From positions 365,501 to 429,500 of the forward strand of contig NZ_CP086111.1 in the NCBI RefSeq assembly GCF_016806835.2: DNA of 64,000 bases. Direction: 5' to 3'. This DNA comes from Skermanella rosea. GTDB taxonomy: Bacteria; Pseudomonadota; Alphaproteobacteria; Azospirillales; Azospirillaceae. The position numbers and the translations under genes were made by a program. Shown in pieces: positions 1-64,000 of the stretch (its first letter is position 1; every line of letters begins with the position of its first letter). The notes under the pieces are model-generated. The model was given only the letters and a program-made list of their open reading frames with translations. It ran no database searches and was not told where the DNA came from.

Positions 1-2286
1 GTTCTCGATGAAGTCGTTGACGTAGCTGGAGCCCCAGGTCGCCGTCAGCGTCGTGTTGATGTCGGCCAGCGACAGGCCCAGCGCGCTCGCCTTCTCGCGG
101 TCGATGTCGATCCGCAGCTGCGGATTGTCGTCCAGCCCGTTCGGCCGCACGCCGACCAGCGACGGGTTCTGCGCCGCGAGGCCGAGGAGCTGGCCGCGCG
201 CCTGCATCAGCGCCTCGTGCCCCAGGCCGCCGCGGTCGACCAGCTGCATGTCGAAGCCGGTGGCGTTGCCCAGCTCGATGATGGCCGGCGGGGTGAAGGC
301 GAAGATCATCGCGTCGCGGACCCGGGACAGCGAGGCCATGGCGCGCGCGGCGATGGCGCTGACGGCGCCCTCGTCGCTGCCGCGGACCTCCCAGTCCTTC
401 AGGTTGGCGAAGGCGATGGCGGTGTTCTGGCCGCGTCCGCTGAAGCTGAAGCCGGCGACCGCGAAGATGCCGTTGACGTAGTCCTTCTCGTCCTCGAGGT
501 AGTGGCGCTCGACCGCCTCGACGGTCTCCAGCGTCCGTTCCAGCGTGGCGCCGGGCGGCAGGGCCATCTGGGTCAGCAGGATGCCCTGGTCCTCGTTGGG
601 CAGGAAGGCGGCGGGCAGGCGGACGAACAGGACGCCCAGGCCGGCGACGATCAGCAGATAGATCAGCAGGTACCGGCCGCGCCGGTGGATCATGTGGCCG
701 ACGCCGCGCTGGTACTTGGCGTTGCCGCGGTCGAAGGTGCGGTTGAACCAGCCGAAGAAGCCCTTGCGCGGCTGGCCGTGACCCTTGACCGGCTTCAGCA
801 TGGTGGCGCACAGCGCGGGCGTCAGGATCAGCGCCACCACCACCGACAGCGCCATGGCCGACACCACGGTCAGCGAGAACTGGCGGTAGATGGCCCCGGT
901 CGATCCGCCGAAGAAGGCCATGGGCACGAACACGGCGGACAGGACCAGCGCTATGCCGATCAGCGCGCCGGTGATCTGGCCCATGCTCTTCCGGGTCGCC
1001 TCCTTGGGCGACAGGCCTTCCTCCGCCATCACGCGCTCGACGTTCTCGACCACGACGATGGCGTCGTCGACCAGCAGGCCGATCGCCAGCACCATGGCGA
1101 ACATGGTCAGCGTGTTGATGGTGAATCCGGCCGCCGCCAGCACGCCGAAGGTCCCCAGCAGCACCACCGGCACCGCGATGGTCGGGATCAGCGTCGCCCG
1201 GAAGTTCTGGAGGAACAGGTACATGATGGCGAAGACGAGGACGATCGCCTCCAGCAGCGTATGCACCACGCCCTCGATCGACAGCTTGACGAACGGAGTC
1301 GTGTCATAGGGGTAGACGACCTCGACGCCGGCCGGGAAGAAGGGCTTCAGCTCCTCGATCCGTGCCCGCACCGCGGCGGCCGTGTCCAGCGCGTTGGCCC
1401 CGGTCGCCAGGCTGATGCCCATGCCGGCGGCGGGCTTGCCGTTGTAGCGCGCGACGGTGGTGAAGTTCTCGGCCCCGACCTCGACCCGGGCCACGTCGGA
1501 CAGGCGGATCTGGGAGCCGTCGGTATTGACCCGGATCAGGATCCGGCTGAACTCCTCCGGCGTCTGGAGCCGGGTCTGGGCGATGATGGTGGCGTTCAGC
1601 TGCTGGCCGGGCACCGCCGGGGCGCCGCCGAGCTGGCCGGCCGACACCTCGGCGTTCTGCGCGGTGATGGCGCTCACCACGTCGGTCGTGGTCAGCCCGT
1701 AGCTGATCAGCTTGTTCGGGTCGAGCCAGATGCGCATGGCATGCTGGGCGCCGAACAGGGTCACGGTGCCGACGCCGGTGACCCGGCTGATCGGGTCCTG
1801 GACGCTGGAGGCGACGAAGTCGGCGATGTCGTCCTGGGGCATCGTGCCGTCGGACGACACGAACCCCATGACCATCAGGAAGGTGTTGTTGCCCTTGGTG
1901 ACCTGGACGCCCTGCTGCTGCACTTCCTGCGGCAGGCGCGGCATGGCGAGCTGCAGCTTGTTCTGCACCTGCACCTGCGCGATGTCGGGGTCGGCCTCCG
2001 GGTTGAAGGTCAGGGTGATCTGGGCGGTGCCGGAGCTGTCGCTGTTGGACGAGATGTAGCGCAGATGGTCGAGACCGTTCATCTGCTGCTCGATGACCTG
2101 GGTCACCGTGCCTTCCAGCGTCTGGGCCGAGGCGCCCGGATACGTCGCGTTGATGCGGATCGAGGGCGGGGCGATCGAGGGGTACTGCTCGATCGGCAGC
2201 CCCAGGATGCTCAGGCCGCCCGCCAGCATGATCACGATCGCGATCACCCAGGCGAAGACCGGCCTGTCGATGAAGTATTTTGACAT
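1..2286 (-). CDS. RND multidrug efflux permease (AcrB/MexB, HAE1 family), 3' end outside window
   Basis: Inner-membrane proton/drug antiporter of a tripartite efflux pump. 762 codons are present of roughly 1040 usual for the family; the C-terminal third lies beyond the window start. The N-terminus [14 protein letters not shown] is typical, TM1 follows at about residues 10-28, and the TM4 proton-relay pair DD falls at residues 407-408, the same numbering as AcrB. The ATG at 2286 follows the adaptor gene by 27 bases, so the two are one operon. An outer-membrane channel gene is not visible and may lie beyond the edge. The substrate cannot be told from sequence. Confidence 0.95.
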
Positions 2287-2313
2287 GATGGATCCGTGAT
2301 CTGGGCTGCGCCG

Positions 2314-3507
2314 TTACCGAACTTCTTCGGCCTGGGCGACCGCGCCCGGCTGGCCGGCGTCGAGCGCCACCGCATTGACCTGGGCGCCGGGCGCCACCTT
2401 CTGGATGCCTTCGACGACGACCCGGTCGCCCGGTGCGACGCCCTGGGTGACCAGCCACTTGTCGCCGATCGCCCGCTCCGCGTTCACCGTCTTCTGGGCG
2501 GCCTTGCCGTCCGGGCCGACCGCCCAGACGAAGGCGCTGCCGTCGGGCCGGCGGACCACCGCCTGCTGCGGCACCATGAAGACGTCCTCGGCGGCGCCCC
2601 AGTTGACCTTGGCCCGGACGAACAGGCCCGGCAGGAGGTCCTGGTTCGGGTTCGGGAACACGGCGCGCAGCCGGACCGAGCCGGTCGACTCGTCGACGCT
2701 GACCTCCGAGAACTGGAGCTCGCCCTGGTGCGGGTAGGCGGCGTCGTTCGATCCGCCGACCAGCAGGGTGACCGGCGCCTTGCCCTCGACGCTCTGGATC
2801 GCGCCGCGGCTGACGGCCTGGCGCAGGCGGAACATCTCGGCGCTGGACTGGGTGACGTCCACGTAGATCGGGTCGAGCTGGGTGACCGTCGCCAGCTCCT
2901 GGGCCTGGTTGGCGGTGACCAGGGCGCCCTCGGTCACGGTCGAGCGGCCGATCCGGCCGGAGATCGGCGAGGCGACCTTCGTGTAGTCGAGGTTGATCTG
3001 CGCCGTCCGGATCGCCGCCTTGGCGGAAGCGACCTGGGCCTCGTTCTCCAGCAGGGTCGCGGCGATGTCGTCGTAGTCCTGCTGGCTGACGGCGCGCGAC
3101 CTGACCAGGTCGCGGTAGCGGGCCGCCTTGGTCCGGGCCGACTTGGCCGCCGCCTCCGCGCGCTGGAGCTCGGCCTTGGCGGTGTCGAGCGACGCCTGGT
3201 AGGGCGCGGGGTCGATCTGGTAGAGCTGCTGCCCCGCCTTGACCTCGGCGCCTTCCTCGAACAGGCGCTTCAGGATGATCCCGTTGACCTGCGGCCTGAC
3301 CTCGGCCAGCCGCGCCGCCGTGGTCCGTCCCGGCAGCTCCGTGGTGACATCGACCGACTGCGGCTGCAGCGTGACGACACCCACCTCCGCCGGTGGGCGG
3401 CCCTGGCCGCCCTGTTGGGCAACGGCGCCCGTGTCATCACACCCCGTCGCGAGAAAAAGCATCGCGACGGCAATCGAGGAGTTCCTGACTGACCAGAAAT
3501 TCATCAT
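2314..3507 (-). CDS. RND efflux periplasmic adaptor (membrane fusion) lipoprotein, AcrA/MexA family
   Basis: Adaptor that links the inner-membrane RND permease to an outer-membrane channel. 397 aa. The start at 3507 gives a lipoprotein signal peptide with lipobox LATGC (Cys about residue 23). A beta-barrel/lipoyl/alpha-hairpin architecture follows: ELPGRTTAARLAEVRPQVNG, then a lipoyl half motif, the heptad-rich hairpin at about 100-165, and IDPAPYQA and PISGRIGRS blocks. The frame stays open upstream to 4431, but that extension lies antisense to the tetR gene and is rejected. It lies first in the operon with the permease, divergent from the TetR gene. Confidence 0.95.
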   Translation of the reverse strand: MMNFWSVRNSSIAVAMLFLATGCDDTGAVAQQGGQGRPPAEVGVVTLQPQSVDVTTELPGRTTAARLAEVRPQVNGIILKRLFEEGAEVKAGQQLYQIDPAPYQASLDTAKAELQRAEAAAKSARTKAARYRDLVRSRAVSQQDYDDIAATLLENEAQVASAKAAIRTAQINLDYTKVASPISGRIGRSTVTEGALVTANQAQELATVTQLDPIYVDVTQSSAEMFRLRQAVSRGAIQSVEGKAPVTLLVGGSNDAAYPHQGELQFSEVSVDESTGSVRLRAVFPNPNQDLLPGLFVRAKVNWGAAEDVFMVPQQAVVRRPDGSAFVWAVGPDGKAAQKTVNAERAIGDKWLVTQGVAPGDRVVVEGIQKVAPGAQVNAVALDAGQPGAVAQAEEVR

Positions 3508-3594
3508 CGCAGCCCCATGACCTGTCTGTTTTTCTTGAAAGAAGCGACCCGGCGGGCGGCAGGACGCACACCCGCATTGAACCGGACGGCTCTG

Positions 3595-3611
3595 TACTGT
3601 ACGATACAGTA
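3595..3611. promoter_or_regulatory. Palindromic operator, probably bound by the adjacent TetR repressor
   Basis: Perfect inverted repeat TACTGTA-CGA-TACAGTA in the divergent promoter region between the adaptor gene (start 3507) and the TetR gene (start about 3709). A 7-bp arm with a 3-bp centre fits TetR/AcrR-type operators that repress both the pump and the regulator. Assignment is by position and symmetry only. Confidence 0.6.
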
Positions 3612-3708
3612 TAGTGCGCAGGTGCAAAGAACAAGTCTGTCTGATCGGAGGATGCTGAATGGCAGGGGGCGACAGGGTGCATGGGGGACGGGGAACGGCG
3701 GTGCGCTC

Positions 3709-4335
3709 ATGACGCTCGAGGGATGTTTCAAGATGTGCGGGCCGCGAGGGGATGCGCGGCGCCGCGCCATACTCGACGCCGCCTGGACCCTGTTCCTGGA
3801 GAAGGGGTTCGAGCGGACCACGCTGGCCGACATCATCGCCCTGTCGGGCGGGTCGCGATCGACCGTCTACGAGGCGTTCGGCGACAAGGACGGCCTGTTC
3901 GAGACCGTGATCACCCTGAAATGCGAGGAGTTCGTCGAGCGTTTCCGCAACATCCCGTTCAACGGCAGCGATCCCGAACGGGCCCTGACGGATTTCGGCA
4001 TGAACTTCGTCCAGGGCATCCTGTCTCCGGACAGCCCGAAGATCATGCGCCTGATGATCGCCAACGCCGACCAGCTGCCCAGGGCGATCGACGCCTTCCT
4101 GAAGGGCGGCCCGGCCACCATCAAGGGCATCCTGTCCGATTACCTGCGGTCGGCCACCGCGCGCGGCGAGCTGAACGTCGCCGATCCCGACCGGGCAGCC
4201 GCCATCTTCATGGGGCTGCTGCATGGCGACCAGTACCTGAAGATGCTGCTGCACCCGTCCGAACTGGCGACGCCGGAGGAAATGGCCCGCCATGTCGCGG
4301 AAGCGGTCGGGATCTTCCTCGACGGCGTGCGCTGA
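3709..4335 (+). CDS. TetR/AcrR-family transcriptional repressor of the efflux operon
   Basis: 208 aa. The N-terminal TetR helix-turn-helix is clear: RRAILDAAWTLFLEKGFERT, then LADIIALSGGSRSTVYEAFGDKDGLF at about residues 15-60. A C-terminal ligand-binding/dimerisation domain follows (TetR_C type). Divergent to the RND operon with a palindrome between them, so local repression of efflux is the likely role. Starts are ambiguous: in-frame ATGs also occur at 3517 and 3652. 3709 is chosen because it leaves the operator outside the coding region and gives a family-typical length; the Shine-Dalgarno signal is weak at all candidates. Confidence 0.9.
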   Translation: MTLEGCFKMCGPRGDARRRAILDAAWTLFLEKGFERTTLADIIALSGGSRSTVYEAFGDKDGLFETVITLKCEEFVERFRNIPFNGSDPERALTDFGMNFVQGILSPDSPKIMRLMIANADQLPRAIDAFLKGGPATIKGILSDYLRSATARGELNVADPDRAAAIFMGLLHGDQYLKMLLHPSELATPEEMARHVAEAVGIFLDGVR

Positions 4336-4351
4336 CACCCGTTCCGGGCGT

Positions 4352-5680
4352 TCATTCCGCCGGTTTCGCCAGGGTGAAGTGGAAGGTGCTGCCGCGGCCC
4401 GGTTCGGAGGTGACCCAGATCCTGCCGCCATGGTGCTCGACGATCTTGCGGCAGATCGCGAGGCCGATGCCGGTGCCGTCGTAGTCGCCGCGGCCGTGGA
4501 GCCGCTGGAACACCATGAAGATGCGGTCGAAATGCTCCGCCGCGATGCCCAGGCCGTTGTCGGTCACGCCGAAGCGCCAGCAGCCGGGCTCGTCGGCCCA
4601 GTCGATCGAGATTTCCGGCACCGTTCCGGGAGAGCAGTATTTGACCCCGTTGCCGATCAGATTCTGGAAGAGCCGCGTCAGCTCGTTGTCGTCGGCCGGC
4701 ACCACGGGCAGGTCGGGCGGCACCCGGAGTATGGTGGCGCTCTCGGCGAGGGCCACCTGGAGATTGTGACGGGCGGCCGCGATGACATCGGCCACCGGGG
4801 TCGGCGCCATCGGTTTCGAGCGCCGGCCGACCCGTGAATAGTCCAGCAGGTCCAGGATCAGCCGGTCCATCCGCGTGGCGCCGTCGCGGGCGAAGCCGAT
4901 GAAGTCGCGGGCATCGTCGTCCAGCCTGTCTTCGTAGCGGCGCTGGAGCAGCGACAGGTAGCTGGTGACCATGCGAAGCGGCTCGCGCAGGTCGTGGGAG
5001 GCGACATAGGCGAACTGCTCCAGCTCGGCGTTGGAGCGCCTCAGCTCCTCCGCCTGCCGGGCCATCCGGTCGCGGGCGTCGGCGATCTGCTGCTCGTGCC
5101 GGCTCCGGTCGGTGGTGTCGCTCATCACGCCGACCAGGCCGCCGACCGAGCCGTCGGACTGCCGGTAGAGCGCCTTGGAGAACAGGATGTCGTGGCGCGA
5201 GCCGTCGGCGAAGTCGATCTGGGTCTCGTAGACCTGGAACGGGTCTTCCAGGGCCGCCAGGCAGGTATCGGTGTTGTCGTCCAGACCGGCGGTGGCCGGC
5301 CCCATCAGGTCCGCCGCGCGCCGCCCGACCACCTCGTCCACCGTGCGGCCGTGGATCGCCGCGAAGGCCCGGTTGCAGCCGAGATAGACGCCGGCCGCAT
5401 CCTTGTAATAGATCGGGCTGGGAATGGTGTCGAGCAGGGTGGAGAGGAACGCCACCTGGTCGCGCAGCGCTGCTTCCGCCCGCTTCCGCTCGGTGTCGTC
5501 GCGCGCCGCCGAGTCGATCGCCGCTTGCTGCAGGCGCAGCCGCTCCGCCATCTCCCGCCCGGCTTCGGCCAGCCGGTCCAGCCGGTGCAGGAGCGCGAGC
5601 ACGATCGCCGCGGCGACGGCCGCCACGACGACGGTCGACGGCGGCAGTCCGGCCGCAGGCCCGGCGGCGAGGCCGGCCAT
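4352..5680 (-). CDS. PAS-containing sensor histidine kinase, Cph1-like HisKA type
   Basis: 442 aa. One hydrophobic helix at about residues 16-31, a PAS domain at about 75-195 (DTIPSPIYYKDAAGVYLGCN), a short coiled coil, HisKA with phospho-acceptor H229 in VASHDLREPLRMV, and HATPase_c with N box (LFQNLIGNGVKY) and G boxes (DNGLGI, GTGIGLAICRKIVE). The kinase core resembles cyanobacterial-phytochrome-type kinases that signal to Rcp1-like receivers, but no GAF/PHY chromophore domain is present. The stop lies 16 bases from the convergent tetR stop. No Shine-Dalgarno precedes the ATG at 5680, and the open frame upstream has no ATG/GTG/TTG before a stop. The partner is probably the receiver at 8558-8998 (inference). 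Confidence 0.92.
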   Translation of the reverse strand: MAGLAAGPAAGLPPSTVVVAAVAAAIVLALLHRLDRLAEAGREMAERLRLQQAAIDSAARDDTERKRAEAALRDQVAFLSTLLDTIPSPIYYKDAAGVYLGCNRAFAAIHGRTVDEVVGRRAADLMGPATAGLDDNTDTCLAALEDPFQVYETQIDFADGSRHDILFSKALYRQSDGSVGGLVGVMSDTTDRSRHEQQIADARDRMARQAEELRRSNAELEQFAYVASHDLREPLRMVTSYLSLLQRRYEDRLDDDARDFIGFARDGATRMDRLILDLLDYSRVGRRSKPMAPTPVADVIAAARHNLQVALAESATILRVPPDLPVVPADDNELTRLFQNLIGNGVKYCSPGTVPEISIDWADEPGCWRFGVTDNGLGIAAEHFDRIFMVFQRLHGRGDYDGTGIGLAICRKIVEHHGGRIWVTSEPGRGSTFHFTLAKPAE

Positions 5681-6045
5681 GATGGCGAAGGCGGCGATGG
5701 CCGCGGCCGAGGCGGCATGCCGTTTCAGTGTTCCGCCGCTCAGGATGGACCCCGATGCCCTGTGGTGACTAGGTTGCGCCAGCTAGGCCGGATTGGTCTC
5801 CTTATTCAAATGACGATCTTCGGGGCGGACAATAAGTCGCGCCTCCAGGAGCATCATGCCCGGTATGGTAATCGTACGAACCGTTCACCATCGCCTCTAT
5901 CCGCAGGCGGGGGCGGATGTTAGCGCAGGCCCGCGGCGCGGCGCACCGGGAGGAGCATCGGAATGGAAGGACGGTCGAAGCTTCCTGCGGTCCGTCTCGG
6001 GTGCGGCGTCCCGCCGGCCGGCTGGGCAGACCCGCGGATCCTTCC
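5681..6045. other. Divergent intergenic region between two histidine kinase genes
   Basis: 365 bases between the kinase starts at 5680 (minus) and 6046 (plus). It is more AT-rich around 5795-5890 and GC-rich after 5920. I saw no convincing -35/-10 pair, terminator or RNA. The plus-strand frame is open back to an ATG at 5917, so part of this stretch could be coding if the second kinase starts earlier. Confidence 0.4.
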
Positions 6046-8520
6046 ATGACGCGAACGCGCTGGGAAAGCCTCCTGCCGATCCTGGCCGCGGCGCTGGTCG
6101 TGCTGCTGGTCCTCGGCGGCGTGTTCCTGATCGACGCGGCGGAGGGGCGGCGCTACGCCGAGCAGACCACCGCCACGGTGACCGAACGCGCGGCGGCGAT
6201 CCGCGCCCGGGTCGAACAGGCCCTCAACACCCGCCTGTTCCTGGTCCGGAGCCTGGTGGCGCTGGTCCGCAGCAATCCGGACCTGACCCAGGCCGAGTTC
6301 GAGGAGGCCGCCGCCGCCGCGGCGGAGGGCATCACCGGCGTGCGCAGCCTGGCGCTGGCGCGCAACGCGGTCGCGACGCACTTCTATCCCCTGGCCGGGA
6401 ACGAGCAGGCGATCGGCCACGACCTGCTGGCCGATCCGAACCGGCGGGGCGCCATCATGGAGGTCCTCGGCAAGCGGCATTTCCTGATCCAGGGCCCGGT
6501 GCCCCTGCTGCAGGGCGGCGTCGCCGTGGTCGGGCGGCTGCCCGTGGTGCTGCCCGACAGCCCGACGGCCGCCATCCAGGCCACCCCGCGCGGCAAGGTC
6601 TGGGGGCTGGCGGTCATCATCATCGACGTGGAGATCATCCTGCGCGAGGCGGGAGCGGCGGGCGCCGGGGACGAGACGGTCGAGTTCGCCATGCGCGGCC
6701 GGGACGGCCTCGGCGCGTCGGGGGAGGTCTTCCTGGGTCGGCCCGGGCTGTTCGAGGAATCCCCGGTGCTGACCGACATCGTCCTGCCCAACGGGACTTG
6801 GCAGCTCGGCGCGCTGCCGCGCGACGGCTGGTCCAGCCGGTCCCCCTACGGCGCCAGCCTGCGCCTGGTCGGCGGATTGCTGGCCGCGGCCTGCGGGTTC
6901 GCGGCGTGGCGGCTGGTGCGCGATCCCATCAACCTCCGCCGCGAAGTGGCCGCCGCGCGGGAGACCGTGCTGGTCAGCGAGTGCCGGCAGTCGATGTTGG
7001 TGGACAGCGTCGAGGACTACGCCATCTACATGCTCGGCCCCGACGGGACGGTCGCGAGCTGGAGCAACGGCGCCCGCCGCATCGTGGGTTACGGCGCGGA
7101 GGAAGTCATCGGCCGGCCCTACGGCATGTTCTTCCTGCCCGACGCGGTCCGGGCCGGCGTCCCCGAGGTCGAGCTGGCGGTCGCGCGCGAGAAGGGCCGG
7201 CATTCGACCGAGCGCTGGCACCTGCGCCGGGACGGCTCGCGCTTTCCCTGCGTCACCACCGTCGCGGGCATCCGGGAGGGCGGCCGGAAGGAGTCGGGGG
7301 ACGGCGGCGAGGATCGTCTGCTGGGTTTCTCCGTCGTCACCCACGACCTGACCCAGCGGATCGAGATCGAGAACAATCTTCGGGAGAGCAACCGGCGCTT
7401 CCAGGATATCGTCGGCATGGCCGGGGAGTTCATCTGGGAAAGCGATGTCGCCGGCCGCTACACCTTCGTCAGCGACCGGGTCCAGGACGTGCTGGGGCAC
7501 AGCCCGGCGGAACTCCTGCATTGCGCCATGGTCGACACGATGGCGCCGGAGGACGGCGCCCGCATGACGGCCGTGCTGCGCAACCACGCCGCCACGGCGC
7601 GCCCGTTCCGCCACGAGGAATTCCGCTGCATCGGCAAGGATGGCGGGACCGTGTGGCTGTGGGGAAGCGGCATCCCGATCCTGCATGCCGACGGCCATGT
7701 CGTCGGGTTCCGGGGCGTGGCGCAGGATATATCCGACCAGAAGATCATCGAGCACCGGCTGCGCCGGACGGTCGAGAAGCTGGAGCGCTCCAACGTCGAA
7801 CTGGCCCGCTTCGCCGAGGTGGCGGCCCACGACCTTCAGGAGCCGCTACGGATCATGGTCAGCTACGCCAACCTGCTGGTCCGCCGCTATGCCGGGCGCC
7901 TCGACAAGGATGCCGACGATTTCCTGGGGTTCATCGTCGAGAGCAGCGTGCGCATGAAGTGCCTGATCCAGGACCTGCTGCGCTACTCCCTGATCGAGCG
8001 GAGCGATCCCCCGGCGTCGCTGGCGGACACCGGCGCCTGCCTCCGGGAAGCGGTGGAGGGGGTGAAGGAACTCGTCCATGCGATCGGCGCCGCCGTGGAA
8101 CTGCCGGACCGCGCCCCCCACCTGCCGGGAGATGCCCGCGAGATCACGGAGGTCTTCCGGAACCTGCTGGCGAACGCGATCGAGTACCGGGCGCCCGACC
8201 GGGACCTGAGGATATCCATCGGCGTCAGGCCGGTCGGTTCCGCGTGGGAGTTCTCGGTCTCGGACAACGGCATCGGGATCGAGGCCCGGTATTTCGACCG
8301 GATCTTCGTGGTGTTCGAGCGCCTGCATTCCCAGCGGGTCCATCCCGGCACCGGCATCGGGCTGGCGATCTGCCGGAAGATCGTGGAGCGCCATGGCGGC
8401 ACCATCTCCGTGTCGTCGGTGCCCGGCTCCGGCTCGGTCTTCTCCTTCACCCTTCCGGCGGCTGCGGCGGATGACCACGCTCCGCGCGCCGAGCTTGTCG
8501 CGGAACCGGCGGAGTCATAA
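6046..8520 (+). CDS. CHASE-PAS-PAS sensor histidine kinase, Cph1-like HisKA type
   Basis: 824 aa. TM1 at residues about 9-29, a periplasmic CHASE-type sensor at about 45-260 (TRLFLVRSLVALV, then EGITGVRSLALARNAV), TM2 at about 272-290, PAS at about 310-430 (YAIYMLGPDGTVASWSNGA), a second PAS/PAC at about 450-565, HisKA with H595 in VAAHDLQEPLRI, and HATPase_c ending GTGIGLAICRKIVERHGG. The core is closely related to the divergent kinase at 4352-5680. The ATG at 6046 places TM1 right at the N-terminus; an upstream ATG at 5917 would add 43 residues without family character. A single-domain receiver gene follows after 37 bases, suggesting co-transcription and a kinase-receiver pair. Confidence 0.92.
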   Translation: MTRTRWESLLPILAAALVVLLVLGGVFLIDAAEGRRYAEQTTATVTERAAAIRARVEQALNTRLFLVRSLVALVRSNPDLTQAEFEEAAAAAAEGITGVRSLALARNAVATHFYPLAGNEQAIGHDLLADPNRRGAIMEVLGKRHFLIQGPVPLLQGGVAVVGRLPVVLPDSPTAAIQATPRGKVWGLAVIIIDVEIILREAGAAGAGDETVEFAMRGRDGLGASGEVFLGRPGLFEESPVLTDIVLPNGTWQLGALPRDGWSSRSPYGASLRLVGGLLAAACGFAAWRLVRDPINLRREVAAARETVLVSECRQSMLVDSVEDYAIYMLGPDGTVASWSNGARRIVGYGAEEVIGRPYGMFFLPDAVRAGVPEVELAVAREKGRHSTERWHLRRDGSRFPCVTTVAGIREGGRKESGDGGEDRLLGFSVVTHDLTQRIEIENNLRESNRRFQDIVGMAGEFIWESDVAGRYTFVSDRVQDVLGHSPAELLHCAMVDTMAPEDGARMTAVLRNHAATARPFRHEEFRCIGKDGGTVWLWGSGIPILHADGHVVGFRGVAQDISDQKIIEHRLRRTVEKLERSNVELARFAEVAAHDLQEPLRIMVSYANLLVRRYAGRLDKDADDFLGFIVESSVRMKCLIQDLLRYSLIERSDPPASLADTGACLREAVEGVKELVHAIGAAVELPDRAPHLPGDAREITEVFRNLLANAIEYRAPDRDLRISIGVRPVGSAWEFSVSDNGIGIEARYFDRIFVVFERLHSQRVHPGTGIGLAICRKIVERHGGTISVSSVPGSGSVFSFTLPAAAADDHAPRAELVAEPAES

Positions 8521-8557
8521 GCATTCCCTTTGCTCACCGACGGATCGGGGCTTCAGC

Positions 8558-8998
8558 GTGCATCAGCTCTCCCATGGCCTGAACATCCTTCTCGCCGAGG
8601 ACAACCCGGCGGACGCGCGCCTGGTCGAGGAGGTCATGAAGGAGGGCAGGTTCCTCGCGAAGCTGCACCATGTGGAGGACGGGGTCGAGGCCATGGCGTT
8701 CCTGCGCCGGCAGCCCCCTTACGAGGCCGCGCCGCGCCCGGACCTGCTGCTGCTCGACCTCAACATGCCGAGGAAGGACGGCTGGGAAGTGCTGGAGGAC
8801 ATCCGCGCCGATCCCGGCCTCACCGATCTGCCGGTCATCATCCTGACCACCTCGGACGTCCATTCCGACGTCCAGCGCGCCTACAGCCGGCACGCCAACT
8901 GCTTCCTGACCAAGCCGGTGGAGCTTGAGGACTTCATCAGGATGATCACCCTGCTGAAGGACTTCTGGCTGACCGCCGTCCGGCTGCCGTCCGGCTGA
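8558..8998 (+). CDS. Single-domain response regulator (Rcp1-like CheY-type receiver)
   Basis: 146 aa receiver without an output domain. Acidic pocket in LLAEDNPADARLVEE, phospho-acceptor D67 in LLLLDLNMPRKDGWEV, conserved T in ILTTSD and K in FLTKPVEL. The inserted loop after beta3 and the LNMPRKDG motif are typical of receivers paired with phytochrome-like kinases. The start is a GTG at 8558 with GGGG 7 bases upstream; longer in-frame starts overlap the kinase gene and lack receiver homology. Lies between the kinase and a REC-PAS-GGDEF gene, so it may pass signal between them or act as a phosphate sink. Confidence 0.9.
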   Translation: MHQLSHGLNILLAEDNPADARLVEEVMKEGRFLAKLHHVEDGVEAMAFLRRQPPYEAAPRPDLLLLDLNMPRKDGWEVLEDIRADPGLTDLPVIILTTSDVHSDVQRAYSRHANCFLTKPVELEDFIRMITLLKDFWLTAVRLPSG

Positions 8999-9015
8999 TC
9001 CCGTCGCGACGCGGA

Positions 9016-10308
9016 ATGCCTGACATGCTCCCCATCCAGGTCCTGCTGGTCGAGGACAACCCCGGCGACGCCCGCCTCGTCCGCGAACTGCTCGGCGAGG
9101 AGGAGGGCCGCTTCGTCGTCGACCATGTCGGTTCCCTGGGAGCCGCGTGCGAGCGGCTTTCGGCCGGCACCAGCGACGTGGTCCTGCTCGACCTGTCGCT
9201 GCCCGACAGCCAGGGCTTCGGCACGATCAGCAGCATCCGCGCCCGGGCGTCGCACCTGCCGCTGATCGTCCTGACCGGCTTCGACGATGCCGACTTCGCG
9301 GTCGAGGCGGTCAAGGCCGGCGCGCAGGACTTCCTGGTCAAGGGGCAGTTCGAAGGCGGGACCATCCGGCGGGCGATCCGCTACGCCATCACCCGCCGGT
9401 CCCTGGAGGAGCGGGTCCGCCTGTCCGAGGAGCGCCTGAAGGGAATCATCGAACTGGCCCATGACGGCATCGTGGTGATCGACGAGAGCAATCGCATCTC
9501 GCTGTTCAACCCGGCGGCCGAGCGCCTGTTCGGCTACCGGGCGGACGAGGTCCTGGGCCGGCCGCTCGACCTGCTGCTGCCGGAACGGGCGCGTCAGGCC
9601 CACCGGCACCATGTCGACCAGTTAGCCGGCACCGGCCGGGGCTCCAGCGGCATGACCGAGCGTCCGGCGGTGACGGGGCTGCGCCGCGACGGCACCGAGT
9701 TCGCCGCGGAGGTCTCGATCTCGCACTTCGCCTCGCCGGGAGGGCGGCTTTTCACCGCGGTGGTGCGGGACACGACGGAGCGCCGCCGGGCGGAGGAGGA
9801 GCTGATCCGGCTCGCCACCACCGACGCGCTGACCGGCGCCGCCAACCGGCGGCATTTCATGGAGCGGGCGGAACTCGAACTCGCCCGGCTGCGGCGCTAC
9901 GGCGGCCCGGTGTCGCTGGTCATGCTCGACGTCGACCATTTCAAGCGGGTGAACGACTCCCATGGCCATGCCGCGGGCGACGCGGCGCTGATCCTGCTGG
10001 TCAGGAGCTGCCGCTGCATGCTGCGCGACACCGACCTGGTGGGCCGCGTCGGCGGGGAGGAGTTCGCGCTGCTGCTGGTGGGGACCACGGACCAGGAAGC
10101 CCTGCGGGTCGCGGAGCGGGTCCGCCGAAACCTGGCCGACCTGGAGGTCGCCGCCGATGACGGCACCGCATTCGGCATCACCGTCAGCATGGGCGTGGCC
10201 GGCTGCCGGTTCGAGGACGCGAGCATCGAGCAGGCCCTGGGGCGGGCCGACCGCGCCCTGTACCAGGCAAAAGCGACAGGGCGCGACCGGACCGTGGTCG
10301 CGCCCTGA
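9016..10308 (+). CDS. Diguanylate cyclase with receiver and PAS domains (REC-PAS-GGDEF)
   Basis: 430 aa. Receiver at residues about 6-125 (VLLVEDNPGDARLV; phospho-Asp in VVLLDLSLPD; K in FLVKGQ), PAS at about 140-260 (GIIELAHDGIVVIDESNRI), GGDEF domain at about 270-425 with active-site GGEEF at 346-350. An inhibitory I-site RxxD (RDTD) sits five residues before GGEEF, so product feedback is expected. No EAL domain. It should make cyclic di-GMP under phosphorylation control, and its place directly after the receiver gene makes the upstream kinases candidate donors (inference). Confidence 0.94.
   Translation: MPDMLPIQVLLVEDNPGDARLVRELLGEEEGRFVVDHVGSLGAACERLSAGTSDVVLLDLSLPDSQGFGTISSIRARASHLPLIVLTGFDDADFAVEAVKAGAQDFLVKGQFEGGTIRRAIRYAITRRSLEERVRLSEERLKGIIELAHDGIVVIDESNRISLFNPAAERLFGYRADEVLGRPLDLLLPERARQAHRHHVDQLAGTGRGSSGMTERPAVTGLRRDGTEFAAEVSISHFASPGGRLFTAVVRDTTERRRAEEELIRLATTDALTGAANRRHFMERAELELARLRRYGGPVSLVMLDVDHFKRVNDSHGHAAGDAALILLVRSCRCMLRDTDLVGRVGGEEFALLLVGTTDQEALRVAERVRRNLADLEVAADDGTAFGITVSMGVAGCRFEDASIEQALGRADRALYQAKATGRDRTVVAP
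10279..10305 (+). terminator. Perfect 10-bp hairpin at the 3' end of the diguanylate cyclase gene
   Basis: GGGCGCGACC and GGTCGCGCCC form a perfect 10-bp stem with a 7-base loop that ends at the base before the TGA stop (10306-10308). No T-run follows, so it could end transcription inefficiently or only protect the mRNA 3' end. A smaller 7-bp repeat (TTCGCCC/GGGCGAA, 10399-10416) lies between the convergent genes. Confidence 0.45.
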
Positions 10309-10458
10309 GGGACGATCGGATTCACGTTTCGTAGGTGGGCCCTGGCTCGCAGGGCCAGCGCCGACAGCACGCAGGAATGATGGTGACCGCCGTCGGCGTT
10401 CGCCCTGACGGGCGAAGGCCGACCTGCGGTTCCAGGTGGCCGCCGCCAGACCGCCGGC

Positions 10459-11487
10459 TCACTTCCAGCCGGCGCGGTCCATGATCTTGAGGGCTTCCTC
10501 GTTGTTCTTGCCGAACACGGAGGCGTTCAGCTCGTCCTCCTTGAAGGAGCCCCAGGAGGCGATGACCGGCGACTGCTCCGCCTGCTTCAGGACCGGATAC
10601 TCGTAGTTGCCTTCGGCGAAGATCTTCTGCGCCTGCGGGCTGACGAGGTATTCCAGGAACTTGACGGCGTTCTCGCGGTTCGGGGCGTTCTTCAGGACGC
10701 CGGCGCCGCTGATGTTGACGTGGGTGCCGCGGTCGTTCTGGTTGGGGAAGAAGACGCCGACCTTCTCCGCGATGGCCTTGTCCTCGGGCTTGCCCGACCC
10801 GGCGATGCGGCCGAAGTAATAGGTGTTGCTGACCGCGATGTCGCCCTCGCCGGCGGCGACCGCCTTGATCTGGTCGCTGTCGCCGCCCTGGGGCGGGCGG
10901 GCGAGGTTGGCGACGATGCCGCGGGCCCACTCTTCCGTCTTCTTCTCGCCGTGGGCGGCCAGCATGGAGCCGGCCAGCGACTGGTTGTAGACGTTGGTCG
11001 AGGAGCGGATCAGCAGGCGGCCCTTCCATTTCGGGTCGGCCAGGTCCTCGTAGGTCGACAGGTCGGCCGGCTTGACCGCCGCCTTGTTGTAGATGATGAC
11101 GCGCGCCCGCTTGGTCAGGCCGAACCACAGGCCGGACGGCTCGCGCAGATGGGCCGGGACGGCCTGCTCCAGCACCTGGGACTTGGTCGGCTGCAGGATG
11201 TCGGCGTTCTGGGCGCGCCACAGGCGGCCGGCATCGACGGTGATCAGGATGTCGGCCGGGCTGTTGCCGGACTCGGTCCGGATGCGCTCGATCAGCTCGT
11301 CATCCTTGCCTTCGATGATGTTGACCTTGATGCCGGTCTGCTGGGTGAAGTTCGTATAGAGCGCCTTGTCGGTGTCATAGTGGCGCGACGAATAGACGTT
11401 GACCTCGGCAGCCTGGGCGGCGAAGGCCGTGCCCAGCAGGACGGCGCCGAAAGTGGCGGCAAGGGTGCCGCGAGTGAAGAAGTTCAT
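10459..11487 (-). CDS. Fe(3+) ABC transporter periplasmic binding protein (FutA/FbpA family)
   Basis: 342 aa. Sec signal peptide at residues 1-25 ending AAQAAEV, then the family-typical VNVYSSRHYDTDKALYTNFTQQTGIKVNIIEG. Further family blocks are LRTESGNSPADILITVDAGRLWRA and GRLLIRSSTNVYNQSL, with tyrosines in the VSNTYYFGRI block that usually bind ferric iron. The start at 11487 has GAGG about 9 bases upstream and opens the signal peptide. No permease or ATPase gene is adjacent in the window, so it acts with a transporter encoded elsewhere or is an orphan. A Fur-like box lies upstream. Confidence 0.92.
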   Translation of the reverse strand: MNFFTRGTLAATFGAVLLGTAFAAQAAEVNVYSSRHYDTDKALYTNFTQQTGIKVNIIEGKDDELIERIRTESGNSPADILITVDAGRLWRAQNADILQPTKSQVLEQAVPAHLREPSGLWFGLTKRARVIIYNKAAVKPADLSTYEDLADPKWKGRLLIRSSTNVYNQSLAGSMLAAHGEKKTEEWARGIVANLARPPQGGDSDQIKAVAAGEGDIAVSNTYYFGRIAGSGKPEDKAIAEKVGVFFPNQNDRGTHVNISGAGVLKNAPNRENAVKFLEYLVSPQAQKIFAEGNYEYPVLKQAEQSPVIASWGSFKEDELNASVFGKNNEEALKIMDRAGWK

Positions 11488-11561
11488 GGGTTTCCCTCGA
11501 CAGACCGGCGTGAATGAGATGCGTTCGCAACGCTCGGCACCTTGTTCGGACACGCCGCGCC

Positions 11562-11589
11562 TGTCAAGCGAGTTTGAGAAGCATTTGCA
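11562..11589 (-). promoter_or_regulatory. Candidate promoter with Fur-like box for the iron-binding protein gene
   Basis: On the minus strand TGCAAATGCTTCTCA (11575-11589) matches the 7-1-7 Fur core TGANAATNATTNTCA at 10 of 12 defined positions. A TTGACA -35-like hexamer (11562-11567) follows just downstream; the expected -10 position is weak. Iron repression of the binding-protein gene is the natural reading. Based on pattern matching only. Confidence 0.4.
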
Positions 11590-11591
11590 GA

Positions 11592-13487
11592 TTACCGGGC
11601 GCGGCGGCTGGCCGCGCCCCCTCCGCGCCGGCTCCCGGCGGTTTGGCCGGCCCTGGTGTCCTCGTCGAACAGCTCGGCCAGCTTCTCCATCATGGTGCCG
11701 CCCAGTTGTTCCGCATCGACGATGGTCACCGCGCGCCGGTAATAGCGGGTGACGTCGTGGCCGATGCCGATCGCCACCAGCTCGACCGGCGAGCGGGTCT
11801 CGATCGTGTCGATGACCTGCCGGAGGTGCCGCTCCAGGTAGTTGCCGGAATTCACCGACAGCGTCGAGTCATCGACCGGCGCGCCGTCGGAGATCACCAT
11901 CAGGATGCGCCGCTGCTCCGGCCGGGCCATCAGCCGGTTGTGCGCCCACAGCAGCGCCTCGCCGTCGATGTTCTCCTTCAGGATGCCTTCCCGCAGCATC
12001 AGGCCCAGGTTCTTGCGGGCGCGGCGCCACGGCGCGTCGGCGTTCTTGTAGACGATGTGCCGCAGGTCGTTGAGCCGGCCGGGATTGGCCGGCTTGCCCC
12101 GGCCGATCCACCGCTCGCGCGCCTGCCCGCCCTTCCAGGCCCGGGTGGTGAAGCCCAGGATCTCGACCTTGACCGCGCATCGCTCCAGGGTGCGCGCCAG
12201 GATGTCGGCGCTCATCGCGGCGATGGTGATCGGCCGGCCGCGCATCGATCCCGAATTGTCGATCAGCAGGCCGACCACGGTGTCGCGGAAATCCGTCTCC
12301 TTCTCCCGCTTGAACGACAGGGGCAGCACCGGGTTGACCACCACGCGGCTGAGCCTGGCCGCGTCCAGCAGGCCGTCGTCCAGGTCGAACTCCCAGGCGC
12401 GGGTCTGCTTCGCCAGCAGCCGGCGCTGGAGCCGGTTGGCCAGCCGGGAGATCACGCCCTGGAGGTGCTGGAGCTGCTGGTCGAGCAGGGCCCGCAGCCG
12501 GGTCAGCTCGTCCGGGTCGCACAGGTCGTCGGCCTCGACCACCTCATCGAACTCCGTCGTGAACGCCTTGTAGGCGTCGGGATCGGCCTCGTTGCGGCGG
12601 CTGTGGTCGGGGCGCCAGGGCTGCCCGGGCGAACCCGGCTCCTCCGACCCGCTGCCCTCGGCCATCTCGCCGTCCATCTGGTCGGCGCCCTCCGCCCCGT
12701 CGTCCTGGTCGACCTCGCGGGTGTCGGGCTGGGTCATGGTCTCGGTCTGGCTGGTCGAATCCTCGCCGCCGCGGGACTGGCCGTCGTTCGGCTCGTTCTC
12801 GTCCGGCTCGCCCTCCTGCTGCTCCTCGTCGTCCTCCTCGGTCGTCTCCGGCTCGCCGCCGACTTCCATGTCCAGGTGGGACAGCAGCTTGCGGACCTCG
12901 CGGGCGTAGCGGTCCTGGTCGTCCAGAAGCGCCGCCAACTCGTTCATGTCCTTGCCGATCCGCTCCTCCACCCAGGGGCGCCACAGGTCCACCGCGAAGC
13001 GGGCGGTGGCGGGCGGCGGCGCGCCTGTCAGCGCCTCGCGGGCCAGCAGGCGCATCACCTCCGACAGCGGGGCCTGGTCGCGCTCGGTCACCCGCTCGAA
13101 GCCCTGGCGGCGGTACCGCTCGTCCAGCGCCGCCCCCAGGTTGGACGCGACGCCCGGCATGGCCCGGGCGCCCAGGGCTTCGCAGCGGGCCTGCTCCAGC
13201 GCCTCGAACGCCGCCCGGGCGGTGTCGCCGGTGGGCATGCGCTGGGTGTGGATGCCGCTGTCGTGGTGGCGAAGCCGCAGGGCCACCGCGTCGGCCGCTC
13301 CGCGCAGGGTGGCGACGTCCCGGGGATTGAGGTCGCGCGCCGGCATCGGCACCCGGACCCGCGCCCCGGCCACGCCCGGCGGCTCGCCGCTGAAGCCGAT
13401 CTGGAGATCGTTGCGCTCCGCGATGGCCCGGATCGTGGCCGACGTGGCGCGCTTGAAGATCTCGACGGGGTTTTCTTTGTCGGACAT
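11592..13487 (-). CDS. cobT: Cobaltochelatase subunit CobT (aerobic cobalamin pathway)
   Basis: 631 aa subunit of the CobNST cobaltochelatase, which inserts Co2+ into hydrogenobyrinic acid a,c-diamide. The N-terminus [24 protein letters not shown] is family-typical, a highly acidic central segment (about residues 205-260) follows, and a C-terminal von Willebrand A domain carries the MIDAS motif DNSGSM. The start at 13487 is chosen over the open extension to 13661. cobS lies 77 bases upstream on the same strand, the usual alphaproteobacterial pairing; cobN is not in the window. Confidence 0.95.
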
Positions 13488-13564
13488 GTCTATCTTCGGC
13501 TCTGCTGTTTCGCGCGGGTCGGGGCGCCCCTCACCCGACCCTCGGATCGGTGCCCCCGTCTTCC

Positions 13565-14584
13565 TTACGCCAGGTTGGCGCGAACCCCGGTCTCCGGAAG
13601 CTCGGTGCCGAAGCAGCGCTGGTAGTACTCGGCCACGGTCGACCGCTCCACCTCGTCGCACTTGTTCAGGAAGGTGATCCGGAACGCGAACGGGATGTCG
13701 TTGAAGATCTTGGCGTTCTCGGCCCAGGTGATGACCGTGCGGGGCGACATGACGGTCGAGATGTCGCCCGACATGAACCCTGCGCGCGTCAGGTCGGCGA
13801 GTTGGACCATGGCCGAGATCTGCTGGCGTCCCTTCTCGTCGTCATAGCCCTGGACCTTGGCCGCGACGATCTTCACCTCGTCGTCGTGCGGCAGGTAGTT
13901 GAGCGTGGCGACGATGTTCCAGCGGTCCATCTGGCCCTGGTTGATCTGCTGGGTGCCGTGGTACAGGCCGGTGGTGTCGCCCAGGCCCACGGTGTTGGCG
14001 GTCGCGAACAGGCGGAACGCCGGGTGCGGGCGGATGACGCGGTTCTGGTCGAGCAGGGTCAGCTTGCCTTCGACCTCCAGCACGCGCTGGATCACGAACA
14101 TGACGTCGGGGCGGCCGGCGTCGTACTCGTCGAACACGATCGCGCACGGGTGCTGGAGCGCCCAGGGCAGGATGCCCTCGCGGTACTCGGTCACCTGCAT
14201 GCCGTCGCGCAGCACGATGGCGTCCTTGCCGATCAGGTCGATGCGGCTGATGTGGCTGTCCAGGTTGATCCGGATGCAGGGCCAGTTGAGGCGGGCGGCG
14301 ACCTGCTCGATATGGGTCGACTTGCCGGTGCCGTGGTAGCCCTGGACCATGACCCGCCTGTTGTAGGCGAAGCCGGCCAGGATCGCGAGCGTGGTGTCGT
14401 GGTCGAACCGGTAGGTGTCGTCCACGTCGGGCACGTGCTCGGAATTGGCGCTGAAGGCGGGAACCTGGAGATCGCTGTCGATCCCGAAAGTCTGCCGGAC
14501 GGAGACCTTGATGTCCGGGAGCGAGCCGGTCAGCGCTGATTGTTGTGTCGTTTCGGAGGCCATAGTGTCTGTCGCTTCATTCAT
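13565..14584 (-). CDS. cobS: Cobaltochelatase AAA+ subunit CobS
   Basis: 339 aa MoxR-type AAA+ ATPase that works with CobT and CobN in cobalt insertion. Walker A is GYHGTGKST, Walker B is [10 protein letters not shown], and the sensor-1 region is [22 protein letters not shown]. Length and motifs match the family well. It sits between the J-domain gene and cobT on the same strand, an order (bolA divergent, then J protein, cobS, cobT) that recurs in alphaproteobacteria. Confidence 0.96.
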
Positions 14585-14660
14585 CGGTTGGGTGGACGGC
14601 TCGGGCGCCGGTTCTATCGTGCGGAGGATCCCCCTTGCCGAGGATCCGGGGGAAGCCGTC

Positions 14661-15251
14661 TCAGGCCCCGTAGCTGGTTTTCAGTACCGAGTAGGCCCGG
14701 TTTATCCGTTTTAACGTCTCCTCCGCGGTCTTGTCGCCACCATTGATGTCGGGATGGTGGATCTTGGCGAGTTCCCGGTATCTGGCCTTGATCCGCGCGA
14801 AGTCCACCGGCGGCTCCAGGTCGAGTTCGGCAAGCGCCTCCTCCTCCGGGGTTCGCATCCGGTTGGCGGCGCCGTCGGCACGGCCGTTGCGGCCGCGCTC
14901 GCCGGTTCCGTCGCCGGCGTCGCGGAAGCCGTACTGGCGCATCGCCTCCTCGTGCATCGCCCGCTCGCGGGTGCGCCAGAACCCCATGGGCCAGGTCGGC
15001 CGCTGCCACGTCACGTCGCTGCGGACATGCCGCTCGATCTCGCGCTCCGACATGCCGGCGTAATAGTCCCACGCCTTGTTGTACTCGCGCACGTGCTCCA
15101 GGCAGAACCAGAAATATTCGTTCAGGCGCTCGCGTCCTTTGGGCGCCCTGTACTCGCCCGTGGCCGAGCATGTGGGCATGTCGCAGCAGCGGGTCGCCGG
15201 CGGCGCCTCCTCGGAAAAACGGGTCGAGTATTGGACACGGTTCTTGTGCAT
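14661..15251 (-). CDS. J-domain protein with N-terminal Cys-rich (zinc-like) motif
   Basis: 196 aa. The C-terminal 65 residues are a J domain with the HPD tripeptide ([10 protein letters not shown]), so it should stimulate an Hsp70/DnaK. The N-terminal half has CCDMPTC and, further on, FWFCLEH, a likely zinc-binding arrangement, followed by a Trp/Tyr-rich region ([12 protein letters not shown]). Start at 15251 (MHKNRVQYS); the open extension to 16358 is antisense to the DMT gene. Lies 76 bases upstream of cobS. Client unknown; a role in folding or assembling the CobST complex is only suggested by context. Confidence 0.9.
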
Positions 15252-15307
15252 CGGAAAAGTATGGTCAGAGGTTGAAGCGCTGGCAAGCATCCCCGCTCGC
15301 AGCGCGG

Positions 15308-16285
15308 CTATCGGTTGCTGGACGGCCTGCGGTCGGCGAAGGCCAGCCAGGCCAGCCCCCCGAGGATCAGCACCAGTCCCGTCAGGTTGGTCAAGGTCAC
15401 CGGTTCCCCCAGCATCGCGGCCGAGGCGATGACGCCCGCGACCGGTACGCCGAGCGTGCCCAGCGAGGTTGTGATGGCGGGCAGGGCACGGTTGACCGTG
15501 ACCACCGCCCAGAAGCAGAACGCCGTGGCGATCGGCGCATTGTAGAACAGGACCGCGGCCAGCTGCGCGGTCCAATCGATGGGTTTGCCGGCATCCAGGA
15601 GGACGGCGAACGGCAGCAGGGCCACCGCCGCGACCGTGAACTGCCAGGGCGCGAGTTGAAGGGGCGACGCGTGCCAGGTATGGCCGCGCACCTGTATGAT
15701 CTGGGCTGCCCAGGCCAGCGCCGCAAGCATCAGCAGGCCGTTGCCGATCAGGACGTCGCGGTCGGTCCAGTCGAACGCCGCCGGGTTGAACATCACCGCC
15801 ACGCCCGCCATGCCGAGCAGGAAACCGACCAGGCGCCGGCCGCCCAGCCGCTCGCCCAGGAACAGCGCGGCGCCCGGCACGACCCACAGGGCCGTCGTGT
15901 AGGCCAGGATCGACGACCGGCCGGCCGGCACGAACTGGAGCGCCACCGTCACCAGCGCCAGGAACGCCCCCATCTGGAGCAGCCCGACCGACAGCACGAT
16001 CGGCAGGTCGTGGCGGTCGGGCAGGCGGATGCCGCCGCGCACCGCCAGCACTCCGAACATGCAGAGCGCGCCCAGCACCATCCGGATCACGGCGAAGGTC
16101 ATGGGCGGGATGTCGGCCAGGCCGAGCTTCATCACCGGCCAGTTGATTCCCCAGAGCAGGATGACGGTCGCGAGCAGCAGGTAGGCGCTTCGGGCCGAGA
16201 CGGTGGCGCTCGCCCCGGTCCCGGCCGTGCCGGACGGGGAACCCGGGGAGGAAAGGGCGGACCGGGTGGAACCGGGATCGGACAA
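15308..16285 (-). CDS. DMT-superfamily transporter (EamA/RhaT family)
   Basis: 325 aa with ten predicted hydrophobic segments in two EamA repeats (about residues 33-165 and 180-310), after a 30-residue polar N-terminus. Typical blocks: ILLWGINWPVMKLGL, and ALAWAAQIIQVRGHTW at the start of repeat two. The start is a TTG at 16285 supported by AAGGAAG upstream. Inner-membrane drug/metabolite exporter of unknown substrate; no neighbour reveals it. Confidence 0.88.
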   Translation of the reverse strand: MSDPGSTRSALSSPGSPSGTAGTGASATVSARSAYLLLATVILLWGINWPVMKLGLADIPPMTFAVIRMVLGALCMFGVLAVRGGIRLPDRHDLPIVLSVGLLQMGAFLALVTVALQFVPAGRSSILAYTTALWVVPGAALFLGERLGGRRLVGFLLGMAGVAVMFNPAAFDWTDRDVLIGNGLLMLAALAWAAQIIQVRGHTWHASPLQLAPWQFTVAAVALLPFAVLLDAGKPIDWTAQLAAVLFYNAPIATAFCFWAVVTVNRALPAITTSLGTLGVPVAGVIASAAMLGEPVTLTNLTGLVLILGGLAWLAFADRRPSSNR

Positions 16286-16404
16286 TCAGGGGCTTCCTTG
16301 ACAGCGGGAAGGGGACGATAGCACTTTTCAAGCGACGGCGATGCTGCATCCGCCGCACGTCGGACCACGCACCTCAACAGCCCCATCGGCAAGGCGGTTT
16401 CAAG

Positions 16405-16701
16405 ATGACCAGCACGGCGACCCAGTCCGGGGACTACGCGACCCGCATGCGTACCAAGCTGACCGAGGCTTTCCGCCCGAGTCGGCTGGAAATCGTCGAC
16501 GACTCCCACCGCCACGCCGGCCATGCCGGTGCGGACCCCCTGGGCGAAACCCATTTCAACGTTCTGATCGTGTCGGACGCCTTCGACGGGAAGTCCCGGG
16601 TCGCCCGCCAGCGCCTGGTCTACGAGGCCGTCGCGGACGAGCTGCGGGAGCGGGTCCACGCCCTGAGCCTCAGGACGCTGACGCCCGCGGAGGATGCCTG
16701 A
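16405..16701 (+). CDS. BolA family protein
   Basis: 98 aa. BolA fold with the signature region LEIVDDSHRHAGHAG (iron-sulfur/glutaredoxin-binding His residues) and the conserved FNVLIVSDAFDGKSRVARQRLVY. BolA proteins with monothiol glutaredoxins act in iron-sulfur cluster trafficking. Divergent from the DMT gene, and beyond it the J-protein/cobST set. Confidence 0.93.
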   Translation: MTSTATQSGDYATRMRTKLTEAFRPSRLEIVDDSHRHAGHAGADPLGETHFNVLIVSDAFDGKSRVARQRLVYEAVADELRERVHALSLRTLTPAEDA

Positions 16702-16936
16702 TCCGCCAAGGTGAAGCCCCCTGGATGCAGACAGCGGAAGACTGCATACAGGAGCAACCAGAGCGATAGCAGTAATGAAGAAATATCTTCCAAAGGGAAT
16801 ATGACATTGGTTGAAATTACCTCGAAAGTGCGTACAGTCACACCTGCGCAACCATTCGGCTGATATGGGTTTTCGAGGACCCCTGTCGATCGGACGGCGG
16901 CGCACTCCGTAGGATCGATTGAGAGGGATTCACCGA

Positions 16937-17377
16937 ATGCATTCTGATCAGGCGCTAGCCGCCCCGGCGCCAGAGGTCGCCTCCGAACCGGCGGGCGCTC
17001 GCGACAACCAGCCCGCCGAATTCGCAACGGATGGCGAGGGACCCGGCGCATCGCGCCTGGAGGCGGCCATGAAGCCGAGCACGCTGGTCAGCCGCAACGT
17101 CACCGTCGCGGGGCACCGGACCAGTTGCCGGCTCGAACCCTTCATGTGGGACGCCCTGTACGACATATGCCGGCGCGAGCGCATCACCATCCATGTCCTG
17201 TGCACCCAGATCAACGAGCGGAAGGAGCCGGCCACGTCCCTGACCGCCGCGATCCGGGTCTTCGCGCTGGCCTATTTCCGGGCGGCCGCCACCGAGGAGG
17301 GGCATGCCCGGGCCTCCCACGGGCAAGGCGAACCGTTCCACCAGACGCCGTTCGAGACGCCGGACGCCGCCGAGTGA
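16937..17377 (+). CDS. Ribbon-helix-helix domain protein
   Basis: 146 aa. A low-complexity N-terminal 45 residues is followed by a ribbon-helix-helix domain: LVSRNVTVAGHRTSCRLEPFMWDALYDIC, then RERITIHVLCTQINE. The extended size and the SLTAAIRVFALAYFR helix match a Rhodospirillales-type RHH family. The ATG at 16937 has GAGAGGG about 9 bases upstream; a TTG at 16919 would add six residues. The 235 bases upstream are AT-rich for this genome and probably hold its promoter. Likely a DNA-binding regulator; targets unknown. Confidence 0.8.
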   Translation: MHSDQALAAPAPEVASEPAGARDNQPAEFATDGEGPGASRLEAAMKPSTLVSRNVTVAGHRTSCRLEPFMWDALYDICRRERITIHVLCTQINERKEPATSLTAAIRVFALAYFRAAATEEGHARASHGQGEPFHQTPFETPDAAE

Positions 17378-17387
17378 TCGCCGGGGT

Positions 17388-17975
17388 TCAGTCGTTGCCG
17401 GTATAGTATTCCGGCCATTGTTTCCGGGTGACCTCGCCGTCGCTCCGGAAGGCGTGGCAGGTGTCGAGCAGCAGCGGCGGGCGTTTGCGCGCGGCGGGAG
17501 CGGACGGCGAGTCGCCGTCCATCGACCCGCCCCGCGCCCGTTCGCGCGCCAGCACGGGGAAGATCGTCTGGAACGCCGTCGTGGCGACCGGCCCCAGCAG
17601 TTCCACCAGATGGGTGCAGCCCTCGACGCCGCCCAGCAGTTCCTTGACCTTCTGGGTCCACCCGGATCGGATCCGCAATCCGACCAGCCGCTGGAAGTTC
17701 GGCGTGATCGCCGGGCACACCCCATAGGGGCTCTTGTCGGTCACCGCCTCGACCGCCTTCACCTCGAACCGGTCGTCCACCGTCAGCCGGATCCACATGT
17801 CATGGATGGGATCGCCCGGCTCGATCGGGCCGCGGAAGTCGTTCTCGAACGGGTAGGTCTTGACGTCGGTGATATGGCCCTCGATGTCCCACAGCCCGTC
17901 GGTCCGGCGGAATCCCTGGCAGGTCACCCGGCGGGTATGGATATGCTCGCGCGGGGCGGGTGCTGAAAGCGGCAT
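17388..17975 (-). CDS. DUF2889 domain protein
   Basis: 195 aa. Family-typical blocks: REHIHTRRVTCQGFRRTDGLWDIEGHITDVKTYPF near the N-terminus, DPIHDMWIRLTVD, and CTHLVELLGPVATTAFQTI with a conserved Cys/His (EGCTHL). No signal peptide or membrane helix. Function unknown; family members often sit near metabolic genes. Convergent with the RHH gene, 10 bases between stops. Confidence 0.85.
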   Translation of the reverse strand: MPLSAPAPREHIHTRRVTCQGFRRTDGLWDIEGHITDVKTYPFENDFRGPIEPGDPIHDMWIRLTVDDRFEVKAVEAVTDKSPYGVCPAITPNFQRLVGLRIRSGWTQKVKELLGGVEGCTHLVELLGPVATTAFQTIFPVLARERARGGSMDGDSPSAPAARKRPPLLLDTCHAFRSDGEVTRKQWPEYYTGND

Positions 17976-18089
17976 CTGGACCTGTGCTTTATGTTACGTA
18001 TACGTAAACCTGTACCCGAATATCGGCCGCGCGCCGCGGGGGGTCAAGCGCGGCGCGGGAATGCCTGCGATGCCCCCTCATGCACCTCC

Positions 18090-18965
18090 TCACGCGGCGG
18101 CCATCAGGATCAGCGGCAAGGCAGCCAGCGCCAGCAGGGTGGAGATCAGGATCATGCCGGCGACCTCGTCGGCCGGGCCGTTGTAGCGGACGGCGAACAG
18201 ATAGCTGAAAACGGCGACCGGCATCGCGCACTGGATCACCAGCGCCCCCGCCGGCAGCGGGTCCAGGCCCAGCGCCTTCGACACCGCCAGGCCGGCTGCC
18301 AGCCCCAGCCCGACGCGGAGGCAGGACAGCGCCGCCGGCCGGCCCAGCCGGTACAGCTTCAGCTTCCCCAGCGACCCGCCCAGCAGCAGGAGCATCAGGG
18401 GCACCGTCAACCCGCCGAGCAGGCCCGTGACGTCCAGCACCCATCGGGGCAGCGGCGTGCCGGTGCCGATCAGCACCAGCGCCACCGCCAGCGAATAGAG
18501 CGGCGGCGAGACGAGCACGGTGCGCCACGACATCTGGCCGGAGGCGAGCCCGACGCCCACCGTGAAATGGCTGATCTGGACCAGGGTGGAGAAGGCGATG
18601 GCGTAGGGCATCGCCGGCTCGCCCAGGGCGAAGAAGACGATCGGCGATCCCAGGTTGCCGGTGTTGGGATGGATGATCGAGGGCAGGTAGGGCCGCACCG
18701 GCAGCCGCGCCAGCTTCAGCACCGCGGCCCCGGCGGCGGCGCAGAGCGCCAGCGCCAGCCCGCCGGCGAGCAGCGTCTCCAGCAGCACGTCGAGCCGCAC
18801 CTCGGTCTTCGACAGGGAGGTCAGCAGCAGGCTGGGCACCCCCAGATATGCCACCAGGGCCGAAACCGACTTCTCGTCGAACGGTTGGCCCAGGCGCTGC
18901 CATAGCCAACCCAGCCCGGCGCACGCGAAGATCGGCCAGACCACATGGATGAACTGAAGGATCAT
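18090..18965 (-). CDS. AEC family transporter (auxin efflux carrier-like permease)
   Basis: 291 aa, about ten hydrophobic segments. Family blocks include ACAGLGWLWQRLG, LVAYLGVPSLLLTSLSKTE and the broken-helix region HPNTGNLGSPIVFFALGE. Start at 18965 (MILQFIHVVWPIF); an extension to 19031 is open but polar and would run into the glycine operon promoter. Members export dicarboxylates or other organic anions; substrate unknown here. Confidence 0.88.
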   Translation of the reverse strand: MILQFIHVVWPIFACAGLGWLWQRLGQPFDEKSVSALVAYLGVPSLLLTSLSKTEVRLDVLLETLLAGGLALALCAAAGAAVLKLARLPVRPYLPSIIHPNTGNLGSPIVFFALGEPAMPYAIAFSTLVQISHFTVGVGLASGQMSWRTVLVSPPLYSLAVALVLIGTGTPLPRWVLDVTGLLGGLTVPLMLLLLGGSLGKLKLYRLGRPAALSCLRVGLGLAAGLAVSKALGLDPLPAGALVIQCAMPVAVFSYLFAVRYNGPADEVAGMILISTLLALAALPLILMAAA

Positions 18966-19013
18966 GGAGGCTCTATACCGCGCGGGTGCCGCAGGGGAAA
19001 CGGCAGACGTGCG

Positions 19014-19041
19014 TTGACTTTCGCACCGCACCCGTTAGCTT
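19014..19041 (+). promoter_or_regulatory. Candidate sigma-70 promoter of the glycine cleavage operon
   Basis: TTGACT (19014-19019) and TAGCTT (19036-19041) with a 16-base spacer, placed about 20 bases before the first aptamer of the glycine riboswitch. Confidence 0.45.
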
Positions 19042-19059
19042 ACGTCCACATGCTGAAGA

Positions 19060-19278
19060 CCTCTCGCGGGAGAGATCGCCGGGCCGTTCGTCCCGGTGGC
19101 GCCGAAGGAGCAACCGCCCCCGGAAACTCTCAGGCAAAAGGACCGCAGAGGGAAGCACTCTGGAAAGCAGGATGCCGGTCGGACGATCCGACTCGGGCAA
19201 GCCTCACCGAAGGAGTAAGCTGGTCCTGCCGAAGGGTGTGCCGGTGAATCTCTCAGGTCCGCGACAGAGGGGGCCGTG
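19060..19278 (+). promoter_or_regulatory. Tandem glycine riboswitch (two gcvT-type aptamers)
   Basis: Two consecutive aptamers upstream of gcvT. The first (about 19060-19164) has P1 arm CTCTCGCGGGAGAGA, core GCCGAAGGAGCAA (19101-19113) and AACTCTCAGGCAAAAGGACC. The second (about 19165-19278) repeats the pattern with ACCGAAGGAGTAAGC and AATCTCTCAGGTCCGCGACAG. A short linker joins them, as in the classic cooperative glycine switch. Glycine binding would turn on the cleavage system. The gcvT Shine-Dalgarno (GGAGG, 19311-19315) lies 33 bases after the second aptamer, so control of translation or termination is possible. Confidence 0.95.
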
Positions 19279-19324
19279 ACCGCGCCGTTCGCGCGGAATG
19301 GGACCCTGTCGGAGGAAATGTTCC

Positions 19325-20446
19325 TTGAGTGATTCAACTGGCGGTGACGCCCCCCTGCTCACGACGCCGCTCCACGCCCTGCATGTGGAACTGGGCGCCA
19401 AGATGGTGCCCTTCGCCGGCTACGACATGCCGGTCCAGTACCCCCTGGGCATCCTCAAGGAACATCTCCATACCCGGTCGGCCGCCGGGCTGTTCGACGT
19501 CTCGCACATGGGCCAGGTCCGCCTGATCGGCGAGGGCGCCGCGGCGGCGCTGGAGACCCTGGTTCCCGGCGACGTCCAGGCGCTGGGACAGGGGCGGATG
19601 CGCTACAGCCTGTTCACCAACGAGCAGGGCGGCATCCTGGACGACCTGATGATCACCAACATGGGCGACCACCTGTTCCTGGTCGTCAACGCCTCCTGCA
19701 AGGAGGCCGACATCGCCCATCTGCGCCGGCACATCGGCGACCGGATCGCTGTCGAGTACCTGGGTGAGCGCGCGCTGCTGGCGCTGCAGGGACCGCAGGC
19801 CGCCGAGGTGCTGGCCCGGTTCGTGCCCGAGGCCGCGACCATGAAGTTCATGAGCGCGATCGAGGCCGACTTCCGCGGCGTCGCCGTGCTGATCACCCGC
19901 TCCGGCTACACCGGGGAGGACGGCTACGAGATCTCCGTCCCCGACGTGCTGGCCGACACCGTCGCCCGCCTGCTGCTGGCCGAAGCCGAGGTCGAGGCGA
20001 TCGGGCTGGGAGCGCGCGACTCTCTCCGGCTGGAGGCGGGGCTATGCCTCTACGGCCACGACATCGACACCACGACCACCCCGGTCGAGGCCGGCCTGAA
20101 CTGGGTGATCGGCAAGCGCCGCCGCGCCGAGGGCGGCTTTCCCGGCGCTGATGTGATCCTGGGCCAGCTCGCCGACGGCACCGCGCGCCGCCGCGTCGGC
20201 ATCCGCCCGGACGGCCGGGCGCCCGCCCGCGAGCATACCCAGGTCACCGACGCCTCGGGCGCCCCGATCGGCGAGGTGACCAGCGGCGGCTTCGGCCCCA
20301 GCGTCAACGGCCCGGTCGCGATGGGCTATGTCGCGACGTCGGCCGCGGCGCCGGGCACGCCGGTCAACCTGATGGTCCGGGGCAAGGCGATTCCGGCCAG
20401 GGTCGCCGAGATGCCCTTCGTCGCCCAGCGTTATTACCGGGGATAA
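19325..20446 (+). CDS. gcvT: Glycine cleavage system T protein (aminomethyltransferase)
   Basis: 373 aa. Transfers the methylene group from aminomethyl-lipoyl H protein to tetrahydrofolate, releasing ammonia. Family blocks: [65 protein letters not shown] and [10 protein letters not shown]. The likely start is TTG at 19325 with GGAGG nine bases upstream; no ATG fits this spacing. First gene of the riboswitch-controlled operon gcvT-gcvH-gcvPA-gcvPB. Confidence 0.96.
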
Positions 20447-20499
20447 GCGTTTCTCCGGCCGTCCTACTTCCTCAGGCTTTCAATTCCGGGATATCCGCC

Positions 20500-20877
20500 A
20501 TGAGCACCATCAAGTTCACCAAGGACCACGAGTGGATCCGCGTCGAAGGCGACGTCGCCACCGTCGGGATCTCCGACTACGCCCAGCAGCAGCTGGGCGA
20601 CGTGGTCTTCGTCGAACTGCCCGAGATCGGCCGCAACGTCGTCGCCGGCAAGGAAGCCGCCGTGGTCGAGTCGGTCAAGGCCGCCAGCGAGGTCTACGCG
20701 CCGGTCGCCGGCGACGTGGTCGAGGTCAACGAGGCGCTGGCGGACGACCCTGCCCTGGTCAACCGCGATCCCATGGGCGAGGGCTGGTTCGTCAAGCTGC
20801 GCATCGAGAACCAGTCCGACCTGGACGACCTGATGGACGAAGCGGCCTACAAGGAATACTGCGAGGGCCTGCACTGA
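20500..20877 (+). CDS. gcvH: Glycine cleavage system H protein (lipoyl carrier)
   Basis: 125 aa. Carries the aminomethyl intermediate between P, T and L proteins on a lipoyl-lysine, here K60 in [15 protein letters not shown]. Length and fold blocks ([33 protein letters not shown] region) match the family. Its TGA overlaps the ATG of gcvPA by one base, indicating translational coupling. Confidence 0.97.
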
Positions 20878-22226
20878 TGCGCTACCTGCCCCTGACCGAG
20901 GCCGACCGCCGGTCGATGCTCGCCACCATCGGCGTGCCCTCGGTCGACAGCCTGTTCCGCGACGTGCCGGAGTCGGCCCGGCTGGCGGCGCCGATCGACG
21001 GCCTCGCCCCCCATGCCGGGGAGATGGAGGTCGAGCGGACGATCGCCGCCATGGCGGCCAAGAACGTGGCCGCCGGCAGCGTGCCGAGCTTCCTCGGCGC
21101 CGGAGCCTATCGCCACCACGTGCCGGCGGCGGTCGATCACCTGATCCAGCGCGGCGAGTTCCTGACCTCCTACACGCCTTACCAGCCGGAGGTCACCCAG
21201 GGCACGCTCCAGTACCTGTTCGAGTTCCAGACCCAGGTGGCCCTGATCACCGGCATGGACGTGGCGAACGCCTCGCTCTATGACGGCGCCACCTCCTGCG
21301 CCGAGGCGGTCATGATGGCGAACCGGGTGACCCGGCGGAGCCGCGCCGTGCTGTCCGGCGGCCTTCACCCGCATTACCGCGACGTGACGGCGACCAATGC
21401 CCGCTTCCACGGGTTCGAGGTGCTGACGGCCCCCGCCGACCCGGACGGGAAGGAGGACTTGGCGGCCCTGGTCGACGACAAGACCTCCTGCGTCGTCGTG
21501 CAGAACCCGGGCTTCTTCGGGCAGGTGCGCGACCTGACCGACCTGGCCGCCGCCGTCCACGCCAAGGGCGCGCTGCTGATCGTCGCGGTCGCGGAGGTGG
21601 TCTCGCTCGGGCTGCTGACGCCGCCGGGCGAGATGGGCGCCGACATCGTGGTGGCCGAGGGGCAGTCGATCGGCAACGCGCTGAACTTCGGCGGCCCCTA
21701 TGTCGGCCTGTTCGCGACTCGCGACAAATATGTCCGCCACATGCCCGGCCGCCTGACCGGCCAGACCGTGGATGCCGAGGGGCGGCGTGGCTGGGTGCTG
21801 ACGCTGTCCACCCGCGAGCAGCATATCCGCCGCGAGAAGGCGACCAGCAACATCTGCACCAACAGCGGGCTGTGCGCTCTGGCCTTCACGATCCACATGA
21901 GCCTGCTGGGCGAGGAAGGTTTCACGCGCCTGGCCCGGCTGAACCACGCCAAGGCGGTGCAACTCGCCGACCGGCTGGACGCGCTGAAGGGCGTCGAGGT
22001 CGTCAGCGACAGCTTCTTCAACGAGTTCACCATCCGCCTGAAGAAGCCCGCCGCGAAGGTGGTCAACAAGCTGGCCAAGGCCGGCATCCTGGGCGGCGTC
22101 CCGGTCTCCCGCCTCTATCCCGGCGACGAGGCCCTGGCCGAGCTGCTGCTGGTGGCCGCGACCGAGACCAACACCGACGCCGACATGGATGCCCTGGCCT
22201 CCGGCCTGAAGGAAGCACTGTCATGA
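20877..22226 (+). CDS. gcvPA: Glycine dehydrogenase (decarboxylating) subunit 1 (P-protein alpha)
   Basis: 449 aa N-terminal half of the split P protein, which decarboxylates glycine with PLP and hands the aminomethyl group to GcvH. Family blocks: [48 protein letters not shown] and [19 protein letters not shown]. The ATG overlaps the gcvH stop; its own TGA overlaps the gcvPB ATG (ATGA). Confidence 0.97.
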
Positions 22227-23815
22227 ATACCCAGGGACGCAAGACCCATATCGACGCGCTGGGCGTCGAGGGCGGCGGGGCCGCTTCCGCCGCGGCCGGC
22301 ACGATCAGCGGCAACCGCGCCCTGATGCTGGAAGAACCCCTGATCTTCGAACAGGACAGCCCCGGCACCACCGGCGTGGACCTGCCGGAGCCGCCCGCCG
22401 TCAAGAGCCGCTTAGGCCAAGTGCGGGAGCGCGGGCGGATCGGCCTGCCCGGCCTCAGCGAGCCCGAGGTGATCCGCCACTATACCCGGCTGTCCCAGAA
22501 GAACTACGCGATCGACAGCGGGCTCTATCCGCTCGGCTCGTGCACCATGAAGCACAACCCGCGCCTGAACGAGAAGCTGGCCCGCCTGCCGGGCTTCAGC
22601 GACATCCACCCGCTCCAGCCGGAGCGGACGGTGCAGGGCGCGCTGGAGCTGATCGATACGCTGGCCCACTGGCTGAAGACGCTGACCGGCATGCCGGCCG
22701 TCGCCATGTCGCCGGCGGCGGGAGCCCACGGCGAGCTGTGCGGCATGATGTCGATCCGCGCCGCCATCGAGGACCGCGACGGCAGCACCAGCCAGCGGCG
22801 CCGCGTGCTGGTCCCCGAATCGGCCCACGGCACCAACCCGGCGACGGCGGCGGCCTGCGGCTTCACCGTGGACGCGATCCCGGCGGACGAGACCGGCCGG
22901 GTCGACGTCGCGGCGCTGAAGGCGAAGCTGGGCGACGACGTCGCCGCGATCATGCTGACCAACCCCAACACCTGCGGGCTGTTCGAGCGCGACATCGTCG
23001 AGATCGCGGAAGCGGTGCACGCGGCCGGCGCCTATTTCTACTGCGACGGCGCCAACTTCAACGCCATCGTCGGCCGGGTCCGTCCCGCCGACCTCGGCAT
23101 CGACGCGATGCACATCAACCTGCACAAGACCTTCTCCACGCCCCACGGCGGCGGCGGCCCGGGCAGCGGCCCGGTCGTGCTGTCCGACGCGCTGGCGAAG
23201 TTCGTGCCCTTGCCCTACGTGGTCCACGGCCTGGACGGCTTCTCCCTTGTGGAAAGCACCGCGGACGAGGATTCCACCGGCAAGGAGTTCGGCCGGCTGA
23301 AGGGCTTCCACGGCCAGATGGGCATGTTCGTGCGGGCGCTGGCCTACATCCTGAGCCACGGCGCCGACGGGCTCCGGCAGGTGGCCTCCGACGCGGTGCT
23401 CAACGCCAACTACGTGATGGCGAGCCTGGGCGACGTGATGACGCCCTCGTTCGAGGGGCCATGCATGCACGAGGCGCTGTTCGACGACCGGTTCCTGAAG
23501 GGGACGGGGGTCACGACGCTCGACTTCGCGAAGGCGATGATCGACGAGGGCTACCACCCGATGACCATGTATTTCCCGCTGGTCGTCCACGGCGCCTTCC
23601 TGATCGAGCCGACCGAGACCGAGAGCAAGCAGAGCCTGGACGCCTTCATCCGGGTGATGCGCGGCCTCGCCGAGCGCGCCAAGTCCGGCGACGCCGACCA
23701 CTTCCTCGGCGCGCCCCGCATGACGCCGAGGCGGCGGCTGGACGAGACGGGCGCGGCCCGCAAGCCGGTGCTGCGCTGGGTGCCGGAAGTGGAGCAGCGG
23801 GAGGCGGCGGAGTAG
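22223..23815 (+). CDS. gcvPB: Glycine dehydrogenase (decarboxylating) subunit 2 (P-protein beta)
   Basis: 530 aa C-terminal half of the split P protein with the PLP lysine in [20 protein letters not shown]. Other family blocks: [39 protein letters not shown] and YCDGANFNA. Translationally coupled to gcvPA. Last gene of the glycine operon; only 19 bases separate it from the hipA remnant on the other strand. Confidence 0.97.
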
Positions 23816-23834
23816 CCCTCCGCCCATCCCCCGC

Positions 23835-24150
23835 TCACGAGGGCGGAGCGCCGGGAACGGGATGGATGTTCCCGGCGTTCAGCGCAAGCCGCAGTTCGTC
23901 ATGCTCGAACGCGGTCTCCATGCGGTCGATCTCCGATGGCCTGACGCCGAGGGACGCCGCGACGGTCCGCCAGCGCGAGGTCGCGGAGGCAACCTCGCGG
24001 ACGATCGCATTGGCCCTCGACAGGGACAGGCCGAAATACCCGGCATTCTCAAGAGCCAGTTCGATGGAGCAGGAACTGTTCGGTCGAGTCGACGTCGGAC
24101 CCGGATGTACGGCCCAGGTCGGCATGAACCTCGATCTCGCTCCCGCTCAT
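23835..24150 (-). pseudogene. Internally deleted hipA (type II toxin-antitoxin kinase) remnant
   Basis: Directly after hipB, an ATG at 24150 overlaps the hipB stop (ATGA) and begins MSGSEIEVHADLGRT, which looks like a HipA N-terminus (EVxxDLGGT). Homology stops after about 15 residues. About 40 bases on, in another frame, from about 24068 to the stop at 23835, comes a HipA C-terminal tail: ELALENAGYFGLSLSRANA, REVASATSRWRTVAASLG, then RPSEIDRMETAFEHDEL. The whole kinase core (about 1 kb) is missing, including ATP-binding and catalytic residues. A 96-codon reading frame (23835-24125) covers the tail but its first 18 residues are junction sequence. Family assignment rests on remembered HipA signatures. 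Confidence 0.75.
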
Positions 24151-24464
24151 TCCTGGAGCGCCTTTTTCATCCGGACGCGCTTGGGCAACCGCTCGTTCTC
24201 CAGATCCTCGCCAAGCTGGTCGTCGGCCGCCAAGTCGCCCAGCCTGCCGATCAATCCCAACGCCTGCATCACCGACGCATAGATGCCGAACGACACGGCG
24301 GGATCGCCCTGCTCCACGCGGGCCAGAGTGCCGCGCGACACGAAGGCCCGCGCCGCGATCACTTCCATCGTGAGGCGGCGGCGCAGGCGTGCCTTCCGCA
24401 GATCGGTGCCGATCTGGCGGATGGCCCGCTTCGCGGCCAGAGTCGGGGTGTGCGGCGTCGCCAT
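24147..24464 (-). CDS. XRE-family antitoxin/regulator, HipB-like
   Basis: 105 aa. HTH_3 domain at about residues 14-70 (IGTDLRKARLRRRLTMEVIAARA, FVSRGTLARVEQGDPAVSFGIYASVMQALGL). An acidic/basic C-terminal tail follows, as in HipB proteins that fold over the toxin. The frame is intact although the toxin gene behind it is deleted. The palindromic array upstream (24468-24523) fits autoregulation. It may persist as an orphan repressor. Confidence 0.85.
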   Translation of the reverse strand: MATPHTPTLAAKRAIRQIGTDLRKARLRRRLTMEVIAARAFVSRGTLARVEQGDPAVSFGIYASVMQALGLIGRLGDLAADDQLGEDLENERLPKRVRMKKALQE

Positions 24465-24467
24465 GAT

Positions 24468-24523
24468 GCTTAATGCGAGCTTGAGAGAACTTTAAGCAGC
24501 TTAAGGTGCGCTCAAGCTCGCAT
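24468..24523. promoter_or_regulatory. Nested palindromic operator array of the hipB promoter
   Basis: Outer perfect 13-bp inverted repeat ATGCGAGCTTGAG (24473-24485) / CTCAAGCTCGCAT (24511-24523) and an inner palindrome TTAAGC-A-GCTTAA (24492-24504) share the same centre at 24498. A further GCTTAA at 24468-24473 lies next to the start codon. Half-sites GCTT(A/G)A recur at 11-20 base steps, so bound dimers would lie on one face of the helix. Just upstream of the hipB ATG (24464), as expected for an autorepressor. Confidence 0.65.
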
Positions 24524-24615
24524 ATTTTCAAGACAGGACCTGTGCGTATGGAGCAGGGGGAATTTTGCCTCATCTGCGCTGTGTGCCGGAGGTGGACCAA
24601 AGGTAAGCAGTAAGC

Positions 24616-24741
24616 TTTGGCCACAGATGCACGCAGATAAACCCAGATAAAAATTGATCGTTGATGCGAGCCATGTTCCGCATCATTCAAAAATTGTCTT
24701 CTACATTTATCTGACTTTATCTGTGTTCATCTGTGGCCAAA
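24616..24741. repeat. MITE-like palindromic element with 35-bp inverted termini
   Basis: Left arm 24617-24651 and right arm 24706-24740 are inverted copies matching at 31 of 35 positions, beginning TTGGCCACAGATG and including CAGATAAA repeats; one more complementary base lies outside each end. The 54-base centre has its own stem TGATGCG/CGCATCA (24662-24668, 24679-24685). It has no coding capacity and is strikingly AT-rich for this genome. No target-site duplication was visible. Lies between hipB and the hydrolase gene, beside the hipA deletion. Confidence 0.7.
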
Positions 24742-24754
24742 CACCTTTGAACTT

Positions 24755-25432
24755 TCACCGCGCCAACGCCCCCACAACCTCGTCCACTTCGGCGGTCCAT
24801 CCCACGATCGCCCCCTGCGCCCGGATCATCTCCAGCGTCGCCTGCTTGAAGGCGGGGAAGTAGCTTTCCGTCGCGTCCTCGACCAGCAGGCATTCGAAGC
24901 CGCGGTCATTGGCTTCGCGCATGGTGGTCTGGACGCAGACTTCCGTCGTGACGCCGGCGAACAGCAGGTGGGTGATGCCCCGCTCCGCCAGGATCTCGCC
25001 CAACGGCGTGGCGTAGAAGGCGCCCTTGCCGGGCTTGTCGATCACGATCTCCCCCGGCAGCGGGGCGAGGTCGTCCACGATGGCGTTGCCGGGCTCGCCC
25101 TTGACCAGGATGCGCCCCATCGGGCCTTCGTCGCCGATCCGCAGGTCGGAGGAGCCGCGCAGGCGCTTCGCCGGGGGGCAGTCAGACAGGTCCGGCTCGT
25201 GCGCCTCGCGGGTGTGGATGATGGTCAGGCCGGCCGCCCGGCAGCCGTCGAGCAGGCGGCGGACATGGGGCACCAGCGCCGCCAAGGGGGCCACGTCGTT
25301 GCCCAGGGCCTCGCCGAAGCCGCCGGGCTCGATGAAGTCCCGCTGCATGTCGATGACGACCAGCGCGGTGCGGTCAACCGGAAAGGCGAAGGGGTAGGGC
25401 TTGGCGGTCGGCAGCGTCAGGACATCGGTCAT
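24755..25432 (-). CDS. Cysteine hydrolase, isochorismatase-like (second BiuH paralogue, substrate unknown)
   Basis: 225 aa. Isochorismatase-fold amidohydrolase with the D-K-C triad at D28 (VVIDMQRDF), K133 ([10 protein letters not shown]) and C166 ([11 protein letters not shown]). The same length as the enzyme at 26978-27655 and clearly related to it along its length ([48 protein letters not shown]), but differing near the substrate end ([11 protein letters not shown] in place of [13 protein letters not shown]). Starts 2 bases after the ABC ATPase stop, so it is the last gene of the transporter operon. Probably hydrolyses a second urea-like amide; the actual substrate cannot be read from sequence. 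Confidence 0.88.
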
Positions 25433-25434
25433 CG

Positions 25435-26967
25435 TCAGTGCCCCGCCATGTGCTGCCCGATCACGCCGATGTCGGCCTGTCCGGTCGGCGTCTCGTGGAC
25501 AAGGCGCCCGTCGAACATCACGCAGATCCGGTCGGCCAGTTCGAACAGCTCGTCCAAATCCTCGCTGACCAGCAGCACGGCGGCGCCCCGGTTGCGGGCC
25601 TGCATGATCTGCGAGCGGATGTCGGCGACCGCCGCGAAGTCCAGGCCGAAGCAGGGGTTGGCGACGATCAGCACGCGCACGTCGCGGGCCAGTTCGCGGG
25701 CCAGCACGGTGCGCTGGACGTTGCCGCCGGACAAGGTGCCGATCGCGGCGTCGGGGCCGGGCGTCTTGACCTTGTAGAGCTGGATCAGCTCGCGCGCGGC
25801 CCCGCGCATGGCGCCGCCGTTCAGCCACCAGCCGCCGCGGGCATAGGGCGGGTCGTCGAAGTTGCGGAACGACATGTTCTCGGCGACGCTCATGCGGGCG
25901 ACGCAGGCGTTGCGCAGCGGCTCCTCCGGCAGCAGGCACAGGCGATGGCGCTTCATCTCGGCGCGGGTCGCGGCGTAGCGCTCGCCGCAGACATGGATCT
26001 CCCCGGCCGCCGGAGGCCGCTGGCCGGCCAGCACCTCGACCAGCTCGCGCTGGCCGTTGCCCGAGACGCCGGCGATGCCGACGATCTCCCCGGCGCGCAC
26101 GGTCAGGTCCAGTCCCTCGACCGCCGGCAGGCCGCCGTCGCCCAGCGCCTTCAGCCCGGCGATCCGGAGGCGCGGCTCGCCCAGGTCGGTGCCGAGGCGG
26201 GCGGCGCCCTTGGGGATCTCCTTGGCGCCGATCATCATCTCCGCCATGTCGGCCGCGGTCAGGTCGGAAACCCTGCCGGTCCCGGCGAAGCGGCCCCGGC
26301 GCAGCACCGTCACCTCGTCGGCATAGGCCATGACCTCGCGGAACTTGTGGGTGATGGTCAGCACCGTCAGCCGGCCCTCCCGGGTCATCCGGCGCAGCAG
26401 GCCCAGCACCTCGTCGGCTTCTCCGGGGGTCAGGACGGAGGTCGGCTCGTCCAGGATCAGGAAGCGGTTCTTCAGGTAGAGTTGCTTCAGGATCTCCAGC
26501 TTCTGCTTCTCTCCCGCCGCCAGCGCCGATACCGGCACGTCCAGCGGAACCCGGAACGGCATCCCGGCCATGAAGCCGTCCAGCGCCCTGATCTCCGCCG
26601 CCCAGTCCACCACGGCCGGCACATGGGTGCGCGACAGCACCAGGTTCTCCGCCACGGTCATGCCGGGAACCAGGGTGAAATGCTGGTAGACCATGCCGAC
26701 GCCCAGGGCGTGGGCATCGCGCGGGTTGGCGATCGACCGCTCCGTCTCGCCGACGGCGATCTGGCCCTGGTCGGCGTGGTAATAGCCCATGACGCATTTG
26801 ACCAGCGTGCTCTTGCCGGCCCCGTTCTCGCCCAGCAGCGCGTGGAAGCTGCCGGCGGAGACCCGCAGCGACACGTCGTCCAGCGCGGCGAGCCCGCCGA
26901 AGCGCTTGGTCATGCCGACGGCTTCCAGGCCGAGGGCGCCGTTGGGATGGGTGCGCAGGAAGCTCAT
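25435..26967 (-). CDS. ABC transporter ATPase, BMP-family (NupA/YufO-like, two nucleotide-binding domains)
   Basis: 510 aa. First domain with Walker [11 protein letters not shown]-loop [12 protein letters not shown], signature-like [14 protein letters not shown] and Walker [12 protein letters not shown]. The second domain has the degenerate Walker [11 protein letters not shown] usual for this family, signature LSGGNVQR, and [13 protein letters not shown] where most relatives have an xQPTRGLD-type Walker B. Start at 26967 ([10 protein letters not shown]), the open extension to 27162 being antisense to biuH. Energises the two permeases encoded upstream. Confidence 0.93.
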
Positions 26968-26977
26968 GGCCCATACC

Positions 26978-27655
26978 TCATGATAAGACCCCCAGCAGAT
27001 CGTCGGAGCGGGCGACCGCGCCGAACACGCCGCCCTGCATCTTGACCATGCGGATCGCCGCCTCGTGGTTGCCCCGGTCGGTGGCGCCGCAGCAGTCCTC
27101 CAGCAGCAGGCATTCGTAGCCGCGGTCGTTGGCCTCGCGCATCGTGGTGTGGACGCAGACATCCGTCGTGATGCCGGTCAGCACGATGTTGCGGATGCCG
27201 CGCTGGCGCAGCATCAGGTCCAGGTCGGTGGCGCAGAAGCTGCCCTTGCCCGGCTTGTCGATGATGGGCTCGCCAGGTTCGGGGGCAAGCTCCGGGATGA
27301 TCTCCCAGCCGGGCTCGCCGCGCACCAGGATGCGCCCGCACGGCCCCGGATCGCCGATCCCGGCGCCGATCCGCCGGGAGCGCCAGCGCTTGTTTTCCGG
27401 AAGGTCGGCGAGGTCGGGCCGGTGCCCCTCGCGGGTATGGAATACCGTGAATCCGCCCCGGCGCATCGCCGCCAGCACCCGGCCGATCGGCCCGATCGGG
27501 GCGCGGGTCAGCGACAGGTCGTAGCCCATGGCATCCACATAGCCGCCCTTGCCGCAGAAGTCGGTCTGCATGTCGATCACGATCAGCGCCGTGTTGGCCG
27601 GCCGCAGGTCGCCGTCGTAGGGCCAGGGATAGGGATCGGAGTCGATGTGCGTCAT
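26978..27655 (-). CDS. biuH: Biuret amidohydrolase (BiuH-like cysteine hydrolase)
   Basis: 225 aa. Isochorismatase-fold enzyme expected to hydrolyse biuret to allophanate and ammonia. The D-K-C triad is D28 (VIDMQTDF), K134 ([10 protein letters not shown]) and C167 ([11 protein letters not shown]), a constant 8-residue offset from D36/K142/C175 that I recall for the Rhizobium leguminosarum enzyme. Long blocks also look like it: [74 protein letters not shown]. Overlaps the upstream permease stop by 4 bases (ATGA) and sits between transporter genes. The atzF gene across the divergent promoter would finish the pathway. No alignment was run. Confidence 0.88.
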
Positions 27656-28572
27656 TTGGTGATACTCAGTTCGCCCGGGGCGCCGGCCAGGGTTCGGGTC
27701 GGCGAGCAGGTCGCGATCATGATGGCCAGGGTCAGCAGGTAGGGGGCCGCGTTGAACAGGTAGTATCCCTGCGTCACCCCGACCGACTGGAGGGCCGGGC
27801 CGAGCGCGCCGGCGCCGCCGAACAGCAGGGCCGCGCCCAAGCAGCGGATCGGGTGCCAGCGGGCGAAGATCACCAGCGCCACGGCCATCAGCCCCTGGCC
27901 GCTGGACAGGCCCTCGTTCCAGCTTCCGGGATAGTAGAGCGACAGGAACGACCCGCCGATCCCGGCGAGGAAGCCGCCGGCCATGGTCGCGGCCAGCCGG
28001 ACCAGATCGACCGGGTAGCCCATGGCCCGGGCGGCGTCGGCGCTGTCGCCGACCGTCCTGACGATCAGGCCCCAGCGGGTGTTGGTCAGCACCCACAGCA
28101 GGAAGGGCGCCAGCACCAGACCCAGGATGAAAAGCACGTTGATCTGGAGGGCCGAGCGGACCTGCGGCAGGTCGCTCCACCAGCCCAGGTCGATCGCCGG
28201 CAGGATCGGCGCCTGCGGCTGGATGAAGGGCTTGCCCAGGAAGAACGCCAAACCCGTGCCCAGCAGCATCAGCGCGATGCCGACCGCGATGTCGTTGACC
28301 CGCGGCAGGCTGCATATGGCGGCGTGCAGCAGGCCGAACAGGGCGCCGGCCAGACCCGCCACCAGCACGCCCGCCCAGGGTGAGCCGGTCATGTACGAGA
28401 CGGCGTAGGCGCTCATGGCGCCCATCACCAGCGTGCCCTCCAGCCCCAGGTTGATGCGCCCGCTCTTCTCCGTCAGCAACTCGCCCAGGCTGACGAACAG
28501 GAAGGGGGTGCTGACCCGGATCGCGCCAGCCAACACCGCCAGGGCCACGCCCCACCAGCCGAGATCCTCCAT
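27652..28572 (-). CDS. ABC transporter permease, BMP family (NupQ/YufQ-like)
   Basis: 306 aa, about eight to nine membrane segments. Family blocks: [31 protein letters not shown] near the N-terminus, [21 protein letters not shown], and [19 protein letters not shown]. Partner of the permease at 28577-29680. The stop overlaps the biuH start, showing tight coupling of import and hydrolysis. Confidence 0.94.
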
Positions 28573-28576
28573 GGCG

Positions 28577-29680
28577 TCACCCCCTCGGCTGGAAGATGCG
28601 GAACCGGCCGTAGAGCGTGTCGCTGGCCAGGATCATGACGAAGGCGATGCCCTGGAGCACCAGGATGGTGGCGTCGGGCAGGTCCAGCCGGCGCTGGAGC
28701 AGCCCGCCGCTGGCGGCGATGCCGCCGAACATCAGGGCGACCGGGATCACCGCCAGCGGGTTCTGCCGGGCGATGAAGGCGATCAGGATTCCGGTGTAGC
28801 CGTAGCCGGCGACCAGCGAGGCGTTGGCGCTGCCATGGACCGCCGCGACCTCGACCATGCCGGCGAGCCCTGCCGCGGCGCCCGCCAGGAAGCAGGTGAC
28901 CAGGGTCAGCTTGGCGACCGACAGCCCGGCCATGCGGGCGGCCCGGACATTGCCGCCGACCATCCGGGCGCCGAAGCCGAAGGTCGTCCTCTGCATCAGC
29001 ACATAGGCCGCGACGCAGGCGATCAGGCCGAACGCCAGCCCCCAATGGACGTCCAGCCCCGGGATCGCGCCGATCATGTTGGCATCCCCCAGCGGCGGGG
29101 TGGACGGCTTGTTGAGGCTGGCCGGGTCGCGCAAGGGTCCTTCGACCATGTGGTTCATCAGGGCGATCGCGATATAGGCCAGCAGCAGGCTGGAGATCGT
29201 CTCGTTGACTCCGCGGAACTGGCGGAGCGCCCCGGCCAGCGCGATCCAGGCGCCGCCCGCCGCCATGCCGGCCAGCGCCATGACGCCCAGCAGCAGCCAG
29301 GGCGGCGCTCCTACCATCGCCATCCCGGCGGCGGCCGAGCAGAGTCCGCCGATCACCAGCGCCCCCTCGCCGCCGATGATGACGAGGCCCAGGCGCGCCG
29401 GCAGCGCCACGCACAGGGCCGTCAGAAGCAGCGGTGCCGTGCGCTGTAGCGTGTTCTGCCAGGAGAACCAGGTGCCGAAGGCGCCCCGGTACATCAGTTC
29501 GAAGGTCTCGAACGGATCGGCCCCGGCCAGCGCCACGAATATCCCGAAGACGACCGCCGTGGCGAGCAGGGCGCCGACCGGGATCAGGACCGCTTCGGCG
29601 GCGCTGCGGATCGCATCGAGGGGGAGGCTGCCGAAAGGCGGCGCGGCGGCACCCGGCAGCCGGGCGGTCTGGTTGACCAT
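28577..29680 (-). CDS. ABC transporter permease, BMP family (NupP/YufP-like)
   Basis: 367 aa, about ten membrane segments after a 25-residue cytoplasmic start. Family blocks: TWFSWQNTLQRTAPLLLTALCVALPARLGLVIIGGEGALVIGG, RGVNETISSLLLAYIA and GGNVRAARMAGL. Lies 4 bases before the second permease. Start at 29680; upstream frame extension is antisense noise. Confidence 0.94.
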   Translation of the reverse strand: MVNQTARLPGAAAPPFGSLPLDAIRSAAEAVLIPVGALLATAVVFGIFVALAGADPFETFELMYRGAFGTWFSWQNTLQRTAPLLLTALCVALPARLGLVIIGGEGALVIGGLCSAAAGMAMVGAPPWLLLGVMALAGMAAGGAWIALAGALRQFRGVNETISSLLLAYIAIALMNHMVEGPLRDPASLNKPSTPPLGDANMIGAIPGLDVHWGLAFGLIACVAAYVLMQRTTFGFGARMVGGNVRAARMAGLSVAKLTLVTCFLAGAAAGLAGMVEVAAVHGSANASLVAGYGYTGILIAFIARQNPLAVIPVALMFGGIAASGGLLQRRLDLPDATILVLQGIAFVMILASDTLYGRFRIFQPRG

Positions 29681-29694
29681 CGTCCCGGCCCTCC

Positions 29695-30825
29695 TCAGGA
29701 GGTCGAGCCGACGACGCCCTCGGCCAGCCAGTCCATCCCTTCGAGCCAAAGGTCGGTCTGGCCGTATGTCTTGCCGGCGGGGATGACCTCCGCCCCGGTG
29801 TTGCTGCGGATCGGGCCGGCGAAGATCGGGAAGTCGCCGGCCATCATCTTCGCCTTGATCGCCTCGCCGGCCGCCCTGGACTCGGGGCTGACCGCCGGTC
29901 CGTAGGCGGAGGTCTTGATGAAGCCTTCCTTCAGGCCGCCGCGGACGAACTGCCCCGGCTTCTCGCCCGCCTGGGCCTTGGTCACGAAATCCTTGTACAC
30001 GGTGATCCAGTTCCACTCCGCCCCGGTCAGGTAGCCCTTGGGGGCCAGCGGCGCCTGGTTGGCATGGTAGCCGCAGGTATAGGCGCCGCGCCGCTCGGCG
30101 GTCTCGACCACGACCTTGGGGCTGTCCACGTGGCAGGTCACCACGTCCACGCCGGCGTTCACCAGGCCGTTGGTCGCCTCCGCCTCCTTGACCGGCATGG
30201 ACCAGTCGCCGGTGAAGATCACCTGGGTGGTGATGGTCGGATCGACCGAGCGGGCGCCGAGGGTGAAGGCGTTGATGTTGCGCAGGACCTGCGGGATCGG
30301 CTTGGCCGCGACGAAGCCCAGCTTCTTCGACTTGGTCGCGTGGCCGGCGGCGACGCCGTTGAGATATTGGCCCTCGTCGATATAGCCGAAATAGCTGCCG
30401 GTATTGGCGGGATGGGTGCCGGCCTTGAACATGCCGCCGCAGTGGCGGAACTCCACCTCGGGATATTTCTGCGCCACCTTCAGCATGTGCGGGTCGAAAT
30501 AGCCGAAGGAGGTCGGGAAGACCAGTTCGGCGCCGTCCAGGTTGATCATGCTCTCCATGGTCTTCTGGACGTCGAGGGTCTCGGCGACCTTCTCCTCCTC
30601 GACGATCTTGATGCCGCTCAGGGAGCGGAGCGCCGCGGCGGCTTCGGCATGGGCCTGGTTGTACCCGAAGTCGTCGCGCGGGCCGACATAGATGAAGCCG
30701 ACCATCAGCTTCTTGGCGGCGAGGGCCCGTGAGAACGGCGAGAAGCCCGAGAGCGCGGTTCCCGCAGCGGCACCCGCGAGGGCGCCCAGAGCCGTGCGAC
30801 GTGAAATGCCCTGATTCACCGTCAT
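29695..30825 (-). CDS. BMP-family ABC transporter substrate-binding protein, Tat signal
   Basis: 376 aa. Twin-arginine-type leader (ISRRTALGALAG, then ALSGFSPFSRALAA cleavage region) and a BMP/Med-type periplasmic binding fold (KKLMVGFIYVGPRDDFGYNQAHAEAA, TSFGYFDPHMLKVAQKYPEVEF, GSYFGYIDEGQYLNGVAAGHATKS, CGYHANQAPLAPKGYLTGAEWNW). Relatives bind nucleosides, purines or other small heterocycles and ureides. Start at 30825 follows GGAGGG. First gene of a six-gene operon with two permeases, biuH, the ATPase and a second hydrolase; its cargo is therefore probably biuret or a related ureide (inference). Confidence 0.92.
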   Translation of the reverse strand: MTVNQGISRRTALGALAGAAAGTALSGFSPFSRALAAKKLMVGFIYVGPRDDFGYNQAHAEAAAALRSLSGIKIVEEEKVAETLDVQKTMESMINLDGAELVFPTSFGYFDPHMLKVAQKYPEVEFRHCGGMFKAGTHPANTGSYFGYIDEGQYLNGVAAGHATKSKKLGFVAAKPIPQVLRNINAFTLGARSVDPTITTQVIFTGDWSMPVKEAEATNGLVNAGVDVVTCHVDSPKVVVETAERRGAYTCGYHANQAPLAPKGYLTGAEWNWITVYKDFVTKAQAGEKPGQFVRGGLKEGFIKTSAYGPAVSPESRAAGEAIKAKMMAGDFPIFAGPIRSNTGAEVIPAGKTYGQTDLWLEGMDWLAEGVVGSTS

Positions 30826-31058
30826 CAGAACCCTCCATCCAGGAATTTTCATTCGTTTGATGGCCGGTATCCTGCAAGCTTCATACCAGGGGTCATAGGC
30901 CGCTTGGCGGCGGAGTTCCGGCGTTGATTTGGGCCAAAGGCTGCATAAGCCTTGGGCGTACCGGGTCATCGCAGCGCAAAATTTAAGCATATTCTCGGAT
31001 GGCCATTTGCCAGACGGAATAGAGTATTGATTTCGCAGGAAGAAATTTCTGGCTCACT

Positions 31059-31076
31059 GTATGCATGATCGCATAC
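31059..31076. promoter_or_regulatory. Palindrome GTATGC-ATGATC-GCATAC upstream of atzF, possible regulator site
   Basis: Perfect 6-bp arms around a 6-base centre in the divergent region between the transporter operon (start 30825) and atzF. It lies 24 bases before the atzF start chosen here (31100) and could be an operator for the nearby GntR protein. A further palindrome AGAAATTTCT lies about 20 bases upstream. Symmetry is the only evidence. Confidence 0.4.
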
Positions 31077-31099
31077 GGAATGGATTGATGGGGATGGCG

Positions 31100-32908
31100 A
31101 TGAGCGGGGAAGACATGATCGGAAGCCTGGACCTGGCGACCCTCGGCGACGGGTATGCCGGCGGCACCCTGTCGGTCGGCGCCGTCGTGGAGGCCGTCCT
31201 GGGGCGGATCGAGGCGGCCGGCGACGATCATGTCTGGATATCCCGCTGCGACCCGGCCGACCTGCGACGGCGCGCCCGGGAGCTGGACGGGCTGGGCCGT
31301 GCCGACGCCTCCCGCCTGCCGCTCTTCGGCGTCCCCTTCGCGGTGAAGGACAACATCGACGTGGCGGGGATGCCGACGACGGCGGCCTGCCCCGATTTCT
31401 CCTATCTGCCGAAGGCGACGGCGCCCGTGGTGAGCCGGCTGCTGGAGGCGGGGGCCGTGCTGGTCGGCAAGACCAACCTGGACCAGTTCGCGACCGGCCT
31501 GGTCGGCGTCCGCTCGCCCTACGGCATCCCGCGCAACCCGTTCGATCCCCGCTATATCCCGGGCGGGTCCAGCTCCGGCTCGGCGGTGGCGGTCTCGTCC
31601 GGGCTGGTCGGCTTCGCGCTGGGAACCGACACGGCGGGGTCGGGCAGGGTGCCGGCGGCCTTCAACAACATCGTGGGATTGAAGCCGACGCGCGGCGCCC
31701 TCGGCACGTCTGGCGTCGTGCCGGCCTGCCGGTCGCTCGACTGCGTGTCCATCTTCGCCCTGACCTCGGCCGACGCCGCGGCCGTGTTCGAGGTCGCCCG
31801 CGGGTTCGATCCCGGCGATCCCTATTCGCGCACCGTGCAGGACGCGGCGCTTCCCGACCGTTTCCGCTTCGGGGTGCCGCGCGCCGAGGACCTGCGTTTC
31901 TTCGGCGACGAGGCGGCGGCGCAGCTCTTCGCCACTGCCGCCGACCGCCTGTCGGGCCTGGGCGGGCAGGCGGTCACGATCGACTTCACCCCGTTCCGGG
32001 AGACCGCGGACCTTCTCTACAGCGGCCCCTGGGTCGCCGAGCGGATGGCCGCGATCGAAACATTCCTGCGCGACCGGCCGGAGAGCGTGCATCCCGTCAC
32101 CCGGCGCATCATCCAGTCCGCGGATCGGTACAGCGCGGTCGATGCCTTCCGCGCCATGTACCGCCTGGAGGAGCTGCGCAGGGCGGCCGGCCGGGCCTGG
32201 CGGGAGATCGATGTGCTGCTGGTGCCGACGGCCGGAACCATCTACACGGTCGACCAGCTGGAGGCCGACCCGGTGGCGCTCAACACCAACCTGGGCGCTT
32301 ACACCAACTTCACCAACCTGCTGGACCTCTCCGCCATCGCGCTGCCGAACGGCTTCGGCCCCCTGGGCCTGCCGCTCGGCGTCACGCTGATCGCACCCGC
32401 CGGACGCGATCGGGCGCTGGCGGCGCTGGGCAGCCGCTGGCAGCGCGCCGCCGGGCTGACCCTGGGCGCCACCGGCGCTCCCCTGCCGGACCGGCCGGCC
32501 GAGGCTCCGGTACCGGACGGGACGCTGGTGGCGGTGGTCGGCGGCCATATGGAGGGCATGCCGCTGAACGGCGAGTTGGTGGCGCTGGGCGCCCGCAAGG
32601 TCGCGTCGGTACGGACCGAGCCGCTCTACCGCCTGTTCGCCCTGACCGGCATGACCCCGGCCCGGCCCGGCCTGCTGCGCGTCGGGCCGGAGGAGGGGCA
32701 GGCGATCGACGGGGAGCTTTGGGCGGTGCCGGACGCCGGGTTCGCCCGCTTCATGTCCGGGATCGGGGGACCGCTCGGCATCGGCACGGTGCTGATCGAC
32801 GGGATCGGGCCGGTGAAAGGATTCCTGTGCGAGGCCTGGGCCACCCGGGAGGCAGAGGACATCACCCGCTACGGCGGCTGGCGGGCCTACGTGGCGGCGC
32901 GCGCCTGA
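31100..32908 (+). CDS. atzF: Allophanate hydrolase (AtzF type)
   Basis: About 602 aa. N-terminal amidase-signature domain with Ser-cisSer-Lys triad K83 (PFAVKDNID), S157 (PGGSSSGSA) and S181 (DTAGSGRVPAAF), and the C-terminal domain of full-length AtzF (VAVVGGHMEGMPLNGEL, then PGLLRVGP and IGTVLIDG). Hydrolyses allophanate, ending in two ammonia and two CO2. Start choice: ATGs at 31061, 31088, 31094 and 31100; 31100 is preferred because GGGGATGG precedes it and the palindrome at 31059-31076 would then be 5' leader. Faces away from the BMP importer/biuH operon and supplies the last step for biuH and atzE products. Confidence 0.94.
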   Translation: MSGEDMIGSLDLATLGDGYAGGTLSVGAVVEAVLGRIEAAGDDHVWISRCDPADLRRRARELDGLGRADASRLPLFGVPFAVKDNIDVAGMPTTAACPDFSYLPKATAPVVSRLLEAGAVLVGKTNLDQFATGLVGVRSPYGIPRNPFDPRYIPGGSSSGSAVAVSSGLVGFALGTDTAGSGRVPAAFNNIVGLKPTRGALGTSGVVPACRSLDCVSIFALTSADAAAVFEVARGFDPGDPYSRTVQDAALPDRFRFGVPRAEDLRFFGDEAAAQLFATAADRLSGLGGQAVTIDFTPFRETADLLYSGPWVAERMAAIETFLRDRPESVHPVTRRIIQSADRYSAVDAFRAMYRLEELRRAAGRAWREIDVLLVPTAGTIYTVDQLEADPVALNTNLGAYTNFTNLLDLSAIALPNGFGPLGLPLGVTLIAPAGRDRALAALGSRWQRAAGLTLGATGAPLPDRPAEAPVPDGTLVAVVGGHMEGMPLNGELVALGARKVASVRTEPLYRLFALTGMTPARPGLLRVGPEEGQAIDGELWAVPDAGFARFMSGIGGPLGIGTVLIDGIGPVKGFLCEAWATREAEDITRYGGWRAYVAARA

Positions 32909-33022
32909 ACGCCGACAAAACCAGTCGTCGTCACATTCCGGACTTGCGCAACGGCTTCCGGTGCCGCAACACGGAGCCTCGGCCCGATGTTGTCAATCGA
33001 ACCGCGGCACCAGGATCGGGGA

Positions 33023-33307
33023 ATGACGCCGCAACAGCCTGTCGAGAGTGTGATGACGCCCAACGAAATCGCCAGGGTCCAGGATTATCTCCGCCGGACT
33101 TTCGGGAACGACCGGATCACCATCGTCCCTCCGCCCAAGCGCGGAGCGCCGATCGAAATGCTGATCGGCGACGAGTTCATCGGTGTGGTGCACAGGGACG
33201 AGGACGAGGGCGAGGTGTCCTACGACCTGCACATCACCATCCTGTCCGAGGACCTGCCCCCGGCCAGCGCCGTCCCCGCCGGCGGCAAGGGCAAGCCGGC
33301 CCGCTAG
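33023..33307 (+). CDS. DUF3126 family protein
   Basis: 94 aa. The core MTPNEIARVQDYLRRTFGN, GDEFIGVVHRDEDEGEVSYD and ITILSEDL match a small alphaproteobacterial family of unknown function. The ATG at 33023 has AGGA seven bases upstream; the family-like N-terminus begins at a second ATG, 33053, which may be the real start. The stop TAG is shared with the convergent GntR gene through a CTAG tetramer. Probably unrelated to the amide pathway around it. Confidence 0.82.
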   Translation: MTPQQPVESVMTPNEIARVQDYLRRTFGNDRITIVPPPKRGAPIEMLIGDEFIGVVHRDEDEGEVSYDLHITILSEDLPPASAVPAGGKGKPAR

Positions 33308-34011
33308 GGCGCCCGGCGCCGGGTGGCCGCGATCATCCTGGCCGCCCGGCCCTCCTCGGCGAGATAATCCTCGAACGCGTGTTCCACCGTCGCCAGATGG
33401 GCGCGCATCGCCCGGAAGGCCGCGTCCCCGTCGCCCCGCACGATCGCCGTGACGATCTGGTCGTGCTCGGCGAAGGATCGGGCCATGCGGCCCAGGTTGC
33501 GGAACTGGGCGCGCGAGAACGGCGACAGCCGCCGGCGCAGCGCCACGGTGGTCTCGGCCAGGAAGCCGTTATGGCTGCCCTGGTAGATCATGTCGTGGAA
33601 ACGGATGTTGGCCAGGTGATACTCGTCCGGATCGCCGCGCCGGACCAGGTCGCCGACCTCCCGGTGGACCGACTCGAGGGCGCGCCGCTCGGCACCGGTC
33701 ATCTTCTCCGCCGCCAGCCTGCTGCACGCGGCCTCCAGCTCCGCCAGCCCCTCGAACAGTTCCGACAGGCCGCCGTTGGTGATCGGCGTGACGACGGCGC
33801 CCTTGTGGGCGCGCAGGACGATCAGGCCGGTGGCGGAAAGCTGCTTCAGCGCTTCCCGGACCGGCGTGCGGGACACGCCGAAGCGGTCGGCCAGCTCCTG
33901 CTCGTCCAGGCGGACGCCGGGAAAGATCCGCCCGGACATGATGTCGTCGGCGATCGCCTCGCGGATCTCGTCCGCCCGCGTCCGCCTCAGTTCGATTCTC
34001 TGCTCACTCAC
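33304..34011 (-). CDS. GntR-family (FCD/FadR subfamily) transcriptional regulator
   Basis: 235 aa, GTG start. N-terminal winged HTH at residues about 10-75 (REAIADDIMSGRIFPGVRLD, ELADRFGVSRTPVREALKQL) and C-terminal FCD effector domain (ELEAACSRLAAEKM, FHDMIYQGSHNGFL, EHDQIVTAIVRGDGDAAFRAMRAHL) with the metal-binding type His residues. Divergent from atzG-atzE-atzH and close to atzF, so it most likely senses a pathway intermediate and controls both. Effector unknown. Confidence 0.9.
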   Translation of the reverse strand: MSEQRIELRRTRADEIREAIADDIMSGRIFPGVRLDEQELADRFGVSRTPVREALKQLSATGLIVLRAHKGAVVTPITNGGLSELFEGLAELEAACSRLAAEKMTGAERRALESVHREVGDLVRRGDPDEYHLANIRFHDMIYQGSHNGFLAETTVALRRRLSPFSRAQFRNLGRMARSFAEHDQIVTAIVRGDGDAAFRAMRAHLATVEHAFEDYLAEEGRAARMIAATRRRAP

Positions 34012-34149
34012 GCCCGGTCACCCGATCCCCGTTCGGCCAGCACAACATTTATGCAGGACCGTCCGCTTCGACCAACGATTCCGTAGCCTTTGCCATTGGC
34101 ATGCCGGTTGCGTCGAAAACGGCCATGACCTTAGCAAAGGGGAAGGACC
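34012..34149. promoter_or_regulatory. Divergent promoter region of the GntR gene and atzGEH
   Basis: 138 bases between the GntR start and atzG. It holds a short palindrome TGCCA-T-TGGCA (34091-34101), a possible GntR-type operator, and a good Shine-Dalgarno (GGGGAAGG) just before the atzG ATG. No clear -35/-10 pair was identified. Confidence 0.35.
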
Positions 34150-34353
34150 ATGCCCGATAATACTTTCGATGCCGAGGGCCATGTGGATCGCATGGCGGCG
34201 GCGCTGGGACTGACGATCGATCCGGACCACCGTCCCGGCGTCGTCGCGAACATGGCCCGCACCGCCGAGATAGCCCGGCTGGTCACGGAGTTCCCGCTGC
34301 CCGACACGGTCGAGCTGGCGCCCGCCTTCCGGCCGGGGGAGGAGTCCCGATGA
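34150..34353 (+). CDS. atzG: AtzG-like small subunit of carboxybiuret/oxalurate-type amidase
   Basis: 67 aa (DUF4089 type). Family blocks: DAEGHVDRMAAALGLTIDPDHRPGV and EIARLVTEFPLPD. In known systems AtzG binds and stabilises AtzE, forming a GatCAB-like complex; the Hpx counterpart is HpxX. Overlaps the atzE start by 4 bases (ATGA). Strong Shine-Dalgarno upstream. Confidence 0.88.
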   Translation: MPDNTFDAEGHVDRMAAALGLTIDPDHRPGVVANMARTAEIARLVTEFPLPDTVELAPAFRPGEESR

Positions 34354-35732
34354 TCGACCATGCCAGCGGCGCGCTGGAGATCGCCTCGGCGGTGAAGGCC
34401 GGAACGGTCAGCGCGGTCGAGGTCGCGCGCGCCGCCCTGTTCCGGATCGGGGCGCTGGACGCCCATCTCGGCGCCTTCACCGCGGTCACCGCGGAACGCG
34501 CCCTCGACGAGGCCGCCGCCGTCGATGCCCGGGTCCGCTCGGGCGGCGATCCCGGCCCGCTCGCCGGGGTCCCGTTCGCGGTCAAGAACCTGTTCGACGT
34601 CAAGGGGCTGCCGACCCTGGCGGGTTCCAGGATCAATGCCGGCCATCCGCCGGCCGGGGCGGACGCCGAGCTGGTCCGGCGCCTCAACGACGCCGGGGCC
34701 GTGCTGGTCGGCGCCCTCAACATGGGCGAGTACGCCTACGACTTCACGGGGGAGAACAGCCATTACGGCCCGTCGCGCAACCCGCACGACCCGGCGCGCA
34801 TGTCCGGCGGCTCGTCGGGCGGGTCGGGAACGGCGGTCGCCGCCGGGTTCGTGCCGCTGGCGCTGGGGTCCGATACCAACGGGTCGATCCGAGTGCCGTC
34901 CTCGTTCTGCGGGCTGTTCGGGCTGAAGCCGACCTTCGGCCGGCTGAGTCGCGAGGGGACCTTCCCGTTCTGCTCCAGCCTCGACCATCTGGGACCGCTG
35001 GGACGCTCGGCGGCCGACCTCGCCGCGGCCTACGACGCGATGCAGGAACCGGGGGCCGGCACCCCCGTGTCGCCGGTCCTGGGACAGGGAGCGGAGGGGC
35101 TGCGGATCGCCGTCGCCGGGGACTATTTCGCGCGCGGCGGCGATCCGGCGGCGTTCGAGGCGGTGGCGACGGTTGCCGAGGCGCTGGGGGCCCGGGACAC
35201 GGTCGTGGTGCCCGAGGCGGCGCGGGCGCGGGCCGCGGCCTATGTCATCACCACCGCCGAGGGCGGCAGCCTGCACCTGGACCGGCTGCGGACCCGGGCG
35301 GCGGACTTCGATCCGGCAACCCGCGACCGGCTGATGGCCGGCGCCATGGTGCCGGTCCCGTGGTATCTCCAGGCGCAGCGCTTCCGGCGCTGGTACCATG
35401 ACCGGGTGATGGAGCTGTTCTCGCGCGTCGACGTGATCCTGGCCCCCGCCACGCCCTGCACGGCGCCGCCGATCGGGCAGCAGACCATGGTGCTGGACGG
35501 GGTGGAGATGCTGGTGCGGCCGAACATCGGCATCTTCACCCAGCCGCTGTCGCTGATCGGCCTGCCCGTCGTGGCGGTTCCGGTGCGGCGGCCCGGCGGC
35601 CTGCCGGTCGGGGTCCAGGTGGTGGCGGCGCCGGGACGGGAGGATCTGGCGCTCCGGGTCGCGGCGGACCTGGAAGCCAAGGGGGTCTGCAAGGCGCCGG
35701 TGGCGCGCGGCGAAACGAGCTGGGAAAGGTGA
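34350..35732 (+). CDS. atzE: AtzE/HpxY-family amidase (1-carboxybiuret hydrolase-like)
   Basis: 460 aa amidase-signature enzyme. Catalytic K79 (PFAVKNLFD), cis-Ser S155 ([10 protein letters not shown]) and nucleophile S179 ([13 protein letters not shown]), spaced as in the family. The closest known roles are deamination of 1-carboxybiuret to urea-1,3-dicarboxylate (AtzE) or the oxalurate pathway enzyme HpxY. Which applies is uncertain because no cyanuric acid hydrolase is present. Flanked by atzG and atzH with overlapping or adjoining ends, clearly one transcription unit. Confidence 0.9.
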
Positions 35733-35737
35733 CGGAC

Positions 35738-36115
35738 ATGGAGATCAACGACCCCGGGACCCTGGCGGAGGTCACCGCCGCGTTCGAGCGGTACGAGACG
35801 GCGCTGGTGACCAACGACGTCGCCGTGCTGGACGAGCTGTTCTGGGACAGCCCCCACACGCTGCGCTACGGCGCCGGGGAGAATCTGTACGGCTACGGCG
35901 CCATATCGGCGTTCCGCGCCGCCCGCCCGTCGGCCGGGCTGGCGCGCGAGCTGTTCAACACGGTGATCACGACCTACGGGCGCGATTTCGCGACGGCCAG
36001 CACCGAGTTCCGCCGCGAGGGCAACCCGCGCACCGGGCGCCAGAGCCAGACCTGGATGCGCACGCCGGACGGGTGGCGGGTGGTCGCCGCCCATGTCAGC
36101 CTGATCGGCGGCTAG
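35738..36115 (+). CDS. atzH: AtzH/HpxZ-like protein (DUF3225, SnoaL/cystatin-like fold)
   Basis: 125 aa. Family blocks: [70 protein letters not shown]. Family members (AtzH, HpxZ) sit with AtzE/HpxY amidases and are proposed to process an unstable dicarboxyurea-type product. The ATG at 35738 has AAAGG 8 bases upstream; a GTG at 35729 overlapping the atzE stop is the alternative. Confidence 0.88.
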
Positions 36116-36130
36116 GGGCGCGGGATCAGG

Positions 36131-36322
36131 TCATCGCAGGTCGCCGTCGTCGGGATCCACGACCTCCAGCGAGACGACGGCGGCGTTGATCAGCACCTTG
36201 CCGGCATGCTCGAAATTGACCGTGACCCGGTGGCCGATGGCCGACTGGATCTGGCCCAGCCCCCAGTCGGGCTGGGCGGGGTGGCGCACCAGCGCGCCGG
36301 GAACCATCGTCGGATCGCTCAT
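36131..36322 (-). CDS. DUF3553 domain small protein
   Basis: 63 aa. One compact beta-rich domain: GALVRHPAQPDWGLGQIQS, then HRVTVNFEHAGKVLINAAVVSLEVV, which resembles the short CarD/Tudor-like module often fused to UvrD-type helicases. Stand-alone copies are common in Rhodospirillales; function unknown. Divergent from chpT. Confidence 0.85.
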   Translation of the reverse strand: MSDPTMVPGALVRHPAQPDWGLGQIQSAIGHRVTVNFEHAGKVLINAAVVSLEVVDPDDGDLR

Positions 36323-36439
36323 GTCCGGTCCTGATGCGCTTCGGGGATCAAAAAGGATTTCTTCCAGCCGTAACCATTCCGTACCATGTTACTCTCAACG
36401 GGCGACATCAGGAATCGCTCCAGCCACCGATGGGATGAG

Positions 36440-37066
36440 ATGAGGACCAACCTGGATATCCGCGTGGTCGAGCTGCTGTGCTCCCGCCTGTGCCATGAGC
36501 TCGTGAGCCCCGTCGGCGCCATCAACAACGGCGTCGAACTGATCGAGGAGATGGGCTCCGACATGGCCGACGAAGCCATCGGGCTGATCGCGCACAGCGC
36601 CGACCAGGCCTCCCGCCGGCTTCAGCTTCTGCGGCTCGCCTATGGCGCCGCGGGCGAGACGTCCGGAATGGCGGATGTGGTCCAGGCGGCCGAGGGCTAT
36701 TTCGCCGGGACCAAGCACAAGCTGGAGTGGCAGCCGGGGCGCCTGGGACAGGGAGCGCCAATGCCCCAGGGGACCGGCAAGGTGCTGCTCAACCTCGTCA
36801 TCCTGGGCGAGGAGGCGCTGCCCCATGGCGGCCGGATCACCGTCGAGCCGGGACCGGGCGGCGACCCCGTCGTCATCGCCGCCGGCCGCTCCGCCGGGCT
36901 GCGGCCGGAGACGCTGCAGGCGCTGTCCGGCAGTGCCGACATCGACTCCCTGACACCGCGTACGGTCCACGCGTACGCGACCGGGCGCTTCGCGGAACAT
37001 TACGGGATGCGCGCTTCCGGCGAGCCGGACGGACCCGAGCGTTTCGCCCTCAGATTGAATATCTGA
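36440..37066 (+). CDS. chpT: ChpT-family histidine phosphotransferase
   Basis: 208 aa. N-terminal phosphotransfer helix pair with phospho-acceptor H19 in LLCSRLCHELVSPVGAINNGVEL, then a degenerate HATPase-like C-terminal domain (GKVLLNLVILGEEALPHGGRI). In Caulobacter ChpT passes phosphate from the hybrid kinase CckA to CtrA and CpdR. Here it lies directly upstream of the chemotaxis operon and about 7 kb from ctrA. The ATG at 36440 is chosen over an in-frame ATG at 36386, which adds only non-conserved residues. Confidence 0.92.
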   Translation: MRTNLDIRVVELLCSRLCHELVSPVGAINNGVELIEEMGSDMADEAIGLIAHSADQASRRLQLLRLAYGAAGETSGMADVVQAAEGYFAGTKHKLEWQPGRLGQGAPMPQGTGKVLLNLVILGEEALPHGGRITVEPGPGGDPVVIAAGRSAGLRPETLQALSGSADIDSLTPRTVHAYATGRFAEHYGMRASGEPDGPERFALRLNI

Positions 37067-37084
37067 CGGATCTGCTCAGGTTCA

Positions 37085-37127
37085 GGAACCCTGCCGCGCC
37101 GGGTTCCCCGGGGGGTTTCCCCTTTTT
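37085..37127 (+). terminator. Intrinsic terminator after chpT
   Basis: Stem GGAACCC (37085-37091) / GGGTTCC (37101-37107) is followed by a second G/C stretch and TTTTT (37123-37127), just after the chpT stop at 37066. It separates chpT from the che operon. Confidence 0.65.
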
Positions 37128-37352
37128 CTAGAAAACGCTTCTATCGCTACCCGCCGAGGGCAGTAGCAATAGCTTGCTTTGTCTATATCTCTTGAATTAG
37201 AACTTTTTCGTAAACTCGAAAGTAAGGTACTCTTAATCAGTGTTTGGCAGGCTTGAATGGTCCCGGAGTGAACGCCTGCCGGCGTGGCGTCGTGCATTCT
37301 TGGGCCCGAATGGCAAAGCGGCAAGCCCAAAAACGGCGTGGGAAATATCGTC
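37128..37352 (+). promoter_or_regulatory. AT-rich promoter region of the chemotaxis operon
   Basis: 225 bases, AT-rich at 37135-37240. A degenerate CtrA-type site TTAA-N7-TTGG (37233-37247) is present but matches only 6 of 8. No clear sigma-28 or sigma-54 consensus was found. Confidence 0.35.
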
Positions 37353-40091
37353 ATGGATGATCTGCTCAGCGAATTTCTGACCGAGACGTCCGAGAACCTC
37401 TCGGTTCTCGACGTCGAGCTGGTCCGGCTCGAGCAAAACCCGAACAACCCCGAACTGCTCAGCAACATTTTCCGGCTGGTCCATACGATCAAGGGGACCT
37501 GCGGCTTCCTCGGCCTTCCCCGCCTGGAGCACGTCGCCCACGCTTCGGAGAACGTTCTCGGCAAGTTCCGCGACGGCGAGCTGTCGGTATCGCCCCAGGC
37601 GGTCTCGGCGATCCTCGAATCGCTCGACACCATCAAGCTCATCCTGTCGGTCCTGGAAGCGACCGAGGCCGAGCCGCCGGGTGACGACAGCGACCTGATC
37701 GCGCGCCTCAACGCGATCGCCGAAGGCCGCGACGTCCCTGCGGCGGCCGCGGCTCCCGCCCCGCCGCCGCCCGTTCCGGAACCCTTCGCCGCGATCCCCG
37801 CCGCCCCCGAGCCTCCGCCGATGCCGGCGGCGGCATCCGCGCCCGCTCCCGCCGTGCCGGCGCCCCAGGTTCCCGCCGCCCCGGCCCGCGCGCCGGAGCC
37901 GGAAGTGCCGGTCGCCGCCGCGAAGGAGCTGGTGGTCCACGAGTCCGCCCCGGTTGCGGCCCCGGCCCCCGCCGCCCATGCGCCGACCGGCGCCGGCTTC
38001 ACCGCCGACGAGACGCGCGACGCCGGCAGCAAGGAATCGGCGGTCGCCGCCCAGACCATCAGGGTCAACGTCGACCTGCTGGAAAACCTGATGACCATGG
38101 TCTCGGAACTGGTGCTGACCCGCAACCAGCTCCTCCAGATCCTGCGCAGCCAGAAGGACAGCGAGTTCGCGGCCCCGCTCCAGCGGCTCAACCACGTGAC
38201 GTCGGAGCTGCAGGAAGGCGTCATGAAGACGCGCATGCAGCCGATCGGCAACGCCTGGGCCAAGCTGCCCCGCCTGGTGCGCGACCTGGCCCATGAACTG
38301 GGCAAGAAGATCGACCTGCAGATGCTGGGCGCCGACACCGAGCTGGACCGGCAGGTGCTGGAGCTGATCAAGGATCCGCTGACCCACATGGTGCGCAACT
38401 CCGCCGACCACGGGCTGGAGACGCCGGTAGAGCGGCTGCGCGCCGGCAAGAGCGAGACCGGCCGCGTCACGCTGAACGCCTACCACGAGGGCGGCCACAT
38501 CATCATCGAGATCACGGACGACGGCCGTGGCCTCAACATCGACCGGATCAAGCAGAAGGCGATCCAGAACGGCCTGGCGACCGAGGCCGAGCTGGCCGCC
38601 ATGTCGGACAGCCAGATCCAGGCCTTCATCATGAAGCCGGGCTTCTCGACCGCCCAGAAGGTCACCAGCGTCTCCGGCCGCGGCGTCGGCATGGACGTGG
38701 TCAAGACCAACATCGAGAAGATCGGCGGCACGATCGAGATGAAGTCGACCTACGGCCGCGGGTCCTCCTTCATCATCAAGATCCCGCTGACCCTGGCGAT
38801 CGTCTCGGCCCTGATCGTCGAGTGCGCGACCGAGCGGTTCGCGATCCCGCAGATCAGCGTGGTCGAGCTGGTCCGCGCCGCCGCCGACAGCGAGCACACG
38901 ATCGAGCGGATCAACGGCACGCCGGTGCTGCGCCTGCGCAACCGCCTGCTGCCGCTGGTGTCCCTGCAGCGCCTGCTGCGCCTGGACGGCCCGGCCCATG
39001 ACGACACCGAGACCTTCATCGTCGTGACCCAGGTCGGCACCTACACCTTCGGCATCATCGTCGACCGGGTGTTCGACACCGAGGAAATCGTCGTCAAGCC
39101 GGTCGCCCCGATCCTGCGCCACATCGAGATGTTCTCGGGCAACACGATCCTGGGCGACGGCAGCGTGATCATGATCCTGGACCCCAACGGCATCGCCGCG
39201 GCCTCCTCGGGCGAGATGGCGGTCGGCGACGCCGCCGCGACCGACACCGCTGTTGCCCACGCCACCCGCCAGGACGACAAGATCGCCCTGCTGCTGTTCC
39301 GCGCCGGCGGCGTCAGCCCCAAGGCGGTCCCGCTCTCGCTGGTCGCCCGCCTGGAGGACGTCGACCTCAGCGCGGTCGAGCTCAGCAACGGCATGCCGGT
39401 GGTCCAGTACCGCGGCAAGCTGATGCCGCTGGTGCCGATCGACAGCGGCTGGGAAATGAAGCGCGAAGGCCGCCAGCCGGTGCTGGTGTTCGCCGACGGC
39501 GACCGCTCCATGGGCCTGATCGTGGACGAGATCGTCGATATCGTCGAGGATCGCCTGCAGGTCGAGCTGGCCGCCGACCGGCCGGGCATGATGGGCAGCG
39601 CGATCATCGCGGGCAAGGCGACCGACCTGATCGACGCCGGCTTCTTCCTGACCCAGGCCTACAAGGACTGGTTCGGCTCCTCGGCGCGGGACGCCTACGA
39701 GGAGGAGAAGGCCCACAAGGTGCTCCTGGTCGACGACAGCCCGTTCTTCCGCAACCTGCTGACCCCGCTGCTGACGGTGGCGGGCTATCAGGTGACCACG
39801 GTGGAGAGCGCCGACGAGGCCCTGAACCTGTGCGAGGCGGGCGAGAACTTCGACGTGATCGTCAGCGACATCGAGATGCCCGGCATGAGCGGGTTCGAGT
39901 TTGCCCAGATGATCCGCAAGGACACCCGCTGGAACACGACCCCCCTGGTGGCGCTCAGCAGCCACGCGTCGCCGCGCGACCTGGACCGCGGCCGTCAGGC
40001 CGGCTTCACCGACTATGTGGCGAAGTTCGACCGTGACGCCCTGCTGTTCACCCTGTCGCAGACCCTCTCCGAGACCAAAGGTGCCGCATGA
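37353..40091 (+). CDS. cheA: Chemotaxis histidine kinase CheA with C-terminal receiver domain (hybrid CheA)
   Basis: 912 aa. HPt domain with H44 (FRLVHTIKGTCGFLG), an Ala/Pro-rich linker at about 125-215 where P2 would be, P3 dimerisation (VNVDLLENLMTMVSELVLTRNQLL), P4 ATPase with HMVRNSADHGLE and GRGVGMDVVK, P5 CheW-like domain, a second CheW-like segment at about 640-770, and a receiver at about 787-905 with phospho-Asp about residue 838 (VIVSDIEMPGMSG). The ATG at 37353 (MDDLLSEFL) is the family start. First gene of cheAWYBR; its stop overlaps cheW. Confidence 0.96.
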   Translation: MDDLLSEFLTETSENLSVLDVELVRLEQNPNNPELLSNIFRLVHTIKGTCGFLGLPRLEHVAHASENVLGKFRDGELSVSPQAVSAILESLDTIKLILSVLEATEAEPPGDDSDLIARLNAIAEGRDVPAAAAAPAPPPPVPEPFAAIPAAPEPPPMPAAASAPAPAVPAPQVPAAPARAPEPEVPVAAAKELVVHESAPVAAPAPAAHAPTGAGFTADETRDAGSKESAVAAQTIRVNVDLLENLMTMVSELVLTRNQLLQILRSQKDSEFAAPLQRLNHVTSELQEGVMKTRMQPIGNAWAKLPRLVRDLAHELGKKIDLQMLGADTELDRQVLELIKDPLTHMVRNSADHGLETPVERLRAGKSETGRVTLNAYHEGGHIIIEITDDGRGLNIDRIKQKAIQNGLATEAELAAMSDSQIQAFIMKPGFSTAQKVTSVSGRGVGMDVVKTNIEKIGGTIEMKSTYGRGSSFIIKIPLTLAIVSALIVECATERFAIPQISVVELVRAAADSEHTIERINGTPVLRLRNRLLPLVSLQRLLRLDGPAHDDTETFIVVTQVGTYTFGIIVDRVFDTEEIVVKPVAPILRHIEMFSGNTILGDGSVIMILDPNGIAAASSGEMAVGDAAATDTAVAHATRQDDKIALLLFRAGGVSPKAVPLSLVARLEDVDLSAVELSNGMPVVQYRGKLMPLVPIDSGWEMKREGRQPVLVFADGDRSMGLIVDEIVDIVEDRLQVELAADRPGMMGSAIIAGKATDLIDAGFFLTQAYKDWFGSSARDAYEEEKAHKVLLVDDSPFFRNLLTPLLTVAGYQVTTVESADEALNLCEAGENFDVIVSDIEMPGMSGFEFAQMIRKDTRWNTTPLVALSSHASPRDLDRGRQAGFTDYVAKFDRDALLFTLSQTLSETKGAA

Positions 40092-40579
40092 GTGCCAACC
40101 TGCCGGCCAAGAAGACCAAGTACGACGACTTCTCGGTCAATGCGAACGAAGACTTCGTGACCATGATGATCGCGGACCAGCTGTTCGGGATCCCCGTGCT
40201 CCAGGTCCAGGACGTTCTCGGTCACCAGCGCATCACCCGCATCCCGTTGGCACCGCCCGAAGTGGCCGGCTCGCTGAACCTGCGGGGACGGATCGTCACC
40301 GCGATCGACGTCCGACTGCGCCTCGGCCTGCCGGCCCGGCCCAAGGAAAAGCCGGGTATGAGCATCGTCGTCGACCTGCGCGGCGAGCTGTACAGCCTGA
40401 TGGTGGACGGCGTCGGCGAGGTGCTGAGCCTGTCGTCCGACGACTTCGAACGCAACCCGTCGACGCTCGATGTCCGCTGGCGCGAACTGTCCACCGGCAT
40501 CTATCGACTGAACGGGACGCTGCTGGTGGTGCTGGACGTGTCCCGGCTGCTGAACTTCGCCAATCTGGAGGCGGTGTAG
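40088..40579 (+). CDS. cheW: Chemotaxis coupling protein CheW
   Basis: 163 aa SH3-like adaptor joining receptors to CheA. Family blocks: FVTMMIADQLFGIPVLQVQDVL, LRGRIVTAIDVRLRLGL and YSLMVDGVGEVLSL. Its ATG overlaps the cheA stop (ATGA). An 82-base gap containing a perfect hairpin separates it from cheY. Confidence 0.96.
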   Translation: MSANLPAKKTKYDDFSVNANEDFVTMMIADQLFGIPVLQVQDVLGHQRITRIPLAPPEVAGSLNLRGRIVTAIDVRLRLGLPARPKEKPGMSIVVDLRGELYSLMVDGVGEVLSLSSDDFERNPSTLDVRWRELSTGIYRLNGTLLVVLDVSRLLNFANLEAV

Positions 40580-40585
40580 GCGGCA

Positions 40586-40618
40586 GGGACCGGGCGGATC
40601 GCCGATCCGCCCGGTCCC
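40586..40618 (+). terminator. Perfect 15-bp intercistronic hairpin between cheW and cheY
   Basis: GGGACCGGGCGGATC (40586-40600) and its exact complement (40604-40618) with a 3-base loop. No T-run follows, so it is more likely an mRNA-stabilising or attenuating structure than a full terminator; cheY lies 43 bases downstream. Confidence 0.5.
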
Positions 40619-40661
40619 GCCCCACGCCCCGGAAACAAGCGCCCTAGCCGAGGTCTCCCTA

Positions 40662-41027
40662 ATGAAATCCTGTCTTGTCGTCGATGACAGCCGCGTTGTC
40701 CGCAAGGTGGCCCGGAAGATCCTGGAGGAACTGCATTTCACCTGCTCGGAGGCCGAGGACGGGCGCCAGGCGATGGAAGCCTGCGCCAGGGAGATGCCGA
40801 ACGCGATCCTGCTGGACTGGAACATGCCGGTCATGACCGGCATCGAGTTCCTGCGGCGGCTGCGCAAGATGTCGGGCGGCGACGCCCCGAAGGTGGTGTT
40901 CTGCACGACCGAGAACGACCTGGCCCACATCCAGGAGGCGCTGAGCGCCGGTGCCAACGAGTACATCATGAAGCCCTTCGACAGCGACATCATCCAGACC
41001 AAGTTCGCCCAGGTCGGCCTGATCTGA
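40662..41027 (+). CDS. cheY: Chemotaxis response regulator CheY
   Basis: 121 aa single receiver. DD pair in LVVDDSRVVRKVARK, phospho-Asp in AILLDWNMPVMTGIEFL, T/K switch residues in FCTTEND and YIMKPFD. Phosphorylated by CheA, it should act on the FliG/FliN switch proteins encoded about 13 kb away. Confidence 0.95.
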   Translation: MKSCLVVDDSRVVRKVARKILEELHFTCSEAEDGRQAMEACAREMPNAILLDWNMPVMTGIEFLRRLRKMSGGDAPKVVFCTTENDLAHIQEALSAGANEYIMKPFDSDIIQTKFAQVGLI

Positions 41028-41040
41028 GGCCCGGAGGAGC

Positions 41041-42207
41041 ATGAGCGATATTCCGGGCAAACCCGCTGGTGCCGCAGCGGTCGCGGACGACCCCCACCGG
41101 GTGATGGTGGTCGACGACAGCGCCGTGATCCGCGGCCTGCTGTCCCGCGCATTGGAGGGCGACCCCGAGCTGCGGGTCGTGGCTTCGGTCGGCGACGGCC
41201 AGATGGCGATCAACGCCCTGACCCGCCAGAGCATCGACGTGATCGTCCTCGACATCGAGATGCCCGTGATGGACGGGCTGACCGCGATCCCCAAGCTGGT
41301 CGCGATCGATCCGGCGGTGAAGATCATCATGGCCTCCACGCTGACCCTGCGGGGAGCGGAGGTCAGCATGAAGGCGCTCCAGTCCGGGGCGGCCGACTAC
41401 GTCACCAAGCCGTCCTCGACCCGCGAACTGGGGGCGGCGGACAGCTTCAAGCGGGAACTGGTCAGCAAGGTCAAGGCGCTGGCCGCCTCGGCCCGGCGCG
41501 CCGGGTCGCGCAACCGGCCGAGCCTGCGCAACGAGCGGGTGGCGGCTCCGCTGGCGCCGCTGCCGCGTCCGCGCTCGATGGACCCCGCCGCCGTGGTGCT
41601 CCGCCCGATGCCGGCGGTCGTCACGCCGCCGGACATCATCGCGATCGGCAGCTCGACCGGCGGGCCGCAGGCCCTGTTCGAGGTGCTGTCCCACCTGAAG
41701 GGCGGCATCCGCCAGCCGATCCTGATCACGCAGCACATGCCGGCCACCTTCACCACGATCCTGGCCGAGCACATCACCCGCCAGTGCGGCATCGCGTGCG
41801 CGGAGGCCAAGGACGGCGAACCGCTGGTCGGCGGCCGCATATACCTGGCGCCGGGCGATTTCCACATGACCCTGGCGACCCGGGGGGGCGGGACGGTGCT
41901 GTCGGTCAACAAGGACCCGCCGGAGAACTTCTGCCGCCCGGCGGTGGACCCGATGATGCGCACCATCGCCAAGATCTACGGGCGCCGCGCCTTCGCCATC
42001 ATCCTGACCGGAATGGGCCAGGACGGCATGCGCGGCTGCGCCGAGCTGGTGGCGGCCGGAGGCATCGTGATCGCCCAGGACGAGCCGTCCAGCGTGGTCT
42101 GGGGCATGCCGGGCGCAGTATCCACGGCAGGCCTGTGCAGCGCCGTCCTGCCACTCCGTGAAATCGGACCCTACATCCGCAAGATTGTTTTGAGGACCGC
42201 AGCATGA
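41041..42207 (+). CDS. cheB: Chemotaxis methylesterase CheB
   Basis: 388 aa. N-terminal receiver (VMVVDDSAVIRGLLSRAL; phospho-Asp in VIVLDIEMPVMDG), a linker at about 150-195, and a C-terminal methylesterase domain with Ser in IAIGSSTGGPQAL, His in LITQHMPATFT and Asp in TGMGQDGMRG. Removes receptor methyl groups for adaptation. The stop overlaps the cheR start by 4 bases. Confidence 0.97.
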   Translation: MSDIPGKPAGAAAVADDPHRVMVVDDSAVIRGLLSRALEGDPELRVVASVGDGQMAINALTRQSIDVIVLDIEMPVMDGLTAIPKLVAIDPAVKIIMASTLTLRGAEVSMKALQSGAADYVTKPSSTRELGAADSFKRELVSKVKALAASARRAGSRNRPSLRNERVAAPLAPLPRPRSMDPAAVVLRPMPAVVTPPDIIAIGSSTGGPQALFEVLSHLKGGIRQPILITQHMPATFTTILAEHITRQCGIACAEAKDGEPLVGGRIYLAPGDFHMTLATRGGGTVLSVNKDPPENFCRPAVDPMMRTIAKIYGRRAFAIILTGMGQDGMRGCAELVAAGGIVIAQDEPSSVVWGMPGAVSTAGLCSAVLPLREIGPYIRKIVLRTAA

Positions 42208-43052
42208 AGGTCGAAGACTTCGACATGTTCAGCACCCTGCTGAAGCAGCGCTCGGGCCTCGTCCTGTCCCGCGACAAGGCCTACCTGCTCGAGTCGCGGC
42301 TTATGCCGGTCGCGCGCAAGTGGAACATGAAGGGCCTCGACGAGCTGGCCGTAGCCATCCGCACCCGGCGCGAGGAAGCGCTGCTGCGCGACATCACGGA
42401 GGCGATGACGACCAACGAGTCGTCCTTCTACCGGGACCAGAAGCCGTTCGACCAGTTCCGCAACGTGGTCTTGCCGATGATGCTGGCCAGCCGCGGGGCA
42501 CGCCGCTCGATCCGGATCTGGTCGGCCGCCTGCTCCAGCGGGCAGGAGGCCTACTCGCTGGCCATGCTGCTGCTGGATGAGGGGGCCAGGCTCGACGGGT
42601 GGCGCTTCGAGATCGTCGGCACCGACCTCTCGTCGGAGATGGTCGAGAAGGCCAAGGCCGGCATCTACACCCAGTTCGAGGTCCAGCGCGGCCTGCCGAT
42701 CACCCATCTGGTCAAGTACTTCAAGCAAATCGGCGACAAGTGGCAGCTCAACGACAAGATCCGGCAGATGGTCTCCTTCCGGGAGTACAACCTGCTGACC
42801 GACCTGACCCCGCTCGGCCAGTTCGATGTCGTGTTCTGCCGCAACGTGCTGATCTATTTCGACCAGCCGACCAAGGGCAAGGTGCTGGACAGCATCGCCA
42901 AGCTGATGCCGGCCGACGGCGTGCTCTATCTGGGCGGCGCCGAGACGGTCCTGGGCATCACCGATCGGTTCAAGCCGATGGACAACCAGCGCGGCCTCTA
43001 CGTGATGAACCAGCCCGCCGGCGCCCCGGCCGCGCGGGCCGTGGCGGGGTGA
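42204..43052 (+). CDS. cheR: Chemotaxis protein methyltransferase CheR
   Basis: 282 aa. N-terminal helical domain (LLKQRSGLVLSRDKAYLLESRL), TTNESSFYRD motif, SAM-binding region IRIWSAACSSGQEAYSLAM, and FDVVFCRNVLIYFD. Methylates receptors with S-adenosylmethionine, opposing CheB. Last gene of the che operon; convergent with ctrA. Confidence 0.97.
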   Translation: MKVEDFDMFSTLLKQRSGLVLSRDKAYLLESRLMPVARKWNMKGLDELAVAIRTRREEALLRDITEAMTTNESSFYRDQKPFDQFRNVVLPMMLASRGARRSIRIWSAACSSGQEAYSLAMLLLDEGARLDGWRFEIVGTDLSSEMVEKAKAGIYTQFEVQRGLPITHLVKYFKQIGDKWQLNDKIRQMVSFREYNLLTDLTPLGQFDVVFCRNVLIYFDQPTKGKVLDSIAKLMPADGVLYLGGAETVLGITDRFKPMDNQRGLYVMNQPAGAPAARAVAG

Positions 43053-43072
43053 CGCGGACCGGACCACGCGAA

Positions 43073-43121
43073 AACGGCGATGGAATCAGATTCCCGGCCG
43101 GTATCTGATTCCATCGCCGTT
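43073..43121. terminator. Perfect 19-bp inverted repeat between convergent cheR and ctrA
   Basis: AACGGCGATGGAATCAGAT (43073-43091) and its exact complement (43103-43121) with an 11-base loop that contains CCGGCCGG. Read on the minus strand the stem is followed by TTTTC (sequence CCGTTTTC), so it could end ctrA transcription; on the plus strand it has no T-run. The arms are not GC-saturated, so a repeated palindrome (REP-like) is an alternative. Confidence 0.6.
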
Positions 43122-43171
43122 CGTCTGCGGCCAGGATCCCATGATTCGAAACGCCGGTGCGGCGGGGTTCG

Positions 43172-43885
43172 TCACCCCGCCGCCTGGGCCTTCTGGGAAA
43201 CCGCCTCTTCCTGGGGATCGCGCAGCACGTAGCCGCGGCCCCACACCGTCTCGATATAGTTGTCGCCGTTGGTCGACTGGGCGAGCTTCTTGCGCAGCTT
43301 GCAGACGAAGACGTCGATGATCTTCAGCTCCGGCTCGTCCATGCCGCCGTAGAGATGGTTCAGGAACATCTCCTTGGTCAGCGTGGTCCCCTTGCGCAGG
43401 CTCAGCAGTTCCAGGATGCCGTATTCCTTGCCGGTCAGGTGCAGCGGCTGGCCGTCCACCTCGACGGTGCGGGTATCCAGGTTGACCGTCAGGCGGCCGG
43501 TCCGGATCACGCTGTCGGAATGGCCCTTGCTGCGGCGGACGATGGCCTGGATGCGGGCGATCAGCTCGCGCTTGTCGAAGGGCTTGGTCAGGTAGTCGTC
43601 GGCGCCGACGCCCAATCCCTTGATCTTGTGGTCCAGCTCCGACAGGCCGGACAGGATCAGGATCGGCGTGGTCACCCGGGCGGACCGCAGACGGCGCAGG
43701 ACCTCGTAGCCGTCGATGTCCGGCAGCATCAGGTCCAGGATGATGATATCGTAGTCATACAGCTTTCCGATCTCCAGCCCATCCTCACCGAGATCGGTGG
43801 AATCGACGATGAAGCCCTCGGAATGCAGCATCAATTCAATACTCTTGGCGACCGAGGAGTCGTCTTCGACCAGCAGAACCCTCAT
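43172..43885 (-). CDS. ctrA: Cell-cycle/motility response regulator CtrA
   Basis: 237 aa OmpR-class regulator. Receiver with D51 ([21 protein letters not shown]), K in [16 protein letters not shown], and a winged-helix DNA-binding domain with the CtrA-typical [52 protein letters not shown] region. Start at 43885 (MRVLLVEDD) matches Caulobacter CtrA numbering. In Rhodospirillales CtrA mainly controls motility. Phosphorylation is expected through ChpT; SciP (57572-57874) would restrain it. CtrA-type boxes upstream suggest autoregulation. Confidence 0.95.
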
Positions 43886-43945
43886 GGCGACATCCCGACG
43901 TTGATGGGCAGGAACACAACCCTGCCGAACCAGATGATACACATG

Positions 43946-43998
43946 TTAACAGACGATTCAGCTTAATGCTACCGTTAGCAAAGTTTACAGAAAGTTAA
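43946..43998. promoter_or_regulatory. Two candidate CtrA boxes between ctrA and fliI
   Basis: TTAA-CAGACGA-TTCA (43946-43960) and TTTA-CAGAAAG-TTAA (43984-43998) each match the CtrA consensus TTAA-N7-TTAA at 7 of 8 positions with exact 7-base spacing. They lie in the 198-base AT-rich divergent region between ctrA (start 43885) and fliI (start 44084). Confidence 0.5.
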
Positions 43999-44083
43999 TC
44001 ATTCCTGCATATCTTCGCTTTCGCTGCATTTGCCGACGAATCATCCGCCAACACGGTTAATACACGTATAGATATCTCACATC

Positions 44084-45415
44084 GTGCGCCTCCAGCAAAG
44101 CCACTTTATTAACGAAATTGAACGCATACCAGAGTATCGCTACTTTGGGCGCGTCACGGCCGTGCTGGGCTTACTTGTGGAAGTGGGCGGCGTGGAGCGG
44201 CTTCTGTCGATCGGCGGCCGCTGCACGATCGTGGCGCGCGCCGGACGGCGGGTTCCCTGCGAGGTGGTCGGGTTCCGGCAGGGACGGGCCCTCCTGATGC
44301 CGCTGGGCGGCCTGGACGGCGTCGGCCTCGGCTGCAAGGCGGAAGTCACCGAAGGCGGGCCGGAAGTGTTCCCCGACGAGAGCTGGCTGGGCCGCGTGGT
44401 CAACGCGCTGGGCGAGCCGATCGACGGCAAGGGTCCGCTGCTCAACGGCAAGGTCGGCATCCCGATCCGCAACAACCCGCCCCCCGCCCATTCCCGCCGC
44501 CGCGTCGGCGAGAAGATCGACCTCGGCGTCCGCGCCATGAACACCTTCCTGTCCTGCTGCCGCGGCCAGCGCATGGGCATCTTCGCCGGCTCCGGCGTCG
44601 GCAAGTCGGTGCTGATGTCGATGCTGGCGCGCTACATGTCGGTCGACGTCAACGTGATCGGCCTGATCGGCGAGCGCGGCCGCGAGGTGCAGGAATTCAT
44701 CACCGAGGACCTCGGCGAGGACGGCATGGCGCGCAGCGTCGTCGTCGTCGCGACCTCGGACGAGGCGCCGCTGATGCGGCGGCAATCGGCCTACATGACC
44801 ATGTCGATCGCGGAGTATTTCCGCGACCGGGGCAAGAACGTGATGTGCATGATGGACAGCGTCACGCGGTTCGCCATGGCGCAGCGCGAGATCGGGCTGT
44901 CCGCCGGCGAGCCGCCGACCACCAAGGGTTATCCGCCGACCACCTTCGCCGAGCTGCCGCGCCTGCTGGAGCGGGCCGGCCCCGGCGTGGGGGAGGGCAA
45001 CATCACCGGCCTGTTCACCGTGCTGGTGGACGGCGACGACCATAACGAGCCGATCGCCGACGCCGTGCGCGGCATCCTGGACGGCCATATCGTGATGGAG
45101 CGGGCAATCGGCGAGCGCGGCCGCTATCCCGCGATCAACATCCTGCGCAGCGTCTCGCGCACCATGCCCGGCTGCAATACCGACCGGGAGAACGCGCTGG
45201 TCGGCCGGGCCCGGCGGCTGCTGTCGGCCTACAACGACATGGCGGAGATGATCCGGCTCGGCGCCTATCGCCGGGGCAGCGACCCGCTGGTGGACGAGGC
45301 GATCGAGTACAATCCGGCCATCGAGACCTTCCTGAAACAGGGCAAGCGCGAGCGCACCGACATGGCGACGGGGTACGCGCAGCTTGCCGAGATCCTGGGT
45401 GAACCCTGGCCATGA
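44084..45415 (+). CDS. fliI: Flagellum-specific ATPase FliI
   Basis: 443 aa, GTG start. F1-beta-like ATPase of the flagellar type III export apparatus. Walker A in [31 protein letters not shown], and Walker B region [27 protein letters not shown]. Full family length. Divergent from ctrA; its stop overlaps fliJ (ATGA). Confidence 0.96.
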
Positions 45416-45828
45416 GCAGCGGCCTGCACACACTGATCCGCCTTCACAAGTGGCGCCTCGACGAGAAGCGCCGGGCCCTGGCCGAACTCCAGGCCCTGGC
45501 CGACAAGCTGGCCGACGACGCCGGGCGGCTGGAAGCCGAGATCGCGGCGGAGCAGGAGATCGCCCGCACCTCGCCGGAGGCGGGGTTCGGCTATGGCAAC
45601 TTCGCCAAGCTGTCGATCGAGCGGCGCAAGCGCCTGGCGCAGTCCATCGCCCAGGTCCAGGCGCAGATCGCCGAAGCGACCGAGGAGATGGCGGAAGCCT
45701 TCCAGGAGCTGAAGCGCTACGAACTGGCGCAGGAGGGCCGCGACAAGCGCGACCAAGCCAAGCGCAAGCAGCGCGAGGACGCCGCCCTGGACGAGGTCGC
45801 GCTGAGCGGCTACATGCGCCGGCGCTAG
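45412..45828 (+). CDS. fliJ: Flagellar export chaperone FliJ
   Basis: 138 aa, almost entirely coiled coil ([63 protein letters not shown]). Size, fold and coupling to fliI identify it as the FliJ stalk that stimulates the export gate, although sequence conservation in this family is low. Its stop codon overlaps the stop of the convergent fliK-like gene in a CTAG tetramer. Confidence 0.88.
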
Positions 45829-47891
45829 GCGCTGAAGCCGACGCTTCCGGCGCGGCCGGGCTGGACCTCGACCCATCCCTGGGTGCCCGCCTGGAATGAC
45901 ACGCCCCCCGTCATCCCGAGCGCTTCCACCGAGTCGTGGAAGATCCGGCCGATCTCCCGGCGCATCTCCGGCGGCAGGGGCAGGTGGGTGCGAAGGATCA
46001 GGTCGAAGCGCCGGGGGCGCACCAGCCCGTCCAATTGCAGCTCGCCCAGCCGGCTGAGCGTCAGGTCGATCAGGAACCGGTTGGCCCGGGCGGAGTTCCC
46101 GGCCGCGTTCTCGCCGTCCTCGTCCACCTCCTCGGCATCCGGGGGCCTGACATAGAGGTTGATCCGGCTGAGCTCCGTGCCGTCGGAGAACGGGATCGAA
46201 TAGGCGCGCCAGTCTCCGGGGAGGGGCTCCGACGCCTGCTGCGCGAGCTGCTTGAAGTCCTCCCCGAGCTTCTCGACCAGTTCGCGGCGCCCGAGCGATT
46301 CCAGGGCCTGGGCGGCCGGCTCGCCCAGCCAGCTCCGGGCATCGCCCTTCTTCACGTGGCCCGCGAAGGCCAGCAGCGTCGCGGCAAGCCGCGGGTTGAC
46401 CTGGGGCAGGATCGCGTTGGCGAGGGCGCGGGCGCCCGCGGGATCGGTCCTGGCAAGGACGTCGAGCGCGTCCTGGAGCGCCGGCCAGTCCCGCCCCCGC
46501 AGGGCGTCGAACGGCTGGTCGGCGGCGGGCGGAGGGGCGGGCAGACTGACGGCGACCTGCGTCCCCGGCGGCAGCGGGACGCGCGTGTTCAGCACCAGGA
46601 CGCCGAGGTCGGTGGTCAGGATCGGTTGCCCCGTATTGGTCGTGCCCGCCACGGTCGCCGGCAGGGTCGCGGCACCGCCCTGCGGAGGTGGCGGCTGGAC
46701 CGGAGCCGGCGTGGCGGCCGTCGAGGCCGGTTGGGGCTGCGGCGGCAGCGCGATGACCCGGATCTCCACCGGCGTGCCGGATTTCAGGAGGGGCATCGGC
46801 AGGGGCTGCGCCGGCTGGCGGATCCCTTCCGGAGTCTGCGGCGGGGCCTGCGGGAAGGCCGGGGATGTCGCCGGCCCCGCCGGCGGCGAACCCGACGGAG
46901 CCGGCGGGGGCATGGTCAGGGCAGGCCGGGGGGAAGCCTGAGGCGCCGGACCCTGTTGGGCGGGTCTTTCGAGGGCGGGCGCCTGCTGGGCCGGACCCGG
47001 TGCCGGTCCGGCGGATGGCGGATTCGGCGGATTGGATAACGTTTGCGCCGCGGCTTGCCCCGCCCTAGCGGGTGCCTGCGGCGCACCCGGCATGGCCGGG
47101 GCGGGAGTGCCCTGCACCGGGGCGGAGGTGCCCTGGGCCGGCGCAGTCGTCGGGGCAGGGGATGCCGGGACAGAGGGCGCCGGGGCAGGGGACATCGGAA
47201 CAGTCTGCGTCGGGACGACCTGCGTCGGGAGAGGGGGCGGGGCCGCCGTCCGTGCCGGCGGGGGAGGAGCGGCGGGCTTGGCCGGCGCCGCTGCCGGTAC
47301 GGGAGGCGGAAGCGGAGGAGGGCTGGAGGAGACGACCGTCGCCGGGATCACCGTTCCCACCCCGACCTGCGGTGCGGGCGCCGGCGCCGGGGCGGCGGCA
47401 GTCGCCATGGGGTGCTGGTTGACGGCCGCCGCGGCGGGCGGCGGGGGTGCCTTCGTCGCCTGGGGAGGTGCTGCGGGCGGTGCCGGCGCGGCATTCTGCG
47501 GGGGAACCTGCTGCGGCACTTGGGCCGGCGGCGGGGGCGGCGCCTGGGCGGCCGGCGGACCGAGCATGAAGACCAGCGCCTTCAGGGGCGGGTTGCCCGG
47601 CGGGATCTGGAGCGAGACCGGGCGGTCCGGCGGCAGCGGGGCGGGGGTCTTCAGGCTCACGTCGCCCGCCTGGGTTCGCACCTTGACGCCGCCGTCGGCC
47701 GTCTGTTCGACCACCGTCCCGGACAGCACGATGGTCCGTATCAGGTTCTTCAGTTTTTCCGGGAGCTTCTCCAGCGTCGCCTCGCCGGCCGGCTGGGGCG
47801 GCGGAGCCGCCACGGACGCCGCCGCTCCGGCTCCGGTGCCGGCCGCGCCCGCAGGGGCCGCGGCGACCGCGGGCGGCACCGTTCCGGTCAT
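45825..47891 (-). CDS. Large Pro/Ala-rich FliK-like protein (possible hook-length control)
   Basis: 688 aa. A short N-terminal domain at about 38-110 (LEKLPEKLKNLIRTIVLSGTVVEQT, VKVRTQAGDVSLKTPAPLPPDRPVSLQI) is followed by a disordered Pro/Ala/Gln-rich stretch at about 110-400. A globular C-terminal part follows at about 400-688 with a repeat of the N-terminal motif (VLVLNTRVPLPPGTQVAVSLP) and a FliK-type end domain (LSRINLYVRPP, RFLIDLTLSRLGELQLDGLV, FDLILRTHLPLP). No signal peptide. Overlaps the flhG stop by 4 bases, last gene of the flagellar operon. The FliK assignment is an inference from architecture and position. Confidence 0.75.
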   Translation of the reverse strand: MTGTVPPAVAAAPAGAAGTGAGAAASVAAPPPQPAGEATLEKLPEKLKNLIRTIVLSGTVVEQTADGGVKVRTQAGDVSLKTPAPLPPDRPVSLQIPPGNPPLKALVFMLGPPAAQAPPPPPAQVPQQVPPQNAAPAPPAAPPQATKAPPPPAAAAVNQHPMATAAAPAPAPAPQVGVGTVIPATVVSSSPPPLPPPVPAAAPAKPAAPPPPARTAAPPPLPTQVVPTQTVPMSPAPAPSVPASPAPTTAPAQGTSAPVQGTPAPAMPGAPQAPARAGQAAAQTLSNPPNPPSAGPAPGPAQQAPALERPAQQGPAPQASPRPALTMPPPAPSGSPPAGPATSPAFPQAPPQTPEGIRQPAQPLPMPLLKSGTPVEIRVIALPPQPQPASTAATPAPVQPPPPQGGAATLPATVAGTTNTGQPILTTDLGVLVLNTRVPLPPGTQVAVSLPAPPPAADQPFDALRGRDWPALQDALDVLARTDPAGARALANAILPQVNPRLAATLLAFAGHVKKGDARSWLGEPAAQALESLGRRELVEKLGEDFKQLAQQASEPLPGDWRAYSIPFSDGTELSRINLYVRPPDAEEVDEDGENAAGNSARANRFLIDLTLSRLGELQLDGLVRPRRFDLILRTHLPLPPEMRREIGRIFHDSVEALGMTGGVSFQAGTQGWVEVQPGRAGSVGFSA

Positions 47892-48679
47892 GGCCCGGCG
47901 AACAGCTTCGCCGCCAGGTTGCGCACGTCGGAGGCCGCGTCGGAGCTGGGCGAGCGCATCAGCAGCGGCACCTGGTTGCGGATCGCGTCCCGGACCTTCT
48001 GGTCGCGGCGGATGATGCCGGCCAGCGGCGGCGAGAACTTCAGGAAGTTCTGGCAGGCCTTCAGGATCGTCACATAGGTCCGCTCGCCCTCGCGCATGCT
48101 GCTCGCCATGTTGACGACCACCCGCAGGTCGGCGTTCGGGTTGGCGGCGTGGGTGACCTTGATGAAGGCATAGGCGTCGGTCAGCGAGGTCGGCTCGTCG
48201 GTCGTCACCACCAGGGTGATCCCGGCGGGGCCGGACAGCTGGCGGACGGTGCGGTCCACGCCGGCGCCCAGGTCGATCACCACGGCGTCGTAGTTCCTCG
48301 CCACCTCCAGCAGGTCGGCGCGCAGCTCGTTCAGCCGCTGGACCGTCAGGTTGGCCAGGTTGCCGGAACCGGACCGCCCCGCGATGATGTCGAACCCGCC
48401 GTCCTCGAACCGCTCGGCCGCGGTCTGGAGCGACATGCGGCGCTCGACCACCGATCCCAGGTCGCGCTTGGGCATCAGCCCGAGCTGGATATCCACGTTC
48501 GCCAGCCCCAGGTCGCCGTCGAACAGCAGGGCGCGCCGGCCCAGCTTGGTCAGCGCGTGGGTCAAGGTGATGGAGAACCAGGTCTTGCCGACGCCGCCCT
48601 TTCCGCTCGCCACGGCGACGACGTTGTGGCCACGCAGCGGGGTGATGTTGGCGGGGAAAACCGAGGATGCTTCGGTCAT
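47888..48679 (-). CDS. flhG: Flagellar number/placement ATPase FlhG (MinD/YlxH-like)
   Basis: 263 aa. Deviant Walker A in VVAVASGKGGVGKTWFSITLTHAL, Walker B VVIDLGAGVD, and FDGDLGLANVDIQLGL. ParA/MinD-type ATPase partner of FlhF in setting flagellar number. The start at 48679 overlaps the flhF stop (ATGA); the longer open frame to 48949 is antisense-like noise inside flhF. No C-terminal amphipathic membrane-targeting helix was evident. Confidence 0.94.
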   Translation of the reverse strand: MTEASSVFPANITPLRGHNVVAVASGKGGVGKTWFSITLTHALTKLGRRALLFDGDLGLANVDIQLGLMPKRDLGSVVERRMSLQTAAERFEDGGFDIIAGRSGSGNLANLTVQRLNELRADLLEVARNYDAVVIDLGAGVDRTVRQLSGPAGITLVVTTDEPTSLTDAYAFIKVTHAANPNADLRVVVNMASSMREGERTYVTILKACQNFLKFSPPLAGIIRRDQKVRDAIRNQVPLLMRSPSSDAASDVRNLAAKLFAGP

Positions 48680-49710
48680 GAGAAAGTTCCCGTTTGCTTG
48701 GCGGATCGTGTCGTGTGCTGCACGCTGGAGGGGAGCAAGAGGCGTGCCAGAGACTCGGCATCGAGCGCGCTCAGCCCCTCGGCGACCTGCGGGGTGGCGC
48801 TGATGTCGGAAAAGCTCAGGCGCGCCTCGTACGCGATGGCGAGCAGGCTGCCCAGCCGCCGGGTCATGTCGAGCCGGGTGAGCAGCAGGCGGCGCGCCCC
48901 CAGCTCGCGGAAGGCAGATCCTACCTCGGCAGCTTCTGCCGCGTCGCACCCGGCCGGCAGCACCAGCACGGGTTCCAGGTCGGCGGCGTTCAGCAGGTCG
49001 CCAAGGTCGTTCATGTCGTCCGGGTCGAACGGGTTCCGGCCGGCGCTGTCGATCAGCACCTGCTCGACCCCGCGCTGGACGCCGAGCGCGTCGGCCAGGG
49101 AGTCGGTGTCCTCGACCGCCAGCAGCTTCAGCTTCAGCAGCTTGGTGAAGGCGGCGAGCTGGTCGACGCCGCCGGCCCGCACCGTGTCGGTGGTGATGAC
49201 CCCGACCTTGCGGCCGCCCAGGGTGGCACGGGCGGCGAGCTTGGCGACGGTCAGCGTCTTGCCGGCTCCCGGCGGCCCGATCAGCATGAAGGGGCGGGGC
49301 GCGCGGCCGTGGGGCAGCGGCTGGAAGGTGAAGATGCTGTCCAGGGCGCCGCTCAGCGCTTCCACCGGATCGCCGGTGTCGTAGGTCGCGATGGTGTTGA
49401 GCAGGCGGTCGCAGATGCCGGCGGGGGTTCCGTGGCGGGTCAGCGTGTCGGAGATCAGGTCGACGATGTCGATTTCCGGCTCGCGCCGCCAGGACCGGCC
49501 GCCCTGGCCATAGGCGGGGGGCTCCGGTTCCGGCTCGTGGCTGGAGGGCGGCGGCAGCAGCGGCTGTTCCGCATCGTCGATCGCGGCGGTCAGGCGGACG
49601 CCGCCCTCCTCCTCGCGCGTCGCGACGATGATGGCATCGTCGCCCAACGCGTCGCGGACGAGCCGCATCGCTTCAACCATGGTCGGAGCATGAAAGCTCT
49701 TCAGCCGCAC
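48676..49710 (-). CDS. flhF: Flagellar SRP-like GTPase FlhF
   Basis: 344 aa, GTG start. Basic N-terminal motif MRLKSFHAPTMVEAMRLVRDALGDDAIIVATREEEGG, a short acidic/Pro linker, and an NG domain with G1 LIGPPGAGKTLTVAKLAARA, DTVRAGGVDQLAAF, and DSAGRNPFD. Sets the position of flagellar assembly with FlhG. 61 bases downstream of flhA. Confidence 0.95.
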   Translation of the reverse strand: MRLKSFHAPTMVEAMRLVRDALGDDAIIVATREEEGGVRLTAAIDDAEQPLLPPPSSHEPEPEPPAYGQGGRSWRREPEIDIVDLISDTLTRHGTPAGICDRLLNTIATYDTGDPVEALSGALDSIFTFQPLPHGRAPRPFMLIGPPGAGKTLTVAKLAARATLGGRKVGVITTDTVRAGGVDQLAAFTKLLKLKLLAVEDTDSLADALGVQRGVEQVLIDSAGRNPFDPDDMNDLGDLLNAADLEPVLVLPAGCDAAEAAEVGSAFRELGARRLLLTRLDMTRRLGSLLAIAYEARLSFSDISATPQVAEGLSALDAESLARLLLPSSVQHTTRSAKQTGTFS

Positions 49711-49771
49711 CTACGTCACCTTTCAATCCCGGCTGGTTCGTGCCGGCCTTGGCTTTCCTTCATTCCCGCCA

Positions 49772-51883
49772 TCAGATCTGCCCAAGGGTCCGGATCTTGG
49801 CCTTGGGGTGGATCTCGTTCTGCGACATGACCGTGGTCGCCGGCCGGAACCGTTCGATGATCGACCGCACATAGGGCCGGACGCCGGGGCTGGTGAGCAG
49901 CACCGGCGTCTCGCCCATCATGGCGTGACGTTCGAAAGTCTGCCGCACATTGGTGATGAATTGCTGAAGGCGCGACGGCGCCATTGAAAGTTGCCGATCG
50001 TCGCCGTCGCCGACGATCGATTCGGCGAAGGCCTGCTCCCATTCCGGCGACAGGGTGATCAGCGGGATGAAGCCGGCCTCGTTGCTGTTCGACTCCGATA
50101 TCTGGCGGGCCAGCCGGGTCCGGACGTGCTCGGTGATGGCGGTGATGTTGCGGGTGAAGCCGCACGCCTCCGAGACGCCTTCCAGGATCGTGGCGAGGTC
50201 GCGGATCGACACCCGCTCGCCCAGCAGGTTCTGGAGCACGCGCTGCAGCCCGCCCATGGTGATCTGCGCCGGGATGACGTCCGCCACCAGCTTCTGGCTC
50301 TCGCGCCCGATCTCGTCCAGCAGCTTCTGCGTCTCGGCATAGGACAGCAGGTCGGGCATGTTGTCCTTGATCACCTCGGTCAGGTGCGTGGTGATGACCG
50401 TGCAGGCGTCGACCACGGTCAGGCCCTTGAACAGGGCCTCCTCGCGGTAGTTCTGCTCGATCCACATCGCGGGCAGGCCGAAGGTCGGCTCGACCGTCGG
50501 CTCGCCGGGCAGCGAGATCGCCTCGCCGCGCGGGTCCATCACCAGCAGCATGTTCGGCCGGATGTCGCCGCGCCCCGACTCGATCTCCTTGATCCGCACC
50601 ACATAGGTGTTCGGCGGCAATTGCAGATTGTCCTGGATCCGGACGGACGGCAGCACGAACCCGACCTCCGCCGCGAGCTGGCGGCGCAGGCCCTTGATCT
50701 GGTCGGTCAGGCGGAAACCCTCGTTCGCCGTGTTGATCAGCGTCAGCAGGGCGTAGCCCAGCTCCAGCCGGACCGAGTCGATGGACAGCGCGGTCGAGAT
50801 CGGCTCGTCGGCGACCGGGGCCGGGGCGACCTGCTCCATGGCCTCCTCGGCCAGTTCCTTGGACTTCTTCTCCCGCATCCTCGGCAGGTACCAGGCCGCG
50901 GCGCCGGTGGCACCGGCCAGCGCCATGAAGGGAATGAAGGGCATGCCCGGCAGCATGCCGAGCATGAACAGCATGGCGGAGGACAGCCCGAGCGCCGTGG
51001 GATAGCTGCTGAGCTGGCCGAACAGCGCCTTGTCGGCCGATCCCGAGACGCCCGCCTTGGACACCAGAAGGCCGGCCGCGACCGAGATGATCAATGCCGG
51101 GATCTGCGACACCAGGCCGTCGCCGATGGTCAGCCGGGTATAGGTGTCGGCGGCCTCCAGGAACGGCATGTCGTTCTGGGCGATGCCGATGATCATGCCG
51201 GCGACCACGTTGATGAAGGTGATCATCAGGCCGGCGGTGGCGTCGCCGCGCACGAACTTGGACGCGCCGTCCATCGAGCCGAAGAACGCGCTCTCGTCCT
51301 CCAACTCCTTGCGGCGCTTGCGGGCCTCCGGCTCGTCGATCATGCCGGCGGACAGGTCCGCGTCGATCGCCATCTGCTTGCCGGGCATCGCGTCCAGGGT
51401 GAAGCGGGCCGCCACCTCGGCGATGCGGCCCGAACCCTTGGTGATGACGACGAAGTTGACGATGGTCAGGATCGCGAAGACGATCACGCCGATCACGAAG
51501 TTGCCGCCCATGACGAAGCCGGCGAAGGCCTCGATCACGGCGCCGGCGGCGTCCGGCCCCTCGTGGCCGTGGGTCAGGATCAGGCGGGTCGAGGCGAGGT
51601 TCAGCGCCAGGCGGAGCAGCGTCGTGATCAGCAGGATGGTCGGGAACGAGCTGATCTCCAGCGGCTTCTGGATGAACAGCACGGTCATCAGGATCAGCAC
51701 CGACATCGTCATGGACAGGGCCAGAAAGATGTCGAGCAGGAACGACGGCATCGGCAGGATCATGACCACCAGGATCAGGACCAGGCCGACCGCGAGCGCG
51801 ATGTCGCCGCGCAGGATCATGGACTTGGCGGTCTGGAACAGGTCGCCCGCGTTGAAGCCGCCGCCGGTGGTCTGGTCCGTCAT
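49772..51883 (-). CDS. flhA: Flagellar export gate protein FlhA
   Basis: 703 aa. Eight N-terminal membrane segments (to about residue 330) with the FHIPEP-type block GNFVIGVIVFAILTIVNFVVITKGSGRIAEVAARFTLDAMPGKQMAIDADL, and a cytoplasmic C-terminal domain from about 360. Export gate of the flagellar type III system. Lies between flbD and flhF. Confidence 0.97.
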   Translation of the reverse strand: MTDQTTGGGFNAGDLFQTAKSMILRGDIALAVGLVLILVVMILPMPSFLLDIFLALSMTMSVLILMTVLFIQKPLEISSFPTILLITTLLRLALNLASTRLILTHGHEGPDAAGAVIEAFAGFVMGGNFVIGVIVFAILTIVNFVVITKGSGRIAEVAARFTLDAMPGKQMAIDADLSAGMIDEPEARKRRKELEDESAFFGSMDGASKFVRGDATAGLMITFINVVAGMIIGIAQNDMPFLEAADTYTRLTIGDGLVSQIPALIISVAAGLLVSKAGVSGSADKALFGQLSSYPTALGLSSAMLFMLGMLPGMPFIPFMALAGATGAAAWYLPRMREKKSKELAEEAMEQVAPAPVADEPISTALSIDSVRLELGYALLTLINTANEGFRLTDQIKGLRRQLAAEVGFVLPSVRIQDNLQLPPNTYVVRIKEIESGRGDIRPNMLLVMDPRGEAISLPGEPTVEPTFGLPAMWIEQNYREEALFKGLTVVDACTVITTHLTEVIKDNMPDLLSYAETQKLLDEIGRESQKLVADVIPAQITMGGLQRVLQNLLGERVSIRDLATILEGVSEACGFTRNITAITEHVRTRLARQISESNSNEAGFIPLITLSPEWEQAFAESIVGDGDDRQLSMAPSRLQQFITNVRQTFERHAMMGETPVLLTSPGVRPYVRSIIERFRPATTVMSQNEIHPKAKIRTLGQI

Positions 51884-51905
51884 GGCGTCGCCCTATGCCG
51901 ATGCC

Positions 51906-53381
51906 TCACAGGCTCGCCCTTTCCATGTCGCCCGGCGGCGGGACGGCGACGCCCTCCTCGCTGTACTGCTTCAGCTTGTTGCGCAGCGTGCGGATCGAGA
52001 TGCCGAGGATCGTCGCCGCATGGGTCCGGTTGCCCAGGCAGTGGTGAAGCGTGTCGATGATCAGGTCGCGCTCGACGTCGGCGACGGTCCGGCCGACCAG
52101 CCCGGTCAGGCTGCCGGGGAGCGTGGACGCGGCCGGCGGCGGGCTGGCCGGGGGCGGCGCCATGATCCGGCCGCCGCCATAGGCGGCATAGCCGGCCGCC
52201 GCGCGGGCCGCCGCCAGGGCGGCCGGCGGCGCCTCGGGGGCCGGGGCCTGGGACGGAACGGGGGGCGCGGCCGGGGCGGGAGCGGGATCCGTCAGCAGGA
52301 TCGCGTCGGTGTCGATGTCCTTGCCGCGGGACAGCAGCACCGCCCGGTGCATGGTGTTCTCCAACTCGCGCACGTTGCCGCGCCAATGGTGCGACTTCAG
52401 CACGTCGAGCGCCGCGGGGGTCGGCTGCTTCTCCGGCATGCCGTTCTGCTCCGCGTATTTCTTCGCGAAATGGGCCGCCAGGGCGACGATGTCGGCCGGG
52501 CGGTCGCGCAGCGGCGGCAGGCGCAGGTTGACCACGTTCAGGCGGAAGTAAAGGTCCTCCCGGAAGCGGCCGGCGCGGGCCTCCTCCTCCAGGCGGCGGT
52601 TCGATGTCGCCAGCACCCGGATGTCCACCTTGACGGGATGGCTGCCGCCGACCCGGTCGATCTCCCGTTCCTGGATCGCGCGCAGCAGCTTGGCCTGCAG
52701 GCGGATGTCCATCTCGCTGATCTCGTCGAGCAGCAGGGTGCCCCCGTTGGCCTCCTCGAACTTGCCGACGCGGCGCGCGAGCGCCCCGGTGAAGGCTCCC
52801 TTCTCGTGGCCGAACAGCTCGCTTTCCAGCAGGTTCTCGGGGATCGCGGCGCAGTTGACCGCGACGAAGACCTTGTCGGCCCGCCGGCTCTTGCGGTGGA
52901 TGTAGCGGGCCATCAGCTCCTTGCCGGTGCCGTTCTCGCCGGTGATCAGGACCGAGGCGTCGCTGGGCGCGATCTGGTCGGCCATGCGCAGCACCGATCC
53001 CATGGCGGGATCGCGGCTGACGATCGCGTGGCTTTCCTGGACCACCGCCTCCAGCACGGCGGCGATCAGCTCCGCGTCGGGCGGCAGCGGGATGTATTCC
53101 TGGGCGCCGGCCCGGATGGCCCGCACCGCCGCCTGGGCGTCGGTGCCGATGCCGCAGGCGATGACCGGAACCGTGATGCGTTCCAGCTTCAGCGCGTCGA
53201 TCAGGCGCGCTATGTCGAACTTGACGTCTATCATCACCAGATCGGCGCCCTGGCCGCCGCGCAACGCGTTCATGGCCTTGTCGATGCCGTCCGTGTAGGC
53301 GACCTTGGCGCCCCGCTCGTGGGCGATCCTGCCCGCCGCGGTGATGTAGCCTTCCAGCGTGCCGACGATCAGCAGTCGCAT
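51906..53381 (-). CDS. flbD: Sigma-54-dependent flagellar regulator FlbD (degenerate receiver)
   Basis: 491 aa. N-terminal receiver-like domain at 1-120, AAA+ sigma-54 activator domain at about 130-365 with Walker A GENGTGKE, GAFTGA loop (EKGAFTGALARRVGKFEEANGG) and Walker B GTLLLDEI, a Pro/Ala-rich linker at about 375-425, and a Fis-type HTH at the C-terminus (LIIDTLHHCLGNRTHAATILGISIRTLRNKLKQY). The receiver keeps D52 but lacks the acidic pair near the N-terminus (LIVGTLEGY) and the usual KP lysine (YIPLPPD). Activates late flagellar genes with RpoN. In the fli operon between fliN and flhA. Confidence 0.92.
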   Translation of the reverse strand: MRLLIVGTLEGYITAAGRIAHERGAKVAYTDGIDKAMNALRGGQGADLVMIDVKFDIARLIDALKLERITVPVIACGIGTDAQAAVRAIRAGAQEYIPLPPDAELIAAVLEAVVQESHAIVSRDPAMGSVLRMADQIAPSDASVLITGENGTGKELMARYIHRKSRRADKVFVAVNCAAIPENLLESELFGHEKGAFTGALARRVGKFEEANGGTLLLDEISEMDIRLQAKLLRAIQEREIDRVGGSHPVKVDIRVLATSNRRLEEEARAGRFREDLYFRLNVVNLRLPPLRDRPADIVALAAHFAKKYAEQNGMPEKQPTPAALDVLKSHHWRGNVRELENTMHRAVLLSRGKDIDTDAILLTDPAPAPAAPPVPSQAPAPEAPPAALAAARAAAGYAAYGGGRIMAPPPASPPPAASTLPGSLTGLVGRTVADVERDLIIDTLHHCLGNRTHAATILGISIRTLRNKLKQYSEEGVAVPPPGDMERASL

Positions 53382-53418
53382 GACCCGTATCCCCCAGAAA
53401 CCGTTCCGGCCGAAGCGC

Positions 53419-53742
53419 TCAAGACCGGTCGGACTTGATGATTTCGGTCATGGTCACGCCCAGCCGGTCTTCCACGACCACCACCTCGCCGCGCGCCACC
53501 AGACGGTTGTTGACATAGATGTCGATCGCCTCGCCGACCTTGCGGTCGAGCTCCACCACGGCGCCGCGGCCGAGCTTGAGGAGCTGGCTGACCTGCATGG
53601 TCGCCTTGCCCAGCACCGCGGAGATCTGGACCGGGATGTCGTAGATCGCCTCCAGGTCCTTGGCCGCATGGCTGTCGAATTCGGCGACATCGCGGGAGCC
53701 GCCGTCGAGTTCGTCGAGCGAAAAGCTGTCCTTGCTGGCCAT
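53419..53742 (-). CDS. fliN: Flagellar motor switch protein FliN
   Basis: 107 aa. C-terminal SpoA domain: IYDIPVQISAVLGKATMQVSQLLKLGRGAVVELDRKVGE, then VNNRLVARGEVVVVEDRLGVTMTEI. C-ring component and target of CheY phosphate. Normal length for the family, after fliH in the operon. Confidence 0.96.
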   Translation of the reverse strand: MASKDSFSLDELDGGSRDVAEFDSHAAKDLEAIYDIPVQISAVLGKATMQVSQLLKLGRGAVVELDRKVGEAIDIYVNNRLVARGEVVVVEDRLGVTMTEIIKSDRS

Positions 53743-53752
53743 CGGGCCTCTC

Positions 53753-54523
53753 CTAGCTGTCGATTACGGTGGACGGCGCTGCCGCCGCGAAGGGGGCGGA
53801 CTGGCCGGAGGCATGCCCCGGGGCATGGTTCGCGCCCGCCGGATGCAGGCCGGGGTCGAGCAGGCGGGCCGCGGCCCTGTCGATGTCCTGCCACAGGCGG
53901 GCGCTGTCGCGCTCCGCCCCGCCGTCGGCCCACTCGATCCGGCAGTCCCCGGGAGCGACCGTCGGTTCGGCCAGCAGCACGACCTTGCCGGCGAAGCCGC
54001 GCCGGGCGGTGATCGCGTCGATCCGCTCGGACAGCGCGTCCAGGTCGGCGTCGGCTAGCCGGATCACCAGCCGGGGCTCGTCGATCAGGTCGCTGACGCA
54101 GGCGGCGATCATGGATTCGATCTCCGCCGTGCCCTGCCGCCGGGCGAAGTCGGGCAGCAGCTTTCGGGCGATCGCGGCGCCGATCTCGATCACGCCCTCG
54201 CGCTGGCGCGCGGCGCTCTCGGCGGCGCTCTGCACGATGTATTCGATCTGGTCGGCCAGGCGGTCGAGCGTGGCGGCGATCCGGGCGGCCATCGCCGCCT
54301 CGGCCTGCGCCTTGCCGTTGGCGAAGCCGTCGGCGTAGCCGTCCTCGTGCGCCTGGAGCAGGTCGGCCGACTTGAACACCGGCTCGGGCGGCGGGGGCGG
54401 CTCCTCCGGTTCGGGAGGCGGCGGTTTCGCCGCGACGGACTCGGCGGCCAGGCGCTCCTCGCGCCGGCGCGCGACGTCCACGTCGAACTCGGTGTCGAAC
54501 AGGAACTTGCGGGTCGATGACAT
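53753..54523 (-). CDS. fliH: Flagellar export regulator FliH
   Basis: 256 aa. An acidic Pro/Glu-rich N-terminus (PEPEEPPPPPEPV), a long helix with GYADGFANGKAQAEAAMAARI at about 78-100, and a C-terminal V-ATPase-E-like domain. FliH is the stator-like regulator of FliI. Short, low-complexity parts make the family weakly conserved, but position between fliG and fliN is usual. Confidence 0.85.
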   Translation of the reverse strand: MSSTRKFLFDTEFDVDVARRREERLAAESVAAKPPPPEPEEPPPPPEPVFKSADLLQAHEDGYADGFANGKAQAEAAMAARIAATLDRLADQIEYIVQSAAESAARQREGVIEIGAAIARKLLPDFARRQGTAEIESMIAACVSDLIDEPRLVIRLADADLDALSERIDAITARRGFAGKVVLLAEPTVAPGDCRIEWADGGAERDSARLWQDIDRAAARLLDPGLHPAGANHAPGHASGQSAPFAAAAPSTVIDS

Positions 54524-54557
54524 GGTCGGGGTCTGACCTCCGTGGTTCCGGCCGGGC

Positions 54558-55583
54558 CTAGTAGATCAGCTCGTCTTCGCCCTTGCCCTCGGCCATGACG
54601 ATCTCGCCGCGCGCGGCCAGGTCCTTGGCGACCTGCACCATGTACATCTGGGCCTCGTCCACGTCGCGCAGGCGCACCGGGCCCATGGCCGCCATGTCCT
54701 CGCGCATGATCTTGGCGGCGCGTTCCGACATGTTGGTGAAGAACAGGTCGCGCAGCGTCTCCGACGAGCCCTTGAGGGCGAGGCCCAGCTTGGGCTTGTC
54801 GACGACGCGCAGCAGCGTCTGGACGCCCGAGGGGTCGAGCTTCGACAGGTCCTCGAAGGTGAACATCAGCGCCTTGATGCGCTCGGCGCTGTCGCGGTTG
54901 CGCTCCTCCAGGGCGGCCAGGAAGCGGTTCTCGGTGTTGCGGTCCAGGTTGTTGAAGATCTCGGCCATCATCTCGTGGGCGTCGCGCCGGCTGGTGCGCG
55001 CCAGGTTCGACATGAACTCGGTGCGCAGCGTGCGCTCGACGTCGTCGAGCACCTCCTTCTGGACCGATTCCATGCGCAGCATGCGCATCACCACTTCCAT
55101 GGCGAAGCTTTCCGGCAGCTGGGCCAGGACGCGGGCCGCGTGCTCGCCCTTGATCTTGGACAGCACCACGGCCACGGTCTGCGGATATTCGTTCTTCAGG
55201 TAATTGGCGAGCACCGTCTCGTTCACGTTCGCCAGCTTGTCCCACATGGTGCGGCCGGCCGGACCACGGATATCCTCCATGATCTGGTTGACCTTCTCGC
55301 TGTCCAGCACCTTCATGAGCAGCCGTTCGGTGCTCTCGTAGGTTCCGACCAGCGACCCGGTGGAGGAGATCTGCTCGGCGAACTCGACGAACAGCCGCTC
55401 GATGATGTTGGCGCTGACCGTGCCCAGGTTGGCCATGGTCTGCGACAGCTCGCGGATCTCCTCGTCGTCCATGTGGGTGAACAGCTTGGTCGCGTGCTCC
55501 TCGCCCAGCGCCAGCATCATGATGGCGGCCTTCTCCGGCCCGGTCAGGGTGCGGTAGTCTTCACGGATGCGCAGCGCTGCCAC
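54558..55583 (-). CDS. fliG: Flagellar motor switch protein FliG
   Basis: 341 aa, GTG start. Middle and C-terminal domains typical: [62 protein letters not shown], and [23 protein letters not shown] in the torque-helix region with charged residues for stator contact. Connects MS ring and C ring. Follows fliF in the operon. Confidence 0.97.
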
Positions 55584-55608
55584 GGCTCAATTCTCCCCGT
55601 TCACCGGA

Positions 55609-57273
55609 TCAGGTTTCCTGGTACAGCCAGCTCCGGATGATCGAGACGGCCTCTTCCGGATGCTTGTCCACGATCTCGCCGACCTTGCGGAGCGACGAGG
55701 CGCGCACGCGCCCCTCGACGCGGTTGATGTCGATCATCTGTTCCAGCTCCTCGCCGGCCTGGGCGTCTTCCAGCGCCAGGTCCTGGGCCAGCGCCCCCGG
55801 ACCCATGAGCTGCGCCTGGGCGGCGGTCTGGTCGGTCAGCAGGCGCTCCGCCTCCTCCTCCGCGGCGCTGTCGTCGCCCCGCTCGAAGGCCTTGGCCATC
55901 AGCGGGCGGATGACCAGCAGGATCACCAGGATCGCGACGATCGCGAGCACGATCATCTCGGCGATCCGGAACAGGTCCTCCTTCGCCATGCCCAGGAAGG
56001 TGGCGCCGGCGTCGGCGAACTCCGCGTCCGGCGTGGCGAAGCGCATGTTGATCACCTCGACCGTGTCGCCCCGGACGGCGTCGAACCCGATGGCGGAGCG
56101 GACGAGGGTCTCGATCTGGGCCATTTCCTCCCGGGAGCGGGGGCTGTAGACCGGCGTGCCGTCCTCGCCCGGCGCGTAGAGGCCGTCCACCAGCACGGCG
56201 ACCGACAGGCGGCGGACCTGGCCTGACTCGCGGACGTGGCTCTTGACCGTCTTGCTGATCTCGTAATTGATCGTCTCCTCGGTCCGGGCGCCCTTGGTGC
56301 GGCTGGTCGCGGCGGATTCGGAGGAGTTGGAATTGGCGGTCGGCAGGTTGTTCGCGACCGTCACGGGGTCGAGCGCGTCCCGGTCGGTCGATTCATTGTT
56401 GTCCTCGACCGTCTGGGTCGACCGGATGACCTGGCTCTCGGGATCGAAGATCTCCGAGCTGGTGGTGATGCGGTCGAAGTCCAGGTCGGCGGTCACCTCG
56501 GCGCGGACCTTGCCGAAGCCCAGGGAGCGCGACAGCAGGTCCTCGATCACCCGGGTGGTGCGCTGCTCGTAGGCCAGCTTCTTCTCGTCGGCGCTGGCCT
56601 GGAGGAGCTGTTCGCTGCCGGCTCCCATGCCGCGGGCCAGCAGGTTGCCGCGGTCGTCGACGATCGAGATCTGGTTCGGTTCGAGTTGGGGCACGGCGGC
56701 CGCGATGAGGTGCTGGATCGCGACGATCTGCTCGCGCTTGAGCTGCTGCCCCGGGCGCAGCTTGAGGAACACGCTGGCGGTGGCGGCCTGCTGGCTGCGG
56801 CTGAACATCTCGCGCTTGGGCAGCACCAGATGGACCCGCGCCTGCTGGATCGGCCCCAGCGTGGCGACGGTGCGCGCCAGCTCGCCCTCGGTCGCGCGCA
56901 GGTGGTTGATGCCCTGGACGAAGCTGGTGGTGCCGAACCCTTCGGGCTTGTCGTAGATCTCGTACCCGATCGAGCCGCCGGACGGCAGCCCGGCCTGGGC
57001 CATGACCATCCGAAGACGTCCGACCTGATCGGCCGGCACCATGATCCGGGTGCCTTCCGCGTTGACCTGGTGGGGGATCTTCTGCTCTTCCAGCTGGCGC
57101 ACGATGGCGCCGCCGTCCTTGGGGTCGAGGTCGCTGTAGAGCAGGGCCATGTCCGGTGTGGACAGGCGGGTCATCAGGTAGACGAAGAAGCCGATCAGGC
57201 CCAGCGCCACCACGCCCATGGCGGCCAGCCGTACCGGGCCGAGATTGCGCAGGGTCTGGAGGAACGTGTTCAA
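55609..57273 (-). CDS. fliF: Flagellar MS-ring protein FliF
   Basis: 554 aa, TTG start at 57273. TM1 at about residues 18-36, YscJ/FliF domain (LYSDLDPKDGGAIVRQLEEQKIPHQV; GRLRMVMAQAGLPSGGSIGYEIYD), TM2 at about 428-452, and a C-terminal FliG-binding segment (RVRASSLRKVGEIVDKHPEEAVSIIRSWLYQE). First gene of the long minus-strand flagellar operon. A CtrA-like box lies about 120 bases upstream. Confidence 0.97.
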   Translation of the reverse strand: MNTFLQTLRNLGPVRLAAMGVVALGLIGFFVYLMTRLSTPDMALLYSDLDPKDGGAIVRQLEEQKIPHQVNAEGTRIMVPADQVGRLRMVMAQAGLPSGGSIGYEIYDKPEGFGTTSFVQGINHLRATEGELARTVATLGPIQQARVHLVLPKREMFSRSQQAATASVFLKLRPGQQLKREQIVAIQHLIAAAVPQLEPNQISIVDDRGNLLARGMGAGSEQLLQASADEKKLAYEQRTTRVIEDLLSRSLGFGKVRAEVTADLDFDRITTSSEIFDPESQVIRSTQTVEDNNESTDRDALDPVTVANNLPTANSNSSESAATSRTKGARTEETINYEISKTVKSHVRESGQVRRLSVAVLVDGLYAPGEDGTPVYSPRSREEMAQIETLVRSAIGFDAVRGDTVEVINMRFATPDAEFADAGATFLGMAKEDLFRIAEMIVLAIVAILVILLVIRPLMAKAFERGDDSAAEEEAERLLTDQTAAQAQLMGPGALAQDLALEDAQAGEELEQMIDINRVEGRVRASSLRKVGEIVDKHPEEAVSIIRSWLYQET

Positions 57274-57571
57274 GCGGGCTGCCCTTGGCGGCTTGGGAAT
57301 GGCGGCTTACAAAACCGTTGCTTCGGCGGGGTGCGGACGCAGCCGCCGGCCCAGGCCGTCACTCGCCTGAAATGTAACGATATTTTCGTTTATGGATGGT
57401 TAAGATGGCCCGGTTTCGATGCCTGCCCGGCAAATTCTGCCTAGCGGGAGGGGGCCTCCGGGATGGGGGACCGGCCCCGGGATGCCGGTGGAAAGCGGGG
57501 CGCCGTCTGGAATCGGCCGTGACGGCCGAACGGCGGAATGGCCGGGACCGGACATGGCCCCGTGCGGCTCC
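57274..57571. promoter_or_regulatory. fliF promoter region with candidate CtrA box, and sciP 3' region
   Basis: On the plus strand TTTA-TGGATGG-TTAA (57389-57403) equals TTAACCAT-type CtrA sequence on the minus strand, 7 of 8 consensus bases with 7-base spacing, about 120 bases upstream of the fliF TTG. Nearer sciP, TCGGCC-GTGAC-GGCCGA lies within 57513-57529 and may be a weak sciP terminator hairpin. No coding region in these 298 bases. Confidence 0.5.
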
Positions 57572-57874
57572 TCACTCGGCCAAGGTCGCCTTCTCGCCCT
57601 GGCGATAGTCCTGCAGTCGGGTCGCCCGCAGCCCGCGCACCCCGTGACTGTCGATCAGTCGTTGCCAGGAAAGGAATTCCTCGACCGACAGCGTGTAGCG
57701 ACGGCAGGCCTCCTCAAGGCTGATCAACCCGCAACGCACCCCGGCAACTACTTCCGCCTTGCGCCTCATGACCCAGCGCTTGGTATCGGGTGGCGGAAGA
57801 TCTGCCTCCGTCATCACCCGCGAGGCCAGGTCTACGACACTGTCCATCATCGGGTCTTCTTTATGAGCTGTCAT
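57572..57874 (-). CDS. sciP: CtrA inhibitor SciP (DUF1153 family)
   Basis: 100 aa. The conserved core LPPPDTKRWVMRRKAEVVAGVRCGLISLEEACRRY, then TLSVEEFLSWQRLIDSHGVRGLRATRLQDYR, is the small HTH protein that in Caulobacter binds CtrA and blocks RNA polymerase recruitment at CtrA promoters. The ATG at 57874 is chosen; a second ATG nine codons in is possible. Lies upstream of fliF on the same strand, the only repressor gene in the motility cluster of this kind. Confidence 0.92.
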   Translation of the reverse strand: MTAHKEDPMMDSVVDLASRVMTEADLPPPDTKRWVMRRKAEVVAGVRCGLISLEEACRRYTLSVEEFLSWQRLIDSHGVRGLRATRLQDYRQGEKATLAE

Positions 57875-58186
57875 GCGACAGGTTACCTCGCGAATCCTTA
57901 CTCATCCGTCGGCAGCGGGCGTCAGTATCCGAGCGCCAATTTAAAAAACTGCTAACTCGCGGAAATCTTGTCGCTCCAAAGGGGTAGAGTACCCCGATGG
58001 GCGGGATTCGCGGGCGGTGCGGTGGTGCATAAGTCCGTGGGCTGGCTAACTTTCCTACTGTTCGCGAGTCACATGTTAACAAACGGTATAGCGCTTGGGG
58101 GATTCTTCGGCCGTCAGTTAAGAATCCCTTGACTCCTCCCGCAAGAGTCGGGACCATGCACATGGATCACCAGTATTGGGTCAGCT
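57875..58186. promoter_or_regulatory. Intergenic region upstream of sciP and the FlaG-like gene with CtrA-like boxes
   Basis: 312 bases without a gene. TTAA-GAATCCC-TTGA (58118-58132) matches the CtrA consensus at 7 of 8, and TTAA-CAAACGG-TATA (58076-58090) at 6 of 8. A perfect 9-bp inverted repeat GGGATTCTT/AAGAATCCC (58099-58107, 58120-58128) overlaps the first box. Shine-Dalgarno-like CTCCTCCC on the plus strand is in the wrong orientation; the start of the downstream gene has no strong ribosome site. Confidence 0.4.
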
Positions 58187-58726
58187 ATGATGGACGCCAT
58201 CGGAAACACACTGCAGGGAACGGCGGCGGTACGCGCGCCCGCCCAGCAGTCAGTTCCGCGGACGGCTCAGCAGGAAGCCGATCCGACCGCCGGTGCCGCG
58301 GCGGAACCCTCCCGCTACTTCAGCCCGGTCGTCCGTCTCGACAGCGAGACGCAGCGCACCGTGCTCCAGTACCGCGACGGATCCGACGGCAAGGTGCTGG
58401 TTCAGTATCCCTCCGAAAAGCAGCTTGAAGCCTATCGGAACCGGGCCATCGCCGAGCGGTCGAAGGAGCAGGAGCAAGCCGACGCGACGAAACCGGCGCG
58501 GCAGGGCGAACCGATCCGGGTCGCCTTCGGCCAGCCCGCGGGCGGCCCGTCGGAAGCTGGGCAGGCCGGCGGCGGCGCGTCCGCGAATCCCGTGTCCGCT
58601 TCCGCCGGACCGGCCATTCCCATCGCGGTGCCGACGCCCGCGCCGCGGCTGGCCGGCCCTGGAGCCGGGGAAGGCGGGGCCGCGTTCGGCGCTGCCCGTC
58701 CCTCGCTGAACTCGATCTCGGCCTGA
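58187..58726 (+). CDS. FlaG-like small hypothetical protein
   Basis: 179 aa with no signal peptide or membrane helix. The central block YFSPVVRLDSETQRTVLQYRDGSDGKVLVQYPSEKQLEAYR has the pattern of FlaG domains (D-E-T, V, G-V-Q-PSE); both ends are Ala/Gly/Pro-rich and probably disordered. Divergent from sciP and between flagellar and glycosylation genes. FlaG proteins affect filament length in some bacteria; the assignment here is a weak inference. Confidence 0.7.
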   Translation: MMDAIGNTLQGTAAVRAPAQQSVPRTAQQEADPTAGAAAEPSRYFSPVVRLDSETQRTVLQYRDGSDGKVLVQYPSEKQLEAYRNRAIAERSKEQEQADATKPARQGEPIRVAFGQPAGGPSEAGQAGGGASANPVSASAGPAIPIAVPTPAPRLAGPGAGEGGAAFGAARPSLNSISA

Positions 58727-58763
58727 TCCGTCCCGGCCCGCCGGTGCCCTCCTGGGGAGGGCA

Positions 58764-60128
58764 TCACTGTCCGGAGCACTCGGCGGATGCCGCATGATCC
58801 GCGCCCATGGAGTGGGTTCCCAGCGCCACGTAGCGGATGCCGGCATCCAGGGTCAGCCGCTCCGGCAGGAAGTTGTTCCAGAAGTCGTAGACCATGCCGG
58901 GCCGGGCCATTCCGCGCGAGAGCCGTGACAGCGGCATGGCCTGGAACGCCGGGTGGTTGTTGTGGATGACGACCAAGTGGCTCCGGTCGAACGCCTCCGT
59001 CAGGTCCGACAGGGGGGTCAATCCCAGCGCGCTCAGATCCTGGGCTGAAACGATCGGATCATAACCACAGAAAACCGCTTCCGGCATCATCCGGCGGAGC
59101 TCGGCGAGCAGGGGGATCGCCGTGCTGCCGCGCAGGTCGTCGGTCTCCGGCTGGCCCTTGAAGGCAAGGCCCATCAGGGTGACCTTGAGGGCGCCGGAGC
59201 GGCGCCACGGGAGCACCTGGCCGGCCATGTACCGGGCGGTCTCGACCATCAGCCGTTCGTTGATCGTGCGCGCGGCCGCGGCGATCTCGGGCATGACTCC
59301 GCGATCCGTCATGCTCTCCACCAGGATGTGCGAGTCCTTGCTCAGGCAGGGACCGCCGACCGGACCGGGCATCGGCAACTGGGTCCGGGCATAGCCCAGC
59401 TTGCCGAAAGTGATCACCTCGGCGGCCGAGATGCCGACCGCGCCGCAGAGCCGCGCCACCTCGTTGGCGAAGGCGAAGCCGACATCCCGGCTGGTGTTGT
59501 CGATGAGCTTGATCATCTCGGCGGTTTCCGGATCCCGGACCCGGATCACCGTCGGCGTGATCGCGTTGAAGACCTGGGCGAGTCGGACCGAGCCGCGCTC
59601 CGAGGTGGCGCCGATGATCTGCGGCAGATGCGTCAGCTCGTAGAGCGCGCGGCCTTCCAGCGTCCGTTCCGGACAGAACGCGACGTCTACGTCCCGCCCG
59701 GTCTCGGCCAGGATCGGCATCACGACGTCGCGGGTGGTGCCGATCTTGACGGTGGAGCGCAGGACGACGGCGTCGCCGTCCTTCAACCGGTCCGCGATCT
59801 CCCGCGTGACCCGCCTGACCATGTCGAGCCGGACCTTGCCGTCCGGCCCCAGCGGCGTCCCGACCGTGATGATGTAGAGCGAGACGGCGGGATCGTCGGG
59901 CAGCGTGTTGCTGACATGGAAGCGCCCGGCTGCGAGCTGGAAGCCGAGCCGTTCGTCCAGGCCGGGTTCGTGGAAGTGGGCCTTTCCCGTGACGATCCGG
60001 TCGGTGAAATCCCGGTTCAGCTCGACGCCCCGGACCGTGTAGCCGGCTTCCGCCATGATGATGGCGAGCGTCAGCCCGACATAGCCAAGGCCGATGATGC
60101 AGACCGTGCGGTCATGCTGGTAATCCAT
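58764..60128 (-). CDS. Nucleotide-sugar dehydrogenase (UDP-glucose/GDP-mannose dehydrogenase family)
   Basis: 454 aa. N-terminal NAD domain (VCIIGLGYVGLTLAIIMAEAGY), central domain with LIDNTSRDVGFAFANEVARLC, and catalytic Cys in PGPVGGPCLSKDSHIL; C-terminal UDP-sugar binding region. Oxidises a nucleotide-hexose to a uronic acid, the WecC/UDP-ManNAcA-like type by motif. Start at 60128; the longer frame overlaps the epimerase gene. Together with the epimerase and GT41 enzyme it likely makes the sugar for flagellin or a surface glycan. Confidence 0.92.
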   Translation of the reverse strand: MDYQHDRTVCIIGLGYVGLTLAIIMAEAGYTVRGVELNRDFTDRIVTGKAHFHEPGLDERLGFQLAAGRFHVSNTLPDDPAVSLYIITVGTPLGPDGKVRLDMVRRVTREIADRLKDGDAVVLRSTVKIGTTRDVVMPILAETGRDVDVAFCPERTLEGRALYELTHLPQIIGATSERGSVRLAQVFNAITPTVIRVRDPETAEMIKLIDNTSRDVGFAFANEVARLCGAVGISAAEVITFGKLGYARTQLPMPGPVGGPCLSKDSHILVESMTDRGVMPEIAAAARTINERLMVETARYMAGQVLPWRRSGALKVTLMGLAFKGQPETDDLRGSTAIPLLAELRRMMPEAVFCGYDPIVSAQDLSALGLTPLSDLTEAFDRSHLVVIHNNHPAFQAMPLSRLSRGMARPGMVYDFWNNFLPERLTLDAGIRYVALGTHSMGADHAASAECSGQ

Positions 60129-60175
60129 CGCCGAGGCTCCCGCGTCGGATGGCTGGGATCGGGTTGGCCGGGAGC

Positions 60176-61195
60176 TCACAGGCGGCCTGCGGCGAGTTCC
60201 GCGCGCACCCACCCGACCACTTCGCGCACGCTCTCGGCGACCGGCACCGTGGCGGCGAAGCCCAGCACCCGCGCGGCCTTCGCCGTGTCCGGAACGCGGC
60301 GCTGCACGTCGTATTCGAAGGGGGCGTCGCTGGCGTGGCGGAACGGCCGGTCGCCGTGGACCTCGCGCCAGACCAGGGCCGCGAGTTCCAGGACGGTGGT
60401 CGGCTCCGGCGTGGACAGGTTGAAGTCGTCGTTCAGCGCCTCGTCCCGTTCGACGCACAGGCGGATGCCGCGGGCAAGGTCGCTGCCGTGGGTGTAGCAG
60501 CGCACCTGGCCGCCGTCCCCCAGGATATGCAGGGGATCCTGCCCCTTCAGCACTTTCTGCGCCAGGTCCGGAAGCACGTGGGACATGCTGAGCCTGACAT
60601 TGCCGCTCATGATCTCGGCGTCCCCCAGCGCCTTGCCCTCGCCGACGCCGACGCAGTTGAACGGCCGCGCGATCGTGAAGGGCAGCCCGTACTGCTGGTG
60701 GGCCGCCCGCGCGAAATACTCCACCGCCAGCTTCTGGAACCCGTAGCTGCTGGCGGGGGGAGGGGCGCGGGTGATCTCGCTCTCCGGCGTCGGGAAAGTG
60801 GAGGCGCTCTCGAACACCATGCTGGAACTCAGAACGACGATCCTGGAGAGCCGTCCCGCCCGGTGCGCCGCGATGGCGGCGTCGAAGGTCGACGCGGTGA
60901 TCCGCTCGTTCTCCGCCAGCAGGTCGTAGGCATACTGGTGGAAGTAGGAGATGCCGCCGATCATCGCGGCGCCGGCGACGATCCGGTCGCAGTCGGCGGC
61001 CAGTTCCGTCATCAGGCCCACGTCCTTGCAGTCGCCGAAGACGAACCGGTAGCCGGGATGGCCGTCATGCGCCTTGGCGACGGGGCCGTACTTGCTGAAA
61101 TTGTCGATGCCGACGACCTGGTGCCCGTGCTTGAGCAGTTCGGCCACGACATAGCCCGCGATGAAGCCCGCGGCTCCGGTAACCAGGATCTTCAT
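60176..61195 (-). CDS. NAD-dependent epimerase/dehydratase (extended SDR)
   Basis: 339 aa. Rossmann motif TGAAGFIAG near the N-terminus, catalytic SSS and YxxxK (SSYGFQKLAVEYFAR), and a DNFSKYG block typical of nucleotide-sugar SDRs. Probably epimerises or dehydrates a nucleotide sugar for the glycosyltransferase next to it. Exact substrate unknown. Confidence 0.92.
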   Translation of the reverse strand: MKILVTGAAGFIAGYVVAELLKHGHQVVGIDNFSKYGPVAKAHDGHPGYRFVFGDCKDVGLMTELAADCDRIVAGAAMIGGISYFHQYAYDLLAENERITASTFDAAIAAHRAGRLSRIVVLSSSMVFESASTFPTPESEITRAPPPASSYGFQKLAVEYFARAAHQQYGLPFTIARPFNCVGVGEGKALGDAEIMSGNVRLSMSHVLPDLAQKVLKGQDPLHILGDGGQVRCYTHGSDLARGIRLCVERDEALNDDFNLSTPEPTTVLELAALVWREVHGDRPFRHASDAPFEYDVQRRVPDTAKAARVLGFAATVPVAESVREVVGWVRAELAAGRL

Positions 61196-61263
61196 GAGCG
61201 TTTCCGCGCTGGCGAAACCGGCGGGGTGCCGCCGAAAGATATAGCCAGACTATGCCGAAATGG

Positions 61264-63513
61264 TTAATCAATCCTTCCGCTAAGGCACCGGTCCCGCCAC
61301 ATCCGCCTGAAAGCCGCTTCCAGCGTCCGCGTGAAATGGGCGGAGTCGCAGAGCGGCGAGGCCGCCATCCGGTCGCGCAGCCTGCCGCGCAGGTCGGCCA
61401 GCCGTCCGAGGTCGGCGGCCAGTCCCTCCGCCCGCGCCAGGTACCCCGAAGCATCCTCCGCCACGAGGCCGGGGAGCCCGGCGGCGGTCAGGTGCGACAG
61501 GCTGTGCCGGGTGCAGAACCGCTCGCCCGGCAGCGTGATCACCGGTACGCCCATCCACAGGGCTTCCAGCGTGGTCAGCCCGCCCGAATAGGCCAGCGGG
61601 TCGAGCGCTATGTCGACCGAGTTGTAGGACTGGAGCAGGCCTGCGTGTCCGGATGCCCGCCGCAGGTCGAGCTGGCCGGGCGCCACGCCGTAGGCGGCGA
61701 ACCGGGCCGCCACCGCGTCGCGCACGCCCGGAACGTCGAGCGCGAAGGTCTGGAGCATCAGCCGCCGGTCGGGACGGTCGCGCAGCAGGGTGCTCCACAG
61801 GGCGATGCTGGCTTCGTCCAGCTTGGCGAGGTTGTTGAAGCAGCCGAAGGTGACGACTCCGGACCCGAGGGCCGGCAGGGGACCGACCGGCGGCGCATAG
61901 GGCGGCGGCTCGTAGCAGACATAGCAGTCGGGCAGCCGCATGATCCGCTCGGCGTAATGGGGATCGACCCCGTCCGGCGTCTGGCGCGGGTCGGAGATGA
62001 GGTAGTCGATGGCCGGGATGCCGGTGGTTCCGACATATCCGGCCCAGGTCGCCTGGATCGGCGCCGGCCGGTGGACGAAGGCGCGCAGGCGGTTGTTCGC
62101 CGTATGCCCCGACAGGTCCACCAGAATGTCGATGCCGTCGCCGCGGATCCTGTCGGCCAGTTCGGCACCGTCGATGTCGGCGATCTCGTGCCAGTGGTCC
62201 GCCAGGCGGCGGAACCGGTCCGTCATGGCATCGCCCTGCCGGCGCGCCGAATAGCAGTGGACCTCGAAGGAGTCGCGGTCGTGGTGCAGGACCACCCCGC
62301 CGAGGAAGAAGCCCACCGGATGCTGGCCGAAATCGGCCGAGACGTAGCCGACGCGGAGCCGCCGCTCCGGATCGGGGACTGCCTCCGGGTGCGCCGGCGG
62401 CGTCCCGGAGGGCGCGTGGCGCCGGTACCACTCGGCATGGAGGCGGTTCAGGTCGGCCGGGCCGAGCGTCCCGTCATACTGGAGGGTCAGCAGCAGGTTG
62501 CTGTGGATCTCCGCGTTTCCGGGTTGCAGCAGGAGGGACCGCCGCACCAGCCGGGCGCCCTCCCGCGGCCTGCCCATGCCGCTCAGCATCACGCCGTATG
62601 AATTCAGCGCGAAGGGATCGGCCGGGCCGTGGCACAGGGTGGTGCGGAAGACCGCGTCGGCCGCCGTCAGGTCGCGGACGGCCAGATGGAGCATTCCGAG
62701 GCAATGCCTGAGGTCGACGTCCTCCGGCCGGTGCGCCACCGCCAGCGCGGTGATCGGGATCGCATCGCCCGTCCGTCCGGCGTCGCGCAAGGCGATCGCC
62801 AGGAGCCGGATCAGGCTGCTGTCGAGCCGTGCCGGATCAAGCCGGGCCTGCCGCTCCACCGCCCGGAGGGCGCCGCCCAGGTCGCCGGCACGGAACCGGA
62901 CCACCGCGATCTGGTGAAAGGTCGACGGATTGTCCGGCCGGTACGCGGCGGAATTGCCCAGGGCCGTCAGGGCGGAGTCGGAACGGCCGGCCAGGTGAAG
63001 GGCGATGCCCAGGTTGTGCCAGGCGGGGTCGTGACGGCGGTCGATCCGTAGCGCGCGGCCATAGGATTCGGCGGCGGCGAAAGCGCAGCCGTCGTCGAGC
63101 AGCACATTGCCCAGGTTGTACCAGCCGTCCCGGTCGGCCGGGTCGATCAGCAGCACGCTGCGGCAGCACAGCAGCGCCGCTTCCCGGTTGCCGCTCGACC
63201 GGTGCAGCGAGGCGAGGCTGAGCCAGGCGGCACCGAATCCCGGCTCCGATGCCAGCGCCTGGCGAAAGAGCCGGGACGCGTCGCAGAGGCGTCCTTCCCG
63301 TTCGGCGATCAGCCCGAGAAGGTGGAGGGCGCCGGGGGAGTCGGGCTCGACCTGCCGGATCTCCTCGCACAGCCAAGCCGCCATCACGAGATTCCCGGCC
63401 AGAAGGGACCGTTCGGCTTCGGCAAGCAGCCCGACGCTCAGGGCGCCGGACGGGGGAATGGACGCGGAAGAGGCGGCCCTGGAAGTGGGGGCCGCCGGAT
63501 ACTCATCGGACAT
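61264..63513 (-). CDS. TPR-containing SPINDLY/OGT-type glycosyltransferase (GT41)
   Basis: 749 aa. TPR array at about residues 25-350 (repeats such as PGFGAAWLSLASLHRSSGNREAAL and HDPAWHNLGIALHLAGRSDSAL), then the SPINDLY catalytic region (LRVGYVSADFGQHPVGFFLGG, HEIADIDGAELADRIRGDGIDILVDLSGHTANNRL, YVGTTGIPAIDYLISDP, TFGCFNNLAKLDEASIALWSTLL, DPLAYSGGLTTLEALWMGVPVITLPGERFCTRHSLSHL). Such enzymes O-glycosylate proteins; bacterial homologues beside flagellin genes modify flagellin. Located between sugar genes and flbT. Confidence 0.92.
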   Translation of the reverse strand: MSDEYPAAPTSRAASSASIPPSGALSVGLLAEAERSLLAGNLVMAAWLCEEIRQVEPDSPGALHLLGLIAEREGRLCDASRLFRQALASEPGFGAAWLSLASLHRSSGNREAALLCCRSVLLIDPADRDGWYNLGNVLLDDGCAFAAAESYGRALRIDRRHDPAWHNLGIALHLAGRSDSALTALGNSAAYRPDNPSTFHQIAVVRFRAGDLGGALRAVERQARLDPARLDSSLIRLLAIALRDAGRTGDAIPITALAVAHRPEDVDLRHCLGMLHLAVRDLTAADAVFRTTLCHGPADPFALNSYGVMLSGMGRPREGARLVRRSLLLQPGNAEIHSNLLLTLQYDGTLGPADLNRLHAEWYRRHAPSGTPPAHPEAVPDPERRLRVGYVSADFGQHPVGFFLGGVVLHHDRDSFEVHCYSARRQGDAMTDRFRRLADHWHEIADIDGAELADRIRGDGIDILVDLSGHTANNRLRAFVHRPAPIQATWAGYVGTTGIPAIDYLISDPRQTPDGVDPHYAERIMRLPDCYVCYEPPPYAPPVGPLPALGSGVVTFGCFNNLAKLDEASIALWSTLLRDRPDRRLMLQTFALDVPGVRDAVAARFAAYGVAPGQLDLRRASGHAGLLQSYNSVDIALDPLAYSGGLTTLEALWMGVPVITLPGERFCTRHSLSHLTAAGLPGLVAEDASGYLARAEGLAADLGRLADLRGRLRDRMAASPLCDSAHFTRTLEAAFRRMWRDRCLSGRID

Positions 63514-63554
63514 GCTCTAACCGGGGAAGCCTGGATCCGCCATGCCGCCGGGCT

Positions 63555-63971
63555 TCAGCCGGCCGGAAACTCGCGGACCAGGGCATCGTCGAACTGGATC
63601 AGGTGGCGGCAGACCTCCAGCGCGGCGAGGTACTCGCCCTTGCGGCTCAGCTCCGAGATGATCGCCAGGCTGCGCAGCACCGGCTGAAGCTCGGTCGCCT
63701 CCGCCCGGTCGTCGAGCAGCGAGATCAGCTTCTCGTGGTAGATCCCGGCGGAGGCGCTGTCGAGGGTCATCAGCTGAAGCGCGTAATAGATGCGCTTGGT
63801 CGCCGTGTCGGCGTCCTTCTCGTCCAGGATCAACTGTTCGCGGGTCAGGGTCGGGGTGCCCTCGGGGACCATGACCGTGCCGTCGTCCTGCATGTGGATC
63901 GGAACGCCCTTGACGATGACGGTGCCGCCGGGCTGGAGCGGGAGAGCAATCAATTCGATCGTTTCGGTCAT
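63555..63971 (-). CDS. flbT: Flagellin translational regulator FlbT
   Basis: 138 aa. Family pattern: ELIALPLQPGGTVIVKGVPI, LTREQLILDEKDADTATKRIYYALQLMTLD, and RKGEYLAALEVCRHLI at the C-terminus. FlbT binds flagellin mRNA and controls its decay in Caulobacter, coupling filament synthesis to hook assembly. The usual partner flaF would lie beyond the window end. Confidence 0.88.
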   Translation of the reverse strand: MTETIELIALPLQPGGTVIVKGVPIHMQDDGTVMVPEGTPTLTREQLILDEKDADTATKRIYYALQLMTLDSASAGIYHEKLISLLDDRAEATELQPVLRSLAIISELSRKGEYLAALEVCRHLIQFDDALVREFPAG

Positions 63972-64000
63972 TGTAGTGCCACCCTCTTGCAGTCGTTGCT

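Follow-up and report, generated by a model that had tools for sequence, protein, structure and literature searches.

REPIN/RAYT systems, as described in the excerpts of PMC3116915 and PMC3733652 used here, comprise a small gene of a nuclease family with short palindromic repeats on both sides, and gene-less inverted pairs dispersed in intergenic DNA; their distribution is patchy, and the type of repeat tracks the enzyme. According to the excerpt of PMC3733652, one end of the stem-loop carries a GTAG or CGTC tag. We have compared with these systems a palindrome at 24616-24741 of the window, by which we mean the whole stretch of 64,000 nt analysed, on contig C1 of the 7.76-Mb genome of Skermanella rosea (G000). 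It is probable, in our assessment, that this element represents, without the gene, a dispersed palindrome whose gene-bearing form holds the gene of a GxxExxY nuclease between such arms, and that the nuclease spreads the copies. The family of this protein, TIGR04256, is without a function in the databases used. The open-licence literature, in the portions available, yielded no link between GxxExxY, PF13366 or TIGR04256 and repeats, and the decamer motif strings were not found in it.

Anatomy of the palindrome and its family in Skermanella rosea

The initial annotation described a MITE-like element of 126 bp with inverted ends matching at 31 of 35 positions, far more AT-rich than the genome and with an internal stem. 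The palindrome is real, and our recount gives 36-nt inverted arms, complementary at 32 of 36 positions (89%), with 54 bp between them. Its GC content is 0.397, compared to 0.689 for the whole window; GC this low is reached by 41 of the 63,874 overlapping 126-bp segments, a count that includes those overlapping the element itself. What had been overlooked is the tandem-decamer make-up, three units per arm: after TTTGGC come three decamers in tandem, of the form CNCAGATNNA, and the ends of the element read TTTGGCCACAG...CTGTGGCCAAA. At up to three mismatches CACAGATNNNCNCAGATAAA has four matches in the window (0.09 expected), every one within the element. The features of the element and its neighbourhood are:

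24147..24464, minus strand: neighbouring ORF of 105 aa, an Xre/HipB-type HTH regulator look-alike recognised by eye; outside the element
24616..24651, plus strand: left arm, TTTGGC followed by CACAGATGCA (24622-24631), CGCAGATAAA (24632-24641) and CCCAGATAAA (24642-24651)
24652..24705, no strand: AT-rich centre of 54 bp, diverging faster than the arms between orthologs
24662..24685, no strand: internal stem of the centre, TGATGCG (24662-24668) pairing with CGCATCA (24679-24685), from fold and sequence
24706..24741, minus strand: right arm, in minus-strand reading TTTGGC followed by CACAGATGAA, CACAGATAAA and GTCAGATAAA
24755..25412, minus strand: neighbouring frame ending at 24755, cysteine hydrolase/isochorismatase-like as recognised by eye, start approximate; outside the element

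The RNA fold of the element, which includes the internal stem reported earlier, has a predicted energy of −57.9 kcal/mol (z −8.7; 0 of 200 shuffles equally stable), and that of the other strand is also very stable (z −8.5). By eye, the outer stem is not followed by a run of T, and AT-richness extends over the long arms. Rfam, applied in E-value mode to 23900-25300, gave no family over its gathering threshold (best 25.1 bits versus 136), and a known RNA family was rejected, nothing coming near that threshold. A chance palindrome was rejected on arm matching, fold z, pattern enrichment and the multiple genomic copies.

A second inverted repeat, with 25-nt arms 1 nt apart, lies at 24473-24523, immediately upstream of the Xre-like ORF, of which it is perhaps the operator; an inverted repeat resembling it seems present in G004. 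The element had also been placed next to a hipA deletion. The sister genome G001 does have an extra 1.6 kb relative to the window near 24082-24112 (G001:C1:4970591-4972180, L076); the ORF inside it carries HPFTDGNGR, which we take to be a Fic signature or Fic-like motif, and no hipA could be identified there, so that the suggested deletion is not confirmed.

With one mismatch allowed, the two-unit pattern CACAGATNNNCACAGAT has 66 matches in the S. rosea genome, all on C1, compared to none for the reversed-pattern control. The family occupies at least 29 regions, as 27 of 30 fetched regions hold clusters of at least three units and a further two (L037, L042) hold inverted pairs of a variant unit; the single-copy case for which the initial annotation had allowed is excluded. 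A search with the element itself returned 67 match rows, 65 of them on C1 and two on other contigs at E 6.4, and a second locus matches it at E 3.7e-9. Two main forms occur in this genome, with centres of 10-22 bp or 40-77 bp, together with a variant whose middle unit is CGGCGAT; among intact arm pairs the centre ranges from 0 to 77 bp. The two arms of a copy match at 24.4 of 27 positions, compared to 23.0 under random pairing (0 of 5000 permutations, 22 pairs). This within-copy matching is less marked in G002 (192 of 5000, 12 pairs), and in G001 it falls short of significance (547 of 5000, 13 pairs). Several elements (L041, L033, L060, L104, L106 and L117) have paralogous stretches of 0.9-1.8 kb next to them, and the start of one L041 ORF resembles, by eye, a TIR-domain protein.

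Orthologous sites, arm decay and other inserts

We screened 59 genomes, S. rosea included, with the three-unit pattern. Eleven match, with at least five matches in six of them (G000, G001, G002, G011, G012 and G014), and the pattern is absent from two of five congeners, so that sharing is patchy. Relatives of the palindrome occur in unrelated bacteria, as the initial annotation had it. At sites orthologous to that in the window, the element is present in G001 and absent in G004, and in G002 the right half alone is left, joined to the 3′ end of a group II intron. The window element is probably old, because it is common to G001; most copies are likewise old, because 23 of 30 S. rosea regions have flanks in common with element-bearing regions of G001 or G002 (seven do not).

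To judge from these sequence comparisons, the element may nonetheless be one that moves. The L054 element of S. rosea is absent from G001 and G002, where a shorter unrelated stretch takes its place; the elements at L090 and L099 of G001 correspond to decayed remnants in S. rosea and G002 and to nothing in G004; and the L034 site of S. rosea holds another palindrome in G002 (L236) and G001 (L251), with ends GTAGGTCGG...CCGACCTAC. That other palindrome is reminiscent of GTAG-tagged REPs. The target-site duplications and clean empty sites by which the initial annotation expected a mobile element to be recognised were not seen at the window site, L034, L054, L090 or L099, nor was a clean insertion or an excision; these sites differ by replacement or decay. 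Eight plasmid records have a relative, all below 60% identity and with no usable empty site, and the plasmids hold no near DNA match of the element.

These sites bear on the possibility of a conventional MITE, mobilised by a DDE or other known transposase whose autonomous parent has been lost or was not found. The element resembles a MITE in being short, non-coding and multicopy, with terminal inverted repeats, AT-richness and patchy spread; it differs in its tandem-decamer arms, in a centre varying from 0 to 77 bp, in that no target duplication was seen at the compared sites, none of which offered a clean empty site, and in that the copies examined have no matching transposase and, where a gene lies between matching arms, it encodes a nuclease and not a DDE enzyme. 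We therefore regard a conventional MITE as highly improbable. The earlier description as a MITE-like non-autonomous element stands as far as multicopy, palindromic and non-coding go, and is unsupported in that no DDE-type autonomous transposase with matching ends was found in the copies examined.

Orthologous copies also inform on whether pairing of the arms is maintained. The arms of L031 decay one-sidedly, the left arm doing so in both G001 and G002, and such decay in two species argues against strict selection for pairing. In two of 16 S. rosea-based pairs (L028/L102 and L032/L087), the centre is inverted between orthologs while the flanks keep their orientation. At L062 (G002:C1:6250500-6254000), ∼360 bp extra comprise a repeated centre and a nested GTAGG-type stretch. 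A bidirectional transcription terminator or structured RNA (e.g. an RNase III substrate), kept for the expression of the neighbours, would fit the very stable fold of both strands, the matching of arms within copies, and the position of copies, often after gene ends in the alignments read; we nonetheless rate it very unlikely, given the one-sided arm decay, the centres inverted at two loci, the missing element at the G004 site, and a 10-bp period for which a terminator would have no use. The build of the arms from decamers and their linkage to the nuclease, described below, also make a terminator pair, which had been named as an outcome against mobility, a disfavoured reading of the sequence.

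The arms receive other inserts. At L058 and L059 the arms are interrupted by 2 kb of inserted DNA that encodes a group II reverse transcriptase (TIGR04416, E 1e-103); the first 100 bases of this intron occur eight times in G001 and eight times in G002, with one partial copy in G003 and none in S. rosea or G004. All 16 intron junctions read in G001 and G002 come after CNCAGA or CACGGA, 13 in CAGAT arms, two in CGGAT arms and one (L281) in a weaker half-match. In these two sister species the intron thus inserts mainly in the arms, whichever of the two repeat types they have, and the decamer arms double as a reusable landing pad for it. The loci are:

Group II intron in or at arms, G001 and G002: L058, L059, L084, L093, L094, L096, L118, L141, L274-L294

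ORFs between CAGAT-type arms at L063 and L069 of G014 look like later insertions, and we presume from their appearance that they are IS630-type transposases.

The GxxExxY gene between the arms and its pairing with unit type

A small ORF lies between inverted CAGAT arms in S. rosea itself (G000:C1:5364330-5364775; L049, L132), where the arms are of the same kind as those of the window element, in G002 (L061/L140), and in G012, which belongs to another genus (L068/L149). At L141 of G001 the downstream arm is intact and the start of the upstream arm is replaced by the intron end; in G014 (L131/L159) CAGAT-type arms surround the GxxExxY gene, but those that flank it point the same way, with an inverted score of 11.0. 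The element had been described as having no coding, which is right for the window copy and wrong for those other copies that enclose a gene.

The enclosed proteins match TIGR04256 ‘GxxExxY’ at E 1e-38 or better (three proteins scanned) and PF13366 at E ∼1e-37, over their full length; in Pfam at E ≤ 0.01, PF13366 (PDDEXK_3) is the sole match of the linked ORF. Among 52 aligned GxxExxY proteins, the GxxExxY motif, an Asp, an ExK, a Gln and an Asn-Phe are invariant. An AlphaFold2 model of the ∼125-aa protein has pLDDT 94, and the sole Foldseek entry that it retrieves at E ≤ 0.001 is 4ic1 (SSO0001; E 8e-5), which we take to be a Cas4. VIA-align superposes the model on 4ic1 with Z 10.3 (3.2 Å over 98 residues), on BpuSI with Z 8.3, and on Hjc (1gef) with Z 7.4, where values below 8 may reflect a common fold only. 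By sequence, no PDB chain is related to the protein (best E 0.48). PADLOC gave weak Cas4b matches alone for L152 (E 0.0027 and 0.0039) and none for L061, and PHROGs gave one unknown family for L152 (E 0.0013) and none for L061.

For a broader sample, contigs were scanned with a seven-sequence alignment and the best 80 of at least 575 confirmed relatives were kept, so that near relatives of the query are over-represented; the sample spans Proteobacteria, Desulfobacteraceae-like groups, Planctomycetota, Acidobacteria, Bacteroidetes, Chloroflexi, Verrucomicrobia, Treponema, Firmicutes and others. For 74 loci a local inverted-repeat score could be computed from the two 250-bp flanks, the other six being without enough flank. 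A score of at least 13.5 is reached by 58 of the 74 GxxExxY genes (16 fall below), compared to six of 182 other ORFs of the same loci and two of 1480 shuffled flanks; 57 of the 74 exceed the 99th percentile of 2470 same-locus windows. Within the arms the units repeat in tandem, with a best internal period of 10 in 38 of the 58 and of 9 in 17. Among 20 further loci, hand-picked mainly from array genomes, 17 reach 13.5; the direct-orientation score equals or exceeds the inverted one in eight of these 20, so inversion is common, not universal.

Gene and arrays also co-occur. GxxExxY scores over the curated cut-off in 15 of the 59 screened genomes, among them all six array-rich ones (at least five arm matches), while no genome among the 44 lacking it is array-rich (Fisher p 1.1e-4). 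Across 398 genomes of the phylum, split by a count made by hand into 29 with at least three C.C.RAT triplets and 369 without, GxxExxY exceeds the cut-off in 21 of 29 array genomes versus 43 of 369 others (p 1.5e-12); two of the 29 (G186 and G281) are overlapping runs at one place that look like coding repeats, and a reversed control pattern also reached at least three in four genomes (G075, G082, G106 and G378). Within the dominant family f61 the association is weak (20/26 versus 25/48, p 0.047), and outside that family it is not significant (1/3 versus 18/321, p 0.17). We take phylum co-occurrence as support and not proof, weaker than physical linkage.

The unit type of the arms follows the clade of the protein. 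Of 120 GxxExxY entries whose arm units were assigned by fixed patterns, 89 could be typed, 29 had untyped arms and two had unreadable motifs; a few typed entries are one locus twice (L131/L159), and L174 and L175 are near-identical. GxGF/GxGY proteins have T- or A-ending units in 72 cases and G-ending units in one (L201), whereas GxGL proteins have G-ending units in 16 cases and others in none. On a tree of 114 proteins, from which duplicates were mostly removed and in which columns are few and many forks unresolved, 87 labelled rows need three unit-type changes, compared to a shuffled mean of 19.6. The association spans unrelated unit sequences, of CAGAT, CGGAT, CGAAT, AGGAT, CAAAG and CGGAG types; clade and unit type share phylogeny. 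In the five genomes with both clades (G012, G271, G295, G082 and G105), each of the 16 typed genes is flanked by units of the type proper to its clade; the arms thus go with the gene rather than with the genome. Within family f61, GxxExxY genes with differing arm units (L302, L305, L307, L313 and L314) seem to lie in one gene neighbourhood, where the next ORF, at the loci read, starts MSSILNEIAAYKRDW or similar.

These pairings bear most directly on a reading in which the arms form a repeat in its own right, whether of the host or selfish, the GxxExxY genes merely settle there as introns and insertion sequences do, and the nuclease moves nothing. We consider this unlikely. It accords with the group II intron at 16 junctions, with the IS630-like ORFs between G014 arms, with gene-less copies being more numerous than gene-bearing ones, and with the eight of 29 array-bearing genomes that have no GxxExxY match, several of which are incomplete. 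Against it stand the association across unrelated unit sequences and the tracking of protein clade by unit type even within single genomes; a passive settler would need to have chosen a matching repeat each time.

Proposed spread of the palindromes and comparison with known systems

A nuclease gene between palindromic arrays, together with dispersed gene-less palindromes, parallels the layout of REPIN/RAYT, and we therefore propose that GxxExxY proteins process and spread their own arrays. The proposal builds on the repeat family, its arm anatomy, the gene between the arms, the clade pairing, the conserved nuclease residues, the patchy distribution and the absence of the element at some orthologous sites. 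From these we infer binding to the units, cleavage, copying and mobilisation in trans. The nuclease would recognise the 10-bp units, one per helical turn and on the same face of the DNA, in both inverted arms, which may be extruded as a hairpin or cruciform when recognised. It would then cut at the arms, and the cut or its repair would copy the palindrome to new intergenic sites; gene-less copies could thereby spread in trans, as is thought for REPINs with their RAYT.

Tentatively, we extend this to a class of mobile repeat, so far unnamed and found in many phyla, in which a minimal Cas4-like GxxExxY nuclease would read 9-10-bp units one helical turn apart and disseminate palindromes with or without its own gene. 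The clade-specific unit codes (e.g. CNCNGAT in the Phe clade and CNCNNAG in the Leu clade) would then make the class a natural series for protein-DNA recognition, and its footprint would be the CACAGAT/CACGAAT/CACAAAG repeats scattered over environmental genomes. If true, the proposal would give an origin for the CACAGAT-, CACGGAT-, CACGAAT- and CACAAAG-type repeats scattered over unrelated genomes, and a non-HUH, non-DDE palindrome-dispersing enzyme would be a second, independent solution to the REPIN/RAYT task. It would also supply the GxxExxY protein family (TIGR04256) with a first hypothesis to work from, and the correspondence of clade to unit makes recognition directly testable.

Among known systems, the likeness to REPIN/RAYT lies in the small nuclease gene between palindromes, the dispersed gene-less pairs, the patchiness, and the tracking of enzyme by repeat. 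The enzyme here is of the PD-(D/E)XK type, whereas RAYT is an HUH Y1 tyrosine transposase (TnpA_REP); the arms here are three or four tandem 9-10-bp units, whereas the REPIN/RAYT repeats have a 20-40-bp stem-loop; and the element ends here are without a GTAG or CGTC tag. The gene between the arms belongs to the GxxExxY family (TIGR04256; PF13366, PDDEXK_3), which is named for its motif. Its predicted core fold is common to Cas4 and lambda-exonuclease-type PD-(D/E)XK enzymes and to the Hjc Holliday-junction resolvase, from which the GxxExxY protein differs in its length of ∼125 aa and in its 11-19% identity in aligned rows. We group these loci as ‘GxxExxY-linked decamer-array palindromes’, a class defined here, in which we place the window element for its three CNCAGATNNA units per arm and for the like arms that flank a GxxExxY gene in the same genome.
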